Under the pieces are notes generated by a model, which ran no database searches, was not told the origin of the DNA, and was given only the letters and a program-made list of their open reading frames with translations. Both the position numbers and the translations under genes were made by a program. Of a stretch of 42,193 nucleotides of DNA, positions 1 through 42,193 are shown one piece after another. Origin of the DNA: a virus; the IMG/VR virus record IMGVR_UViG_3300031753_000017, positions 1 through 42,193 of that record; one strand, given 5' to 3'. Position 1 is the stretch's first letter, and every line of letters begins with the position of its first letter.

Positions 1-127
1 CATGAACCGGCGGTCCTGTCCGGCCCGGTACGCGGGTCCGTTGCCGTTCAGGTCCAGCACCGCCTGGTCAACGATGCTCATGCCGGCCAAGAGGCCGCAG
101 GACTCGTCGAACTGGTCAGTGACGGCC
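1..127. repeat. Direct terminal repeat, left copy (circular assembly overlap)
   Basis: These 127 bases are identical to the last 127 bases of the window (42067-42193). The capsid reading frame continues in phase across the join: codon 121 ends exactly at base 1 and the next codon starts at 42066. The repeat is therefore most simply the overlap left when a circular or circularly permuted genome is assembled. The odd length of 127 matches a common assembler k-mer. A true physical end repeat in the middle of the capsid gene is unlikely. Confidence 0.95.
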
Positions 128-363
128 TTGCTGTTGGCAACGCCCTCGTTCACCCGGCGCCACCCGATGCTCGGCAGGCCGGTGGTGGCGGTGACGCGGT
201 GCCCCGTCGCCTGGTTGCCTTCGATGAACGGCGCGTCCTGCAACAGGGAGTTGAACTTCGTGAGTTGCTCGATGACCGCGGCTTCCGCCCCGCTCGGGTC
301 CAACGTCTTCATCACGTTGTCGAGCGTGGGGTAGCCCAGGTCAGCACTTGCTGGGGTCGGCAT
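1..363 (-). CDS. Major capsid protein, N-terminal 121 residues (gene split by window ends)
   Basis: This is the start of the major head protein; the rest is at 41437-42193. Joined across the circle the gene is 331 codons, a 330-aa protein. It starts at ATG 363 with AGGAG about nine bases upstream. The N-terminus (MPTPASADLGYPTLDNVMK...) is followed by FIEGNQATGHRVT and a GLPSIGWRRVNEGV segment. The EGN...TGH...GLP..WR order is characteristic of a small HK97-fold capsid family (gp7/Bbp17-like) found in podoviruses and some siphoviruses. It lies directly after the scaffold gene (12-base gap) and before the Bbp16-like cement gene, which is the standard head-gene order. The role is structural: hundreds of copies form the icosahedral shell around the scaffold. 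Family placement is from remembered motif similarity. Confidence 0.9.
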   Translation of the reverse strand, partial: MPTPASADLGYPTLDNVMKTLDPSGAEAAVIEQLTKFNSLLQDAPFIEGNQATGHRVTATTGLPSIGWRRVNEGVANSKAVTDQFDESCGLLAGMSIVDQAVLDLNGNGPAYRAGQDRRFM

Positions 364-375
364 GGTGTGAGGCTC

Positions 376-1056
376 CTATTTCTTCGCGTACATCTTCGGG
401 TACATGGCTTTGAGCTTCGCCTCTTCCTTCTCCTTCGGCGTGAGCTCCCCTGCTCGCGACCCAGCCGCCGCGGTCCCCCGGAAGGTGTCTTCCGAGATGG
501 CCTTGCCGACCTTTGCCAGGAGGCGCACCACTTCGGGGTGATTCCCTAGGTGCGTTTCGTTCAAGAACGTCTTCAGCGAGTCGGTCCCGAATTGCACCAT
601 GGCCTTCTGCGCCAGCGTCATGGTTTCCTTCAGGTGCTCGCCGCCGATTTCCTTGTCCGTCCTCGCCGCCTCGAGCCAAGAGGCCCGGACGTCGTTGACT
701 TCCTTCTCCTGCGTCTCCACGTCCTTGACGAAGGTGTCGACAAGCTTCTGGGCAGCCTCGCCCGCAACCTTGTGCTCCTTCGCCCACGACTTGAAGCCGT
801 CGAGAAGCGTCGCGTTCAGTTCCCGGCCCTCCGGCAGCTTGAGCACCAGGTCGCCGTCGGAGCCTTTCGGCTCGGCGCCTGTCGCAAGCGTGGTGGGTTC
901 GGGTGCTCCCCCTGGGGCCGCTGGAGGCGCCTTCGGGTCGACGGGCGGAGTCGCGCCCGGTTTGGCTGGGGCCGGCGCCGGAGGTGTGGCCGGGGCTGGC
1001 GGTACCGCGGGCGGTGCCTTTGGGTCCCCCGTGGGGGCTGGCGTCGCTTCAGGCAT
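376..1056 (-). CDS. Capsid scaffolding protein
   Basis: This 226-aa protein begins with about 55 residues made almost entirely of Pro, Ala, Thr and Gly. A charged, helical, Lys/Glu-rich body follows, then a short basic C-terminus ending MYPKMYAKK. A disordered acidic/Pro-rich N-terminus, central coiled coil and basic C-terminal hook is the usual build of a phage scaffold, whose basic tail binds the inner face of capsid subunits during prohead assembly before it leaves the shell. The position immediately upstream of the capsid gene supports this. ATG 1056 has AGGAG seven bases upstream and overlaps the end of the Bbp19-like gene by 8 bases. No protease motif is visible. The assignment rests on composition and context. 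Confidence 0.8.
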   Translation of the reverse strand: MPEATPAPTGDPKAPPAVPPAPATPPAPAPAKPGATPPVDPKAPPAAPGGAPEPTTLATGAEPKGSDGDLVLKLPEGRELNATLLDGFKSWAKEHKVAGEAAQKLVDTFVKDVETQEKEVNDVRASWLEAARTDKEIGGEHLKETMTLAQKAMVQFGTDSLKTFLNETHLGNHPEVVRLLAKVGKAISEDTFRGTAAAGSRAGELTPKEKEEAKLKAMYPKMYAKK

Positions 1057-1432
1057 TGGGTTGCTCCTCTTCGGGTTCAGCCTCGGCCTTGACCTTGGCT
1101 GTGGTGTTCAGAAGCTCGCGCTGCTTCACGCGAAGGCGGTACTCCTTGCGCAGCGCATCGAACTGCTCCGGGTGGTGGTCCTCCAGGTGCTCCACCAGCG
1201 CCTGGCCGATGGACTGGAGGCCCAGCACGTAGGTGGCGTGGGCGTTGCTCGGGTCGAAGCGGTGCTCCCCGAAGCGGCAGCGGTCGTAGATGAGCCACGA
1301 CAGGACGAACCGCCCCTGCTGCGTGGACGCCACCTCGCGGATGTTGTTGACGAGGAGCTTGGCCTCGTCCTTCTCGCGGGTCCGCAACTCGGCCTGCGCC
1401 TTCTCGTTGGAGAGGAAGCCCTCTTTAGGCAT
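1049..1432 (-). CDS. Bbp19-like phage structural accessory protein
   Basis: This 127-aa protein has the pattern GRFVLSWLIYDRCRFGEH....S.AHATYVLGLQSIGQALVEHL. It resembles Bbp19, a small conserved protein encoded next to the portal and scaffold in Bordetella phage BPP-1 and many podoviruses. Its exact role is not established; the position between portal and scaffold suggests head assembly or the head-tail vertex. It starts at ATG 1432, overlapping the stop of the zinc-finger gene (ATGCCTAA), and overlaps the scaffold start by 8 bases, so all three are probably translationally coupled. The acidic C-terminus (AEAEPEEEQPNA) is low-complexity. Family call from recalled motif similarity only. Confidence 0.7.
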   Translation of the reverse strand: MPKEGFLSNEKAQAELRTREKDEAKLLVNNIREVASTQQGRFVLSWLIYDRCRFGEHRFDPSNAHATYVLGLQSIGQALVEHLEDHHPEQFDALRKEYRLRVKQRELLNTTAKVKAEAEPEEEQPNA

Positions 1433-1595
1433 GGCCCTTGACCTCCAGCGCGCCCGCGTGCGCCTTCTTGGTGTGCTCCACCAAGTCGTACGAGGTCCGC
1501 GCCCGCCAGTCGCAGTAGCCGCAGCGCCAGGTCTTCTTGCGGATTTTCACGCCTGGTCCGAACTCAAGCTCGTCGATGTCGGCCGCGAGGCTCAT
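1425..1595 (-). CDS. C2H2 zinc-finger miniprotein, 56 aa
   Basis: ATG 1595 overlaps the portal stop (ATGA) and is preceded by a GGGGGGAA purine run. The stop at 1425 overlaps the Bbp19-like start. The protein contains WRCGYCDW...YDLVEHTKKAH, that is Cys-x2-Cys-x12-His-x4-His, which is the spacing of a classical C2H2 zinc finger. Only a short acidic N-terminus and a short tail flank it. A single finger rarely gives strong sequence-specific DNA binding, so protein or RNA contact, or a structural role near the portal, is equally possible. The perfect fit between two coupled genes argues that it is real. Function unknown. Confidence 0.75.
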   Translation of the reverse strand: MSLAADIDELEFGPGVKIRKKTWRCGYCDWRARTSYDLVEHTKKAHAGALEVKGHA

Positions 1596-3376
1596 GCGTT
1601 CCCCCCGCCAGCGGCCGCGGCGGGACCCCCGAGGGACTGAAGAATCCGCGTGAGCCCGTTGTCGCCGGCCATGTCGGCGCCCGAGGCGTCCTTCATCGCC
1701 TTGGCTCCGGTGGCCATCGCCTGGCCCTGTGCGGCCGCCTGCTGTTGCTGCGCCCGCTGCTGCCGGAGCGCCTGGAGCTGCTCCGCCGTCACCAGCATCC
1801 CGGTCTTGACGCCCGAGAGGTCGGCCGCCTCGCGCACCATCGCGTCCACGTCGAGGTTGTCCGCCGCGTCGGGGCGAACCTGCGCCAGCGTTGTGGTGAA
1901 GCTCGTCAACGTCTGGAGGTTCGTCAGCCCCAACATCTTCTGCGCCTGGGCCATGATGCTGATGAAGTCCACCCGCATCCCTTGCCCGAGAATCTCCTGC
2001 GGCGGCGGCGGCAACTCCCCGCGTCGGAGCAGCTCGTTGAAGTTCCGCTCGATGATGGGGGAGAGCCCCTCGCCGTGGATTTTCTCGACCACCGGCCCGA
2101 GCTGGAGGAGCTTCTCCTCCTTCTGCTCGGTGATTTCCGTCGCGGTGCGCTCGGGGTCCTGGTCGCCTTGGCGGAGGATGGCGAGCCAGAGGTCCGCGTA
2201 GTACGTCTCGTCAATCCGCTTGACGTGGCGGTCGATGCTGTTGTCCACCGCCTCAATGGCGGCGGGGTTCATCGTGATGGCCGGCTCGAACTTCTGTCCG
2301 CCCTGCACCACGTCCACGTACGTCACGTCACCTGGGAGCATCGACGCCCGCGCGGCTCGGAGCGACGTCGGCCCCACCATCGGGGGGTTCGCAATCTTGT
2401 CCACCACCTGCGCCTTGCGCCGCTCGAGCAGCTGGAGCGCCCGGGTGTCCCCGAGGCCGAGCATGCCGGGGCAGTTGGTGCCGTAGACGTCGTCGGCAAG
2501 CCTGTCCCACCGCGGGGCGATGGCCGGGAACTCGTGGAAGCCTCCCTCCGAAAGCAAGCCCAGCTGCTCCCCGGAGTAGCCGCTCGTTTCGGCGTTGGGC
2601 CCCGTGTAGCCGGCGAGTCCGGTCTCGAACCACGCGGACCTCCACGGCATCCCGCGGTAGTCCCGCGCCTCGGCCACCTTGCCGACGTTCGGCTCGACGG
2701 CGTGGCAGATGAAAACCCAGTAGTCGTAGTTGCCGCGGGCGTAGGCGTTCTTGACGTAGAGCGAGCAACGGGAGAGCCCGAACTTCTCCACAACTTGCCC
2801 CACCGTCATGTTGAACTCGCGGTACAGCGTGTCGATTTTCAGCCGCGAGGACTGCGCCAGCATGTACTGCCCCACCGGCACCCCGTAGTACCGGATGACG
2901 TCGTCCTGGTCCGCCTCGAGCAGCTGGGGCGCGGTTCCGAGCAGCGCCAGCGAGGCGTACATCTGCGGCAGGACGTCGTAGAGGTTCGAGTTGGTGAAGA
3001 CCGAGTACAGCCGCCGCGTGACGTGCTCGAGCCAGTCCTTCACCGGGTCGAACTCGTTCAGGTCCGGGTCGTGGGTGGCGAGCTTGAACCACGGTCGCGC
3101 TGGCGACGTCATGCCAGACATCATCCCGGAGACGAGCGTGCGCAGGGCGATGCTCGCGGCCGGGTTGATGATGGCCCAGGTGCGTTTGGTGCCGCGGTTC
3201 CTGTCGGTGGGGATGAAACGGCCAATCCACGGCGAGACGTGCTCCGACAAGTCTCTCCAATGGGTCCACCACGTCGAGCGCTCGTTCCGCAGCACCGACA
3301 GCCTGCGGATGTAGTGCTCCCGGAGACTCTTGCCGTCCCCTGGCTGCGCGTCGATAGTGGACCCTCCCTCGTACAT
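1592..3376 (-). CDS. Portal protein (head-to-tail connector, T7 gp8-like family)
   Basis: This 594-aa protein forms the twelve-subunit ring at the vertex through which DNA is packaged and ejected. Recognisable segments include LREHYIRRLSVLRNERSTWWTHWRDLSEHVSPW near the N-terminus, the INPAASIALRTLVSGMMSGMTSPARPWFKL block and LGLGDTRALQLLERRKAQVVDKIANPP in the middle, typical of the bacteriophage head-to-tail connecting protein family. The C-terminus is a Gln/Ala-rich helix ending in Gly/Ala. ATG 3376 is chosen because AAGG lies about seven bases upstream and it lies beyond the end of the preceding gene (3384). An earlier in-frame start at 3424 would add a Ser-rich 16-residue extension inside that gene. 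The stop overlaps the zinc-finger gene start. Confidence 0.93.
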   Translation of the reverse strand: MYEGGSTIDAQPGDGKSLREHYIRRLSVLRNERSTWWTHWRDLSEHVSPWIGRFIPTDRNRGTKRTWAIINPAASIALRTLVSGMMSGMTSPARPWFKLATHDPDLNEFDPVKDWLEHVTRRLYSVFTNSNLYDVLPQMYASLALLGTAPQLLEADQDDVIRYYGVPVGQYMLAQSSRLKIDTLYREFNMTVGQVVEKFGLSRCSLYVKNAYARGNYDYWVFICHAVEPNVGKVAEARDYRGMPWRSAWFETGLAGYTGPNAETSGYSGEQLGLLSEGGFHEFPAIAPRWDRLADDVYGTNCPGMLGLGDTRALQLLERRKAQVVDKIANPPMVGPTSLRAARASMLPGDVTYVDVVQGGQKFEPAITMNPAAIEAVDNSIDRHVKRIDETYYADLWLAILRQGDQDPERTATEITEQKEEKLLQLGPVVEKIHGEGLSPIIERNFNELLRRGELPPPPQEILGQGMRVDFISIMAQAQKMLGLTNLQTLTSFTTTLAQVRPDAADNLDVDAMVREAADLSGVKTGMLVTAEQLQALRQQRAQQQQAAAQGQAMATGAKAMKDASGADMAGDNGLTRILQSLGGPAAAAGGGNA

Positions 3377-3383
3377 TCGCGCC

Positions 3384-3926
3384 TTATTCGGTGACGAGCT
3401 TGACGACGATGCCGACGCCGGCATCGAGCGTGCCGGACTGCTGGAGGTTCTCGCCAGTCCAGGTGTACCGCTCGCCCTTCACGCCGGAGAGCGGCAGCGG
3501 CCCGACGTTGTAGTAGAGCCGGTTGACGTTCAGGGCGATGTTCTTCCCGCCTTGGCCGCCGTCAACCTCGATGTCGAACGCTGGGCACCGCGCGATCACC
3601 GACGGGGTGCAGGTGCCGTCGCTGTTGATGGCCGCATTCGGGTCGCAGACGAAATGCTGGCAGCGCAGCCAAGAGATGTCCGAGGCGTTCAGGAACGTGT
3701 TGGTGCCGGTGCCCGCGATAGACAGGTCGGCGTAGTTCTTGGCAACGCCGCCGAAACCGGATGTCAGCACCGGGCAACCGTCCCCGGCGGCGGGCGCGTA
3801 CGTCATGCCGTTGGTGCCGTTGCCGATTTGCACCTGCTCGAACACGCAGACGCTGCCGGCGAGAGCAACCGAGGCGGCCAACAACCAGGCGACGAAAGCA
3901 AAGTGTTTCACGGTTCGTCCTTTCAC
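3384..3926 (-). CDS. Secreted phage protein with signal peptide, 180 aa, unknown function
   Basis: The N-terminus MKGRTVKHFAFVAWLLAASVALAG has the basic, hydrophobic and AxA regions of a Sec signal peptide, with likely cleavage after ALA at about residue 23. The mature part is Gly/Ser/Asn/Thr-rich with about six cysteines (SVCVFEQ, DGCPVL, RCQHFVC, GTCTP, RCPAF), suggesting disulfides formed in the periplasm, and a predicted beta-rich body. The family is not recognised. ATG 3926 overlaps the upstream stop (ATGA). An exported protein between terminase and portal is unusual, because this position normally holds head genes. A virion decoration acquiring disulfides, or an envelope protein altering the infected host surface, are both open. 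Confidence 0.8.
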   Translation of the reverse strand: MKGRTVKHFAFVAWLLAASVALAGSVCVFEQVQIGNGTNGMTYAPAAGDGCPVLTSGFGGVAKNYADLSIAGTGTNTFLNASDISWLRCQHFVCDPNAAINSDGTCTPSVIARCPAFDIEVDGGQGGKNIALNVNRLYYNVGPLPLSGVKGERYTWTGENLQQSGTLDAGVGIVVKLVTE

Positions 3927-4234
3927 GACCCGAGCAGGGTCTTCAGCGGTGTTCCGGCGTCAAGGTTGGCGCCGGTTGAGAGTGTCGAGGCAACGCCCTG
4001 GCCGAGCAGGCCCTGGACGACGGCGCGCTTCTTTGCGCGGGCGGCAGCCTGGGTGACGTCGAGGACGCCGGGGGTTTTCGCGAGGCCGGCGGACTTCAGT
4101 GTTGAGCCGCCGAACGGGTTGCCGATCGCCATCAGCGCGTCGCGCTTGGCGGGGTCGCCGCCGCTCTGGCGCTGGTAGTTCGCGAACGAGGCAACTCCTG
4201 GGTCGTTGATTCCGCCCTTGATGTTCATCCCCAT
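3923..4234 (-). CDS. Small phage protein between terminase and portal, 103 aa, unknown
   Basis: ATG 4234 shares its A with the terminase stop (TAATG), a tight coupling that fixes the start better than the in-frame codon at 4255, which lies inside the terminase gene. The protein is Gly/Ala/Lys-rich: a short Gly-rich N-terminus, NPFGGSTLKSAGLAK in the middle, and a basic Ala-rich helix (TQAAARAKKRAVVQ) before a Gly/Leu C-terminus. No domain is recognised. Small proteins at this place in BPP-1-like phages are often of unknown function; a minor virion component is the simplest guess. Confidence 0.65.
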   Translation of the reverse strand: MGMNIKGGINDPGVASFANYQRQSGGDPAKRDALMAIGNPFGGSTLKSAGLAKTPGVLDVTQAAARAKKRAVVQGLLGQGVASTLSTGANLDAGTPLKTLLGS

Positions 4235-5724
4235 TACGCGCTCACCCGCCCCCACGGGTCGTACTCGCTGACGTACCCGCCGCCAGTCTCAGGGCGGTCA
4301 CGCACCAGCCCGGCCCGCTCCAGCGGGTCGTACTCCGACACCACGCGCGCAGCCTGGCTCGACAGCCGCTCGCCCCGCGGCACCACCGGCATGGCGAAGG
4401 TGTAGGACAGCGCGTCGGCGCGGTTCGGCGAGGACAGCCCCCGGCGCTTCATCTCCTCCTTCGTCTCGAGCTTCAGCTCGTTCTTGCCGTTGAACCCCAT
4501 CTCGGGACCAATCAGCTCCGCGCGCAGCTTCGGGTCGTTAGGGAGACAACCCTCCTTCTTGACCCACTGCGCCATCTGCCACCACACCTCGGCGCGCCGG
4601 TTGAAGCAGCGCGGGTCCGGCCGTAGCGGCCGCTGTGCCGAGTCGACAGCGAAGCAGGGGTAGCCGAGCTGAATCAGTCGGTCCGCCACCCCCGCGCCGA
4701 CTCCGCACGCATCCACGAAAATGGCATCGGCCTTGAAGTCGTCGGCCTCGAGCGCCACCTGTCCGGCCAGGGTCATGGTGTCGATGCCAGAGAGCACCCG
4801 GGGGGGCCACACTGCGCGACCTTGGCGGCGCAGAATCACGTTCTCGTCGTCGCCGAAGCGGGCCACGTCCACCCCGATGACCTTCGGCTCCGACATGAAC
4901 TCGGATGGCTTGATGGTCCGGCGCACGGCGTCGTCCACGTCGCCGGGGCCGAGGAGCTTGGAGCTGGAGCGCGGCGGGAACTTCCCGAAGACGTTCACCA
5001 GCACAATCGGGTGGTCGCGGCCGTACTTCTCAATCTGCTCCCGCGCCCACTCGATGGTCACCCTGGGCGCGCGGGTCGGGCTGTCGGGGTCGCCGTTGAC
5101 CTCGAATATCCGCCAGAGGTTTCGCTCGCGGGTCACCGCGTCACCCAGCGCCGAGTCGATGTCCGTGGTGTTGCCGGCCAGCAGCAGGTGCGTGTCCCCG
5201 CCGTTCGCCAGCACCGCGTCGGCCGCGGCTACCACCGCGCGGGGCATGCCGCCGGCCTCGTCCGCTACCGCGAGGACGTGCTCGCCGTGGGTGCCGGCGA
5301 GGGTGTTGGACTGCTGTGTAGCGTCGGCGGACTTGCTCCACTGCCGCGCGGACGCCCACCACTCCTCTGGCGAGTCGTTGGCGAAGACGCGCGAGGCCGT
5401 CCAGGTGAACTGCGACGTCAGAACGGGGCTCTCCTTCTGCCACTTCTTCAGCTCCGCCCAGAGGTTGTCGCGCAGGTTCTCGCCGGTGATGGACACGCAC
5501 GGGACTTTGGGGAACGGCCGCGTCATCAGGAACAGCCAGATGAGCCACGCCAGCACCGTCGTCTTGCCGGGGCCCTTGCTCGCGCACAGCGCCACCCGCG
5601 GATTCGAGTTGAACGCGGACAGCACCTCGTCCTGCCAAGCGTCGGGCTCGGCCTTGAGGCACTTGCGCACGAAGACGTTAGGCTCGGCGCGCCAGAGGCG
5701 CAGCGTTGAGACGCTTGCATTCAC
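4234..5724 (-). CDS. terL: Terminase large subunit (packaging ATPase-nuclease)
   Basis: This 496-aa protein is the packaging motor that cuts concatemeric DNA and pumps it through the portal. The ATPase half has a deviant Walker A, CASKGPGKTT (residues 47-56), Walker B VLAVADEA with D157-E158, and a coupling motif LLLAGNTT (181-188). The nuclease half has the RNase-H-fold acidic residues D287 in VIGVDVARFGDD, D339 in AIFVDACGVG and D438 in SPNRADAL. Length and motif order are normal. It starts at GTG 5724 in a GTGA overlap with the upstream gene. The small subunit is separated from it by four small genes rather than being adjacent. The packaging mode (headful or cos) cannot be read from this sequence. 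Confidence 0.95.
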   Translation of the reverse strand: MNASVSTLRLWRAEPNVFVRKCLKAEPDAWQDEVLSAFNSNPRVALCASKGPGKTTVLAWLIWLFLMTRPFPKVPCVSITGENLRDNLWAELKKWQKESPVLTSQFTWTASRVFANDSPEEWWASARQWSKSADATQQSNTLAGTHGEHVLAVADEAGGMPRAVVAAADAVLANGGDTHLLLAGNTTDIDSALGDAVTRERNLWRIFEVNGDPDSPTRAPRVTIEWAREQIEKYGRDHPIVLVNVFGKFPPRSSSKLLGPGDVDDAVRRTIKPSEFMSEPKVIGVDVARFGDDENVILRRQGRAVWPPRVLSGIDTMTLAGQVALEADDFKADAIFVDACGVGAGVADRLIQLGYPCFAVDSAQRPLRPDPRCFNRRAEVWWQMAQWVKKEGCLPNDPKLRAELIGPEMGFNGKNELKLETKEEMKRRGLSSPNRADALSYTFAMPVVPRGERLSSQAARVVSEYDPLERAGLVRDRPETGGGYVSEYDPWGRVSA

Positions 5725-6074
5725 GCCTTGACCACCTTCGCCTCGGCTTCGGCCTCAAGCTTGGCCAGGCGCAGCGCGAACGCCGGGTCGTTGTGCGCCC
5801 GCCACGCCGCCTCGCGCATGCAGACGGCTTGGACGAGCAGCCGCGTTGCGTTGTCGCCGTGGTTGTTCTCGCGGCACCACGTCAGCTCGTGCGAAATCAG
5901 GTACCGCAGGTGGACCGGGACGTTCTTGAAGTGCTCGGCGCAGAACTGGTGCGGCGGGTCAATCTCGACGCCGCAGTCCACGGCGATGCAGTGGTTCATC
6001 CGCCTGAGCGGCTGGCCCGCCGGGTCAACGAGCTTGCCGCTGCCGTTGGCCGACTTGATGATGGGGTCGGTCAA
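5721..6074 (-). CDS. Small zinc-binding phage protein, 117 aa
   Basis: The core is HCIAVDCGVEIDPPHQFCAEHFKNVP, with Cys-x4-Cys and Cys-x2-His ligands, followed by VHLRYLISHELTW and a charged C-terminal helix. This resembles the widespread small phage proteins in which a Cys4/Cys3His knuckle ends in C..H....VP..L; their role is unknown. The chosen start is TTG 6074, because GGGAGG lies seven bases upstream and the codon forms a TTGA overlap with the preceding stop. An ATG at 6089 is possible but has no good ribosome site. It is coupled to the terminase by GTGA. Confidence 0.7.
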   Translation of the reverse strand: MTDPIIKSANGSGKLVDPAGQPLRRMNHCIAVDCGVEIDPPHQFCAEHFKNVPVHLRYLISHELTWCRENNHGDNATRLLVQAVCMREAAWRAHNDPAFALRLAKLEAEAEAKVVKA

Positions 6075-6253
6075 GCCGTAGCCTCCCATGCGTCGAGCAT
6101 CTCGGTGATCGTCACGCTCGGGGCAACGCGGTGACCGTACTTGCCGGTGCTGGCATTGGCCCACACCCGGATGCACGCGAGGTACGCGATGCGCCGCGGC
6201 AGCAGCGTAAACGCCACCCACCAAGCCAGCCTATCGCTCCAGCGCTCGGTCAC
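6071..6253 (-). CDS. Small conserved phage protein, 60 aa
   Basis: The pattern TERWSDRLAWWVAFTLLPRRIAYLACIRVWANASTGKYG...P..T..EMLDAW matches a very common short phage protein that has a WWVA..LPRR..Y.A.IR core. Its function is unknown; an amphipathic, partly hydrophobic helix makes membrane or protein association possible. It starts at GTG 6253 in a GTGA overlap with the upstream gene and ends in a TTGA overlap with the next. Confidence 0.7.
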   Translation of the reverse strand: MTERWSDRLAWWVAFTLLPRRIAYLACIRVWANASTGKYGHRVAPSVTITEMLDAWEATA

Positions 6254-6522
6254 TTCGGCTTGTAACTGCCCGTGAATCCGCCCGGGCTCGTCTGTGGCCG
6301 CGGTGTCGGCCGGCTCTTCCCCTGGTTGTACCGCTCGCCACCACCGGCCGCGGGAGCGCCATCGGTCGGCTGCTCGGCGTCGTCAGCGTCACCGTCGTGG
6401 TCCGCGTACGTCCCGATGCCGTGGCCCAGGTGGCTGGTGCCGCCGTGCGTCCGGCCCACCTTGCGCACCGGGGTGGGCTCGTAGCAACCGGCGCCCTCGT
6501 ACTCGTCTTCGTAGTCCGGCAT
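6250..6522 (-). CDS. Hydrophilic hypothetical protein, 90 aa
   Basis: Gly, Pro, Asp and charged residues dominate (EDEYEGAGCYEP, HDGDADDAEQP, SRPTPRPQTSPGG) and no hydrophobic core is seen, so the chain is probably disordered. ATG 6522 follows the previous stop by three bases. No family is recognised. Support comes from the compact operon fit and the GTGA overlap with the next gene. Confidence 0.55.
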   Translation of the reverse strand: MPDYEDEYEGAGCYEPTPVRKVGRTHGGTSHLGHGIGTYADHDGDADDAEQPTDGAPAAGGGERYNQGKSRPTPRPQTSPGGFTGSYKPK

Positions 6523-6525
6523 GGC

Positions 6526-6687
6526 TTACGGTCCTTTCTTGGGCAACGGTTTGACGCCTGGCCCCGGCGGGATGATGCCCGGGTCGACCTTGGTGCTGCT
6601 CTCGCGACCAGAGTGCTCCACGCGCGTCGGCGAGTAGTTGCCGGCGCCGCCGAAGCCTGCGTGGGTGTTGCCCTTGGGGTGGTTCAT
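6526..6687 (-). CDS. Small hypothetical protein, 53 aa
   Basis: ATG 6687 overlaps the small-terminase stop (ATGA) and has AAGGA a few bases upstream. The sequence MNHPKGNTHAGFGGAGNY...PGIIPPGPGVKPLPKKGP is Gly/Pro-rich and basic, with no recognised domain. Its Gly/Pro/Lys character is like that of the next gene, and both may be short unstructured proteins. Confidence 0.6.
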   Translation of the reverse strand: MNHPKGNTHAGFGGAGNYSPTRVEHSGRESSTKVDPGIIPPGPGVKPLPKKGP

Positions 6688-7085
6688 TCGTCCTTCTCCT
6701 CTTCCATCGACGCCAGGACCATCTTCTCGAGCGTGAGGTTGACGTCGTGGACGTGCTTCTCGACGAATGCGGCCTGCGACTTGCCGAGGAGGTCGGAAGC
6801 CTTCAGGCGAACGTTGTCGTCCTTGGAATCGTTGCGCGTGTAGCCCGTCCAAAACTCCTGTAATTCCGCAACGTCAGCGATGTTCGCGCGAGCAGCCTTA
6901 GCGTTCGCCTTAGCGATTTCGGCCCTGACGTTAGGGTTCCGTAACAAACGCGACGCTGTGACGGCGGCCGAGCTCGGAGAGTTGGGGGAATACCCGGCCC
7001 TAAGCGCTGCCTGTGTCGCGTTGAAGTCCTTCAGGTATTCCCGCGCAAACGCCAGTTGCTTTGAGCCGATGTCTTCCTTGCCCAC
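6684..7085 (-). CDS. terS: Terminase small subunit
   Basis: This 133-aa protein matches the Terminase_2 family. SKQLAFAREYLKDFNATQAALRAGYSPNSPSSAAVTASRLLRNPNVRAEI is the typical N-terminal helix-turn-helix region that binds viral DNA, followed by a helical oligomerisation region and an acidic C-terminus (SMEEEKDE) likely to contact the large subunit. It starts at GTG 7085, and the family N-terminus begins right there, but the ribosome site is weak (GAAGAAT about ten bases upstream). Its first 86 bases overlap the end of the upstream gene in another frame. It recognises DNA for packaging together with TerL at 4234-5724. Confidence 0.9.
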   Translation of the reverse strand: MGKEDIGSKQLAFAREYLKDFNATQAALRAGYSPNSPSSAAVTASRLLRNPNVRAEIAKANAKAARANIADVAELQEFWTGYTRNDSKDDNVRLKASDLLGKSQAAFVEKHVHDVNLTLEKMVLASMEEEKDE

Positions 7086-7374
7086 GCTGCCGATTCTTCT
7101 TGCGCTTGGGGAGTTTTTCCAACCGCGACGAAATCCAGGCGAGGCAGTGCTTCCGAATGCGGTCCTTCACGCGCACGAAGTCCTCGTCAGACTCGGCCAG
7201 CGCGTAGTCGGCAACGGCGCGCCAGAACTGTTGCGCGGGCCCCAGGCCGTAGTCGTGCAGCGGCCGGAGTTGCTGTCCGCGCTTGGCCTGCCAGCGGTGG
7301 CCTTCGCACAGGTCGCGGCTGCGCTCGGCCTCGCGTTCGCAGTCGGGGCCGCGGCAGGTCAAAGGTCCGTCCAT
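7000..7374 (-). CDS. Zinc-knuckle phage protein, 124 aa, overlapping terS
   Basis: The N-terminus TCRGPDCEREAERSRDLCEGHRWQAKRGQQLRPL is the C-x4-C...C-x2-H knuckle with a basic helix seen at the front of many HNH endonucleases and in stand-alone small phage proteins. No HNH catalytic core follows here. A helical region (FWRAVADYALAESDEDFVRVKDRIRKHCLAWI) and a strongly basic tail (KLPKRKKNRQRGQGRHRLK) follow instead, compatible with nucleic-acid binding. ATG 7374 overlaps the end of the previous gene by 16 bases; TTG 7362 in a TTGA overlap is an alternative. The last 28 codons lie over the terS start in a different frame, so the C-terminus could be the result of a lost stop. Confidence 0.6.
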   Translation of the reverse strand: MDGPLTCRGPDCEREAERSRDLCEGHRWQAKRGQQLRPLHDYGLGPAQQFWRAVADYALAESDEDFVRVKDRIRKHCLAWISSRLEKLPKRKKNRQRGQGRHRLKATGVCAGIPEGLQRDTGSA

Positions 7375-7628
7375 GGCGCGACGGACGCCTGCCACACCAG
7401 GACGCCGGCCTGTAGGTCTGGCTTGAGTTGACACTCGACGGGGCCGCAACCAGTCCAGACAGTAATGGCAGACGCAGGATCGTCGGCCGTCCATGGACCG
7501 CCGCCGGCCAGCATTTCGTCATGGAGGCGACGAAACACATCCGGCCCCATGAGCACAACAAATGGACCACGGTAGCCCGTGTTGCGCGCGTGCTCCGTCT
7601 GCGTCTGTAGTTTCTCGACGATCGTCAC
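7359..7628 (-). CDS. Hypothetical phage protein, 89 aa
   Basis: GTG 7628 sits in a GTGA overlap with the preceding gene. The protein has a compact predicted alpha/beta pattern: a helix (TIVEKLQTQTEHARN), a strand (GPFVVLMGPDVFRRLHDEML), and two more strands (AITVWTGCGPVECQLKP, GVLVWQASV). Similar VVLMGPDVF..L..E segments occur in uncharacterised phage proteins, but no function is known. It overlaps the next gene by 16 bases. Confidence 0.6.
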   Translation of the reverse strand: MTIVEKLQTQTEHARNTGYRGPFVVLMGPDVFRRLHDEMLAGGGPWTADDPASAITVWTGCGPVECQLKPDLQAGVLVWQASVAPWTDL

Positions 7629-7885
7629 TTGGCCACCTCCGCCGGGAAGTGCTTGGCCCAATGCTCCTCGAACTCCCGAATAAGACACTCCAGGAAGTGT
7701 TTGTGTTGGTTCTCCAGGAACGTCGCGGGCACGCGGTTGAGGCTCAGCAGCAACTCGTCGATCTTCGACTCGCCCCACAGCGTCTCGTGGCAGACCGAAC
7801 ACGTCAGCTCGTACTTCCGGCACCGCATGTCGAAGCTCGTCTGCTTGAACGTTGGGGGCGGAGGTTTGTCGGTGTCGAATTTCAC
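7625..7885 (-). CDS. Small Cys-rich hypothetical protein, 86 aa
   Basis: GTG 7885 (GTGA overlap with the upstream stop) is chosen; in-frame codons further upstream would run through the preceding gene. Basic residues and Cys pairs (MRCRKYELTCSVCHETLWG, later HKHFLECLI) suggest a zinc site made of CxxC plus His/Cys ligands. A charged helix ends the protein (REFEEHWAKHFPAEVAK). No family recognised. Confidence 0.6.
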   Translation of the reverse strand: MKFDTDKPPPPTFKQTSFDMRCRKYELTCSVCHETLWGESKIDELLLSLNRVPATFLENQHKHFLECLIREFEEHWAKHFPAEVAK

Positions 7886-8043
7886 CGCCACGGGAACATC
7901 CGGTACTCCGCGAACACGTCCCGGCACTTCTCGACGTGCTGGTCGAAGGCGTCGATGCCTGCCCGAACGTCAGCCATGACCTTGCGCACCGCGGCCTCGT
8001 TGAGCGGCTTGGGCTTCTTCTTGCGCTTCCGTTTGGCGCTCAT
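7882..8043 (-). CDS. Small basic hypothetical protein, 53 aa
   Basis: ATG 8043 overlaps the upstream stop (ATGA). It has a very basic N-terminus (SAKRKRKKKPKPL), then a single predicted helix with a Cys and several His/Asp residues (DAFDQHVEKCRDVFAEYRMF). The charge pattern fits nucleic-acid or phage-protein contact. No recognised domain. Confidence 0.6.
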   Translation of the reverse strand: MSAKRKRKKKPKPLNEAAVRKVMADVRAGIDAFDQHVEKCRDVFAEYRMFPWR

Positions 8044-8426
8044 GCAATCCTCTGCCACCGAATCGACGCGTCGCCCACCGAAATTGATGGCCCAAACCCC
8101 AGCGTCAACGGCTCGCGCCGTAACGTCCAAACCTTGCGTTTGCCGCGTTTGCCCTTCTTGGACCACGACCAGACCTCGAACGCGCAACCAGCGGCCAGCC
8201 AAGCACCAAGGCGGGGCTCCTTTCGGGCCTTCTCGGACCTCTTTGCGTGGTCGCCGCCCGAGCAAGCCTGAATCCCCACGAGCTGAGAACCAGCGCAGGC
8301 AACGATATCGATGCAACCGAAGAGGTCAACTCGGCGCCGCGCCCACGGGTTCCATCGCTCGACCACCTGGGCGATCCATCCAAGTCGATCGCACTCGGCC
8401 AGCGTTCGCTGCGTGGGCGAGCTCAC
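8040..8426 (-). CDS. Probable PD-(D/E)XK-type nuclease-fold phage protein, 128 aa
   Basis: The segment SPTQRTLAECDRLGWIAQVVERWNPWARRRVDLFGCIDIVAC...LVGIQACSGGDHAKRSEKAR matches a family of short phage proteins with an E..R.D.fG.iD..A....G.Q core. That core is like the active-site strand pair of restriction-fold and Holliday-junction-resolvase-like nucleases. Candidate catalytic residues are the E of VVERW, the D of VDLFG and the D of CIDIVA; the usual E-x-K lysine is replaced by G-I-Q, as is common in this group. GTG 8426 (GTGA overlap) is preceded by GGGAGGG. Being next to the primase-helicase fits a role in DNA processing, but activity is inferred only. Confidence 0.65.
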   Translation of the reverse strand: MSSPTQRTLAECDRLGWIAQVVERWNPWARRRVDLFGCIDIVACAGSQLVGIQACSGGDHAKRSEKARKEPRLGAWLAAGCAFEVWSWSKKGKRGKRKVWTLRREPLTLGFGPSISVGDASIRWQRIA

Positions 8427-8605
8427 CGCCGCCCTCCCTTCGCGCGCAATTGTAGCCGAATCCGCTCCGCTTGCGATTTTGGCGCCGCCTGCTTCGCGGC
8501 CCACTTGTCCATTGCCGCCTTGATGCGTGCGCGCGCCCACGCCCGGGCCTCGTCGCCGGACTTCGCGCCGCCCATGACGTCGCTAGGCTTCTTCCACTCG
8601 TCCAT
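8423..8605 (-). CDS. Small hypothetical protein, 60 aa
   Basis: ATG 8605 has GAGGA directly upstream and overlaps the last 23 bases of the primase-helicase gene. The sequence is a charged, Ala/Arg/Lys-rich helix (DEARAWARARIKAAMDKWAAKQAAPKSQAERIRLQLRAKGGRR), predicted to be helical and strongly basic at its C-terminus. No domain recognised. Confidence 0.6.
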   Translation of the reverse strand: MDEWKKPSDVMGGAKSGDEARAWARARIKAAMDKWAAKQAAPKSQAERIRLQLRAKGGRR

Positions 8606-10487
8606 TCCTCGGCCTTCCAGGCAGCGCGTACTGGCCGCGTTTGAGTTGCAGCACCTTCCCCTGCGAAACAAGCTCGTCCACGTCCTCGAGCACGCGGTGT
8701 CGGCGACCGCGCACAGCCTCGGTGAGCTCGCTCTTGCTCACCGGACTCTTGCGCTTGGCCAGCGCCGCGATGATCCGCCCAGAATAGTCGCTCCTGTCCT
8801 CGATTTCCGACACCGAGACGTTGCCGCTGCCCAGGTCGATACGGAAGTGCTGGGGCTTCGCGCGCTCAAAGCTTCGTTGTTTGGACACCTCCACCGTGAA
8901 CTGGATGGATTCCCCGTCCGCAGGCATCTCGCCAAGGTTGAGCTGCGTGTCGCACCAGCCCGAGAACACAGTGCTGCCGCGGCTGCTGTAGATTTTCGAC
9001 CCGTTACCGGCCTCGCCGTTCTTGCTGGTGTGGTGCAGCACCAGGAACAGGGCGTTCGCGTTGGCGCGGCGGATGACGTTGATGCGGTGGGTCACCATTT
9101 TCGCCGTCTCGGTGTCCTCGTCCCCCAGGAAGAAGGCCGCCAGAGGGTCGAACGGGAACACCGGCGCCGGGCACCCAGTGGCGAACTTGACCATCCGTTC
9201 GATGTACCTGTCATCCGTCAACAGGCACCCGCTTTGGTGGGCTACGTGGAGTTGAGCCAGGGCGTCCTTCGCCAGCCCCATCGCCCGCGCCCGCTTCACG
9301 AAGTCCTTCCTCGAGCCCTCATCCTCGGCGAAGAAGACGTCCCGCTTCGCCCCCAGCGCCGCCTTGATGGCCGCCAGCGTCAGCCACGTCTTGCCGGCAT
9401 TCGGCGCGGAAACCATCAAGACGACGCCTGACGATGGGATGAAGTTCTGAATCAACCAGCTCGGCTCGGGGTCCGACTCTGCCTGGGCTTCAAATTCAGC
9501 CCACGGCACGTAAGGCCAACTCTCGTTCCGTTCCCATGGTTCCGCCCCTTCCACGGAACTTAACGTTTGGTTCCGTTCCCGGGGTCCCTTTAGGGACCCG
9601 GGAACCAAACGTTCCGGGGGGGTCTGGGGGGGGCTTTGGTTCCCGATGGTTCCCGCGTTTTCGGAACCAAGCTCAGGCGTCGACTTGTGGGGTTCAGACC
9701 ACACTTCGTCGACCACCCGCTCGAGTGCGGCCGCTGTTCCCCCGGCCCGAATCCAGTCGGTGACATCCTTGCCGGCGCCCGCCAACAGCAACTCCCGCGC
9801 ATCGACGCCCACGGCCCTCAGCGCCCCGCCAATGCGGCTGCCGTGGGCTAACCCCTCCTTGTCCTTGTCCGGCAGCACCACGACCCGCGCAGCGCCCCTT
9901 AACACCGCCGTATGCTCAGGCCGCCACTTCCCGCTTCCGGCGCCCAGCGGGTTACATGTGGCCACGAAACCCAGCGCGCGGAGGCTATCGACGTCCTTCT
10001 CCCCCTCGACCACATAGACCGTCTGGCCACCGGCGACAGCGCGCAGCACCTCCGGCAGCCGGTAGAGCGGCCGCGGCAGCCCCTGGACGTTGGGAATCCA
10101 GCCCCCGCGACCGTCGGGGCGGCGTTGTCTGAAGTCCTTGGGGTGGAAGCGTAGCACCTGGAATAGCAGCGCCCCCATCTCATCCACGTAGTCGTAGGTC
10201 GCCGTAATCCACCGCTGGGTTGGTGGCGCCGCCTTGGGCGGAAACAGGTCGGCCACCGCCATCCCGAGCGCCCGGGTCACGTCGTCGAGCTCGCACCCGG
10301 CGTGACACTTGAGCAGCGTTCGGCCGTCCGCCCCGACGGCGATGGAGAGGCTCTCGCTCTTGTCCTCGTGCGCCGGGCACAGCGCCTCCCACCCGTTGCC
10401 GCTCTTTCGTGGCGCCTTGCCTGAGGAGCTTTCGATGGCAGCAAGCACGCGCGAGATGGGGTCCATTGCGAAGATGGGGGCGCTCAC
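8583..10487 (-). CDS. Primase-helicase (TOPRIM primase fused to RecA-type ATPase)
   Basis: This 634-aa protein primes and unwinds DNA for phage replication. Numbering from GTG 10487, it has a CHC2-like zinc site (C37-P-A-H40...C61-H-A-G-C65), a TOPRIM domain with YVVEGEKD (about 158-165) and VVVLPDKDKEG (about 203-212), a low-complexity linker (about 264-325), a RecA/RepA-like ATPase with Walker A SAPNAGKTW (about 360-368), acidic strand PVFPFDPLAAFF (about 442-453) and LVLHHTSKN (about 482-490), and a C-terminal winged-helix-like region. GTG 10487 forms a GTGA overlap; ATG 10466 is an alternative. It is the only replication enzyme encoded, so the host must supply the polymerase. The linker-encoding DNA carries the iteron cluster and palindrome described below. 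Confidence 0.9.
   Translation of the reverse strand: MSAPIFAMDPISRVLAAIESSSGKAPRKSGNGWEALCPAHEDKSESLSIAVGADGRTLLKCHAGCELDDVTRALGMAVADLFPPKAAPPTQRWITATYDYVDEMGALLFQVLRFHPKDFRQRRPDGRGGWIPNVQGLPRPLYRLPEVLRAVAGGQTVYVVEGEKDVDSLRALGFVATCNPLGAGSGKWRPEHTAVLRGAARVVVLPDKDKEGLAHGSRIGGALRAVGVDARELLLAGAGKDVTDWIRAGGTAAALERVVDEVWSEPHKSTPELGSENAGTIGNQSPPQTPPERLVPGSLKGPRERNQTLSSVEGAEPWERNESWPYVPWAEFEAQAESDPEPSWLIQNFIPSSGVVLMVSAPNAGKTWLTLAAIKAALGAKRDVFFAEDEGSRKDFVKRARAMGLAKDALAQLHVAHQSGCLLTDDRYIERMVKFATGCPAPVFPFDPLAAFFLGDEDTETAKMVTHRINVIRRANANALFLVLHHTSKNGEAGNGSKIYSSRGSTVFSGWCDTQLNLGEMPADGESIQFTVEVSKQRSFERAKPQHFRIDLGSGNVSVSEIEDRSDYSGRIIAALAKRKSPVSKSELTEAVRGRRHRVLEDVDELVSQGKVLQLKRGQYALPGRPRNGRVEEA
9525..9670. 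repeat. GTTCC/GGAAC iteron cluster inside primase-helicase gene; candidate replication origin
   Basis: Eleven copies of GTTCC or its complement lie within about 145 bases. They start at 9525, 9530, 9539, 9570, 9575, 9611, 9639 and 9649 (top strand) and at 9555, 9601 and 9663 (bottom strand); fewer than one is expected by chance. The longer form TTGGTTCC occurs at 9567 and 9636, and inverted at 9601 and 9663. The block encodes only the flexible linker between primase and helicase, where protein constraint is low. Iterons inside the initiator gene are the arrangement of the lambda origin in gene O, so an origin is proposed. This is inference without functional data. Confidence 0.5.
9562..9613. 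repeat. 52-bp interrupted palindrome within the iteron cluster
   Basis: The outer arms are perfect 13-bp inverted repeats: AACGTTTGGTTCC at 9562-9574 and its complement at 9601-9613. The inner part GGGTCCC-TTTA-GGGACCC (9582-9599) is another perfect 7-bp hairpin. The left arm differs from the right by an extra GTTCC (a tandem duplication) and one extra G. Such a long near-perfect cruciform inside a coding sequence is unlikely to be neutral. A primase or initiator binding site, or an mRNA hairpin, are the options. Confidence 0.85.
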
Positions 10488-10765
10488 GATGGGTCGATCC
10501 ACCGAACGAGCGACAAGCCCTTGTGCTGCATCAGCTCGAGCACCGACGCTTCGTCGCACTCCTCGCACCAGAAGCCTATCTCGACGCTATCGCGGCGCCC
10601 CGACCACCGAGCATCCTCGGCGCCGAGTCTCAGGATCTTGGTGTCGTCGGCGTCCACGGTGACTTCGGTGCCGGCGCAGTCCTCGCCGGACCCACCGCCG
10701 TCGCGTTGGCGCACCGTTACGTAGCCGTGGTGCAGGTATGAGCCCGAACAGCGCGGGCACACCAT
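10484..10765 (-). CDS. Zinc-ribbon phage protein, 93 aa
   Basis: MVCPRCSGSYLHHGYVTVRQ at the start and SGRRDSVEIGFWCEECDEASVLELMQHKGLSLVRW near the end form the two halves of a CxxC...CxxC zinc ribbon. The order CPRC...YLHH...RRD...I.F.CE.C....L.L.QHKG is a recurrent small protein of phages and plasmids; its role is unknown, but similar ribbons bind nucleic acid or polymerase. ATG 10765 is the start nearest the conserved motif; GTG 10822, with GGAGGGG just upstream, would add 19 residues. It ends in a GTGA overlap with the primase-helicase. Confidence 0.7.
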   Translation of the reverse strand: MVCPRCSGSYLHHGYVTVRQRDGGGSGEDCAGTEVTVDADDTKILRLGAEDARWSGRRDSVEIGFWCEECDEASVLELMQHKGLSLVRWIDPS

Positions 10766-10845
10766 CCTGCCACTGCCGTCGCCGAAGTCGCCTTCGTCGC
10801 TCAACCGAACAATCGCCACAACCCCTCCGCCGCGCCCGTGGGCGC

Positions 10846-11421
10846 CTAGGACCTGTGCCACACCAACAAGACACACCCGAACGGCGGAGCGCCGACGCCA
10901 ATGCCGAGCGGATTCCCGGGAATGCCGAACCTGGATCGACCAGGCAGGAAGTAGGTTCGCAAGCCATGCTCGCTGCGCCCGTCGCGAAGCGGCTCGACGT
11001 GCTCCTGCCACCATCGCTGCTCGCACCGGCATGCAGGCAGCAGCATCGCAATCAGCTCGCAGCGCGGAAACTCGGCCCACGCTTTGCGCAACCACGGCTC
11101 GATATCCGAATACGGGGGATTGCACCAGACGCGCCCGGACCACGGCCGGGCCAGCCCGTTCTGCTCGGTCCCGAACCAGATCGGCGCGTGGCGACTTTCC
11201 TCGCAGGCCGCAACGTCCAGGTCGAAGGCGTCCACGCCGCAAACCCTCTTCGCCCACTCCAGCGTCTCGCGAGTCGTGAAGCGCTGGTCGTCGTCGATCC
11301 GTGGCACTATTGACGGCGGCAGCGGAATGAGTTCGTGTTGGGCCTCACGGGCCTCACGGGCCTCACGGGCCTCACGGGCCAAGGCTGCTCGTTTCTTGAA
11401 CGCCTGAGACTGGCTCGCCAT
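10846..11421 (-). CDS. Dam-type DNA N6-adenine methyltransferase
   Basis: This 191-aa protein has the catalytic motif WCNPPYSDIEPWLRKAW (NPPY at residues 101-104) and, upstream, FDLDVAAC (67-73), the order expected for the phage DNA N-6-adenine-methyltransferase (Dam) family, which transfers methyl from S-adenosylmethionine to adenine. Likely roles are shielding phage DNA from host restriction or marking DNA for replication or packaging. ATG 11421 lies five bases past the previous stop, with no strong ribosome site. Residues 14-27 are an Arg-Glu-Ala repeat encoded by a 9-bp tandem repeat, which probably forms a charged helix. Family length is normal. The target sequence cannot be predicted. 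Confidence 0.85.
   Translation of the reverse strand: MASQSQAFKKRAALAREAREAREAREAQHELIPLPPSIVPRIDDDQRFTTRETLEWAKRVCGVDAFDLDVAACEESRHAPIWFGTEQNGLARPWSGRVWCNPPYSDIEPWLRKAWAEFPRCELIAMLLPACRCEQRWWQEHVEPLRDGRSEHGLRTYFLPGRSRFGIPGNPLGIGVGAPPFGCVLLVWHRS
11341..11380. repeat. 9-bp tandem repeat (GGCCTCACG x4) in the methyltransferase gene
   Basis: Four exact copies of GGCCTCACG plus a partial fifth encode an Arg-Glu-Ala repeat near the methyltransferase N-terminus. Because the unit is 9 bp, slippage would add or remove three residues without breaking the frame, so the segment could vary in length between isolates. Confidence 0.9.
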
Positions 11422-11425
11422 GACG

Positions 11426-11647
11426 CTAGGCCGCACCGCCGTGCCCGTACCTGTCCGGCGCGCACTGGTCGCAGACGAAGTAGAAGCCGCGGTTGTTGTG
11501 GCCCCCGGATGTGGAGCGCGCCTTCTCATGGCCGCACTCGAGCAGCGCGACGGTTACGGCCGCGTCACCGCTGACGAGGACTCGGCGCTGACTCACGGCC
11601 TTGCGCACCAGGCCGTCGAACCAGCGGGGGCGGTCGTCGCGGGTCAC
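11426..11647 (-). CDS. Small zinc-binding hypothetical protein, 73 aa
   Basis: GTG 11647 is in a GTGA overlap with the upstream gene. The C-terminal half reads VALLECGHEKARS...FYFVCDQCAPDRYG, with C-x-H and CxxC as candidate zinc ligands. The N-terminal half is a basic helix (DDRPRWFDGLVRKAVSQRR). No known family is recognised. It is five bases from the methyltransferase start and probably co-translated with it. Confidence 0.55.
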   Translation of the reverse strand: MTRDDRPRWFDGLVRKAVSQRRVLVSGDAAVTVALLECGHEKARSTSGGHNNRGFYFVCDQCAPDRYGHGGAA

Positions 11648-11826
11648 GCCGCATCCATCCGGCAGCTCGAGCAACCGCCGCACAGCCGCCGCCCGTAACA
11701 CCCGCCGCAGCCGCAGAGGCCCTCGACGCGGTAGCGGCCGCACTCGCCCTGGCAGCGGACGATTCCAGCGCCATCACATTCGGGAGGCCACCAGCACGAG
11801 CAAGAAACTCCCCGGGCGCGCTGCAA
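11644..11826 (-). CDS. Cysteine-rich miniprotein, first gene of the leftward unit, 60 aa
   Basis: The predicted protein has about 13 cysteines in 60 residues (CSCWWPPEC, RCQGEC, CGCGGC, LCGGCSSC), suggesting two or more metal-binding knuckles. The only well-supported start is TTG 11826, which has GGGAG four bases upstream; no ATG is available in frame close by. It ends in a GTGA overlap with the next gene. No recognised family. Being promoter-proximal in the leftward unit it would be made early. The start is uncertain. Confidence 0.5.
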   Translation of the reverse strand: MQRARGVSCSCWWPPECDGAGIVRCQGECGRYRVEGLCGCGGCYGRRLCGGCSSCRMDAA

Positions 11827-11928
11827 GACGCTCCCGGGGTCGCCGGCCTCAAGGGGGGAACCAGGCTCCGGCGAAAATTTCTTAGGCGCTTGCACGCGGG
11901 GCGAGAAGTACACCGAAACGAAAAGAGG

Positions 11929-11934
11929 CGTCAA
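11929..11934 (-). promoter_or_regulatory. Candidate leftward promoter, -35-like TTGACG
   Basis: On the bottom strand TTGACG is five-of-six to the sigma-70 -35 consensus. The best -10 candidate, TACTTC eighteen bases downstream, is weak. It would drive the 35-kb leftward unit beginning at 11826. With TTGACA at 11951 it forms an inverted pair GTCAAG-N14-CTTGAC. Confidence 0.4.
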
Positions 11935-11950
11935 GGTCGAAGATTGGTGC

Positions 11951-11956
11951 TTGACA
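11951..11956 (+). promoter_or_regulatory. Candidate rightward promoter, perfect -35 TTGACA
   Basis: This is a perfect -35 hexamer 64 bases before the likely start codon at 12015. The 17-bp-spaced -10 position (11974-11979, AGATGG) is a poor match, so the promoter may need an activator or a host sigma factor with a different -10. It is the only good -35 in the region and faces the rightward operon. Confidence 0.45.
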
Positions 11957-12014
11957 ATTATGTGACGTCTATGAGATGGTCGTTTTCGTGAAAGCGGCCG
12001 TGGCAGGAAAGTGG

Positions 12015-12179
12015 ATGTCGCGTTCTTGGCGGGTGAGAATTGCCGGGGAGGCGATGGTGGACGAGCGCACGGTCCGCTCGGCCTACGAAGGGGTCCGCAT
12101 GCACAGCGCAACGTGGACCGTCATCATGCTGGCCGCGAAGAGACTCAAGCTGCCGTTGCCGCCGGAACAGAAGTCCTAA
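12015..12179 (+). CDS. Small helix-turn-helix protein, candidate early/late regulator, 54 aa
   Basis: The protein RVRIAGEAMVDERTVRSAYEGVRMHSATWTVIMLAAKRLKLPLPPE reads as a Cro/LacI-like helix-turn-helix: a supporting helix (RIAGEAM), a turn (VDE), a recognition helix (RTVRSAYEGV) and a final helix ending in LGL-like LKLPLPP. ATG 12015 is chosen because AGGAAA lies six bases upstream, and an earlier ATG at 11976 would sit on the predicted promoter. As the first gene beside the divergent region it is the obvious candidate to bind the operators there and set the balance between the two units. It could equally be an activator. Confidence 0.65.
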   Translation: MSRSWRVRIAGEAMVDERTVRSAYEGVRMHSATWTVIMLAAKRLKLPLPPEQKS

Positions 12180-12199
12180 CTCAACCAAGGAGGAGTGAC

Positions 12200-12682
12200 A
12201 TGGCAACAAAGGAAGCGCCGTACGTCGTGGTCCGCACCTATTCTGCCGGGGTCCACTGCGGCGAGTTGAGCGCCCGGCGCGGGAAGGAGGTAGACCTCGT
12301 GAATGCCAAGCGGATTTGGCGGTTGAACGGGGCCAATACGCTGAATGAAATAGCCAATCATGGGGTTGCTATGGGAGCAGCCAAGAAGCAGGAGCCGAAG
12401 GCGAGCGCTAGGCACACGCCGGGGCCGTGGGAGGCGTTCGGTGGGACCATCCGCTTCGCGGCCAGCGTTGGCGAGGAGGCCCACCCGATCGCGACGATGG
12501 CCGATGAGTTCTACTCGGACGAGGCCTACGCCAACGCCCGCCTCATCGCAGCGGCCCCGGAGCTTGCGGAGTGTTTGCATGCGCTCCTGCTCGGCTACTC
12601 CAAGTATCCAACGGACGAGGCGCGCTTGAAACTCGAAGAGCGTGCTCTTGCCGTTTTGAAGAAAGCGGGGGTGCTGCCATGA
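12200..12682 (+). CDS. DUF6948-like / HTPGPW-type fusion protein, 160 aa
   Basis: ATG 12200 has a strong AGGAGG site. Residues about 6-57 (VVVRTYSAGVHCGELS..GKEVDLVNAKRIWRLNGANTLNEIANHGV) resemble DUF6948. From about residue 75 the text HTPGPWEAF...ANARLIAAAPELAECLHALL is the hallmark of another very common stand-alone small phage protein. The two are joined by a Lys/Ala-rich linker (MGAAKKQEPKASAR). Both families have unknown function. An internal ATG at 12369, five bases after a GGGG run, could also give the second part alone. A fusion of two normally separate phage proteins is unusual. Confidence 0.7.
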   Translation: MATKEAPYVVVRTYSAGVHCGELSARRGKEVDLVNAKRIWRLNGANTLNEIANHGVAMGAAKKQEPKASARHTPGPWEAFGGTIRFAASVGEEAHPIATMADEFYSDEAYANARLIAAAPELAECLHALLLGYSKYPTDEARLKLEERALAVLKKAGVLP

Positions 12683-12903
12683 GAAACGACGCCGCCCGAG
12701 CAGCGTTCGCGAGAGAGAAGGCGAAGGCCATCGCCGCGCAGCTGGCCGAGAAGGACGTGACGCTGCTGGCGCATGCGAGGACGATGAAGGCCCTAGCGAA
12801 GCTGTACCGCGCCATCAATAGCGCCGAGGTCGGAGGTCTCGCGTGGACCGCGACGCTCGAGGAGGCAGAGAGCATCCTTCGCGCTGCCGGGGCCATCCCA
12901 TGA
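12679..12903 (+). CDS. Small helical hypothetical protein, 74 aa
   Basis: ATG 12679 overlaps the upstream stop (ATGA). The protein is Ala/Lys/Arg/Glu-rich and predicted all-helical (AARAAFAREKAKAIAAQLAEKDVTLLAHARTMKALAKLYRA), ending TATLEEAESILRAAGAIP. Similar EEAE.IL..AGA.P endings occur in uncharacterised phage proteins. No function known. Confidence 0.6.
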   Translation: MRNDAARAAFAREKAKAIAAQLAEKDVTLLAHARTMKALAKLYRAINSAEVGGLAWTATLEEAESILRAAGAIP

Positions 12904-13028
12904 CGGCGCTGTCCGTCAGCATCGTCGGCACCCTCGTCGGCGTGCCGCTGCTGGTTCTGCTGTCGCTGATCGCCAACACGACGCAGCAGATTTACCTGTT
13001 GCTGCTGGAGCGGAGGGACGGGCCGTGA
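12900..13028 (+). CDS. Single-pass membrane peptide, 42 aa
   Basis: ATG 12900 is in an ATGA overlap. Residues about 5-25 (SVSIVGTLVGVPLLVLLSLIA) form one hydrophobic transmembrane segment, followed by a short polar tail ending LLLERRDGP. A tiny membrane protein made early could act on the host envelope or be a small holin-like protein; nothing in the sequence decides this. It overlaps the HNH gene start (GTGA). Confidence 0.65.
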   Translation: MTALSVSIVGTLVGVPLLVLLSLIANTTQQIYLLLLERRDGP

Positions 13029-13513
13029 AGCGCGACGCCATCACAGGCCGCTGGTTGCGCGAGGACCCGAAGCAAAGACTCATGCGCCGCGTATCCAAGC
13101 AAACCAACGGCTGCTGGAATTGGACCGGTCGCACCAATATCGGCGGTTACGGTTGGATTCGCCTCAATGGCCAAGTAATCGCGCACCGCGCCGCATTTTC
13201 GCTGTTCGTCTCCGAAATTCCGCGCGGAAAGTATGTTCTCCACCATTGCGACAATCGCCGATGCGTGAACCCGGACCATCTTTTCCTCGGCGACGCCAAG
13301 AGCAACATGCTCGACGCGAAGGCGAAGGGAAGGACATGGAAGCCCAAGGGGTCGCTGCATCCGATGGCCAAACTCAATGAGGCATCAGTGCGAGCAATCA
13401 GGGCGCTCAGCGCAGACGGGAAGACGCAAAGCGAGATAGCCCGGCTCTTTGGTCTCGTTCCTTCAACAATCAGCGTGGTCGTATCGCGCAAACACTGGAG
13501 CCACGTTCGATGA
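13025..13513 (+). CDS. HNH endonuclease with C-terminal helix-turn-helix, 162 aa
   Basis: The N-terminal GCWNWTGRTNIGGYGWIRLNGQVIAHRAAFSLF and VLHHCDNRRCVNPDHLFLGDAKSNMLDAKAKGR (H73-H74, N82, H85) form the HNH_3-type nuclease common in free-standing phage homing endonucleases. Residues about 116-157 (LNEASVRAIRALSADGKTQSEIARLFGLVPSTISVVVSRKHW) are a helix-turn-helix DNA-binding domain, likely giving site preference. It starts at GTG 13025 in a GTGA overlap. No interrupted intron host gene is visible nearby, so it is more likely a free-standing homing or DNA-processing enzyme than part of an intron. Such genes are often mobile between phages. Confidence 0.85.
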   Translation: MKRDAITGRWLREDPKQRLMRRVSKQTNGCWNWTGRTNIGGYGWIRLNGQVIAHRAAFSLFVSEIPRGKYVLHHCDNRRCVNPDHLFLGDAKSNMLDAKAKGRTWKPKGSLHPMAKLNEASVRAIRALSADGKTQSEIARLFGLVPSTISVVVSRKHWSHVR

Positions 13514-13749
13514 GCCTGTGCCCTGAATGCCACGGGAGCGGAATGCTGGACGACGGCGACGTCGATCCGCAGGAGCGAGGGCGCCATATGGTTGAGTGCG
13601 AGTGCTGCCGCGGCCACGGTCACGTGTGCGCCGGCTGCGAAATGCCCCTGACCGACGGCGTGCTGTGCGGACCGTGCGCGAAGGACGAGGCGGAGGAGCG
13701 GAAGTACGACGAGGCGAAGGACGAAGGACGGTTGCCCTATGTCTACTGA
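13510..13749 (+). CDS. DnaJ-like zinc-ribbon miniprotein, 79 aa
   Basis: Repeated Cys motifs CPECHGSGML, CECCRGHGHVCAGC and CGPCAK match the CxxCxGxG knuckles of the DnaJ zinc domain, here without any J domain. An acidic/basic helix follows (KDEAEERKYDEAKDEGR). Stand-alone proteins of this kind are frequent in phages and unassigned. ATG 13510 is in an ATGA overlap. Confidence 0.65.
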   Translation: MSLCPECHGSGMLDDGDVDPQERGRHMVECECCRGHGHVCAGCEMPLTDGVLCGPCAKDEAEERKYDEAKDEGRLPYVY

Positions 13750-13972
13750 GGACGGTGGGCCGGCGTTCCCATCGACGCTGGAGTGGTACGGCCAGCGAGG
13801 CGAAGTGCGCGAGCAGTTCTGCGTCGACAACCACCAAGACGGCATGACCCTGCGCGACTACTTCGCCGGCCGCGTGATCACCGGGTACGTCTGGAACCCC
13901 GAGGGCTGGGAAACAATGGCGAAACGCGCCTACGCCATCGCCGACGCCATGCTCGCCGAGAGGAAGAAATGA
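13739..13972 (+). CDS. Conserved phage protein (GGPAFP / GMTLRDYFAG family), 77 aa
   Basis: The signature EDGGPAFP near the start, then DGMTLRDYFAGRVITG, and AYAIADAMLAERKK at the end are the hallmarks of a very common small phage protein of unknown function. The gene overlaps the preceding zinc-ribbon gene by 11 bases. Confidence 0.75.
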   Translation: MSTEDGGPAFPSTLEWYGQRGEVREQFCVDNHQDGMTLRDYFAGRVITGYVWNPEGWETMAKRAYAIADAMLAERKK

Positions 13973-14022
13973 GAACGTCGGTCGGCAGGATCATCAGGGG
14001 GAAGGCGTGGGTGCTTCCGTGA
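13969..14022 (+). CDS. Possible 17-codon bridging peptide
   Basis: An ATGA overlap opens a 17-residue basic peptide (MRTSVGRIIRGKAWVLP) whose stop forms a GTGA overlap with a potential start (14019) of the exonuclease gene. Its main role may be to carry ribosomes across the gap by coupling, rather than to make a functional peptide. Confidence 0.35.
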   Translation: MRTSVGRIIRGKAWVLP

Positions 14023-14954
14023 GCGACGAGTGGACCAGGATTCCAAACGACTGGCGTCCTAAGTCCGCCCGCGCGGCCCCGTCGGTCATGCTGTCGCCAG
14101 GAAGTCTGAAGGACGGGCTGTACCCGACGATGACCCGCGCCGACTATGACGCGATCCTGGGCCGGATGAATTATAGCCGGCTCAAACTCCTGCGCGACTC
14201 GCCACGCACCTTCATAGAGAGCGAGCTAGACCCCGACCCGCCGGACAAGGACGCCTACCGCGTTGGCCGCGCCTTCCACGTCGCCACGTACGAGCCCGAG
14301 GTGTTCCGCTCGAACTGGTGCGTCTACGACGGCCGCCGCGCTGGCGAGGAGTGGGACCGATTCGAGGAGAACGCGACCGCCGAGGGCCGCGAAGTGCTGA
14401 ACGTCAAGGAGCATGAGCTCGTCACGGCGATGGCCCGCGCCGTCCGCTCGAACGTGGACGCTGCGCCGTTCATCGGTGGCGGGAAAATCGAGGCGACCGT
14501 ACTGTGGACGGCAACAACGAAGGTGGACGGCATTGCGCAGCAGGTGCCGTTTAAGTCGCGCATCGACCTGCTCAAGGCGGACGGCATCACCGACCTCAAG
14601 TCAACCGTCAGCGCGCGCCCAGACGACTTCGCGCGGCAGGCGTTCAAGCTCGGCTATTGGTTGCAGAGCTCGGCCTACCGCCAGGCGGTGCTGAAGGTGA
14701 CGGGGAAGCTCCTGCCGTACACCATCGTGGCGGTGGAGAAGCGTAAGCCGTTCAACGTCTCGGTGTTCAGCCTGACGCAGGCGCAGCTCGACTTCGGCGA
14801 CAACGAATTGAGCGCGCTGCTGGCAACGCTCTTGCGGTGCCGGGCGACGAACGAATGGCCCTCTTATCAGCAAGGGATCCACGAGCTGCCGACGCCGCGG
14901 TGGGCGTTCAATGAAGAGGAAGACCCGGCAGCGCTTGGCCTGGAGGGGCTATGA
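14007..14954 (+). CDS. PD-(D/E)XK exonuclease, RecE/YqaJ-like
   Basis: This 315-aa protein has the residues of the RecE/YqaJ/DUF3799 nuclease group: GRAFH with H91, E162, RID with D187, TDLKS with D196 and K198 (the E-x-K position), and Q220...Y224 in YWLQSSAYRQAV. Such enzymes degrade double-stranded DNA ends to make 3' single strands for phage recombination with an annealing protein. GTG 14007 has an AGGGGGAAGG site; GTG 14019 is an alternative. The gene is followed at an ATGA overlap by a conserved companion, the usual position of an annealase or single-strand-binding partner. Active-site numbering follows the 14007 start. Confidence 0.85.
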   Translation: MGASVSDEWTRIPNDWRPKSARAAPSVMLSPGSLKDGLYPTMTRADYDAILGRMNYSRLKLLRDSPRTFIESELDPDPPDKDAYRVGRAFHVATYEPEVFRSNWCVYDGRRAGEEWDRFEENATAEGREVLNVKEHELVTAMARAVRSNVDAAPFIGGGKIEATVLWTATTKVDGIAQQVPFKSRIDLLKADGITDLKSTVSARPDDFARQAFKLGYWLQSSAYRQAVLKVTGKLLPYTIVAVEKRKPFNVSVFSLTQAQLDFGDNELSALLATLLRCRATNEWPSYQQGIHELPTPRWAFNEEEDPAALGLEGL

Positions 14955-15529
14955 ATTTCAGTGAGTTGTTCCCGAACCGCTTCCTGAAGTCTGACGATCT
15001 GAACGGCTTCGACGTCACCGTCACGGTGGAGCGCGTGTTCCTCGAGACGCTCGAGGCGGACAAGGGGCCGGAGCAGAAGGTGCTCATCCAGTTCAAGGGT
15101 AAGTCCAAGCAGCTGGTGGCGAACCGCACCAACTGCGAAGCCTTCCGGGCGCTGTGGGGCAACAAGGTGGACGATTGGCACGGGCGTCAGGTGACCATCT
15201 TCCCGACGCAGATTCCCGACCCGTTCTGGAAGGCGAAGGAACATCCGCAGGGGACTCCGCGGCCGATGATTCCGTGCATCCGCGTCCGCGGGGCGCCGGA
15301 CCTCGCGGCGCCCATCCACCTGGCGATCAAGCGTGGCAAGAAGACAATCGTCGTCGACCTGTGCAATACTGCACCAAGGCAGGCTGGCGGCAACGGAACG
15401 CGGCCACCCGTTGCTAGCGGAACCGTGTCCGGGGCTCCCCGGGTTGCCGTTCAGCCTGTCGCTCCGGCCGCGCCTCCACCACCCGAACCGCCGCCCGACC
15501 TAGAGCACGAACCAGGCGCAGACTTCTAA
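14951..15529 (+). CDS. Recombination-associated conserved phage protein, 192 aa
   Basis: MNFSELFPNRFLKSDDLNGFDVTVTVERVFLE...QKVLIQFKGKSKQLVANRTNCEAFRALWGN.VDDWHGRQVTIFPT matches a widespread phage protein that often sits next to RecE-like or YqaJ nucleases. The strand-rich FDVTVTVERV...KVLIQFKGK...VTIFPT pattern would fit an OB-like nucleic-acid-binding fold, but that is inference. The C-terminus is Pro/Ala-rich and ends in acidic residues (PPDLEHEPGADF), like the acidic tails of single-strand-binding proteins. It is coupled to the exonuclease gene by ATGA. Confidence 0.7.
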   Translation: MNFSELFPNRFLKSDDLNGFDVTVTVERVFLETLEADKGPEQKVLIQFKGKSKQLVANRTNCEAFRALWGNKVDDWHGRQVTIFPTQIPDPFWKAKEHPQGTPRPMIPCIRVRGAPDLAAPIHLAIKRGKKTIVVDLCNTAPRQAGGNGTRPPVASGTVSGAPRVAVQPVAPAAPPPPEPPPDLEHEPGADF

Positions 15530-15545
15530 ACCAACGGAGGAGCAC

Positions 15546-15878
15546 ATGGAGGCAGAGAAGGTCAGGCGGATAATGGCCCTGGTTGAGAGGACGGAGCTTG
15601 AGGTCGCGCAGAAGATGAAGGCCCTGGGCGACCTCAACGCCGCTATCGATTCGATGCTGTTGGCTTACGGCGGCGACGAGGCCAAGGCGTTGCCGGCGCC
15701 ACCGGCCGCCACACCCAAGCCCGCGCCCGCCGTGGAGCGAGCGAAGGCCGCGCGCAAGATGAAGGTCGTCGACGCTGAACCGCCGGAGCTGTGCGGCTTC
15801 AAGGGTCAGGTAGACGGCGTCGAGCGCACGTGCAGCTACGAGAAGGGGCACGACGGGTTCCATGGGTTCAAGGACTGA
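15546..15878 (+). CDS. Hypothetical protein with coiled-coil N-terminus and Cys pair, 110 aa
   Basis: ATG 15546 follows a strong GGAGG. The first half is helical (MEAEKVRRIMALVERTELEVAQKMKALGDLNAAIDSMLL), the middle is Pro/Ala/Lys linker, and the end ELCGFKGQVDGVERTCSYEKGHDGFHGF has Cys...Cys and His residues resembling the short C-x-F....C....H...H zinc motif of small phage proteins. No function known. Confidence 0.6.
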   Translation: MEAEKVRRIMALVERTELEVAQKMKALGDLNAAIDSMLLAYGGDEAKALPAPPAATPKPAPAVERAKAARKMKVVDAEPPELCGFKGQVDGVERTCSYEKGHDGFHGFKD

Positions 15879-15897
15879 CGGAAATGGCGGCGAGGCG

Positions 15898-16152
15898 ATG
15901 AGTCACGTTCCAGACGTAAACGGCGAGTGCTCCGAATGTCACAAGGCGGAGCGCGCCGCTCTTTCGGCTGAAGTCGGGCGCCTGCGCGAGGAGGTGGCTA
16001 GAGATAAGTCAGCAATCTTCGCCGCTGTGCGGACCGAGAACGAAGCCTGCGCGCGCATCGCGGAGGACATGAACGTGGACGCCATCGGCTCGCACGAAGC
16101 CAGGACAACCATCGCCGCCGCAATCCGACAACGAGGAGGCGCCACAAAATGA
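15898..16152 (+). CDS. Coiled-coil hypothetical protein with Cys pair, 84 aa
   Basis: ATG 15898 has GAGG three bases upstream. A CSECHKAE motif (CxxCxxxE) is followed by a leucine-spaced coiled coil (LSAEVGRLREEVARDK) and a helical tail with ENEACARIAEDM and IAAAIRQRG. The ENEACA.IA....A.........IA.AIR.RG pattern is common in small phage proteins, function unknown. It overlaps the next gene by ATGA. Confidence 0.6.
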   Translation: MSHVPDVNGECSECHKAERAALSAEVGRLREEVARDKSAIFAAVRTENEACARIAEDMNVDAIGSHEARTTIAAAIRQRGGATK

Positions 16153-16904
16153 GTCAGCTACTCGCGTACCACGGTGACCCGAAGGTTAAGGCGAAGTACC
16201 TCGCCCGCGTTCGCGCCCACCGCAAGGCGGATGAGTTGGTGCAGGGCGTTGGCTTCGAGCGGAACGGCGAGACACGCGGCTGTGCCGTGGGCTGCACGTT
16301 GGACGCCTACGACCACGCGCGCTATCCGGTCGAGCTTGGCATGCCCGAAATGCTGGCTCGACTTGAGGATGCGATTTTCGAGGGCCTGCCGAAGGCCAAG
16401 GCGCTGGAGTGGCCGACGCAATTCCTCTCGGCCGCGAAGCCTGGTGCCGACCTCTCGCTTGTCGGCTGGAAGTTCCTTGCGTGGCTACTGAGCGACGAGA
16501 AGGTCAATCCAGGCATCAACCATCCGTTGGTCCGCGACGCCGTGAAGCGCTGCGCCAACATGATGCACGACATGGGCGAAGGAAAGAAGGTGGCCGAGTC
16601 CGCCAGGTCCGCCGCCGAGTCCGCCGCCAGGTCCGCCGCCTGGTCCGCCGCCGAGTCCGCCGCCTGGTCCGCCGAGTCCGCCGCCTGGTCCGCCGCCAGG
16701 TCCGCCGCCGAGTCCGCCGCCTGGTCCGCCGAGTCCGCCGCCTGGTCCGCCGCCAGGTCCGCCGCCTGGTCCGCCGCCTGGTCCGCCGAGGCCGCCGCCG
16801 AGTCCGCCGCCAGGTCCGCCGCCAGGTCCGCCGAGTCCGCCGCCTACGTACTCATGTCTAAGAAGCTTCTGACTCTCATGCGCGCCGCCCCGGTGAGCAG
16901 ATGA
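16149..16904 (+). CDS. Ser-Ala-Ala-Trp/Arg/Glu repeat protein, 251 aa
   Basis: The first about 140 residues form a folded-looking alpha-rich domain (YHGDPKVKAKYLARVRAHRKADELVQG, GCAVGCTLDAYDHARYPVELGMPEMLARLEDAIFE). About 80 residues follow that are built from (W/R/E)SAA units with the order S-A-A-W, S-A-A-R, S-A-A-E. The protein ends in a hydrophobic/basic tail (YVLMSKKLLTLMRAA). Proteins with this kind of domain plus SAA-repeat tail occur in other phages; the repeat number varies, and function is unknown. ATG 16149 overlaps the preceding stop. The repeat likely forms a long helix with a Trp/Arg/Glu stripe. Confidence 0.7.
   Translation: MSQLLAYHGDPKVKAKYLARVRAHRKADELVQGVGFERNGETRGCAVGCTLDAYDHARYPVELGMPEMLARLEDAIFEGLPKAKALEWPTQFLSAAKPGADLSLVGWKFLAWLLSDEKVNPGINHPLVRDAVKRCANMMHDMGEGKKVAESARSAAESAARSAAWSAAESAAWSAESAAWSAARSAAESAAWSAESAAWSAARSAAWSAAWSAEAAAESAARSAARSAESAAYVLMSKKLLTLMRAAPVSR
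16596..16843. repeat. Degenerate 9-12-bp tandem repeats encoding SAA(W/R/E)
   Basis: About 250 bases consist of TCCGCCGCC units separated by TGG, AGG or GAG. They keep the frame open on both the main frame and an Arg-rich alternate frame. Such arrays expand or contract readily by slippage in multiples of three and are hard to assemble, so the copy number shown may not be exact. Confidence 0.9.
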
Positions 16905-17113
16905 CGTTTCTAACCAGCACCAACGGCCGGTACCGAGCCAAGATTCTGCGTGTTCTCGAAGGCATCGCGTACATCGAAATGTGGCCAGCTCGTGGTTGGT
17001 TACGGGAGCGGTTCGCGCTGCCGGCGAAGTTCCTTAAGTCGAAGGCGTGCGGATGGAAGCCGTGGACGAAAGAACAAGGCGCCCCGGTGAGCCGGGCGAG
17101 GGGGAGGAAGTAG
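16901..17113 (+). CDS. Small basic hypothetical protein, 70 aa
   Basis: ATG 16901 overlaps the preceding stop (ATGA). It starts with a predicted small beta unit (YRAKILRVLEGIAYIEMWPARGWLRERF) and ends in a basic Lys/Arg-rich tail (LKSKACGWKPWTKEQ...RARGRK). The fold cannot be assigned. Confidence 0.55.
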   Translation: MTFLTSTNGRYRAKILRVLEGIAYIEMWPARGWLRERFALPAKFLKSKACGWKPWTKEQGAPVSRARGRK

Positions 17114-17272
17114 ATGCTGAAGTGGAAGTGTTCCGTGTGCCTCGGGATTGAGCTGACGACGGACAAGGTTGGCGGTGTCTCACATAAGCACCGCGCAGGC
17201 TGGTGGTCCCTGTACGTCGTCGATCCGGCGACCATGACGCGCCGCGCTCGCGGCGGGAAGGCGGGCAAGTGA
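17114..17272 (+). CDS. Small CxxC protein, 52 aa
   Basis: ATG 17114 comes directly after the previous stop with GGGGAGGAAG immediately upstream. A CSVCLGIEL knuckle is followed by HKHRAGWWSLYVV, suggesting a zinc site with C, C, H, H ligands. The tail is basic. No recognised family. Confidence 0.6.
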   Translation: MLKWKCSVCLGIELTTDKVGGVSHKHRAGWWSLYVVDPATMTRRARGGKAGK

Positions 17273-17505
17273 CCTACTACAGCGATGACGCGCGACACCT
17301 GGTCTGCGTCCCGTACACCGTCGAGGACTTGCACCTCATGGCGATTCAGCTCGGCATCAAAGCATGTTGGTTCCACGGCGGGCGGTGGCCGCACTACGAC
17401 ATCCCGAAACGGCGCATCGAGGAGATTCGCAGCCAGACGACGCGAGTCACTTCGAAGGAGTTGCTCGCGTTGTGTGGCGGTCCCGGCGGGAGGGCGGGGC
17501 GATGA
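17269..17505 (+). CDS. DUF4031 protein, 78 aa
   Basis: The conserved pattern LVCVPYTVEDLHLMAIQLGIKACWFHGGRWPHYDIPKRRIEEI....TRVTSKELL is that of DUF4031, a small family of phage and bacterial proteins with E/D-L...A..LG....WF...HYDIP, whose biochemistry is unknown. It starts at GTG 17269 in a GTGA overlap with the upstream CxxC gene. Confidence 0.75.
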   Translation: MTYYSDDARHLVCVPYTVEDLHLMAIQLGIKACWFHGGRWPHYDIPKRRIEEIRSQTTRVTSKELLALCGGPGGRAGR

Positions 17506-17978
17506 GCGAGTTTGACTCCGGGTTCCGTTGCGTCCACGGCGTTACGACTTGCGACCCGTGCGTAGATGCATGGTCGAAAGAGCGACGCGACATCACCCGC
17601 CAACTGGCCGAGGCGCGGGCGGAGGTGGAGAAGGCGAAGGAATCCGAAGCCGAGTGCTACGCGAACTACAAGCGCGCCTCCGCCGAGTGCGCAGCCAGAG
17701 CTCAAGCCATCGAGAGCGTCCGCGCTACCTGGCGCAGAGAGTTTGCCGATCGCTACGATTCTACCTGGGTATCGGGAAGCTCGGCCGGACAAATGGACCG
17801 CGCAATTGCCAATGCCATGAGCGCCCCTTCGCTCGACTGCATCGGGAACAAATGCCTCGCCGCCCTTCGTGCGGCGCGGGAGGCAATCGAGTATTCGACG
17901 GATGGCGAGCCGGGATGGAACTCGAAGCGTGACGAGGCCCTGCGCCTCCTCGACCTGGCGGAAGGAAGGGAGCCGTGA
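17502..17978 (+). CDS. Coiled-coil protein with N-terminal Cys motif, 158 aa
   Basis: The start FRCVHGVTTCDPCVDAWS gives Cys/His ligands for a small zinc site. It is followed by a long charged coiled coil (ERRDITRQLAEARAEVEKAKESEAECYANYKRASAECAARAQAI) and a helical C-terminus (CLAALRAAREAIEYSTDGEPGWNSKRDEALRLLDLAEG). ATG 17502 is in an ATGA overlap. Function unknown. Confidence 0.6.
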   Translation: MSEFDSGFRCVHGVTTCDPCVDAWSKERRDITRQLAEARAEVEKAKESEAECYANYKRASAECAARAQAIESVRATWRREFADRYDSTWVSGSSAGQMDRAIANAMSAPSLDCIGNKCLAALRAAREAIEYSTDGEPGWNSKRDEALRLLDLAEGREP

Positions 17979-18214
17979 GCGAAGACTCCGTTCCGATGTG
18001 CAAGCGCTGCGGTGGCGAAATGGTCTGGATCGAGTGCGAGGTCTGCGGCGGAGAAGGCATCGACGGTCACGACTGCGGCGAGGACTGTTGTTGCTGTATG
18101 GACCCGGAACCGAACCTTCGTTGCCACTACTGCATGGGGCGTGGTCGCTGGCTGATGTGCGCCAACTCCGAGGCGTGGTGCAAGACGCACCCGCTTACGG
18201 AGGCCCAACCATGA
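17975..18214 (+). CDS. Cysteine-rich zinc-ribbon miniprotein, 79 aa
   Basis: Four to six CxxC or Cys-cluster motifs (MCKRCGGEM, CEVCGGEG, DCGEDCCCC, RCHYCMGRGRWLMC) match the small phage protein family with CARCGG.M.W..C..C.GEG...C...C.GRG. Its role is unknown; a nucleic-acid or RNA-polymerase contact is often suggested for such ribbons. GTG 17975 is in a GTGA overlap. Confidence 0.7.
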   Translation: MSEDSVPMCKRCGGEMVWIECEVCGGEGIDGHDCGEDCCCCMDPEPNLRCHYCMGRGRWLMCANSEAWCKTHPLTEAQP

Positions 18215-18246
18215 CCCCCTGCGTTTGCGCGGATGGTGGGAGGTGA
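18211..18246 (+). CDS. Possible 11-codon bridging peptide
   Basis: An ATGA overlap opens the peptide MTPCVCADGGR, whose stop is in a GTGA overlap with the last gene of the unit. Like the 17-codon one at 13969 it may serve translational coupling rather than make a useful product. Confidence 0.35.
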   Translation: MTPCVCADGGR

Positions 18247-18941
18247 AAGTCGCCGTCCTCTTCTGCGACCCGAAGGGAACTTACTCCCAAGTTCCCGACG
18301 TGGAACTTTGGGACGAACGCCGGGACGCGCGGAAGTACGCTGGGCCGTGGCCGGTCGTGGCGCACCCGCCGTGTGCCCGCTGGTGTCGCTTGGCCGGACT
18401 GGTCGAGAAACGCTGGGGCCACAAGAAGGGTGACGACGGCGGATGCTTCGAATCCGCACTCCTGTCGCTGCGCCGTTGGGGCGGAGTTCTGGAGCACCCG
18501 GCTTATTCCGATGCTTTCGCGCACTTCGGGCTACCAATCCCGAAGGACAAAGGCGGCTGGCAACGCGGAATCTGCGGCGGCTGGTCTTGCCACGTCGAGC
18601 AATGGCACTACGGACACAAGGCGAAGAAGGCGACGTGGCTCTATGCCTACGGGGTCAGCGAGCTACCGTCGCTACGGTGGGGCGCGACGCCGGACAACGA
18701 AACGGTTGCGCATGTCGGCCCAGCCCACGACGGAAACTGCCGATGCACCGACTGCCTCAAGGCGCAGCGAACTCGTCCAGCGCTCGTCGAGCGCTGGAGC
18801 AAGCGCAAACCGAAGGCTCTCATTTCCTGGTGCAGCAACCACGTCGCATCTGGCGAAGTCCGAGAGCGGCTCGGGAAGAAGGCTGCTAGCGCAACCCCCC
18901 CGCCTTCCGTGACGTTCTCTTGGCGATGGCGAGGAGCGTGA
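18243..18941 (+). CDS. Conserved phage protein with HPPC motif, 232 aa
   Basis: GTG 18243 begins VKVAVLFCDPKGTYSQ, and VVAHPPCARWCRLAG, GGVLEHPAYSDAF, GWQRGICGGWSCHVEQWHYGHKAKKATWLYA are its conserved blocks. The family is found in many phages. Its HPPC motif recalls the PC catalytic motif of cytosine-type methyltransferases, but the usual S-adenosylmethionine-binding signature is not obvious, so no activity is claimed. The protein has about ten Cys and many Trp residues, and a CRCTDC knuckle near residue 170. It ends the rightward unit 30 bases before the convergent leftward unit. Confidence 0.7.
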   Translation: MKVAVLFCDPKGTYSQVPDVELWDERRDARKYAGPWPVVAHPPCARWCRLAGLVEKRWGHKKGDDGGCFESALLSLRRWGGVLEHPAYSDAFAHFGLPIPKDKGGWQRGICGGWSCHVEQWHYGHKAKKATWLYAYGVSELPSLRWGATPDNETVAHVGPAHDGNCRCTDCLKAQRTRPALVERWSKRKPKALISWCSNHVASGEVRERLGKKAASATPPPSVTFSWRWRGA

Positions 18942-18971
18942 ACCTCTCCAGCGGCACGGCGTGCGGGGTGG

Positions 18972-19589
18972 CTAAGGCCCCTTGACCTTCACTCCGTGCG
19001 CCTCGAGCCAGCACTGCGCCTTAATTCTGGCCTCAGGCTGAACGCTCCCGCCGCCGCCCCCGGCACCAACGCCGACCACCGGGGGCGCCGCAATGGCCTC
19101 CAGCGCGCACACCGCCTCGTCGGAGCTCGCCAGGTCGCTCACCGCCTGCGCCCAGTTCTGACCCAGCAGGGCGGGCAACAGTTGCGCAACCAGCGCCGAC
19201 CCGTCGTGCTGGAGGCAGTCGACCTCGCGCCCGCCGAGGCTCTTGAGGTAGGCGCAGCCGGCTAGGCCAATGGTCAGCGCCAGCATGAGCCCGAGGCGCG
19301 CAAAGCCCTTTGACGCCGACGCGATCGACGCCAAGCCCTTCGCCGTCCTGGCCTTGATGTGCGAGTAGATGTAGGCGACGGCGCTGGCGAACAGGCCGGC
19401 GACGAATACGGTCAGCGCCATCGGGTCCAGCCCGAGCGCGAATTTCTGGTTGAGCTTGGACACGCCGACGGCCACGACCGGGCCGATCAGCCCGACCCAT
19501 AGAGCCTTGTCTTGCAGCGGCGGAGTAATGACCGGCGCTGGGTCTGCTGCGGGCGCTGCGGGCTGAGCTGCTGGAGCGACTGCGGGCAT
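18972..19589 (-). CDS. Membrane protein with internal lipobox, holin/spanin-like, 205 aa
   Basis: It has a Pro/Ala-rich N-terminus, two transmembrane helices (about 30-45 and 57-77), a charged loop, and a third hydrophobic stretch LGLMLALTIGLAGCAYLKS (99-117) with a lipobox LAGC at C112. The C-terminal part has three more cysteines and a Gly-rich stretch. Two transmembrane helices at the end of a lysis module suggest a holin; the lipobox suggests an outer-membrane spanin. An internal TTG start around residue 86 could release the lipoprotein alone. ATG 19589 has AGGAGG. It is the last gene of the leftward unit. Confidence 0.7.
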   Translation of the reverse strand: MPAVAPAAQPAAPAADPAPVITPPLQDKALWVGLIGPVVAVGVSKLNQKFALGLDPMALTVFVAGLFASAVAYIYSHIKARTAKGLASIASASKGFARLGLMLALTIGLAGCAYLKSLGGREVDCLQHDGSALVAQLLPALLGQNWAQAVSDLASSDEAVCALEAIAAPPVVGVGAGGGGGSVQPEARIKAQCWLEAHGVKVKGP

Positions 19590-19599
19590 GGTGGACCTC

Positions 19600-20034
19600 C
19601 TAGGCTACGGGTTCGACGACGGTGACGGGGGTGATGGCGTCCTCCGGGAGTTCGGCCACCACTTGCAGCCTACGGTCGTTGCTCTCCCAGATAGCGACGC
19701 GAGTGGGTCGATCCATCACGATGCACCCCTCCGAGCCTGGTCCTGGCTCGTCGCTGGAAGGGTCGTGGCCCACCACGTCGCCGTGGATTAAAAATCCACT
19801 CCGGCTGTACAGTTCAACATCCGGATCTGGCGCGAGCCGCATCACGTACGGGCCGTGCGTCTGCGTATCGTAGGGCGGGCCGAGGATGGTCCAGCCGCCG
19901 ATAGGAATTGGACCGACGTTGTGGACGCTCTGCAGGTCCGGGTTCCGGAACCCGGCGAGGTGCCCAGAGTAGCCGCGGCCGATGCATGCGCCGTCGTGCG
20001 AGAGGTCCCCGGTGCGGACGCAGAAGGTCCACAT
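19600..20034 (-). CDS. Tlde1/DUF2778-type peptidoglycan L,D-transpeptidase-fold enzyme, 144 aa
   Basis: The protein starts MWTF, the usual start of DUF2778-like phage proteins, and has the ordered motifs NVGPIPIGGWTI, GPYVMRL, SRSGFLIHGD (H84) and SEGCIVMDRPTRVAI (C104). The His...SxGC dyad is the active site of tlde1/YkuD-like enzymes, which cut or exchange peptide cross-links in murein. As no other endolysin domain is found, this is the best lysis-enzyme candidate. ATG 20034 shares bases with the previous stop (TGATG); a GTG at 20046 is less likely. Confidence 0.75.
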   Translation of the reverse strand: MWTFCVRTGDLSHDGACIGRGYSGHLAGFRNPDLQSVHNVGPIPIGGWTILGPPYDTQTHGPYVMRLAPDPDVELYSRSGFLIHGDVVGHDPSSDEPGPGSEGCIVMDRPTRVAIWESNDRRLQVVAELPEDAITPVTVVEPVA

Positions 20035-20192
20035 CAGCCGCGCCACCAGAGGACGACGTAGTCAATCGCGAACGCCATCGCGAAGATGAAGACGACCCAG
20101 GCAACGTCGCCAGCGTGGCTTCGCTTCTTCGGGAAGGTCAGCGGAAGACTCCGGCTCGGCCTGAACACCGGCGGGCGGTCGCTGAGCGTCAC
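20034..20192 (-). CDS. Small membrane protein of lysis-like cassette, 52 aa
   Basis: GTG 20192 is in a GTGA overlap. A basic Pro-rich cytoplasmic-like start (SDRPPVFRPSRSLPLTFPKKRSH) is followed by one transmembrane helix (VAWVVFIFAMAFAIDYVVLWW). It lies directly before the murein enzyme gene, the classical place of a holin, but a one-helix protein could also be an antiholin or a spanin. Confidence 0.65.
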   Translation of the reverse strand: MTLSDRPPVFRPSRSLPLTFPKKRSHAGDVAWVVFIFAMAFAIDYVVLWWRG

Positions 20193-20287
20193 AGGGCCTT
20201 CCTGATGATCCACATCACCAGCCGGTGCGAGTAGTAGATGACGAACGGTGCCGCCACCACGCCGATGAGGATCAACCACGGCGTCAC
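20189..20287 (-). CDS. Transmembrane micropeptide, 32 aa
   Basis: GTG 20287 and the TGA at 20189 are both in GTGA overlaps with neighbours, so the frame is strongly supported despite its size. The product TPWLILIGVVAAPFVIYYSHR is one membrane helix followed by a short basic tail (LVMWIIRKAL). It probably acts together with the adjacent membrane proteins in lysis or its timing. Confidence 0.65.
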   Translation of the reverse strand: MTPWLILIGVVAAPFVIYYSHRLVMWIIRKAL

Positions 20288-20565
20288 TCGTGCAGCTCCG
20301 GCTTCCGCTTTTCGTGCTTCACGGCCGCCTTGATTTCCTTCAGGTCGTCGCGCATCTCGAGCTTCCAGTCCTCCACGCGGGTGATGCGCGTCTCGTGGTT
20401 CACCCAGGCCGCGACGGCCACTCCGAGGCCGCCGATGATGGCAATCATCAGGCCGATGGTTACACCGGTGGACTTGCCGACCGTGAAGTCCGAGTGCGGC
20501 TCTGGCCCAAGCGGCTTGCCCTGGTAGCCGATGGTCGACTGCGGTCCTGTTGGCGCGTCGCTCAT
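20284..20565 (-). CDS. Single-TM coiled-coil protein, inner-membrane spanin-like, 93 aa
   Basis: After about 32 polar residues a transmembrane helix (GVTIGLMIAIIGGLGVAVAAWV) is followed by a charged coiled coil (ETRITRVEDWKLEMRDDLKEIKAAVKHEKRK). One helix plus a coiled coil fits an inner-membrane spanin or holin-associated protein. The N-terminal part is longer than in typical i-spanins, so a tail or membrane accessory role is possible. ATG 20565 is seven bases after the tailspike stop. Confidence 0.55.
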   Translation of the reverse strand: MSDAPTGPQSTIGYQGKPLGPEPHSDFTVGKSTGVTIGLMIAIIGGLGVAVAAWVNHETRITRVEDWKLEMRDDLKEIKAAVKHEKRKPELHE

Positions 20566-20571
20566 CGGAGC

Positions 20572-23500
20572 CTAGTCCAGTAGGACGGACCTCCAGGTGC
20601 CCGGAGTGCCGCCGACCGTGCAGTACCAGTAGGCGGCATCACCTGCGTTGACGGCGTTGACGTTGAATACCATGTCCCCGTGCTTGTACGTGCCCTGCGT
20701 CGGAGCAGCCGTTCCGTAGTACAGGCCAGGAACAAAACCAGGCTTCAATGACGCGTCGCCAGCGCTCCCGCCGAGGATGAACGGGGCTGCGCCTCGGCCG
20801 GGGTTGATCATGTAGAGGCCGCACACGCCGGTCGCGGTGTACGTCCCGCCCGGCTCGACGTAGTCCCACGCGCAGCTGCCGCCAGATTGGTCTTGGATGT
20901 TGTGCCCGGTCGAGCCGTCAGGGGGGCCACCAACCGACGTGCCGCCGGCGATGCACACATACCGATTACCGGCCTTCGTGATGCGCTGCCCGTGCGTATT
21001 CGAACCTTCGACTCCTGCCGAGTAAGATCCGGGCGCCCACGCAACAACCGTGGCCGGAGCAGCCGCCGGAGCAATCTGTGCGACCCAATTGCCTGACCCG
21101 TCGTAGTAGAACGGAAACTCAATCCGCTGAAGCGAAGTCGGGCTCTCGCCTACGTACTTGAACTGGTCCGGGCCGTGATTCGCGTGCGGCCCGACGCTGA
21201 AGCCCCAGCTACCGGCCCAGTTGCACAGGCAATAGAACGAGAACGTGTAGATGCCAGGCGTCGTGATGCCGCTCATCCAGTCGGCCGCGCCCCAGATAAT
21301 CGCAGACGGTCCCGGGTCTCCGAGGTTTGCCGCAGTTGAACGGTGGAGCGTGTAGCCGCTCGTGGTGTAGCTGGCCCCAGTCTCGCTCGTGAAGAGCATG
21401 CGGTACTGCGTCTGGTCGTTGAAATTCGCGGTCCCAAGGTTCGGCTGGAACTCCGCCAGCGCCCTGTGCTTCTGGTACTCCGATACCATCTTCGTGGTGA
21501 AGCGTTCGGTGACGTTGGTGCAGTTCGCCCGCACCGGCGCCGCAGACGGTCCAGGGTCTGTGCCCATCCAGATGCTGAAAGGAATGTCGAACTGGAGGCC
21601 GTCCGTATCGAAGTGACAGAGGTCGGTCTGCACGTCGAGGTTCGCGTTGGCCGCGTTGAAGACCCCGCGCTCGATGAAAATTCCCTTCGTGTTGTAGAAG
21701 TCTGCGGAGCCGTCGGCCCAGTTCTTGATCGAGATGCTGAACGGCATGTAGTCGATGCACTCGAGCCAGAACGCGCCGAAGGAGCAGACCCCGGCAAATT
21801 TGTCGAGCTTGATGACGTTGCCAACGCCCTCGTTCGGCATCGGAACAGCAGCGCGTCCGGCGCCCTGGTACCAATTCAGCTTGACCTGCTGGCGGATGAA
21901 GCAGAGTCCGTCGTTCTGGCTCCAGACGGTTTGGCCCAGGTCGAACTCGCCTCCAGCGCCGACAAAGAGCGCGCCGCGAGCCGGCTGTGAGCCCGTGCCT
22001 GCCGCCGAGACGTTGTTGACCACGCAGGACCCACAGCTATTGAAGACGCCGAGCGGCATGCCGTCCTTGGAGTTGACGGCATTCGTGAAGTCCCACGCGA
22101 CGTGCCCGTTTACGAACGTGAGGAAGTCGAACGTTCCCCAGAACATGTGCGCACCGAAGTGCTGGAAGTCTTCGACGATGAGCGTGTGCTGCGCCGACCT
22201 CCAATTCGCAGGCCTCACGATGACGTCGCCAGTCTGAAGCGTTGTAGACCCGCCAGTGCCTCCGGTGAACGTGTTGGAGGTGATGCCGGTAGCGTGGAAG
22301 CTGTCTGTGCTTCCGTCTTGATGGATGACAGTTAGGTCTTGGCTGACGTTCTGGAACTGCGTCGTGCTGTCGACGTGAATGGTCGCCTGCGGGAGCGTCT
22401 GCCCGTTGGAGCCAGAGGTAACGACGGCGATCGGCCCAGAAGCCTGCCAGAGCCATGGGCCCGCCGCTGGGTTGGTCTTGTCAACCACGCAGTCACGAAT
22501 GCGCGCCGCGACGTTTCCGTAGGCGGTCGGGTCCGGGTAGCCGGGCGCTGGACCATCGCCGACCATGTACATGCCGATGGCGTGTAGGCCGCCCTGGAAG
22601 GTGAAGCCCTGGATGACCGATGCCGCCACGGCCCAGTTGACGATGGCAATCGTCGTGCTAGCGGTCTTGAGGAAGGTCGAGCTGTGACCGCCGAGGCCGA
22701 TGTAGTTGACGCGCGGGTAGAACTGAACGCCCCAGTTGCCGGATGCGGCGCGGCTCACGAGGTAGACGCCCGGCGGGAAGCCGCAGGCGACGGCGCCCTG
22801 GCCCGAGCCAACAGCCTGGTCGACGAGGTTGTAGAGGTCGTTGCCAAGCGCGGCCGCAGCGTCCGATGCCGCCTGTACGGCGACGGTATCATCGGTGTGG
22901 CCATCGCCGACCGCCCCGAACCACTTCACGTTAACGCCGCTGGCCGGTACGGCGGTGTAGTGGTTCGACAGGTCTGGCCGGAGGGCGCTGGCGAACCCTT
23001 CGCGCCGCCAGCGACCAGATGCCGCGCCGGTTAGCGACGACTTCACGATGACCCCAACGTTGTCGTCCAGGTAGCCAGACGGCCCCGCCGCGTCCCAGTA
23101 GAAAACGCCGCCGCCGCCGTCTCCTGGGTTCGCGAAGCCCTGGACGATGCACGGACTGGTGGCCACCGGGTTCGTACGCAGCGCTGCGATGCTTGTAACG
23201 CTTGCGACGGATGATCCACCAGAACCGCCACCACCACCCCCTCCACCTCCGCCGTCAGCGTCCCTGAGTTGCTGGGCGGCCATCATGGCCGTGTCGAACG
23301 AGTCCTCGAGGACCGCGGGGCTCAGTGGACCGTTGGCCGCGAAGGACACCGGCTGCACCAGCTGCACAACGCGGGAAATAATCACGGTGGCGCCGGAACC
23401 AGGGGCCACGCCGAACGTTACGCTACCGCCACCGCCACCCGGCGCGTGCGCTCCGGCCACGGTGTAGTCGACGTTTAGGGTCTTGGTAACCCCGGCGACC

Positions 23501-23607
23501 GTGACGACCAGGTCCGGTGCGCGGAGGAACGGGTACGGGACGGCGAAATCAACGGTGGCGCCGTTGCCGGCGTACTGCACCGTCCGCGTGGTGCTAGGTA
23601 CGCTCAA
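20572..23607 (-). CDS. Tailspike with T7-type N-terminal domain and pectate-lyase beta-helix, 1011 aa
   Basis: The N-terminal about 100 residues (TRTVQYAGNGATVDFAVPYPFLRAPDLVVTV) match the T7 tail-fibre N-terminal domain that attaches to the tail. A Gly-rich linker (about 116-130) leads to VKWFGAVGDGHTDDTVAVQAA at about 225, the pectate-lyase_3 hallmark of right-handed beta-helix tailspikes, and a long repetitive strand-rich body. The role is to bind and probably depolymerise the host surface polysaccharide. TTG 23607 is the start. The C-terminus (YYGTAAPTQGTYKHGDMVFN...GTPGTWRSV) resembles tailspike-end modules. No separate chaperone domain is seen. Confidence 0.9.
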   Translation of the reverse strand: MSVPSTTRTVQYAGNGATVDFAVPYPFLRAPDLVVTVAGVTKTLNVDYTVAGAHAPGGGGGSVTFGVAPGSGATVIISRVVQLVQPVSFAANGPLSPAVLEDSFDTAMMAAQQLRDADGGGGGGGGGGSGGSSVASVTSIAALRTNPVATSPCIVQGFANPGDGGGGVFYWDAAGPSGYLDDNVGVIVKSSLTGAASGRWRREGFASALRPDLSNHYTAVPASGVNVKWFGAVGDGHTDDTVAVQAASDAAAALGNDLYNLVDQAVGSGQGAVACGFPPGVYLVSRAASGNWGVQFYPRVNYIGLGGHSSTFLKTASTTIAIVNWAVAASVIQGFTFQGGLHAIGMYMVGDGPAPGYPDPTAYGNVAARIRDCVVDKTNPAAGPWLWQASGPIAVVTSGSNGQTLPQATIHVDSTTQFQNVSQDLTVIHQDGSTDSFHATGITSNTFTGGTGGSTTLQTGDVIVRPANWRSAQHTLIVEDFQHFGAHMFWGTFDFLTFVNGHVAWDFTNAVNSKDGMPLGVFNSCGSCVVNNVSAAGTGSQPARGALFVGAGGEFDLGQTVWSQNDGLCFIRQQVKLNWYQGAGRAAVPMPNEGVGNVIKLDKFAGVCSFGAFWLECIDYMPFSISIKNWADGSADFYNTKGIFIERGVFNAANANLDVQTDLCHFDTDGLQFDIPFSIWMGTDPGPSAAPVRANCTNVTERFTTKMVSEYQKHRALAEFQPNLGTANFNDQTQYRMLFTSETGASYTTSGYTLHRSTAANLGDPGPSAIIWGAADWMSGITTPGIYTFSFYCLCNWAGSWGFSVGPHANHGPDQFKYVGESPTSLQRIEFPFYYDGSGNWVAQIAPAAAPATVVAWAPGSYSAGVEGSNTHGQRITKAGNRYVCIAGGTSVGGPPDGSTGHNIQDQSGGSCAWDYVEPGGTYTATGVCGLYMINPGRGAAPFILGGSAGDASLKPGFVPGLYYGTAAPTQGTYKHGDMVFNVNAVNAGDAAYWYCTVGGTPGTWRSVLLD

Positions 23608-23610
23608 CCG

Positions 23611-23805
23611 TCACCGCGCGGTCACCGGCCAATGACGACAATTCGGCGGCCGAAAGTGGAGGTCACGGTGCTCTGCGGCTCGGTGCGTTGTGACGTCACC
23701 GCCGTCGTCAGGGCCAGAGCAATACTGCCAGTCTCGGGAATGAGAGCCGAGGTTCAGCGCGGCGCAGGCCGACAGAAACACAAGCACTGGAATGGCGATT
23801 CTCAT
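23611..23805 (-). CDS. Small lipoprotein, 64 aa
   Basis: MRIAIPVLVFLSACAALN is a short lipoprotein signal with lipobox LSAC, giving a lipid-linked Cys at residue 14. The mature part is short and polar with two more Cys and many His/Asp (WQYCSGPDDGGDV, HFRPPNCRHWP). ATG 23805 overlaps the preceding stop (ATGA). Possible roles: superinfection exclusion, an outer spanin, or an envelope-modifying protein. None can be chosen from the sequence. Confidence 0.65.
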   Translation of the reverse strand: MRIAIPVLVFLSACAALNLGSHSRDWQYCSGPDDGGDVTTHRAAEHRDLHFRPPNCRHWPVTAR

Positions 23806-24866
23806 GGCGTCGTCAGATCGGCCAGAAACGTCCCGATTTGATTGGTGGTCGCGCACGCCGTCGAAATGGAAAGCGAGAGCGTCGCGCCCGCCGAGTAGGT
23901 CGTAGCCGAGCCGGCGGTGCAGGTGGTGTTGGTGTCCGCCGATGCCGCGCACGCCACGGTGCAGGTCGTGAACGTGTTGCCGGATGCGCACGTAGCCCCG
24001 TCGGAGCAGAGCTTGAGCACGAAATTGCCGCCGCCGACGCCGGTGACGTCGGTCGCGAAGTTGGATGAGCGGTACGTGCCGGCGTTCGTGACGGTGATTT
24101 TTTGAATGACGCCGCTCCCAGTCGCCTGGTTCGTTTGTGCGGCGAGCGCCCAATCCGACGACGTGAGCACCGGACTGCCGCCGGCCTTAACAGAGCCGCC
24201 GGTGGCCGTTATGTTGATGGACCCGGAGGCCGTCGTGATGTTCAGGTCGGATCCCCCGGCCTGGGCCACGCTGCCGGCGCTCACCGTAAGATTTGTGGCG
24301 CCAGGCGTTACCGTCAGCGAACCGTTCTTGTCGAAATAGGCCTTCTCGGAGCCGCTGTTTCGAATAGACACCAACCTGGCCCCTGCGTTGGCTAGCGTCT
24401 GGCTGTTGTCGAGCGTCACACCGACGGCAGTGGCTCCATCGAAGTCGTTACCGAAAACACGAACAGCATTGCCGGCCCCCGCGCCGATGGCCATGCCATA
24501 GGCGTTCGCTGGGTCGTAGTACGATGACGCGCGAACCTGGTTCAGGTAAACGTTGTTCCAGATATTAGAGGAGCCGCCAAGATCCTGGGCGAAGTTCCCG
24601 CTCGGCAATAGGCTCGACGAGAACGATTTGGCCCCAGCGAACGTCTGCGCCGAAGTCGACACAATCCCGGGGTGCGTCCCATCTGCGTACTCCTGCGCGA
24701 AGTTGCCGTTGGACAGCGTCGCGCCGTTGGAGTCGACTGCCGCGACTGGGGCGACGATCGCTTTTGCGGAGCTTGGTACGCCGTTACTCTTCAGCCCAGG
24801 GGACGTCAGCCCCTGGGCCAGCGCCGAGCCGGCCAACAACGCAGCCGCCAGCCCGAAGCATTTCAT
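23802..24866 (-). CDS. Secreted beta-rich fibre-like protein with signal peptide, 354 aa
   Basis: MKCFGLAAALLAGSALAQG is a Sec signal with cleavage after ALA at about residue 17. The mature protein is a Gly/Ser/Thr/Asn-rich strand-rich chain with tail-fibre-like segments (FAQDLGGSSNIWNNVYLNQVRASSYY, VGVTLDNSQTLANAGARLVSIRNSG, DKNGSLTVTPGATNLTVSAG). The C-terminal 100 residues hold several Cys (CSDGATCASGN, CTVACAAS, TTCTAGS). A fibre-like protein that is also exported is odd for a phage. It may be displayed on the infected cell, or the signal may belong to a virion protein that must gain disulfides. ATG 24866 overlaps the previous stop. Confidence 0.75.
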   Translation of the reverse strand: MKCFGLAAALLAGSALAQGLTSPGLKSNGVPSSAKAIVAPVAAVDSNGATLSNGNFAQEYADGTHPGIVSTSAQTFAGAKSFSSSLLPSGNFAQDLGGSSNIWNNVYLNQVRASSYYDPANAYGMAIGAGAGNAVRVFGNDFDGATAVGVTLDNSQTLANAGARLVSIRNSGSEKAYFDKNGSLTVTPGATNLTVSAGSVAQAGGSDLNITTASGSINITATGGSVKAGGSPVLTSSDWALAAQTNQATGSGVIQKITVTNAGTYRSSNFATDVTGVGGGNFVLKLCSDGATCASGNTFTTCTVACAASADTNTTCTAGSATTYSAGATLSLSISTACATTNQIGTFLADLTTP

Positions 24867-25318
24867 CGAACGAGCTCCCACACGCACAGGCCGCCGTCCG
24901 GGTCGTCGGTGGCGGGGTTGCTGGACCACGTCCCGGGGACCCAGCACAGGTATGGGTACATGATGCCGCTCACCACAACCCGCTCCTGGGATGCCAGGGG
25001 GACGCCCTTATTGGTACGCCCGAAGCCGCAGGTACCGCCGTCGGTGGTGGACGGCAGGATGGCGCCCGCCCCGGCGACGGGCGACAGGAGCAGGGTCTTG
25101 CCGTTCAGGCCGCCGGTGCTGAACGGGATGCTCGTGGTGTAGTTGGTTTGTGGCCCCGCGTCCTGGCTGTTGATGCACCCGAGGAAGGTCGGCAGCCCGA
25201 GACTCTTAAGGCCAATGGTGGAGGCCGAGTCGAACACCGTGACGCTGCTGGGCTGGGCGAGCGCGTACCCGCCCACCGCCAGCGCCGCCACCCCGAGAAG
25301 TCCGACGAGTCGACGCAT
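24863..25318 (-). CDS. Secreted phage protein with signal peptide, 151 aa
   Basis: MRRLVGLLGVAALAVGGYALAQ is a Sec signal with cleavage after ALA. The mature part is beta-rich, Gly/Ser/Thr-rich, with four Cys (FLGCINS, GTCGFG, PYLCWV, GLCVWE) likely forming disulfides. ATG 25318 has AGGAGG eight bases upstream, one of the best ribosome sites in the genome. The family is unknown. It is first of a run of three exported proteins and ends in ATGA overlap with the fibre-like gene. Confidence 0.75.
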   Translation of the reverse strand: MRRLVGLLGVAALAVGGYALAQPSSVTVFDSASTIGLKSLGLPTFLGCINSQDAGPQTNYTTSIPFSTGGLNGKTLLLSPVAGAGAILPSTTDGGTCGFGRTNKGVPLASQERVVVSGIMYPYLCWVPGTWSSNPATDDPDGGLCVWELVR

Positions 25319-25370
25319 TTTCACCCTCCTATGTGAGCATTGAAGAAACTGGGGAGTTTTTCCAAACGAC

Positions 25371-28300
25371 TCACTCCCGGCCACCGCTAACTGCGTCCTG
25401 AATCATGGTGAGCGGGTTCTCGCGCCGCTTCTTGGTCTGCCCGTAGATGGCGCCCCCGGCCACGTCGAAAGGTCCGCGGGGCTCGCTCTCGCCGGTATCC
25501 AGGCCGCCGAGGTAGTGGACAGATGCGAATAGCGGGTCGCTCAGAAACCCCGCCATGCTCTCTGCGGTCTTCCAGAACGCATTCAGGCTCTCTGGCGTTT
25601 CCTTGTCGTGGAGCTTGTCGACCAGCTTGTTGATGCCGTTCTCGGCGAACTCAAGCCCCGGCAGCGTCTGAAAGTGCATGTGCTTGCCTTCTAGCAGGGC
25701 GCCAAGGCCGCTACGCGCATCGCCGATGAGCGGAATGGTCTCCGGGACAGTGAGCAGGAGTCGGTTCAGCGTCCAGTGCCCCCACTCCTCGTCCTTGCCT
25801 GGTCCGCGGCCGCGGAGGATGGACGAGACAATGCCATCGACCAAGACCGTGCCGAGCATCGTTCCGGCCAACCCTGCTGCTGCCCGACCGGCGGTCAGGC
25901 CATCGGAACTCGCCCCGTGCGCCGCCAAATACATCGCCTCGGCCGCGCGCCGGTTGATGTTGTAGAGCTTGGACGTGTAGCTGTACATGAAGATGAGCGC
26001 CCCGAGGCCACGCTTGTCGGTCAGAATGGCCGGCTTCTCGTGCGGGTCCAGGCTAGGCAGAACCTCGGCCACGGCAGCGTTCGCCGCACTCCGAGCCTCG
26101 TCGAGCGACATCCCCTCATCGAGAGACTGCCGAAGCTTGGCGTCGAACGTGGCCGTTCCGGTCATGCGGTCTACGACCTGGTGGAGGTAGAACGCGGTAT
26201 CGGCTACGCTCCGGTAGACCGACTTCAGGCCAGTGGCCCCATCCGCGAAGCTGCTGGTCAGCTTCATGATGTTGTTGTCGTGGGTCGAGTCGCGGAAGCG
26301 TAGCTCGGACGAGTTGGCCAGGGCCTGCTCTCGCATCGTGGTGCCCTTGAATGGCACCCAATACTTCGCAAGCGACGTCGCCAAGTAGTCCGGCCGCACC
26401 CTGCCGCTCACTATGCCCATGAGCGAGTCCGTCGTAACGCCGAGGGCAGACTTGAGGCTCCATCCGACGGCATGCACCGCGTACGGACCCTTTAATGCTG
26501 ACGTCGCCTTCTCGAGCATCCCGCCAGGGCCCTCTGGCATCGACAGAACCTGCTGACCGGCGAGCCTCTGAAGTCTTGGAATTAGGTCGGCGGAGTAACC
26601 TTCGCCCCAGTGCTCGTCGAGCGCCGCCTTGACCTGTGGGTCGAGGAAGATGTTGGCGAGGTCTTTAACGTACCCCCTGTAGGCGATGTCGTGGATGACT
26701 TGCGAGATGTGGTTCCCGACGATGTTCCATGAAAGGTCAATCGGCTGATCCGTCACAGCGGCCGCTCGCTTCTTGGAGAACGACGCTGAGATGCCTGGTC
26801 GGTAGTAGGCGTCAGGGAAGACATCGGCCACGCTCTTGGCGTCCTCGGCGAACTGCTTCCTGCCAACGTCGCTGCCGCGCTTGTCGTACTTTGCCGGGTG
26901 GTATCCGCCGGCTCCGTCCCACGTAGAGCCATCAGACAGTCGCAAATGGATGGGCTCGGCCTCCACCTTCTTGGGCCTCAGCCCCGTCTCCCTCTCGTGA
27001 ACGTCGGCCATCGGCGAGTACAGGCCGTTGACCTGATTCAGCGTCAGTTGCAGGAAGTCCAACTCGGACTTAGTGAGCTGTCCGAGCTTCTGTTCGATGA
27101 TGCCGCGGTCCCACTTCCTGCCATCGGCCAGGCGTTGGCGATTACCCTCCGATCCCCAATTAAGCAGCATCGACCAAAGCGTCGACCTTGTGCGGTTGTC
27201 GACGAGCCTTTTGCCGCTCGGCAACATCGTCGTTGGTAGGCCGCCAAGGTCCACTGGTTCAGACATCTTTCGCCGGATGTCTTTCGGTAGACGCTCGAAT
27301 GCGTCCTCCAGCGGCTTCATGGTCTGCTCGGTGAGGCCCACGGCAATGTCTCTCTTCGCCTTGTACGTATCGACCAACACCTCATGCCACGGACCAGTGT
27401 TGCCGCCGTCCAGGGAGAAGGCGATGGTTTCGAGGTCCTGCAGCATGGCGTCGGCCGACTGAGCAAAGAGTCGCGACTTCTCGGCGAGCCCGCGGTTGGA
27501 GCGCTGTTCGGCCGGCAACGGCAACTCTGGCCTGCTCTTGACGCGCTCGATAAGCCTGGCGTTCAGGGCCGCCCGCGTCTCCAGCCTACCGGCCGCCTCC
27601 GTCTCCAGCGATGCCTTCGCGGCGGCACGGATATTGGTCACCGCATCCACGACGTTATTGGCCTCGTCCACAGTGAGCGACCCACGCCATTCCTTCGGTC
27701 TGGCGAGCAACTTGCGCACCGCGTCAACGTCGAAATCCATATCCTGGCCAGCGCGTTCGGCCACATCGAGCATGTGGTCCAGAGTGGCGGAACCGTCTGG
27801 CGGAGAATTGCCGAGACCGACCGCAGCCAGGATGGCGTCGTGGACGTCCCGGTATGCGGGGTCCGCCTTGCCCAGGCTGCCGCGGACGCGGTCGCTGACG
27901 TTGGAAAATGAATCCTCGGCCGCCTCGAGCGCCAGCCTCTGGTCGCGCGACTCCATGTATAGCATCTTGTTCAGGATTCGCTTCTCGCGCGCCTCGGCAG
28001 CGCCTTCGTGGTCGCCCTTGCCTTCGAGCTTCGCCGCCAGCTGCGCCTGCTTGCGCTCGGCACGGGCGTACTTCTCCGGGTCAATCTGTTCGACGTACTG
28101 TTCGCCCACCAGGCGCTCCACGCTGCCGCGCTCGAGCTTCGGGTCGAGCAACTGCGCCCTGGCGGCAGCGGCGGGGTTCAGTTCCTTCGCCTTCGCCCGG
28201 TTCTCCAGGACGGCAGCGTTGAGCTCGTCGTCGTTGTGGGCCGCGGACATTGCCGACTCGGCCAGGCGCTTCGCCTCCGGTCCATACTTGGCGTCAATCT

Positions 28301-31300
28301 GCTGCTGCGCTAGGCGCTCGATGGCCGCGTCTCTGGGTTCGAGCTTGGTCAGCTGCTCCTTCATCGACTCCGGCGACTCGAAGCCCAGCGCCGTGGAGAC
28401 GGCGTCCACCGGGGCCCCGCCCTTCTTGAGCGAGCCCGGCGGCATCTTGGCGGCCGCCTCGGGGCCGAAGCGCTCCACGAAGTCGGCGCGGTTCAGCTTC
28501 ACCGGCTTGCCTTCGTGGGTCAGGGCCTCGGCGGCACCATCCGGCACGGCGCCATTCTGGAGGAAGTTCCAGGCCCGGTAGCGCGGGTCGGAGTCGAGCT
28601 GCTTCTCGGCCGCGTCGCGGAACGTCTCGCGGTCGGCCTCGATGGCGGTCTGCTGCTTCTTGGCCTCCGCCGCCATCTCCATCTCGGCCGAGGCTTGGGA
28701 GTCGGCCTTGGCGCGCTGGAGTTCCTCGCGCTCGGATGGTGACATCTTGGAGATATCTGGCTCCGTTATTCCGCTGTCCGCGCGCGCCTTCTTAAGGGCG
28801 TCGTCATGGGAGAGCATCCGGTCGAAGATGCCGCGGACCTCGTCGGAGAGCAGGACTGCGTGGCCGTAGTTCGCGCGGTACTGCTCCTCGATGTCGGAGA
28901 GGCCGCCCTTGTAAATTGAAAGCATCCAGCGCCGGAGCGTCGAGAAGACGCGCGAGAGGCGCTTGCCGGGGGACCTGCCTTCAAGGGCGTACATCTCGAA
29001 GGCGTGGCTGAACTTCTCTTCCTTGGCCGCAATCTCCTGAGCCCTGGCCGCCTCTCCTTCGCCGGCTTCGGGGCCTTTCCTGCCGATGGTGTCGCGCTCC
29101 AGGTTCTCAGCCGCGCGGGCCTCGGGGCTGTCGTAGCCCATCCAGTCGAGCAGGTTCTTGTAGTCTGCGCGCATCCCCTCCGGCGCAGCGGCGGAGGTCG
29201 CGAGCTCGTGCATCGACCATGAGAGGGCGTGGCCGATTTCGTGCAGCAACGTCGACTTGTCAGCCGTCGCTGACAGGCGGATGCGGTACCAGTCCGGGCT
29301 GCCGGTGGTCGGGTTCGGCTCCAGGACGATGGAGCCGCGGGGGCCGGTGTCGTCCTCCTCTGGCTTGAACGTGGCCGGCTTGCCTTCGATGTTGCCCAGG
29401 GGCTCCTGATGGAGCTTGCTGGTGATGGAGATGCGCCTGTCATCCCAGATGACGTAGTTGTGGGTGCCCTCGCCTTTGGCTCTGGAGCCTTGGTCGAGGT
29501 ATTTCAGGCCGGGCACGCCGGCGGCGCGCAAGGCCTCGGATGCGGCCTGCGGCGATCCTGTCTTCTCGACGAGGTAGTCGTAAAATTCGGAGCCATTGGC
29601 GTCGGCCAACGTCGCAAATCCTTGGTACGGCTCTCCGCTGGCGCTCGGGTACGGAGGCGGTTTTCCACCGCGCTCCACCTCGTTGGCCGGATAACCCGAG
29701 TGCTCCTTGACCAGCGCATCGGCGGCCGCACGGACTTGCTCAGACTGCTCGCTGATCGGCTTGTCGTAGTCGAGCAATTCGCCGTGCTCGGGTAGTTCAA
29801 CGCCGTAGAGCGATCCTCGTGGTGGCGTCTTGATGTCCTCTGGCTTCATTGCGTCGAGGATGTCGCGCTGTTTGACGTATCGCTCGCGGGTCTTGGAGTA
29901 ATTTTCTATCGTGCCGACGAACTGAGGGCTGGTCTTGGCGATCCGCTCATCGTAGTGGGCGATTGATCGCTCAACGTCGGCCTTCACGTTCCTGATGGCG
30001 CCAAGCGCGTCAGCCCCTGGCCTCGCCATCTCGATCTCCAGGCCGGAGGCGATGGCGCCAAGTACGGGATCGTCGGGTGACGGAAATTTGCCAAATATCT
30101 GGAGCGGGGCGCTGCCGGTGAGCGCGTGCCGGTAGTGCTCGGCCACCGCCTTCTCGCCAGCGAAGTAGAGGCCCCACCCGTACGTCTGGTGGCCTTCGCC
30201 GGTGCCGATTGCGTGCAGGCTGAAGTTCTCGAAGTCGTGCGGTGACCCGTGCCAAGCCCCCTGCTCCAACTGCCTATAGTTCAGCCCCGCGAACTCGCCC
30301 GCCGGCAGCTGTCGCCCAAGCCGCGCCTTCTTCAGCGCCGACGGCTCCTCTCCGAACCTGCGCGGCCCAGCAAGCGGTCGCTCCTCGTGCGCCGTTGCTG
30401 CGAACTGCTCCTCGCCCTCGCGAACACCCACGCCAATGCGCGCGTTGACATCCTGCTCGATGTCGCGTGGCGTCGCCGGGCGCGTGTCGCTGCTGCCGGT
30501 CAGGTAGTCGAAATACTCCTGGGTCTGCGCCTTGCGCGACCGCAGGCCGTCAATCCACTTCTGCGTTGAGTCTACTGCGTCGAGGTAGGCGGCCCGCTCT
30601 TCGCCGCCATAGCCCGCCGGCGCAGCAACTCTTCCTCCGCCGCGTCCTCCCTGGCCCACCGACGGCGGCGCTCCGCCCGCTCCTCCTCGGTCGGCTGCAC
30701 CACCTTCACTACCGCCCCCTTCGGGAGCGCCAGGAACTCGTCCAGGCTTAGGTAGCTTCTTTCTCCGTTGGAGGTCTGCTTCGGCGTGTTCGAGTTCGCG
30801 TCCTGCTTCCCCGAGTTTTCCGACTCCATAGTGCAACCCCAGTCTGATGGTCTCCGGCTTGCCGTCGACCGTTACTTGGACACCCTCATTCTTAAGCCTT
30901 TCCTCGAAACGCGCAACCCACCGCCCAAGCAGCGCCGGGTCGTCGTGCTCTCCAACCAGCGTATCCCCATGTAAATGCGAGATTGTGATGTCGGTGCCGC
31001 CCATGTCGGCCGCCAGCTTCTTGATGGCGGAGATGACGGCATCGCCAACCTCGCGCCCATGCGTCTTGTTGATCTCGTCAAACCTGGCGACGTCCATGAT
31101 GGCCTGGTTCGCCTTGCGCGTGAGGGCCTGACGCCCGGCCAGGTTGTAGACGCCCTCGGGTTCGACGTAGGCGCGCTCCACCCGCTGCCTGGTCCCCATC
31201 GGCTCGAACTGCTCCGTGAGGTGCGGCGGCATCGCCACGGCTGGCTTCTCGGTGGGCCAGACGATGTCCTTCATTTCGCCCTTGATGCCCTTCGGTTTCT

Positions 31301-33845
31301 CGGGAGGCAGAAGCTCAGGTTTGCCGTCCTCGCCGATGGTGGGCTTTCCGTTCTCGTCGATCTTCGGCGGTCTGGAGTTTGCGCGGCGCCCGGCGGCAAC
31401 CTCGGCATCGCGCCAGTCCTCGTGCGCCTTGAGCGCCTGCTCGAACGTCTCGCCAGTCTTGCCGGTAATGGCGAAACCGCCGAGCCCCTTCGCGGCCATC
31501 TCCTCGTTGGCCTTCTTTAGGACGCTTTCAAGCTCGCCCTCGTGTTCCACGTGGAACGAAAAGCCGCCGCCGACGCGGGCCAGGTCGGTTGCGCCAGTCT
31601 TGGATAGCGCGTTTGCTGCGGCCCGCGGGAGCAGGTCGCCGGCGCCCTCGCCAAGCTCCGTGTTGACGGACTTCTGCCCCTCGGCCTCCGCGTAGACCGT
31701 CAACGGCTTGTCCGGCGGCGCGGGGGTGAGCTTCGCCGCGCGCTCGTTCGGCAGGCCGGTGTTTGGGTCCCGGTAGGCCTCCTCGGCCAGCTTGGCGGTT
31801 GTCTTGGACGGCGTGAGTTCCTCGAGTTGTCGAGTGCGCTCCGGGGCCGAAGTGATGTGCGCCAGCTGTCTCAGCGCCTCCGTCGCTGGCGCCGAGCCAT
31901 TCTTGCCCTCGATGATGAGCCGGTGGATCTTTCCCTCCCTGGCTGCGTCGCCCACGCCGATGCCACGCTTCAGTGCCTGGGCCGCAGTGAACTCGCTGAC
32001 CAGCTTGCTGATCTGGTTGGCCTCGGCCTCGGTCCGACCGGCGGCCAGCACCTGGTCCTTGATGGCCTGTCGGACGATATCCTTCTCCTCCTCGAACTGT
32101 GGCCCCCGCTCCTTCGCCGCCTGCTCGAGTTGTGCCTGGACGTCCTTTTGCGCCTCCGACCGTTCGCGCATCGTAGCCGTACCTGGCGCAGTCCTGGTGT
32201 CCTCCAGCAGCCCAGCGGCGTGCTCGGTGCCGGCGATGTGGGTCAGGTAGTCGGCCTTGCTGATGGTGATGTCGCCGCCGGTGCGGCTGGCCTCCTCATA
32301 GGAGTCAGACGCGCCCGCCTTGGCCGCCTGCTCCATCGGGTTCAGCTTCTTGCTCTGGAAATACTCGTTCCAGCGCTCGACGGGGAAGGACACTGTTGGC
32401 GGATCAAAGGCGCCAGATATGCCGAGCCTCCTTCCCGTCTCCTGCCATGTCGCCGGCTGGCCCTTGAACTCCGGTTCGCGAGCGGGTGGCGCCCGGTCTG
32501 GATCCTTGCGGTTGAGGTGGTTTACCAACTCCTTGAACGACTCCGGGGCCTCCGTGCGCAGCGTCGACGCCGCGGCGCTGTCGGCGTCGTGCGCGAACAG
32601 CCCAAGGCGCGCGAGGTCCACGCTCTCCGGCGACTGGAGCCACCCTTTCGGCGAGTAATTCCACAGCTCGCCCGCCTTGCCGACGCCGTGGGCGATGGTC
32701 GGGATGGCCTCGCCCAGGACGCCGTGGAGCACCGCCCCGCCCTGGAAGCCGTGCCAAAACGACTCCCACGGCGCCTCGTTCTCGTTGGTGTTGATGAGGG
32801 CGCTGATTCCCCCCATCTCGACGCCGGCACCAAGGTGACGGGCCGCAAGGGCAGCGGCCTTCTGGGCGACCAGCTGTGAGCCTTTGGGCGCCAGCCACGG
32901 GCCGATCTCGACGGTTGACGCAGCCCGCGCTGCCGCCCACTCCGCTGACGTTCCGTATTTCTCCGCCAAGCCAACGCCGGGGGCCATGAACCACGGCAGG
33001 GCGTCGACGGCGAAGTTGACGCCGTAGGCCCCCCAGTTGCCGAGGCTGGACACCAGTGCGCGCTCGGCGAGGTCGCGGTCCTCCTGTGGCGTCTTCCGGT
33101 AGGCTTGCTCACCGAGGACCGCAGAGAGCAGCCTGCGCTGGGTAATTTCCGTGGCTTCGTCCGAGCCGCCGCTCAGGTAGTTCTTGGCGATGAACTTGGC
33201 GGTGCCGTAGGGGTCGGTCGACGGCATCCCGTTCGCGTCGGTGATGCCGGACAGCGCCGTGAGCGAGCGGCCGAAGTCCTCCACCTCGTCAGCGGCGAAG
33301 CGCTGGGCCTTCTGGACGCCGGGGGTGATGACGTTCTGAAACGCGCTGCCGATGGCGTGCAGGAGAGGCGATGTCTTCGTCGACTCGTCAGCCCAGCGCT
33401 TGAACGCGCCCATGTTGGCCGACTCGCCGCCCTCCTTGAGCAGCCGCTGCGTCTCCTGGCGCAACTGGTTCGCCCACTCCAGCCGCTGGAGCCGCTCGTG
33501 CTCCGCGGGTGTGTCGCGCAGCATCGCCTGAACCCGCGGGTTCTCGGTCAGGAACTTGGCCAGGACCGGGGCCCGCTGCGCCAGCAGCTCCCAGTTGACC
33601 GCCCCGGCGCCGACGGCCTTGCGCACGCCATCCATGTTCTCGGCCACTAGGTCTGGGTCGAGTCCGGCCGCCTTGCTGTAGTTGAGCACGTCGGCCTGCA
33701 GGCGCGGCTCGAGGTCGGAGTGCTCATGGCGGAAGGCGAGGAGCTTGCCGGCGGCGGGCGCTGGGTCGGTCGGCGCGTCCTCCGGCAGGTCGTCGAACTT
33801 CGGCGCTGGGGGCGCGTCCTCCGGCAGGTCGTCGAACGAGGCCAT
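25371..33845 (-). CDS. Giant polyvalent ejection/internal virion protein, 2824 aa
   Basis: This one gene takes 20% of the genome. It begins with the repeated FDDLPEDAP tag. Domains seen: two degenerate GGDEF-like regions (about 705-790, GGGFSF in place of GGDEF at about 758; about 910-1010, HGDT at about 958), a Gly-rich linker (about 1030-1075), an ADP-ribosyltransferase-like motif HGSPHDFENF (H1199) with YGWGLYFA at about 1221, and a zincin HEIGHA (H1535, H1539). A long helical region follows, with a hydrophobic stretch late in the C-terminal third. Large polyvalent proteins of this kind are carried in virions and injected into the host. The position after the internal virion proteins fits T7 gp16-like ejection. 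It starts right after the upstream stop. Confidence 0.85.
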   Translation of the reverse strand: MASFDDLPEDAPPAPKFDDLPEDAPTDPAPAAGKLLAFRHEHSDLEPRLQADVLNYSKAAGLDPDLVAENMDGVRKAVGAGAVNWELLAQRAPVLAKFLTENPRVQAMLRDTPAEHERLQRLEWANQLRQETQRLLKEGGESANMGAFKRWADESTKTSPLLHAIGSAFQNVITPGVQKAQRFAADEVEDFGRSLTALSGITDANGMPSTDPYGTAKFIAKNYLSGGSDEATEITQRRLLSAVLGEQAYRKTPQEDRDLAERALVSSLGNWGAYGVNFAVDALPWFMAPGVGLAEKYGTSAEWAAARAASTVEIGPWLAPKGSQLVAQKAAALAARHLGAGVEMGGISALINTNENEAPWESFWHGFQGGAVLHGVLGEAIPTIAHGVGKAGELWNYSPKGWLQSPESVDLARLGLFAHDADSAAASTLRTEAPESFKELVNHLNRKDPDRAPPAREPEFKGQPATWQETGRRLGISGAFDPPTVSFPVERWNEYFQSKKLNPMEQAAKAGASDSYEEASRTGGDITISKADYLTHIAGTEHAAGLLEDTRTAPGTATMRERSEAQKDVQAQLEQAAKERGPQFEEEKDIVRQAIKDQVLAAGRTEAEANQISKLVSEFTAAQALKRGIGVGDAAREGKIHRLIIEGKNGSAPATEALRQLAHITSAPERTRQLEELTPSKTTAKLAEEAYRDPNTGLPNERAAKLTPAPPDKPLTVYAEAEGQKSVNTELGEGAGDLLPRAAANALSKTGATDLARVGGGFSFHVEHEGELESVLKKANEEMAAKGLGGFAITGKTGETFEQALKAHEDWRDAEVAAGRRANSRPPKIDENGKPTIGEDGKPELLPPEKPKGIKGEMKDIVWPTEKPAVAMPPHLTEQFEPMGTRQRVERAYVEPEGVYNLAGRQALTRKANQAIMDVARFDEINKTHGREVGDAVISAIKKLAADMGGTDITISHLHGDTLVGEHDDPALLGRWVARFEERLKNEGVQVTVDGKPETIRLGLHYGVGKLGEAGRELEHAEADLQRRKKLPKPGRVPGAPEGGGSEGGAADRGGAGGAPPSVGQGGRGGGRVAAPAGYGGEERAAYLDAVDSTQKWIDGLRSRKAQTQEYFDYLTGSSDTRPATPRDIEQDVNARIGVGVREGEEQFAATAHEERPLAGPRRFGEEPSALKKARLGRQLPAGEFAGLNYRQLEQGAWHGSPHDFENFSLHAIGTGEGHQTYGWGLYFAGEKAVAEHYRHALTGSAPLQIFGKFPSPDDPVLGAIASGLEIEMARPGADALGAIRNVKADVERSIAHYDERIAKTSPQFVGTIENYSKTRERYVKQRDILDAMKPEDIKTPPRGSLYGVELPEHGELLDYDKPISEQSEQVRAAADALVKEHSGYPANEVERGGKPPPYPSASGEPYQGFATLADANGSEFYDYLVEKTGSPQAASEALRAAGVPGLKYLDQGSRAKGEGTHNYVIWDDRRISITSKLHQEPLGNIEGKPATFKPEEDDTGPRGSIVLEPNPTTGSPDWYRIRLSATADKSTLLHEIGHALSWSMHELATSAAAPEGMRADYKNLLDWMGYDSPEARAAENLERDTIGRKGPEAGEGEAARAQEIAAKEEKFSHAFEMYALEGRSPGKRLSRVFSTLRRWMLSIYKGGLSDIEEQYRANYGHAVLLSDEVRGIFDRMLSHDDALKKARADSGITEPDISKMSPSEREELQRAKADSQASAEMEMAAEAKKQQTAIEADRETFRDAAEKQLDSDPRYRAWNFLQNGAVPDGAAEALTHEGKPVKLNRADFVERFGPEAAAKMPPGSLKKGGAPVDAVSTALGFESPESMKEQLTKLEPRDAAIERLAQQQIDAKYGPEAKRLAESAMSAAHNDDELNAAVLENRAKAKELNPAAAARAQLLDPKLERGSVERLVGEQYVEQIDPEKYARAERKQAQLAAKLEGKGDHEGAAEAREKRILNKMLYMESRDQRLALEAAEDSFSNVSDRVRGSLGKADPAYRDVHDAILAAVGLGNSPPDGSATLDHMLDVAERAGQDMDFDVDAVRKLLARPKEWRGSLTVDEANNVVDAVTNIRAAAKASLETEAAGRLETRAALNARLIERVKSRPELPLPAEQRSNRGLAEKSRLFAQSADAMLQDLETIAFSLDGGNTGPWHEVLVDTYKAKRDIAVGLTEQTMKPLEDAFERLPKDIRRKMSEPVDLGGLPTTMLPSGKRLVDNRTRSTLWSMLLNWGSEGNRQRLADGRKWDRGIIEQKLGQLTKSELDFLQLTLNQVNGLYSPMADVHERETGLRPKKVEAEPIHLRLSDGSTWDGAGGYHPAKYDKRGSDVGRKQFAEDAKSVADVFPDAYYRPGISASFSKKRAAAVTDQPIDLSWNIVGNHISQVIHDIAYRGYVKDLANIFLDPQVKAALDEHWGEGYSADLIPRLQRLAGQQVLSMPEGPGGMLEKATSALKGPYAVHAVGWSLKSALGVTTDSLMGIVSGRVRPDYLATSLAKYWVPFKGTTMREQALANSSELRFRDSTHDNNIMKLTSSFADGATGLKSVYRSVADTAFYLHQVVDRMTGTATFDAKLRQSLDEGMSLDEARSAANAAVAEVLPSLDPHEKPAILTDKRGLGALIFMYSYTSKLYNINRRAAEAMYLAAHGASSDGLTAGRAAAGLAGTMLGTVLVDGIVSSILRGRGPGKDEEWGHWTLNRLLLTVPETIPLIGDARSGLGALLEGKHMHFQTLPGLEFAENGINKLVDKLHDKETPESLNAFWKTAESMAGFLSDPLFASVHYLGGLDTGESEPRGPFDVAGGAIYGQTKKRRENPLTMIQDAVSGGRE
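30572..30829 (-). CDS. Possible overprinted 85-codon gene inside the giant gene
   Basis: A second frame starts at ATG 30829, with GGGG eight bases upstream, and reads a balanced hydrophilic protein: polar N-terminus, YLSLDEFLALPKGAVVKVVQP core and a charged helix (EEERAERRRRWAREDAAEEELLRRR). By hand count about 75 of 85 codons end in G or C, against roughly half in the main frame over the same bases, where the giant protein is a Gly-rich linker. That bias suggests the alternate frame is, or once was, translated. The alternative is a pair of compensating frameshifts in the giant gene. Function unknown. Confidence 0.4.
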   Translation of the reverse strand: MESENSGKQDANSNTPKQTSNGERSYLSLDEFLALPKGAVVKVVQPTEEERAERRRRWAREDAAEEELLRRRAMAAKSGPPTSTQ

Positions 33846-35594
33846 CTACTGCGCCGCCTGGTTGGGGTCCTTGACCGCCTCGCCGTTCGGGCCGCGGATG
33901 TACCAGACGCCGCCGGAGAGCTTGCGGGTGGGTTTTGGCGCGGCAGCCGGTGCAGTCTTGGAGATCTCCGGCTCGCGCTCGAACTTCGGCTTGGCAGTGA
34001 ATGGAATCTCAACGCCGCCGATCGTTGATTTCTCCATCCCCATCTTCTCGGAGAACGCGGCCTTGGTTTCCTTGTCGGTCGGTCCCCTGCCGCTGTTGTC
34101 GTCGTGGTGGTTGATGAACCAAAGCGTCATGTCGGATTCGAGGCGCTTCGCCCTGTCCGGCGAGTAGTGCATCTCCGCCGCCCGGGCCTTGGCCTCATCC
34201 TTCAGCCTGCCGAGCGTTTCGCCTTGGCCTTTGTCGTAGAGGTCTTTGATCTTCTTCTGGTCGAGCTGGAGTTGCGGCATCCACTTCTGCGGATCGACAT
34301 CGGGGAACGCGGCCGACAAGTCCGCATCCTTGGCCTCCTGCGGGTCCATCAGCCGGAGCTTCGCTGACGCTGCTTCGTACTCGTCTTTCTGCTGCTGCCG
34401 AGCCAGCGTGCGCTTGTGAAGGTCGCTCGTTTGCTCGGCGTTGTAGTCGGTGCGGATTCGCTTCTTGATGGCCTCGGCGCGGGTCCACAACTTGTCCTGC
34501 CCGGCCTTGGTGAGGCTGTCGTAGTCGGTCGTGCCCATGACCTTCTCGATGTGCCCGCCGTTGGCCTCGATGATTTTGCCGAGCCCACCCATGGTCTGTT
34601 CTTCGTTGTGCAGCACGGCGCGGTTGTGGTCGGCGACGATCTGATTCGCCTCCTTCTGGATGGCCTCGTGCAGCGGCCCGAACGGCACGGCGCGGATTCT
34701 GTTGTTGGCGTCCACTTCGTCCATCAGGCCGCCCTGGAGAGTTTTCACGCCGGCCAGCGCCTTCTCGGCCTGGACGCCAACGCTCGAGCCCTTCAGCGCT
34801 TCGTTGATTTTCTTCTGGTAATCCTCCAGCGCGGTCCCCAACTTGTCGCGCACGGTCGCCCCGCCGCCGGTATCGCTGGCGATGTAGTCCATCGCTCCGG
34901 CCACGTTCGGGCCGCCAGTGCCGTCTGGGTTGTACGGTCGATTCAGGTACCCATCAAGCGCTTTGCTGTACGCCTTGCGCTCGAACTCGTTGATCTTGGC
35001 CTTCACGCCGTCGTTGGTGTAGCCCTGGTCGTGACCCCAGTAGAGCGCGAGCGGACCGCGGGCCGCATTGACGTGCATCGCCACGTTCGCCTGGCTGTTG
35101 TCCCTGGCGATGGACTCAAGCGCGAGAGTCTCTTGCGCCGCCGCATTCGATTCATGCACCGCCCGAATCTGCTGCGCGGAATGGTCCTCGGCAATCCGGT
35201 TGGCCGCCTCGACGATGGGACCGGCGCGCTGCTGGAATATCCGCTTCTGGAGGTCGCTGGAGAGCCCGTCGAGCGTCTTCTGGTAGTCGTCGTTGACGCC
35301 CTGGCGCACCGGCGCGGTGTCCATTGCGTCCTTGCCGCGGGCGACGAGGAAGCCAGTCTTGGGGTCGTGCAGCCGCGTCTCGATGTTCTTCTGAAGCTCC
35401 AGCTGCGCGTCAGCCACCCTGAAGGCGTCTTGTCGCTCGCGCTCGCGGGTGGCGAACTGCATCCCGACCGCCCCGGTGCGCTGGAGCGCGTCGCCGACCT
35501 GGGCGCCGAATGAGTCCGGGCCAGGCGCTGGCTGGAACGGCGTCGGGCGGACGTTCGGCGAGACGTCCGGCAATTCGAGGGCGGGGACCTTCAT
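33846..35594 (-). CDS. Internal virion protein (core/ejection protein), 582 aa
   Basis: MKVPALELPDVSPNVRPTPFQPAPG opens a long helical, Gln/Asp/Lys-rich protein with FGAQVGDALQRTGAVGMQFATRERERQDAFRVADAQLELQ near the start, typical of T7 gp15-like and other podovirus internal core proteins. It is probably part of the core above the portal and is ejected to span the envelope. ATG 35594 overlaps the upstream stop; the larger in-frame extension upstream lies inside the neighbouring gene and is ignored. The family assignment is by size, order and helical build. Confidence 0.75.
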   Translation of the reverse strand: MKVPALELPDVSPNVRPTPFQPAPGPDSFGAQVGDALQRTGAVGMQFATRERERQDAFRVADAQLELQKNIETRLHDPKTGFLVARGKDAMDTAPVRQGVNDDYQKTLDGLSSDLQKRIFQQRAGPIVEAANRIAEDHSAQQIRAVHESNAAAQETLALESIARDNSQANVAMHVNAARGPLALYWGHDQGYTNDGVKAKINEFERKAYSKALDGYLNRPYNPDGTGGPNVAGAMDYIASDTGGGATVRDKLGTALEDYQKKINEALKGSSVGVQAEKALAGVKTLQGGLMDEVDANNRIRAVPFGPLHEAIQKEANQIVADHNRAVLHNEEQTMGGLGKIIEANGGHIEKVMGTTDYDSLTKAGQDKLWTRAEAIKKRIRTDYNAEQTSDLHKRTLARQQQKDEYEAASAKLRLMDPQEAKDADLSAAFPDVDPQKWMPQLQLDQKKIKDLYDKGQGETLGRLKDEAKARAAEMHYSPDRAKRLESDMTLWFINHHDDNSGRGPTDKETKAAFSEKMGMEKSTIGGVEIPFTAKPKFEREPEISKTAPAAAPKPTRKLSGGVWYIRGPNGEAVKDPNQAAQ

Positions 35595-36157
35595 GCGAGC
35601 CCCGCCGCCTTCGCGTCCTGAATCGAGCCGGGTTGCGCCAGCGCCTGCTGCTTCTTGTTCAGCCCGTTGAAGCCGCCCGAGTAGTCGAGGAGTCCGCTGG
35701 CGATGCCGGTGGCCCCGGTGAGCAGCGTCGACCCGGCGCTGAAGTCCGCCGCCTGCTTCGCGTACTGCGCGCGCTGGACGCCGGCTTGAGCCTCCTGCGT
35801 CATCCCCCACGCTTCCCGCGCGGCGTTGTTGTGGATGGTGGTTGCGTCCATGCCGGTGATGAATCCGGTGTCGGCCATGACGTCGAGCGGGGAGCCCTTG
35901 TTCGCCACCACGCCGGAGGCTCCGTAAGCCGCGCGTTCCTTGCCGAGCAACTCTGAGCCTCGCGCGGTGGTGATGGCCGCCTGGTAGTTGCCGCGCTCCA
36001 TGGCCGACTGCGCTGCGGCCCGGGCAATAAGCCCGTTCTGCCGCGCCACCTCGAGTCCGGCGGCGCCGGCCTGGGCCTCGCCTACGGCCTTGGTCGCAGC
36101 CCCGGCGATGGATGCGCCGACGCCGATGGCCATGGAGATGGTGGCCGGCTCACACAT
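35591..36157 (-). CDS. Internal virion protein, T7 gp14-like, 188 aa
   Basis: MCEPATISMAIGVGASIAGAA is the usual start of T7 gp14-like proteins, with a hydrophobic Gly/Ala-rich segment. Then come long Ala/Gln-rich helices (GLEVARQNGLIARAAAQSAMERGNYQAA, AREAWGMTQEAQAGVQRAQYAKQA) and a second hydrophobic Gly-rich stretch (STLLTGATGIASGLL). T7 gp14 makes the outer-membrane pore through which DNA is injected; an equivalent role is inferred here. ATG 36157 overlaps the upstream stop by 8 bases. Confidence 0.75.
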   Translation of the reverse strand: MCEPATISMAIGVGASIAGAATKAVGEAQAGAAGLEVARQNGLIARAAAQSAMERGNYQAAITTARGSELLGKERAAYGASGVVANKGSPLDVMADTGFITGMDATTIHNNAAREAWGMTQEAQAGVQRAQYAKQAADFSAGSTLLTGATGIASGLLDYSGGFNGLNKKQQALAQPGSIQDAKAAGLA

Positions 36158-36617
36158 CCGGAGCCCTCAGGACGATGACGTGGAACGGTAGGCCGGCCAC
36201 ACCGAACGGTGCCGGGTCCAGTACCTCGAACCCCAGCCACTTCGCCCAGCGCAGCGCCTTGGTGTAGCGGGCGTCGACGGCGTTCAGTAGGACTCGCCAA
36301 TGCTGGAGCAGTCGTCGGACCTCCGCGCGGCACTTGCGCAGGAAGAACAGCGCCCACTTCTCCAGCGCCTTGGCGGTGAGCATCCACACCACCGCGGCGC
36401 CGTCGAGGATGTTCAGCGGGGCCACCCCCCACACCGCCAACACCTCGCCGTCGACGACCGCCGCGAATGTCTCGTGGCTCAAGCCAAACGACGTCAGGAC
36501 GGCGTCTTTGGGCGTGTAGCCGCCGGAGGCCAACACCTCCGCGGCGTCGGCCTCGCGCATGTTCAACGCCACAGCTAGGCAGTCCTCTTCTGTGGCGTCG
36601 CGGAGCTCAAACGTCAT
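36150..36617 (-). CDS. T7 gp13-like / GNAT-type virion assembly protein, 155 aa
   Basis: MTFELRDATEEDCLAVALNMREADAAEVLASG resembles gp13-type proteins of T7-like phages, a divergent acetyltransferase-like fold; AAVVDGEVLAVWGVAPL and VVWMLTAKALEKW fit the following strands. The position between tail tube B and gp14-like genes is exactly that of gp13 in T7, where the protein is needed for internal core assembly but is not in the mature virion. ATG 36617 overlaps the tail tube B stop by 11 bases. Confidence 0.7.
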   Translation of the reverse strand: MTFELRDATEEDCLAVALNMREADAAEVLASGGYTPKDAVLTSFGLSHETFAAVVDGEVLAVWGVAPLNILDGAAVVWMLTAKALEKWALFFLRKCRAEVRRLLQHWRVLLNAVDARYTKALRWAKWLGFEVLDPAPFGVAGLPFHVIVLRAPDV

Positions 36618-39300
36618 TACCAAGCTCCACCTGGCGGGTGATGCCGATGATTTCGACGGGCAGCGGATCCTTCTGCTGAATGAACACCCGGCCGTCCTGC
36701 TCCCAGTCGCCACCGATGGGGATGATGGCCTGACCCGACGCTGCGCCCGGCGGGTTGTATGAGTCCGACACCTGGCGCTGAACGTACGGCCGAAGGTGCG
36801 CAGGGTCGCGCCCAGCGTAGATGCCGCGGGTGCCGATGAAGTCCACCACCACCTGGCGTACGTTCTTACGCTTGGTCCGGAGCTCCGCGGCTGGCGAGGC
36901 CAGGTCCAAGTCTTGGATGTCGGAGTAGAACGGGATGCCGGCGATGATGGCGTACGGCCCGGTGAAACCGGGGCCGTCCGGATATCTGTCGGAGACGTCG
37001 ATGGTGCCGGCCTGCGAGACGGTATATGGGCCGACGACGTTCCCGTCGATCACCGCCATGACGACTTGCCCGGCGAGGTGCGAGAACCCAGGAATGACCG
37101 TGGCCCCTCCGGCCAGGACGGTCTTGGCGCAGTCCAGGAACGGCGGCGTCTGCGTCGACAGCTGAGCCAGAACGCGCGTCCCCATCAGCTCGATGTACCT
37201 GAGAATGGCCCCACCGCTGCTCGGAACGACTCGCTGCACCACCGCGTACACGTCGTCAGTCCCGGTGACTGAGTTTGGGACCGAGCAGACAGACTCGAAG
37301 GCGTTCTTGCCCGGGAATCCAGGCGGCAGCAGCGCGGCCGTTGGGTTGTCGCTCGGCAGTGATGTGGTGTGCCACGACCATGCCCACACGTCATGGTCCC
37401 GCACGTACGCAAGCGAGAGCAGGACGCCGTCGCTTCGCACCGCCCAGATGGTCGAGTAGGGCTCGCGCTGGTAGCACCAGTCGACGATTGAGAAGCCCTC
37501 GAACAGGTGCCGCGCCAGAATGGTAAGGTCGTTGGCGTGGTAGGCGTTTCGGAGCACGTCGAACGCGGTCTCGATGACTCCTGCGCCGAGCGACTTGACA
37601 TATAGCGCGGTGTCGCCGACGAGCAGCGGGTCCAGCCACGAGGCGCCGATTTCGGACTGCTTGCGCGCCACGATGTCGGAGCGCGTCACGGGGCCGCCCT
37701 GGCTGCCGGTCACCGCCCACAGGCCGCCGGTGGTAAAGATGAGCATCTGCTCCTTGGTGAGGATGGATCGAATGGCCTCGCGCGCGCGGCTTGCCAGCTG
37801 GAACTCAAACTCATCGCTGTCGACGCCAGGAGTGTGAACGTCGAAGTTCGAGAAGTCTCCGACCTTGGAACCGAACAGCCAGCCGGGTCGCGAGAAGGTG
37901 TTGGCGAACAGACGCCGCTGCTCGAAGAACGAGACCACCGACGGGTTCTCCGTGGTCAGCAACGAGCCATCGGCCTTGAACAGCTTGAACGGGTTGCGGC
38001 CCTGCGGCGGCCCGGAGGCAAAGTCTGGGTCGTCGCCGTAGTCAACGAAACTCCGGTCCGTGGTGGTGCCGAGTAGGCCCATGGTTCCTGGCACGCCCGC
38101 GTAGACGTTGTTGGCCACGAGGTTCCATCCTGGGTCGGCCTCGGCGCCGTCTTGGTTGTGCCAGCTGAGCAGTTGCGGTCCGAACGGGCCGACCCAATGC
38201 GTCGGGTTGTTTGGCGGCAGATCCACGGACACCGGGTCGTCTGCAATGCAAACCCAGTAGCGCGGCTCGGCCCCAGGGATGGTTACGATACTGCCCGGGT
38301 TCGCCGTGTAGGCGCCCTGGAAGGCCCAGTACGGGCAATTCTCTGGATAGAACGTGTACGGAGAGCGCGGGAACTGGAACGGAAGCGTCGTCCCGGCGCC
38401 CCTGCCGTGACCGACCCCTCCGACCACCGTCCACACGCCAGGGTTGGTCAGCGGCCACTGACCCGTGCTGTTGCCGCCGCTAGTGTTCTGGAAAATAAGG
38501 TTGTTGTAGTCGGTCCTGACGTAGGCGTTTGCCGCATAGGTTGCCCCGTGCGTCCAGAGCGCGAATGGACCGCGCGCATCGCCGTCACCAAAGACGCCGG
38601 ACTTGGTCACCGCCACCGGCGCCGACTCAAACACGACTCCATTCCTGTTGCCGGAGTTGTAGCGGCCGACCTCCGTAATCTGGTACTGCCACTTCTTGGA
38701 GTCCACCGGCGCCGGTGCTCCGTAGCGCGAGACGCCGGAGGCGTTCGATGAGAGTTGGTTGTCGGCCACGCCCAATGGCCCCTGCGCTTTGTAGCCGCCC
38801 CCGCCGTCGTCGCCGAGGTAGTGCGGTTGCGGCGGGTCAAATGCAATGCCGAGCAAGGTCCACGACGAGTCGTTGCCGCCCCATGTCAGTTCCAGCGGCA
38901 GGTAGTTCTGATGCACCAGCGTCATGACGTTGCCCTGCTGGGCGTACTTGATTTGAAACAGGTCTCCGTTCAGGTAGGCGGTGGCAATTTCGACGTACGC
39001 TGAACCACCGCCTCCGCCGCCGGTGTGCGCAGTCCGGTAGATACGCATGTAGAGCGCGCCAAGCTCGATGATGTACGAGGTGTTTTCGTCAATGATGAAC
39101 GGAATGATGCGCGTTGGGCCAGCGTACTTGGCCGAAGCGAAAAACGTAGTCCCCACCCGATTCAGCGCCCGCCCCTGCGGCGTAATGACGAAGTTCCGGC
39201 AACGCGCGAGCCCCACCGCGTACTTGGCCAAGTCGCTCCGCCCGTACAGCGACGGGGAGAGCTCGCCACCAGCGAAGCTTGCCTGGCGGATGCTCGGCAC
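36607..39300 (-). CDS. Tail tubular protein B-like (tail nozzle), 897 aa
   Basis: The N-terminus RQASFAGGELSPSLYGRSDLAKYAVGLARCRNFVITPQGRALNRVGTTF is the signature of gp12/tail-nozzle proteins of podoviruses (GGE.SP...GR.DL..Y..G...C.NF...PQG....R.G). The length is normal for the family. A long strand-rich body follows. It extends the tail below the adaptor ring and holds the tailspikes. GTG 39300 starts just after the tail tube A stop. Confidence 0.9.
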   Translation of the reverse strand: MPSIRQASFAGGELSPSLYGRSDLAKYAVGLARCRNFVITPQGRALNRVGTTFFASAKYAGPTRIIPFIIDENTSYIIELGALYMRIYRTAHTGGGGGGSAYVEIATAYLNGDLFQIKYAQQGNVMTLVHQNYLPLELTWGGNDSSWTLLGIAFDPPQPHYLGDDGGGGYKAQGPLGVADNQLSSNASGVSRYGAPAPVDSKKWQYQITEVGRYNSGNRNGVVFESAPVAVTKSGVFGDGDARGPFALWTHGATYAANAYVRTDYNNLIFQNTSGGNSTGQWPLTNPGVWTVVGGVGHGRGAGTTLPFQFPRSPYTFYPENCPYWAFQGAYTANPGSIVTIPGAEPRYWVCIADDPVSVDLPPNNPTHWVGPFGPQLLSWHNQDGAEADPGWNLVANNVYAGVPGTMGLLGTTTDRSFVDYGDDPDFASGPPQGRNPFKLFKADGSLLTTENPSVVSFFEQRRLFANTFSRPGWLFGSKVGDFSNFDVHTPGVDSDEFEFQLASRAREAIRSILTKEQMLIFTTGGLWAVTGSQGGPVTRSDIVARKQSEIGASWLDPLLVGDTALYVKSLGAGVIETAFDVLRNAYHANDLTILARHLFEGFSIVDWCYQREPYSTIWAVRSDGVLLSLAYVRDHDVWAWSWHTTSLPSDNPTAALLPPGFPGKNAFESVCSVPNSVTGTDDVYAVVQRVVPSSGGAILRYIELMGTRVLAQLSTQTPPFLDCAKTVLAGGATVIPGFSHLAGQVVMAVIDGNVVGPYTVSQAGTIDVSDRYPDGPGFTGPYAIIAGIPFYSDIQDLDLASPAAELRTKRKNVRQVVVDFIGTRGIYAGRDPAHLRPYVQRQVSDSYNPPGAASGQAIIPIGGDWEQDGRVFIQQKDPLPVEIIGITRQVELGNDV

Positions 39301-39303
39301 GGC

Positions 39304-40101
39304 CTAGAGGCCCCACCACGGCGGAATGCGGCCCTGGAACGGCCAGGGGTAGCTGTCGCCGCGAGAGGAGATGATTTCGGACTGCGGCTCGAGCTCGTTG
39401 CCCTGGTTCATGTCCACGGCAGCCGCCCGGGTCCACGCCTCTTGGTAGTTCTTCTCCGCCCGCTCACGGAACGCCACGTCCACGCGCAGAGTCGTCGCAA
39501 GCTCGATGGCGAGGGCCCAGGCAATCGCGTCCACCACGGCCGGGGGGTAGCTGGTCGGCTGCGTAATCTTGGCGGTGTAGATGAGTTCGGCCGACGCCTG
39601 GTCGGTCAGCAACACCGGCGTCGTCAAGTCATCGCTCACCTCCACGATGAACGGCGCGCGCTGGTCCGCGATGGGTGTGCGCGTGCCGGTGTAGAGCGAG
39701 CGGGCAATCATGCAGTCCGGCGGCAGCGCGTACATGAAGGCGTAGCCCGGCCGTGCTTGTGGGTTCGCCGCCGACCAGAAAGCGTCCGCGGTGCCGGTGG
39801 GTTGGTGGCCGACGTTGCCGGCGACGAGCGACGTCACGAATTTTCCGGTGGCGTCGTAGGTGACTTGCTGGTTCAGGGCGTAGGTGGTGGCCACGCTCCA
39901 CATCGGTTGCGTCAGCAGCGCGAGCGGCGCCCGCTTCTGCGCGAAGGCCCACGGGAACGACGAGAGCACCTTGTCGCGGATGAGCGGATAGAACTGGTTG
40001 CAGACCTCCGCGTTCTCGCTGTTGTCCGTGAATGCGGAGATGAAGCTGCGGACGCCGATGCGCCCAAGCGCAAGGTTGGCGATGTCGATGTCCGCGGCCA
40101 C
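39304..40101 (-). CDS. Tail tubular protein A-like (adaptor), 265 aa
   Basis: DIDIANLALGRIGVRSFISAFTDNSENAEVCNQFYPLIRDKVLSSFPWAFAQKRAPLALL is the typical gp11-like N-terminus (N.AL..lG...I.....D.S..A..C...Y...RD..L...PW.FA..R..LA). It forms the ring joining portal to tail nozzle. GTG 40101 is the only reasonable start; the ribosome site is weak and coupling to the upstream gene probably helps. It is next to the tail tube B gene, as in T7 order. Confidence 0.9.
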   Translation of the reverse strand: MAADIDIANLALGRIGVRSFISAFTDNSENAEVCNQFYPLIRDKVLSSFPWAFAQKRAPLALLTQPMWSVATTYALNQQVTYDATGKFVTSLVAGNVGHQPTGTADAFWSAANPQARPGYAFMYALPPDCMIARSLYTGTRTPIADQRAPFIVEVSDDLTTPVLLTDQASAELIYTAKITQPTSYPPAVVDAIAWALAIELATTLRVDVAFRERAEKNYQEAWTRAAAVDMNQGNELEPQSEIISSRGDSYPWPFQGRIPPWWGL

Positions 40102-40104
40102 GTC

Positions 40105-40332
40105 CTACTTTCGCTTTCCGAAGACGCTGCCGACCTTGTCGACAACGGACTCGACGGCGGCCTCGACCTTCGCCGCCACCGCCTTGACTTCGTCCTCGAC
40201 CTTGACCCACCCGGACGGGGGCTTGCCGTCCTGGCCGAGCACGTCCTTCTCGTCCAACTCGACGATGCTGCCGGCAGGGTGAAGCTGGGTGTCCTTGTCG
40301 AAGTACGGCGCGCTGATTTTGTACTTGGGCAT
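40105..40332 (-). CDS. Small phage protein, 75 aa, unknown
   Basis: The N-terminus PKYKISAPYFDKDTQLHPAGSIVELDEKDV...PPSGWVKVED resembles small proteins seen in tail-gene regions with a strand-rich FDGTHHPGSVVEL-like unit. A basic/acidic helix follows (VKAVAAKVEAAVESVVDKVGSVFGKRK). ATG 40332 has GGAGG about nine bases upstream. It lies two to three bases from the tail tube A start. Role unknown. Confidence 0.65.
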   Translation of the reverse strand: MPKYKISAPYFDKDTQLHPAGSIVELDEKDVLGQDGKPPSGWVKVEDEVKAVAAKVEAAVESVVDKVGSVFGKRK

Positions 40333-40353
40333 CTACGGCCTCCTTGCTTGGGT

Positions 40354-40800
40354 TTACGTCTGACGCCGGAAGGCCCTGGCCGCCGGCTTGGAAGTCATTT
40401 CCGACATCGTGGTCGCCTGCTCCGTGGGCGCGACCGATGGCCCAGGGTCGGGCTGGACGGCCGTCTCGAACTTCACGCCGGAGAGCTCCTCGGCCTTGGC
40501 GACGGCATCGAACGCCACCTTCTCGGCTGCCGCAGCGTCCTTCTCGGCCTGGGCGGCGCGGGCCTCCGCGGCCTTGCGCTGCGCCTCCGCGGACATCGAG
40601 CGGGCGGCCACCACCGCGGCCTTGGCCTTCGCCGCCTCGACCATCGCCGTCGACGCCTCGTCGGTCCCCTTCCACAGCACCGACGGCGCCAGCGTCACGG
40701 GGAGGGAGATTTCAGAGCCCGGCGTGTACAGCTGTCCGGCGTAGAAGTGGTTGATGGGTCCGGTGATGTACTTCAGGTGCCGCTTCGCTGCTTCGGCCAT
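40354..40800 (-). CDS. Helical hypothetical protein, 148 aa
   Basis: MAEAAKRHLKYITGPINHFYAGQLYTPGSEISL starts like the short strand-rich unit of the next gene; a Lys/Ala/Glu coiled coil follows (about 55-100, AAEARAAQAEKDAAAAEKVAFDAVAKAEEL), and the tail is Pro/Thr-rich. GGAGGACACC lies directly before ATG 40800. It is the first gene after the probable terminator, so it may be served by read-through. Confidence 0.65.
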   Translation of the reverse strand: MAEAAKRHLKYITGPINHFYAGQLYTPGSEISLPVTLAPSVLWKGTDEASTAMVEAAKAKAAVVAARSMSAEAQRKAAEARAAQAEKDAAAAEKVAFDAVAKAEELSGVKFETAVQPDPGPSVAPTEQATTMSEMTSKPAARAFRRQT

Positions 40801-40830
40801 GGTGTCCTCCGTGGAGTCATGGACCCTCTT

Positions 40831-40869
40831 AAGAAAATCCCCCGGGCCGGAAGAGGGGGCGACCGGCCC
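40831..40869 (-). terminator. Probable rho-independent terminator after the cement gene
   Basis: Read on the bottom strand: GGGCCGG (40869-40863), a 12-base loop, CCGGCCC (40850-40844), then GGGGGATTTTCTT. A 7-bp GC stem followed a few bases later by a T-rich run fits an intrinsic terminator, though the T run is short and separated by five G. T7 also places its main terminator right after the capsid gene, which would favour high capsid and cement levels over tail genes. Confidence 0.5.
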
Positions 40870-40888
40870 AGGGGAACATCAGTCTCAA

Positions 40889-41368
40889 CTACACGGGGTC
40901 AGCAACGCCGCTCTGCGCTGCCTCGGACGGGACCAGCGCCGCCGTCAACGCCCCGGCGGTGAAGTCGTTCGTCGCGATGGTGTAACGGAACCCCAAGTAG
41001 CGCTTGGTGGCTCCGTTCGGCACCCGCCCCAGCCGGAAGCGGTAGCCAGCCACCAAGGACGCCTTGGCGATGGCTGCCGACTGGAGGAGCGAAACGACGT
41101 TGCTGCTCAACGCCGCATCGTCCGCCATGATGAGCTCCACCTGGAGCGTTGCCGCTCCGCCCGACGCGAGCGCGGTGGTGTTGATTTCCACGTAGGCGTC
41201 AATCGGACGCCCGGCCCCTGGGTCCTTGAAAACGACGTTGCCGAGCGCGTCGGTCCCCGCCGGGAACTGGTCCACGCTCTTGGTCGACAGAACGGGGCTG
41301 TTGCCGGTGGTGAGGTTCGCCGCGAACGCCAGCTTGTCGTCGCACACTTCCTGGATGTCGTACATCAT
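40889..41368 (-). CDS. Bbp16-like capsid cement protein, 159 aa
   Basis: The chain is strand-rich (SVDQFPAGTDALGNVVFKDPGAGRPIDAYVEINTTALASGGAATLQVELIMADDAALSS...RFRLGRVPNGATKRYLGFRYTI), as in the Bbp16 family of decoration proteins that bind between capsid subunits and stabilise the shell. The gene follows the major capsid gene directly. ATG 41368 (or the next ATG) has AGGAGA upstream. Family call is from recalled similarity and position. Confidence 0.75.
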   Translation of the reverse strand: MMYDIQEVCDDKLAFAANLTTGNSPVLSTKSVDQFPAGTDALGNVVFKDPGAGRPIDAYVEINTTALASGGAATLQVELIMADDAALSSNVVSLLQSAAIAKASLVAGYRFRLGRVPNGATKRYLGFRYTIATNDFTAGALTAALVPSEAAQSGVADPV

Positions 41369-41401
41369 TGGTTTGGTCTCCTGTTTGACTTGGAAGGTTG
41401 A

Positions 41402-41425
41402 GGGCCGCCTATGCCAGCGCGGCCC
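41402..41425 (-). promoter_or_regulatory. Intergenic hairpin between capsid and cement genes
   Basis: GGGCCGC and GCGGCCC form a perfect 7-bp stem with a 10-base loop in the 68-base gap between the capsid stop and cement start. No T run follows, so it is not a standard terminator; an mRNA-stabilising or processing hairpin beside the most abundant messages is more likely. Confidence 0.55.
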
Positions 41426-41436
41426 CGTTCGTTAAC

Positions 41437-42193
41437 TTACGAAACAACCGCCTCCGTTCCGGTGAGCCCGTCGGTGATGCGGACGGGGATGCCGAGCACG
41501 TGCATCAGGAACTCCGCGCCCACCTGCTCGAAGGTGATTTGGTACTTCGCGAAGTTGCGGGCCTGGAGGTGCAGGTACGTGGCCGTTTTGCGGTCCATGT
41601 ACCAACGGAAGTTCGCACCCTGAGTCGAGTACAGCTGGTGATACGCCTTGATCATGGCCGGGACGATGATGTCGGCGGTGGGGTCGAAGTTCGAGGTGTC
41701 GATGTTGCACACCCGAACCACGTAGCGGTAGTCGGCCACGACGAGCCCGACCTTCCACTCCCAATACGTCTGCCACGCGACGAACGTCTTGCCGCTGGAG
41801 GTCACGGGCAGCTTGCCCAAGTCCTCCATGGTGATGCCGCCCTTGGAGGACTTGGGGTAAATCATGTAGACCGTCTCCGGTCCCCACCCCACGAGCCAAA
41901 TGCTGTGCTGGTCCGAGCCGGACGCCGCGGAGTCAGCCTTCACAATCTGGCTGCCGTAGGTTCCGGTGGAGCTGTTGAGGCGCGCGGTCAGTCCGAGGAA
42001 CTTCTCGGGGTTCGTCAACGTCGAGTGGTAGAACGCGCCCGTCTCCACCTCGTTGTTCATCGCCATCATGAACCGGCGGTCCTGTCCGGCCCGGTACGCG
42101 GGTCCGTTGCCGTTCAGGTCCAGCACCGCCTGGTCAACGATGCTCATGCCGGCCAAGAGGCCGCAGGACTCGTCGAACTGGTCAGTGACGGCC
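41437..42193 (-). CDS. Major capsid protein, C-terminal part (gene continues at 363-1)
   Basis: The main part of the 330-aa capsid protein; residues 79-121 appear both here and at 1-127 because of the terminal repeat. Segments LNGNGPAYRAGQDRRFMMAMNNEVETGAFYHSTLTNPEKFLGLTARL and VCNIDTSNF...MDRKTATYLHLQARN are typical of this HK97-fold family (the AD..F..A.N...E...FYG block and a late A-domain). It ends ITDGLTGTEAVVS. The reading frame is open to the window end and joins in phase with 1-363. Confidence 0.92.
   Translation of the reverse strand, partial: AVTDQFDESCGLLAGMSIVDQAVLDLNGNGPAYRAGQDRRFMMAMNNEVETGAFYHSTLTNPEKFLGLTARLNSSTGTYGSQIVKADSAASGSDQHSIWLVGWGPETVYMIYPKSSKGGITMEDLGKLPVTSSGKTFVAWQTYWEWKVGLVVADYRYVVRVCNIDTSNFDPTADIIVPAMIKAYHQLYSTQGANFRWYMDRKTATYLHLQARNFAKYQITFEQVGAEFLMHVLGIPVRITDGLTGTEAVVS
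42067..42193. repeat. Direct terminal repeat, right copy
   Basis: Exact copy of bases 1-127; see that entry. Removing one copy gives a 42,066-bp circle with an intact capsid gene. Confidence 0.95.

Follow-up and report, generated by a model that had tools for sequence, protein, structure and literature searches.

The alpha protein of phage P4 binds iterons through a C-terminal DNA-binding winged helix, and oriII of P4 lies inside the alpha gene, while oriV of RSF1010 consists of iterons plus hairpin primase sites (ssi). In P4 alpha, helicase and primase are fused in one polypeptide (PMC7145576). RSF1010 RepA is an AAA_25/DnaB-like hexameric helicase, and the AAA_25-type replicative helicase family was described in 2022 as being without known function (PMC8965321). 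The initiator helicases SaPI Rep and SCCmec Cch2 use their C-terminal domain to recognise iterons directly downstream of their own gene (PMC7581432), and PICI have the same layout as SaPI, i.e. with the iterons 3' of the initiator helicase gene (PMC6092414); in the SCCmec case these are 5-nt AAGTG iterons, accompanied by inverted repeats (PMC7581432; PMC6092414). An origin can also lie within a gene, as does the lambda ori inside the O gene, which encodes its own initiator (PMC3985674), and the repABC oriV inside repC (PMC3155836). Finally, pRN1 has an essential stem-loop 3' of its primase-helicase-winged-helix gene, and a similar one is predicted in phage BIP-1 (PMC4234260).

The window analysed here (the whole 42,193-bp stretch of IMG/VR record IMGVR_UViG_3300031753_000017) contains short repeats clustered about a hairpin, inside the gene of a TOPRIM primase/AAA_25 helicase (Table 1). 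This array is quite likely the iteron-type replication origin of the phage, predicted to be located in the DNA that codes for the disordered linker of the phage's own primase-helicase. On the best reading, the proposed origin would work like the SaPI/PICI rep-ori and P4 alpha, by means of unrelated enzymes.

Table 1. Features of the primase-helicase locus (window coordinates)
Feature	Position	Strand	Remarks
TOPRIM primase/AAA_25 helicase gene	8583..10568	-	661 codons from GTG; Pfam AAA_25 E 5e-16; PHROG primase, primase/helicase
C-terminal winged helix, aa 595-648, proposed iteron-binding domain	8625..8786	-	AF2 helix-helix-helix-wing, pLDDT about 85-93
AAA_25 (RecA/DnaB/RepA-like) helicase domain, aa 359-519	9012..9494	-	Pfam
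Iteron array, 11 GTTCC/GGAAC pentamers, four as TTGGTTCC	9525..9670		encodes aa 300-348, disordered linker insert
Near-palindrome, inverted iterons TTGGTTCC / GGAACCAA flanking hairpin	9562..9613		13-nt arms, 100% complementary; fold z -3.4
Hairpin GGGTCCC-TTTA-GGGACCC	9582..9599		inner part of palindrome
G7-TCT-G8 tract between iterons	9616..9633	+	from sequence
TOPRIM domain, about aa 181-260	9789..10028	-	EGEKD and DxD motifs invariant
CHC2-like zinc region, aa 64-92	10293..10379	-	C64, C88, C92 invariant, H89 nearly so, in 33 homologues

The locus differs from the known systems in its enzyme families, in its GGAACC-plus-hairpin signature and in the position of the array in the linker of a primase-helicase. 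The helicases of SaPI and PICI are D5/MCM-like AAA+ proteins, with primases that are separate or different, whereas the window combines AAA_25 with TOPRIM in a T7 gp4-like fold. In PICI origins two iteron sets flank an AT-rich region, which is absent in the window, and the iterons of SaPI and PICI lie downstream of the gene, whereas the array of the window lies inside it (three relatives, L113, L114 and L137, do fit the downstream layout). P4 alpha has an SF3 helicase, another primase and other iteron sequences, in contrast to the RecA/DnaB-like helicase of the window, for which a winged helix is also predicted. RSF1010 RepA is related by fold to the window helicase, and AAA_25 domain, iterons and hairpin are all present in the window; however, RSF1010 employs three proteins (the RepA helicase, the RepB' primase and the iteron binder RepC), whereas primase, helicase and putative binder are found in one protein here. 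Neither lambda O nor RepC is a primase-helicase; lambda has four 19-bp iterons, and in repC an AT-rich region is present but iterons have not been detected. The window does have the lambda-type layout of iterons inside the coding sequence, and resemblance of the recognition helix suggests that they may be bound by the encoded protein. Lastly, pRN1 and BIP-1 have an SF3 helicase and an archaeo-eukaryotic primase, without a short-iteron array like that of the window.

A perfect 127-nt direct terminal repeat (1-127 and 42067-42193) makes the contig look complete and circularly closed, at ~42,066 bp, and the counts of pentamers and octamers therefore apparently span the whole genome. An earlier note on this DNA had described eleven pentamers in about 145 bp, and these were all recovered (at 9525, 9530, 9539, 9555(-), 9570, 9575, 9601(-), 9611, 9639, 9649 and 9663(-)), against 0.40 expected there; the whole 42,193 bp holds 111. 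The note had also named equal frequency of the motif elsewhere in the genome as an argument against its reading, but the densest other 146-bp stretch of the window holds at most 3 pentamers. The 11 pentamers in 146 bp, as candidate repeats of an iteron-type origin, are thus unequalled in the genome, and their binding by an initiator is a prediction. The four 8-bp copies in both orientations were confirmed as well: TTGGTTCC occurs five times in the window (1.04 expected from dinucleotide shuffles, with 0 of 100 shuffles reaching 5), and four of these copies, two on each strand, lie within the array. An AT-rich unwinding element is common in iteron-type origins, though not universal; beside the array there is none, the best 30-bp AT fraction (0.57) being ordinary for the genome. 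The G7-TCT-G8 tract is a possible quadruplex candidate.

With the segment forming an insert within a disordered linker, the repeats could in principle be the by-product of a low-complexity linker peptide, or a functionless mobile palindromic insert. However, the pentamers occupy all three codon phases and both strands, and when the same peptide was recoded with resampled synonymous codons, 20,000 trials averaged 1.6 pentamers and none had more than 7, against 11 observed, which indicates a constraint on the DNA and not on the peptide. Moreover, the array recurs at similar genes of other phages and is single copy in its own genome, a DNA search of which returned only the array itself (a dispersed element is thereby ruled out). 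A by-product or insert of this kind is therefore extremely improbable.

The 52-bp near-perfect palindrome with its inner hairpin, as previously described, was also upheld. Its outer arms (AACGTTTGGTTCC / GGAACCAAACGTT) are perfect over 13 nt, and the palindrome as a whole is imperfect because the left arm has an additional GTTCC and one additional G. As single-stranded DNA, the array segment folds better than 200 out of 200 shuffles. The hairpin core CCCTTTAGGG occurs once in the window genome, and it is also found within the arrays of L137, L149, L240 and L300 and in the matches of the hairpin-motif scan described below, while the hairpins of L113 and L114 have the form CCCTGAAAGGG. That this hairpin would be a transcription terminator or an RNA structure, with the pentamers being incidental, is hardly credible: the hairpin of the relatives does lie just 3' of the stop codon, a place where terminators are found, but a T-run after the hairpin is absent in the window, L113 and L240, the hairpin of the window is inside an ORF, and the pentamers are 13-fold over expectation around the motif-scan matches.

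Pfam, PHROG and AF2 agree with the earlier claim that the array DNA codes for the linker between the TOPRIM primase and the RecA-like helicase. In the AF2 model, the linker (residues 296-365) has a pLDDT below 50, and the residues encoded by the array fall wholly within this disordered part. The top PDB structural match of the primase-helicase model is T7 gp4; a PDB sequence search with the protein gave no relative and no match to the solved RepA. An ATG at 10466 is possibly the true start, judging from homologues that start near residue 36. The stand-alone model of the C-terminal winged helix, whose recognition helix starts at R622-R623 (about 8664-8705), matched PDB winged-helix domains with a target TM of 0.85-0.89, at E-values of only ~0.003-0.01.

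A profile search gave a sample of 80 IMG/VR homologues of the primase-helicase, of which 76 loci were binned (250-bp bins, from -3 to +3 kb) and searched for clusters, defined as one 6-mer occurring five or more times, with copies on both strands. Such clusters were present in the first 250 bp 3' of the stop codon in 11 of the 76 loci, versus 0-4 (usually 0 or 1) in other bins; in most of the 80 homologues this 6-mer search detected no array, which counts against the origin reading. The iteron 6-mer varies among the phages (GTCCCA, AGTCAC, CGGGAC, AGTGGA, GGAACC and others). The close relatives L113, L114 and L137, which match Toprim_2 (Pfam), have GGAACC arrays, and the accompanying CCC-T(G)AAA-GGG hairpin lies at +106 from the stop in L113, at +109 in L114 and at +83 in L137. 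Small plasmids whose primase is of this kind also have repeats just 3' of the rep gene, namely Salinibacter pSR14 (GGTCCA) and a 9.7-kb Roseomonas plasmid (TGGACA).

The window linker is an insert of ~44 residues relative to the closest array-bearing relatives, and is lacking in L113, L114 and L137; none of the sampled homologues has an array in the corresponding linker. Homologues that keep the linker but lack the repeats, which had been put forward as a reason to reject the origin, were thus not what was found, as the relatives lack both and carry repeats 3' of the stop codon instead. With the window protein alone as query, only one distant match in viral contigs and one in genome contigs were obtained, and among 20 relatives sharing the epsilon15-like portal there were 3 weak matches only and no close relatives. 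By sequence comparison within this sample, the linker location is special to this phage and the conserved place is 3' of the stop codon. The comparison shows that the cluster is genuine, and of a kind that relatives keep just 3' of the gene. The repeats are in or next to a replication gene and are kept in relatives, while the exact place differs (linker versus 3' end). Of the self-contained origin inside the primase-helicase gene, as proposed in the earlier note, the recurrence of GGAACC repeats and hairpin at AAA_25 primase-helicases supports the origin itself, whereas the linker is not a conserved location for it.

The association with helicase genes was also obtained from DNA motifs, without use of protein information. 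Scanning IMG/VR with the pattern GGTTCC-N0-22-CCCTWWAGGG-N0-22-GGAACC gave 45 loci (including the near duplicates L300/L329, L318/L321/L331/L345 and L336/L349), with a median of 9 pentamers around the motif versus 0.7 expected. AAA_25 was found in 28 of 38 ORFs overlapped or followed by the motif (the only arrangements scanned; the 38 were hand-picked from a longer list), compared to 0 of 40 control ORFs located more than 1.5 kb from the motif on the same contigs; 9 of the same 38 had Prim-Pol and 3 had DnaB_C. In most matched loci, the hairpin lies 16-201 bp 3' of the helicase stop codon, and in two cases it is in the C-terminal tail. The motif match L325 and the protein-search match L358 share one contig, i.e. 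the independent searches converge. In an earlier scan for GGAACCA in three copies, most matches were coding repeats with a period of 3; the non-periodic bidirectional clusters, which alone were kept, led among others to Prim-Pol/AAA_25, VapE-like and DnaB genes. Two other scans gave mostly chance matches: TTGGTTCCGTTCC...GTTCC (31 matches) and the palindrome scan TTTGGTTCC...GGAACCAAA (20 matches), the latter with three genuine clusters at which a replication gene was not identified.

These scans bear on the possibility that the GGAACC sites are an operator or autoregulatory site, at which the same protein or a repressor controls transcription and not the start of replication. Initiators commonly autoregulate, an HTH regulator in L046 is preceded by bidirectional GGAACC sites, and the clusters in L050/L051 and L200/L201/L218/L219/L258 are intergenic, without a replication gene identified nearby. 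Nevertheless, an operator is unlikely, as the array lies mid-gene or at the gene's 3' end rather than at a promoter, and the hairpin-motif matches adjoin replicative helicases in the proportion given above, with small plasmids sharing the layout. That the array serves partition, packaging, the termination of replication or the control of copy number by handcuffing, and that the protein binds it to this end, is very unlikely; established plasmid biology does know iteron arrays with roles in incompatibility and copy control, and a palindrome could stall forks, but there is one array per replication gene, and its link to the primase-helicase gene across primase types (TOPRIM, Prim-Pol) and helicases points to initiation. 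Thus, the recurrent replicative helicase gene, the position of the array outside a promoter, the hairpin without T-run and the insufficiency of codon choice each make an alternative less likely than a replication origin.

As for what may bind the iterons, the earlier suggestion of the primase or its zinc domain is unsupported. Instead, the co-occurrence of domain and array and the resemblance of recognition helices suggest that the putative binder is the C-terminal winged helix of the same protein. In proteins with GGAACC arrays, a basic pair tends to stand at the beginning of the recognition helix (the window has GRRHRV, and others include IRRTEI, HRRAVL, ARREEV, GRKQDN and GKRTDK), versus VSKSTA, MPPKTA or LPHSTC in proteins with other iterons. 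L420, found by protein search outside the seed set, has an ARRTDA helix, and its C-terminal tail carries an array of 13 pentamers. With the strict definition (both residues R or K), the difference is 11 of 16 versus 1 of 5, which is not significant (Fisher p 0.12) and is a post hoc comparison with few negatives, so the correlation between recognition helix and iteron is a lead rather than a result.

During initiation at the proposed origin, the winged helix would bind the inverted and direct GGTTCC/GGAACC sites, as co-occurrence and helix resemblance suggest. By analogy with SaPI Rep and Cch2, the bound array might then assemble helicase rings to the left and right of the palindrome. The GC-rich hairpin, extruded or exposed on strand opening, could perhaps be where the TOPRIM primase assembles or primes, after which the AAA_25 motor would unwind outward and the primers would presumably be extended by a host polymerase. 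It is conceivable, if still somewhat doubtful, that many AAA_25 primase-helicase phages have an undescribed class of portable origin, in which short bidirectional iterons surround a CCC-TNNA-GGG hairpin. The iteron word would be read by the recognition helix in the C-terminal winged helix of the helicase itself, iteron and helix co-varying as lock and key, and the cassette would be able to shift from the gene's 3' end into disordered coding segments (the C-terminal tail or, here, the interdomain linker).

To our knowledge, origins are unknown for most phages known from metagenomes alone, and a DNA signature tied to a common replicative helicase family would make origins, as well as the initiator domain, predictable in many virus genomes. 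On the origin reading, a simple code would also be expected to link the recognition helix to the iteron it is specific for. No description of the GGAACC-hairpin signature with AAA_25 helicases was found in the open-access literature, most subscription journals being outside the scope of that search.

Several other GGAACC-type clusters were observed. Rhizobium phage RHph_Y3_1 (MN988490.1, cultured; L435) has nine GGGAAC sites at 4204-4511, directly 3' of its annotated primase/helicase gene, and this array includes a CCCTTCTAAAGAAGGG hairpin. L200, L201, L214, L218, L219 and L258 are related low-GC viral contigs with 9-site, 300-bp bidirectional GGAACC clusters that are apparently intergenic. 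In L209 (400-720) and L220 (7000-7300), GGAACC clusters lie within genes of short helix-turn-helix proteins resembling lambda O-type initiators.

With regard to the rest of the genome, the portal is epsilon15-like (also with a Head-tail_con match), which makes the phage a podovirus. The earlier note had proposed to look for a GC-skew switch near 9.6 kb; the skew minimum is at 11.8 kb, 2.2 kb from the array, at the point where gene orientation switches. Together with the lack of an AT-rich element, this is a main weakness of the origin reading. Close to the skew minimum and the orientation switch is a perfect 9-bp tandem repeat (GGGCCTCAC x4.6, 11340-11380), near the N-terminal end of a Dam-like methyltransferase frame. 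A 2824-aa protein is encoded at 25371-33845, with weak GGDEF-like and ART-PolyVal matches under the curated cut-offs. Finally, a GC-rich tandem array with periods of 12, 24 and 57 bp (GTCCGCCGCC, 16598-16844) lies inside the frame 16149-16904, where it encodes the C-terminal SAAESAAWSAARSAA repeats of a 251-aa protein.
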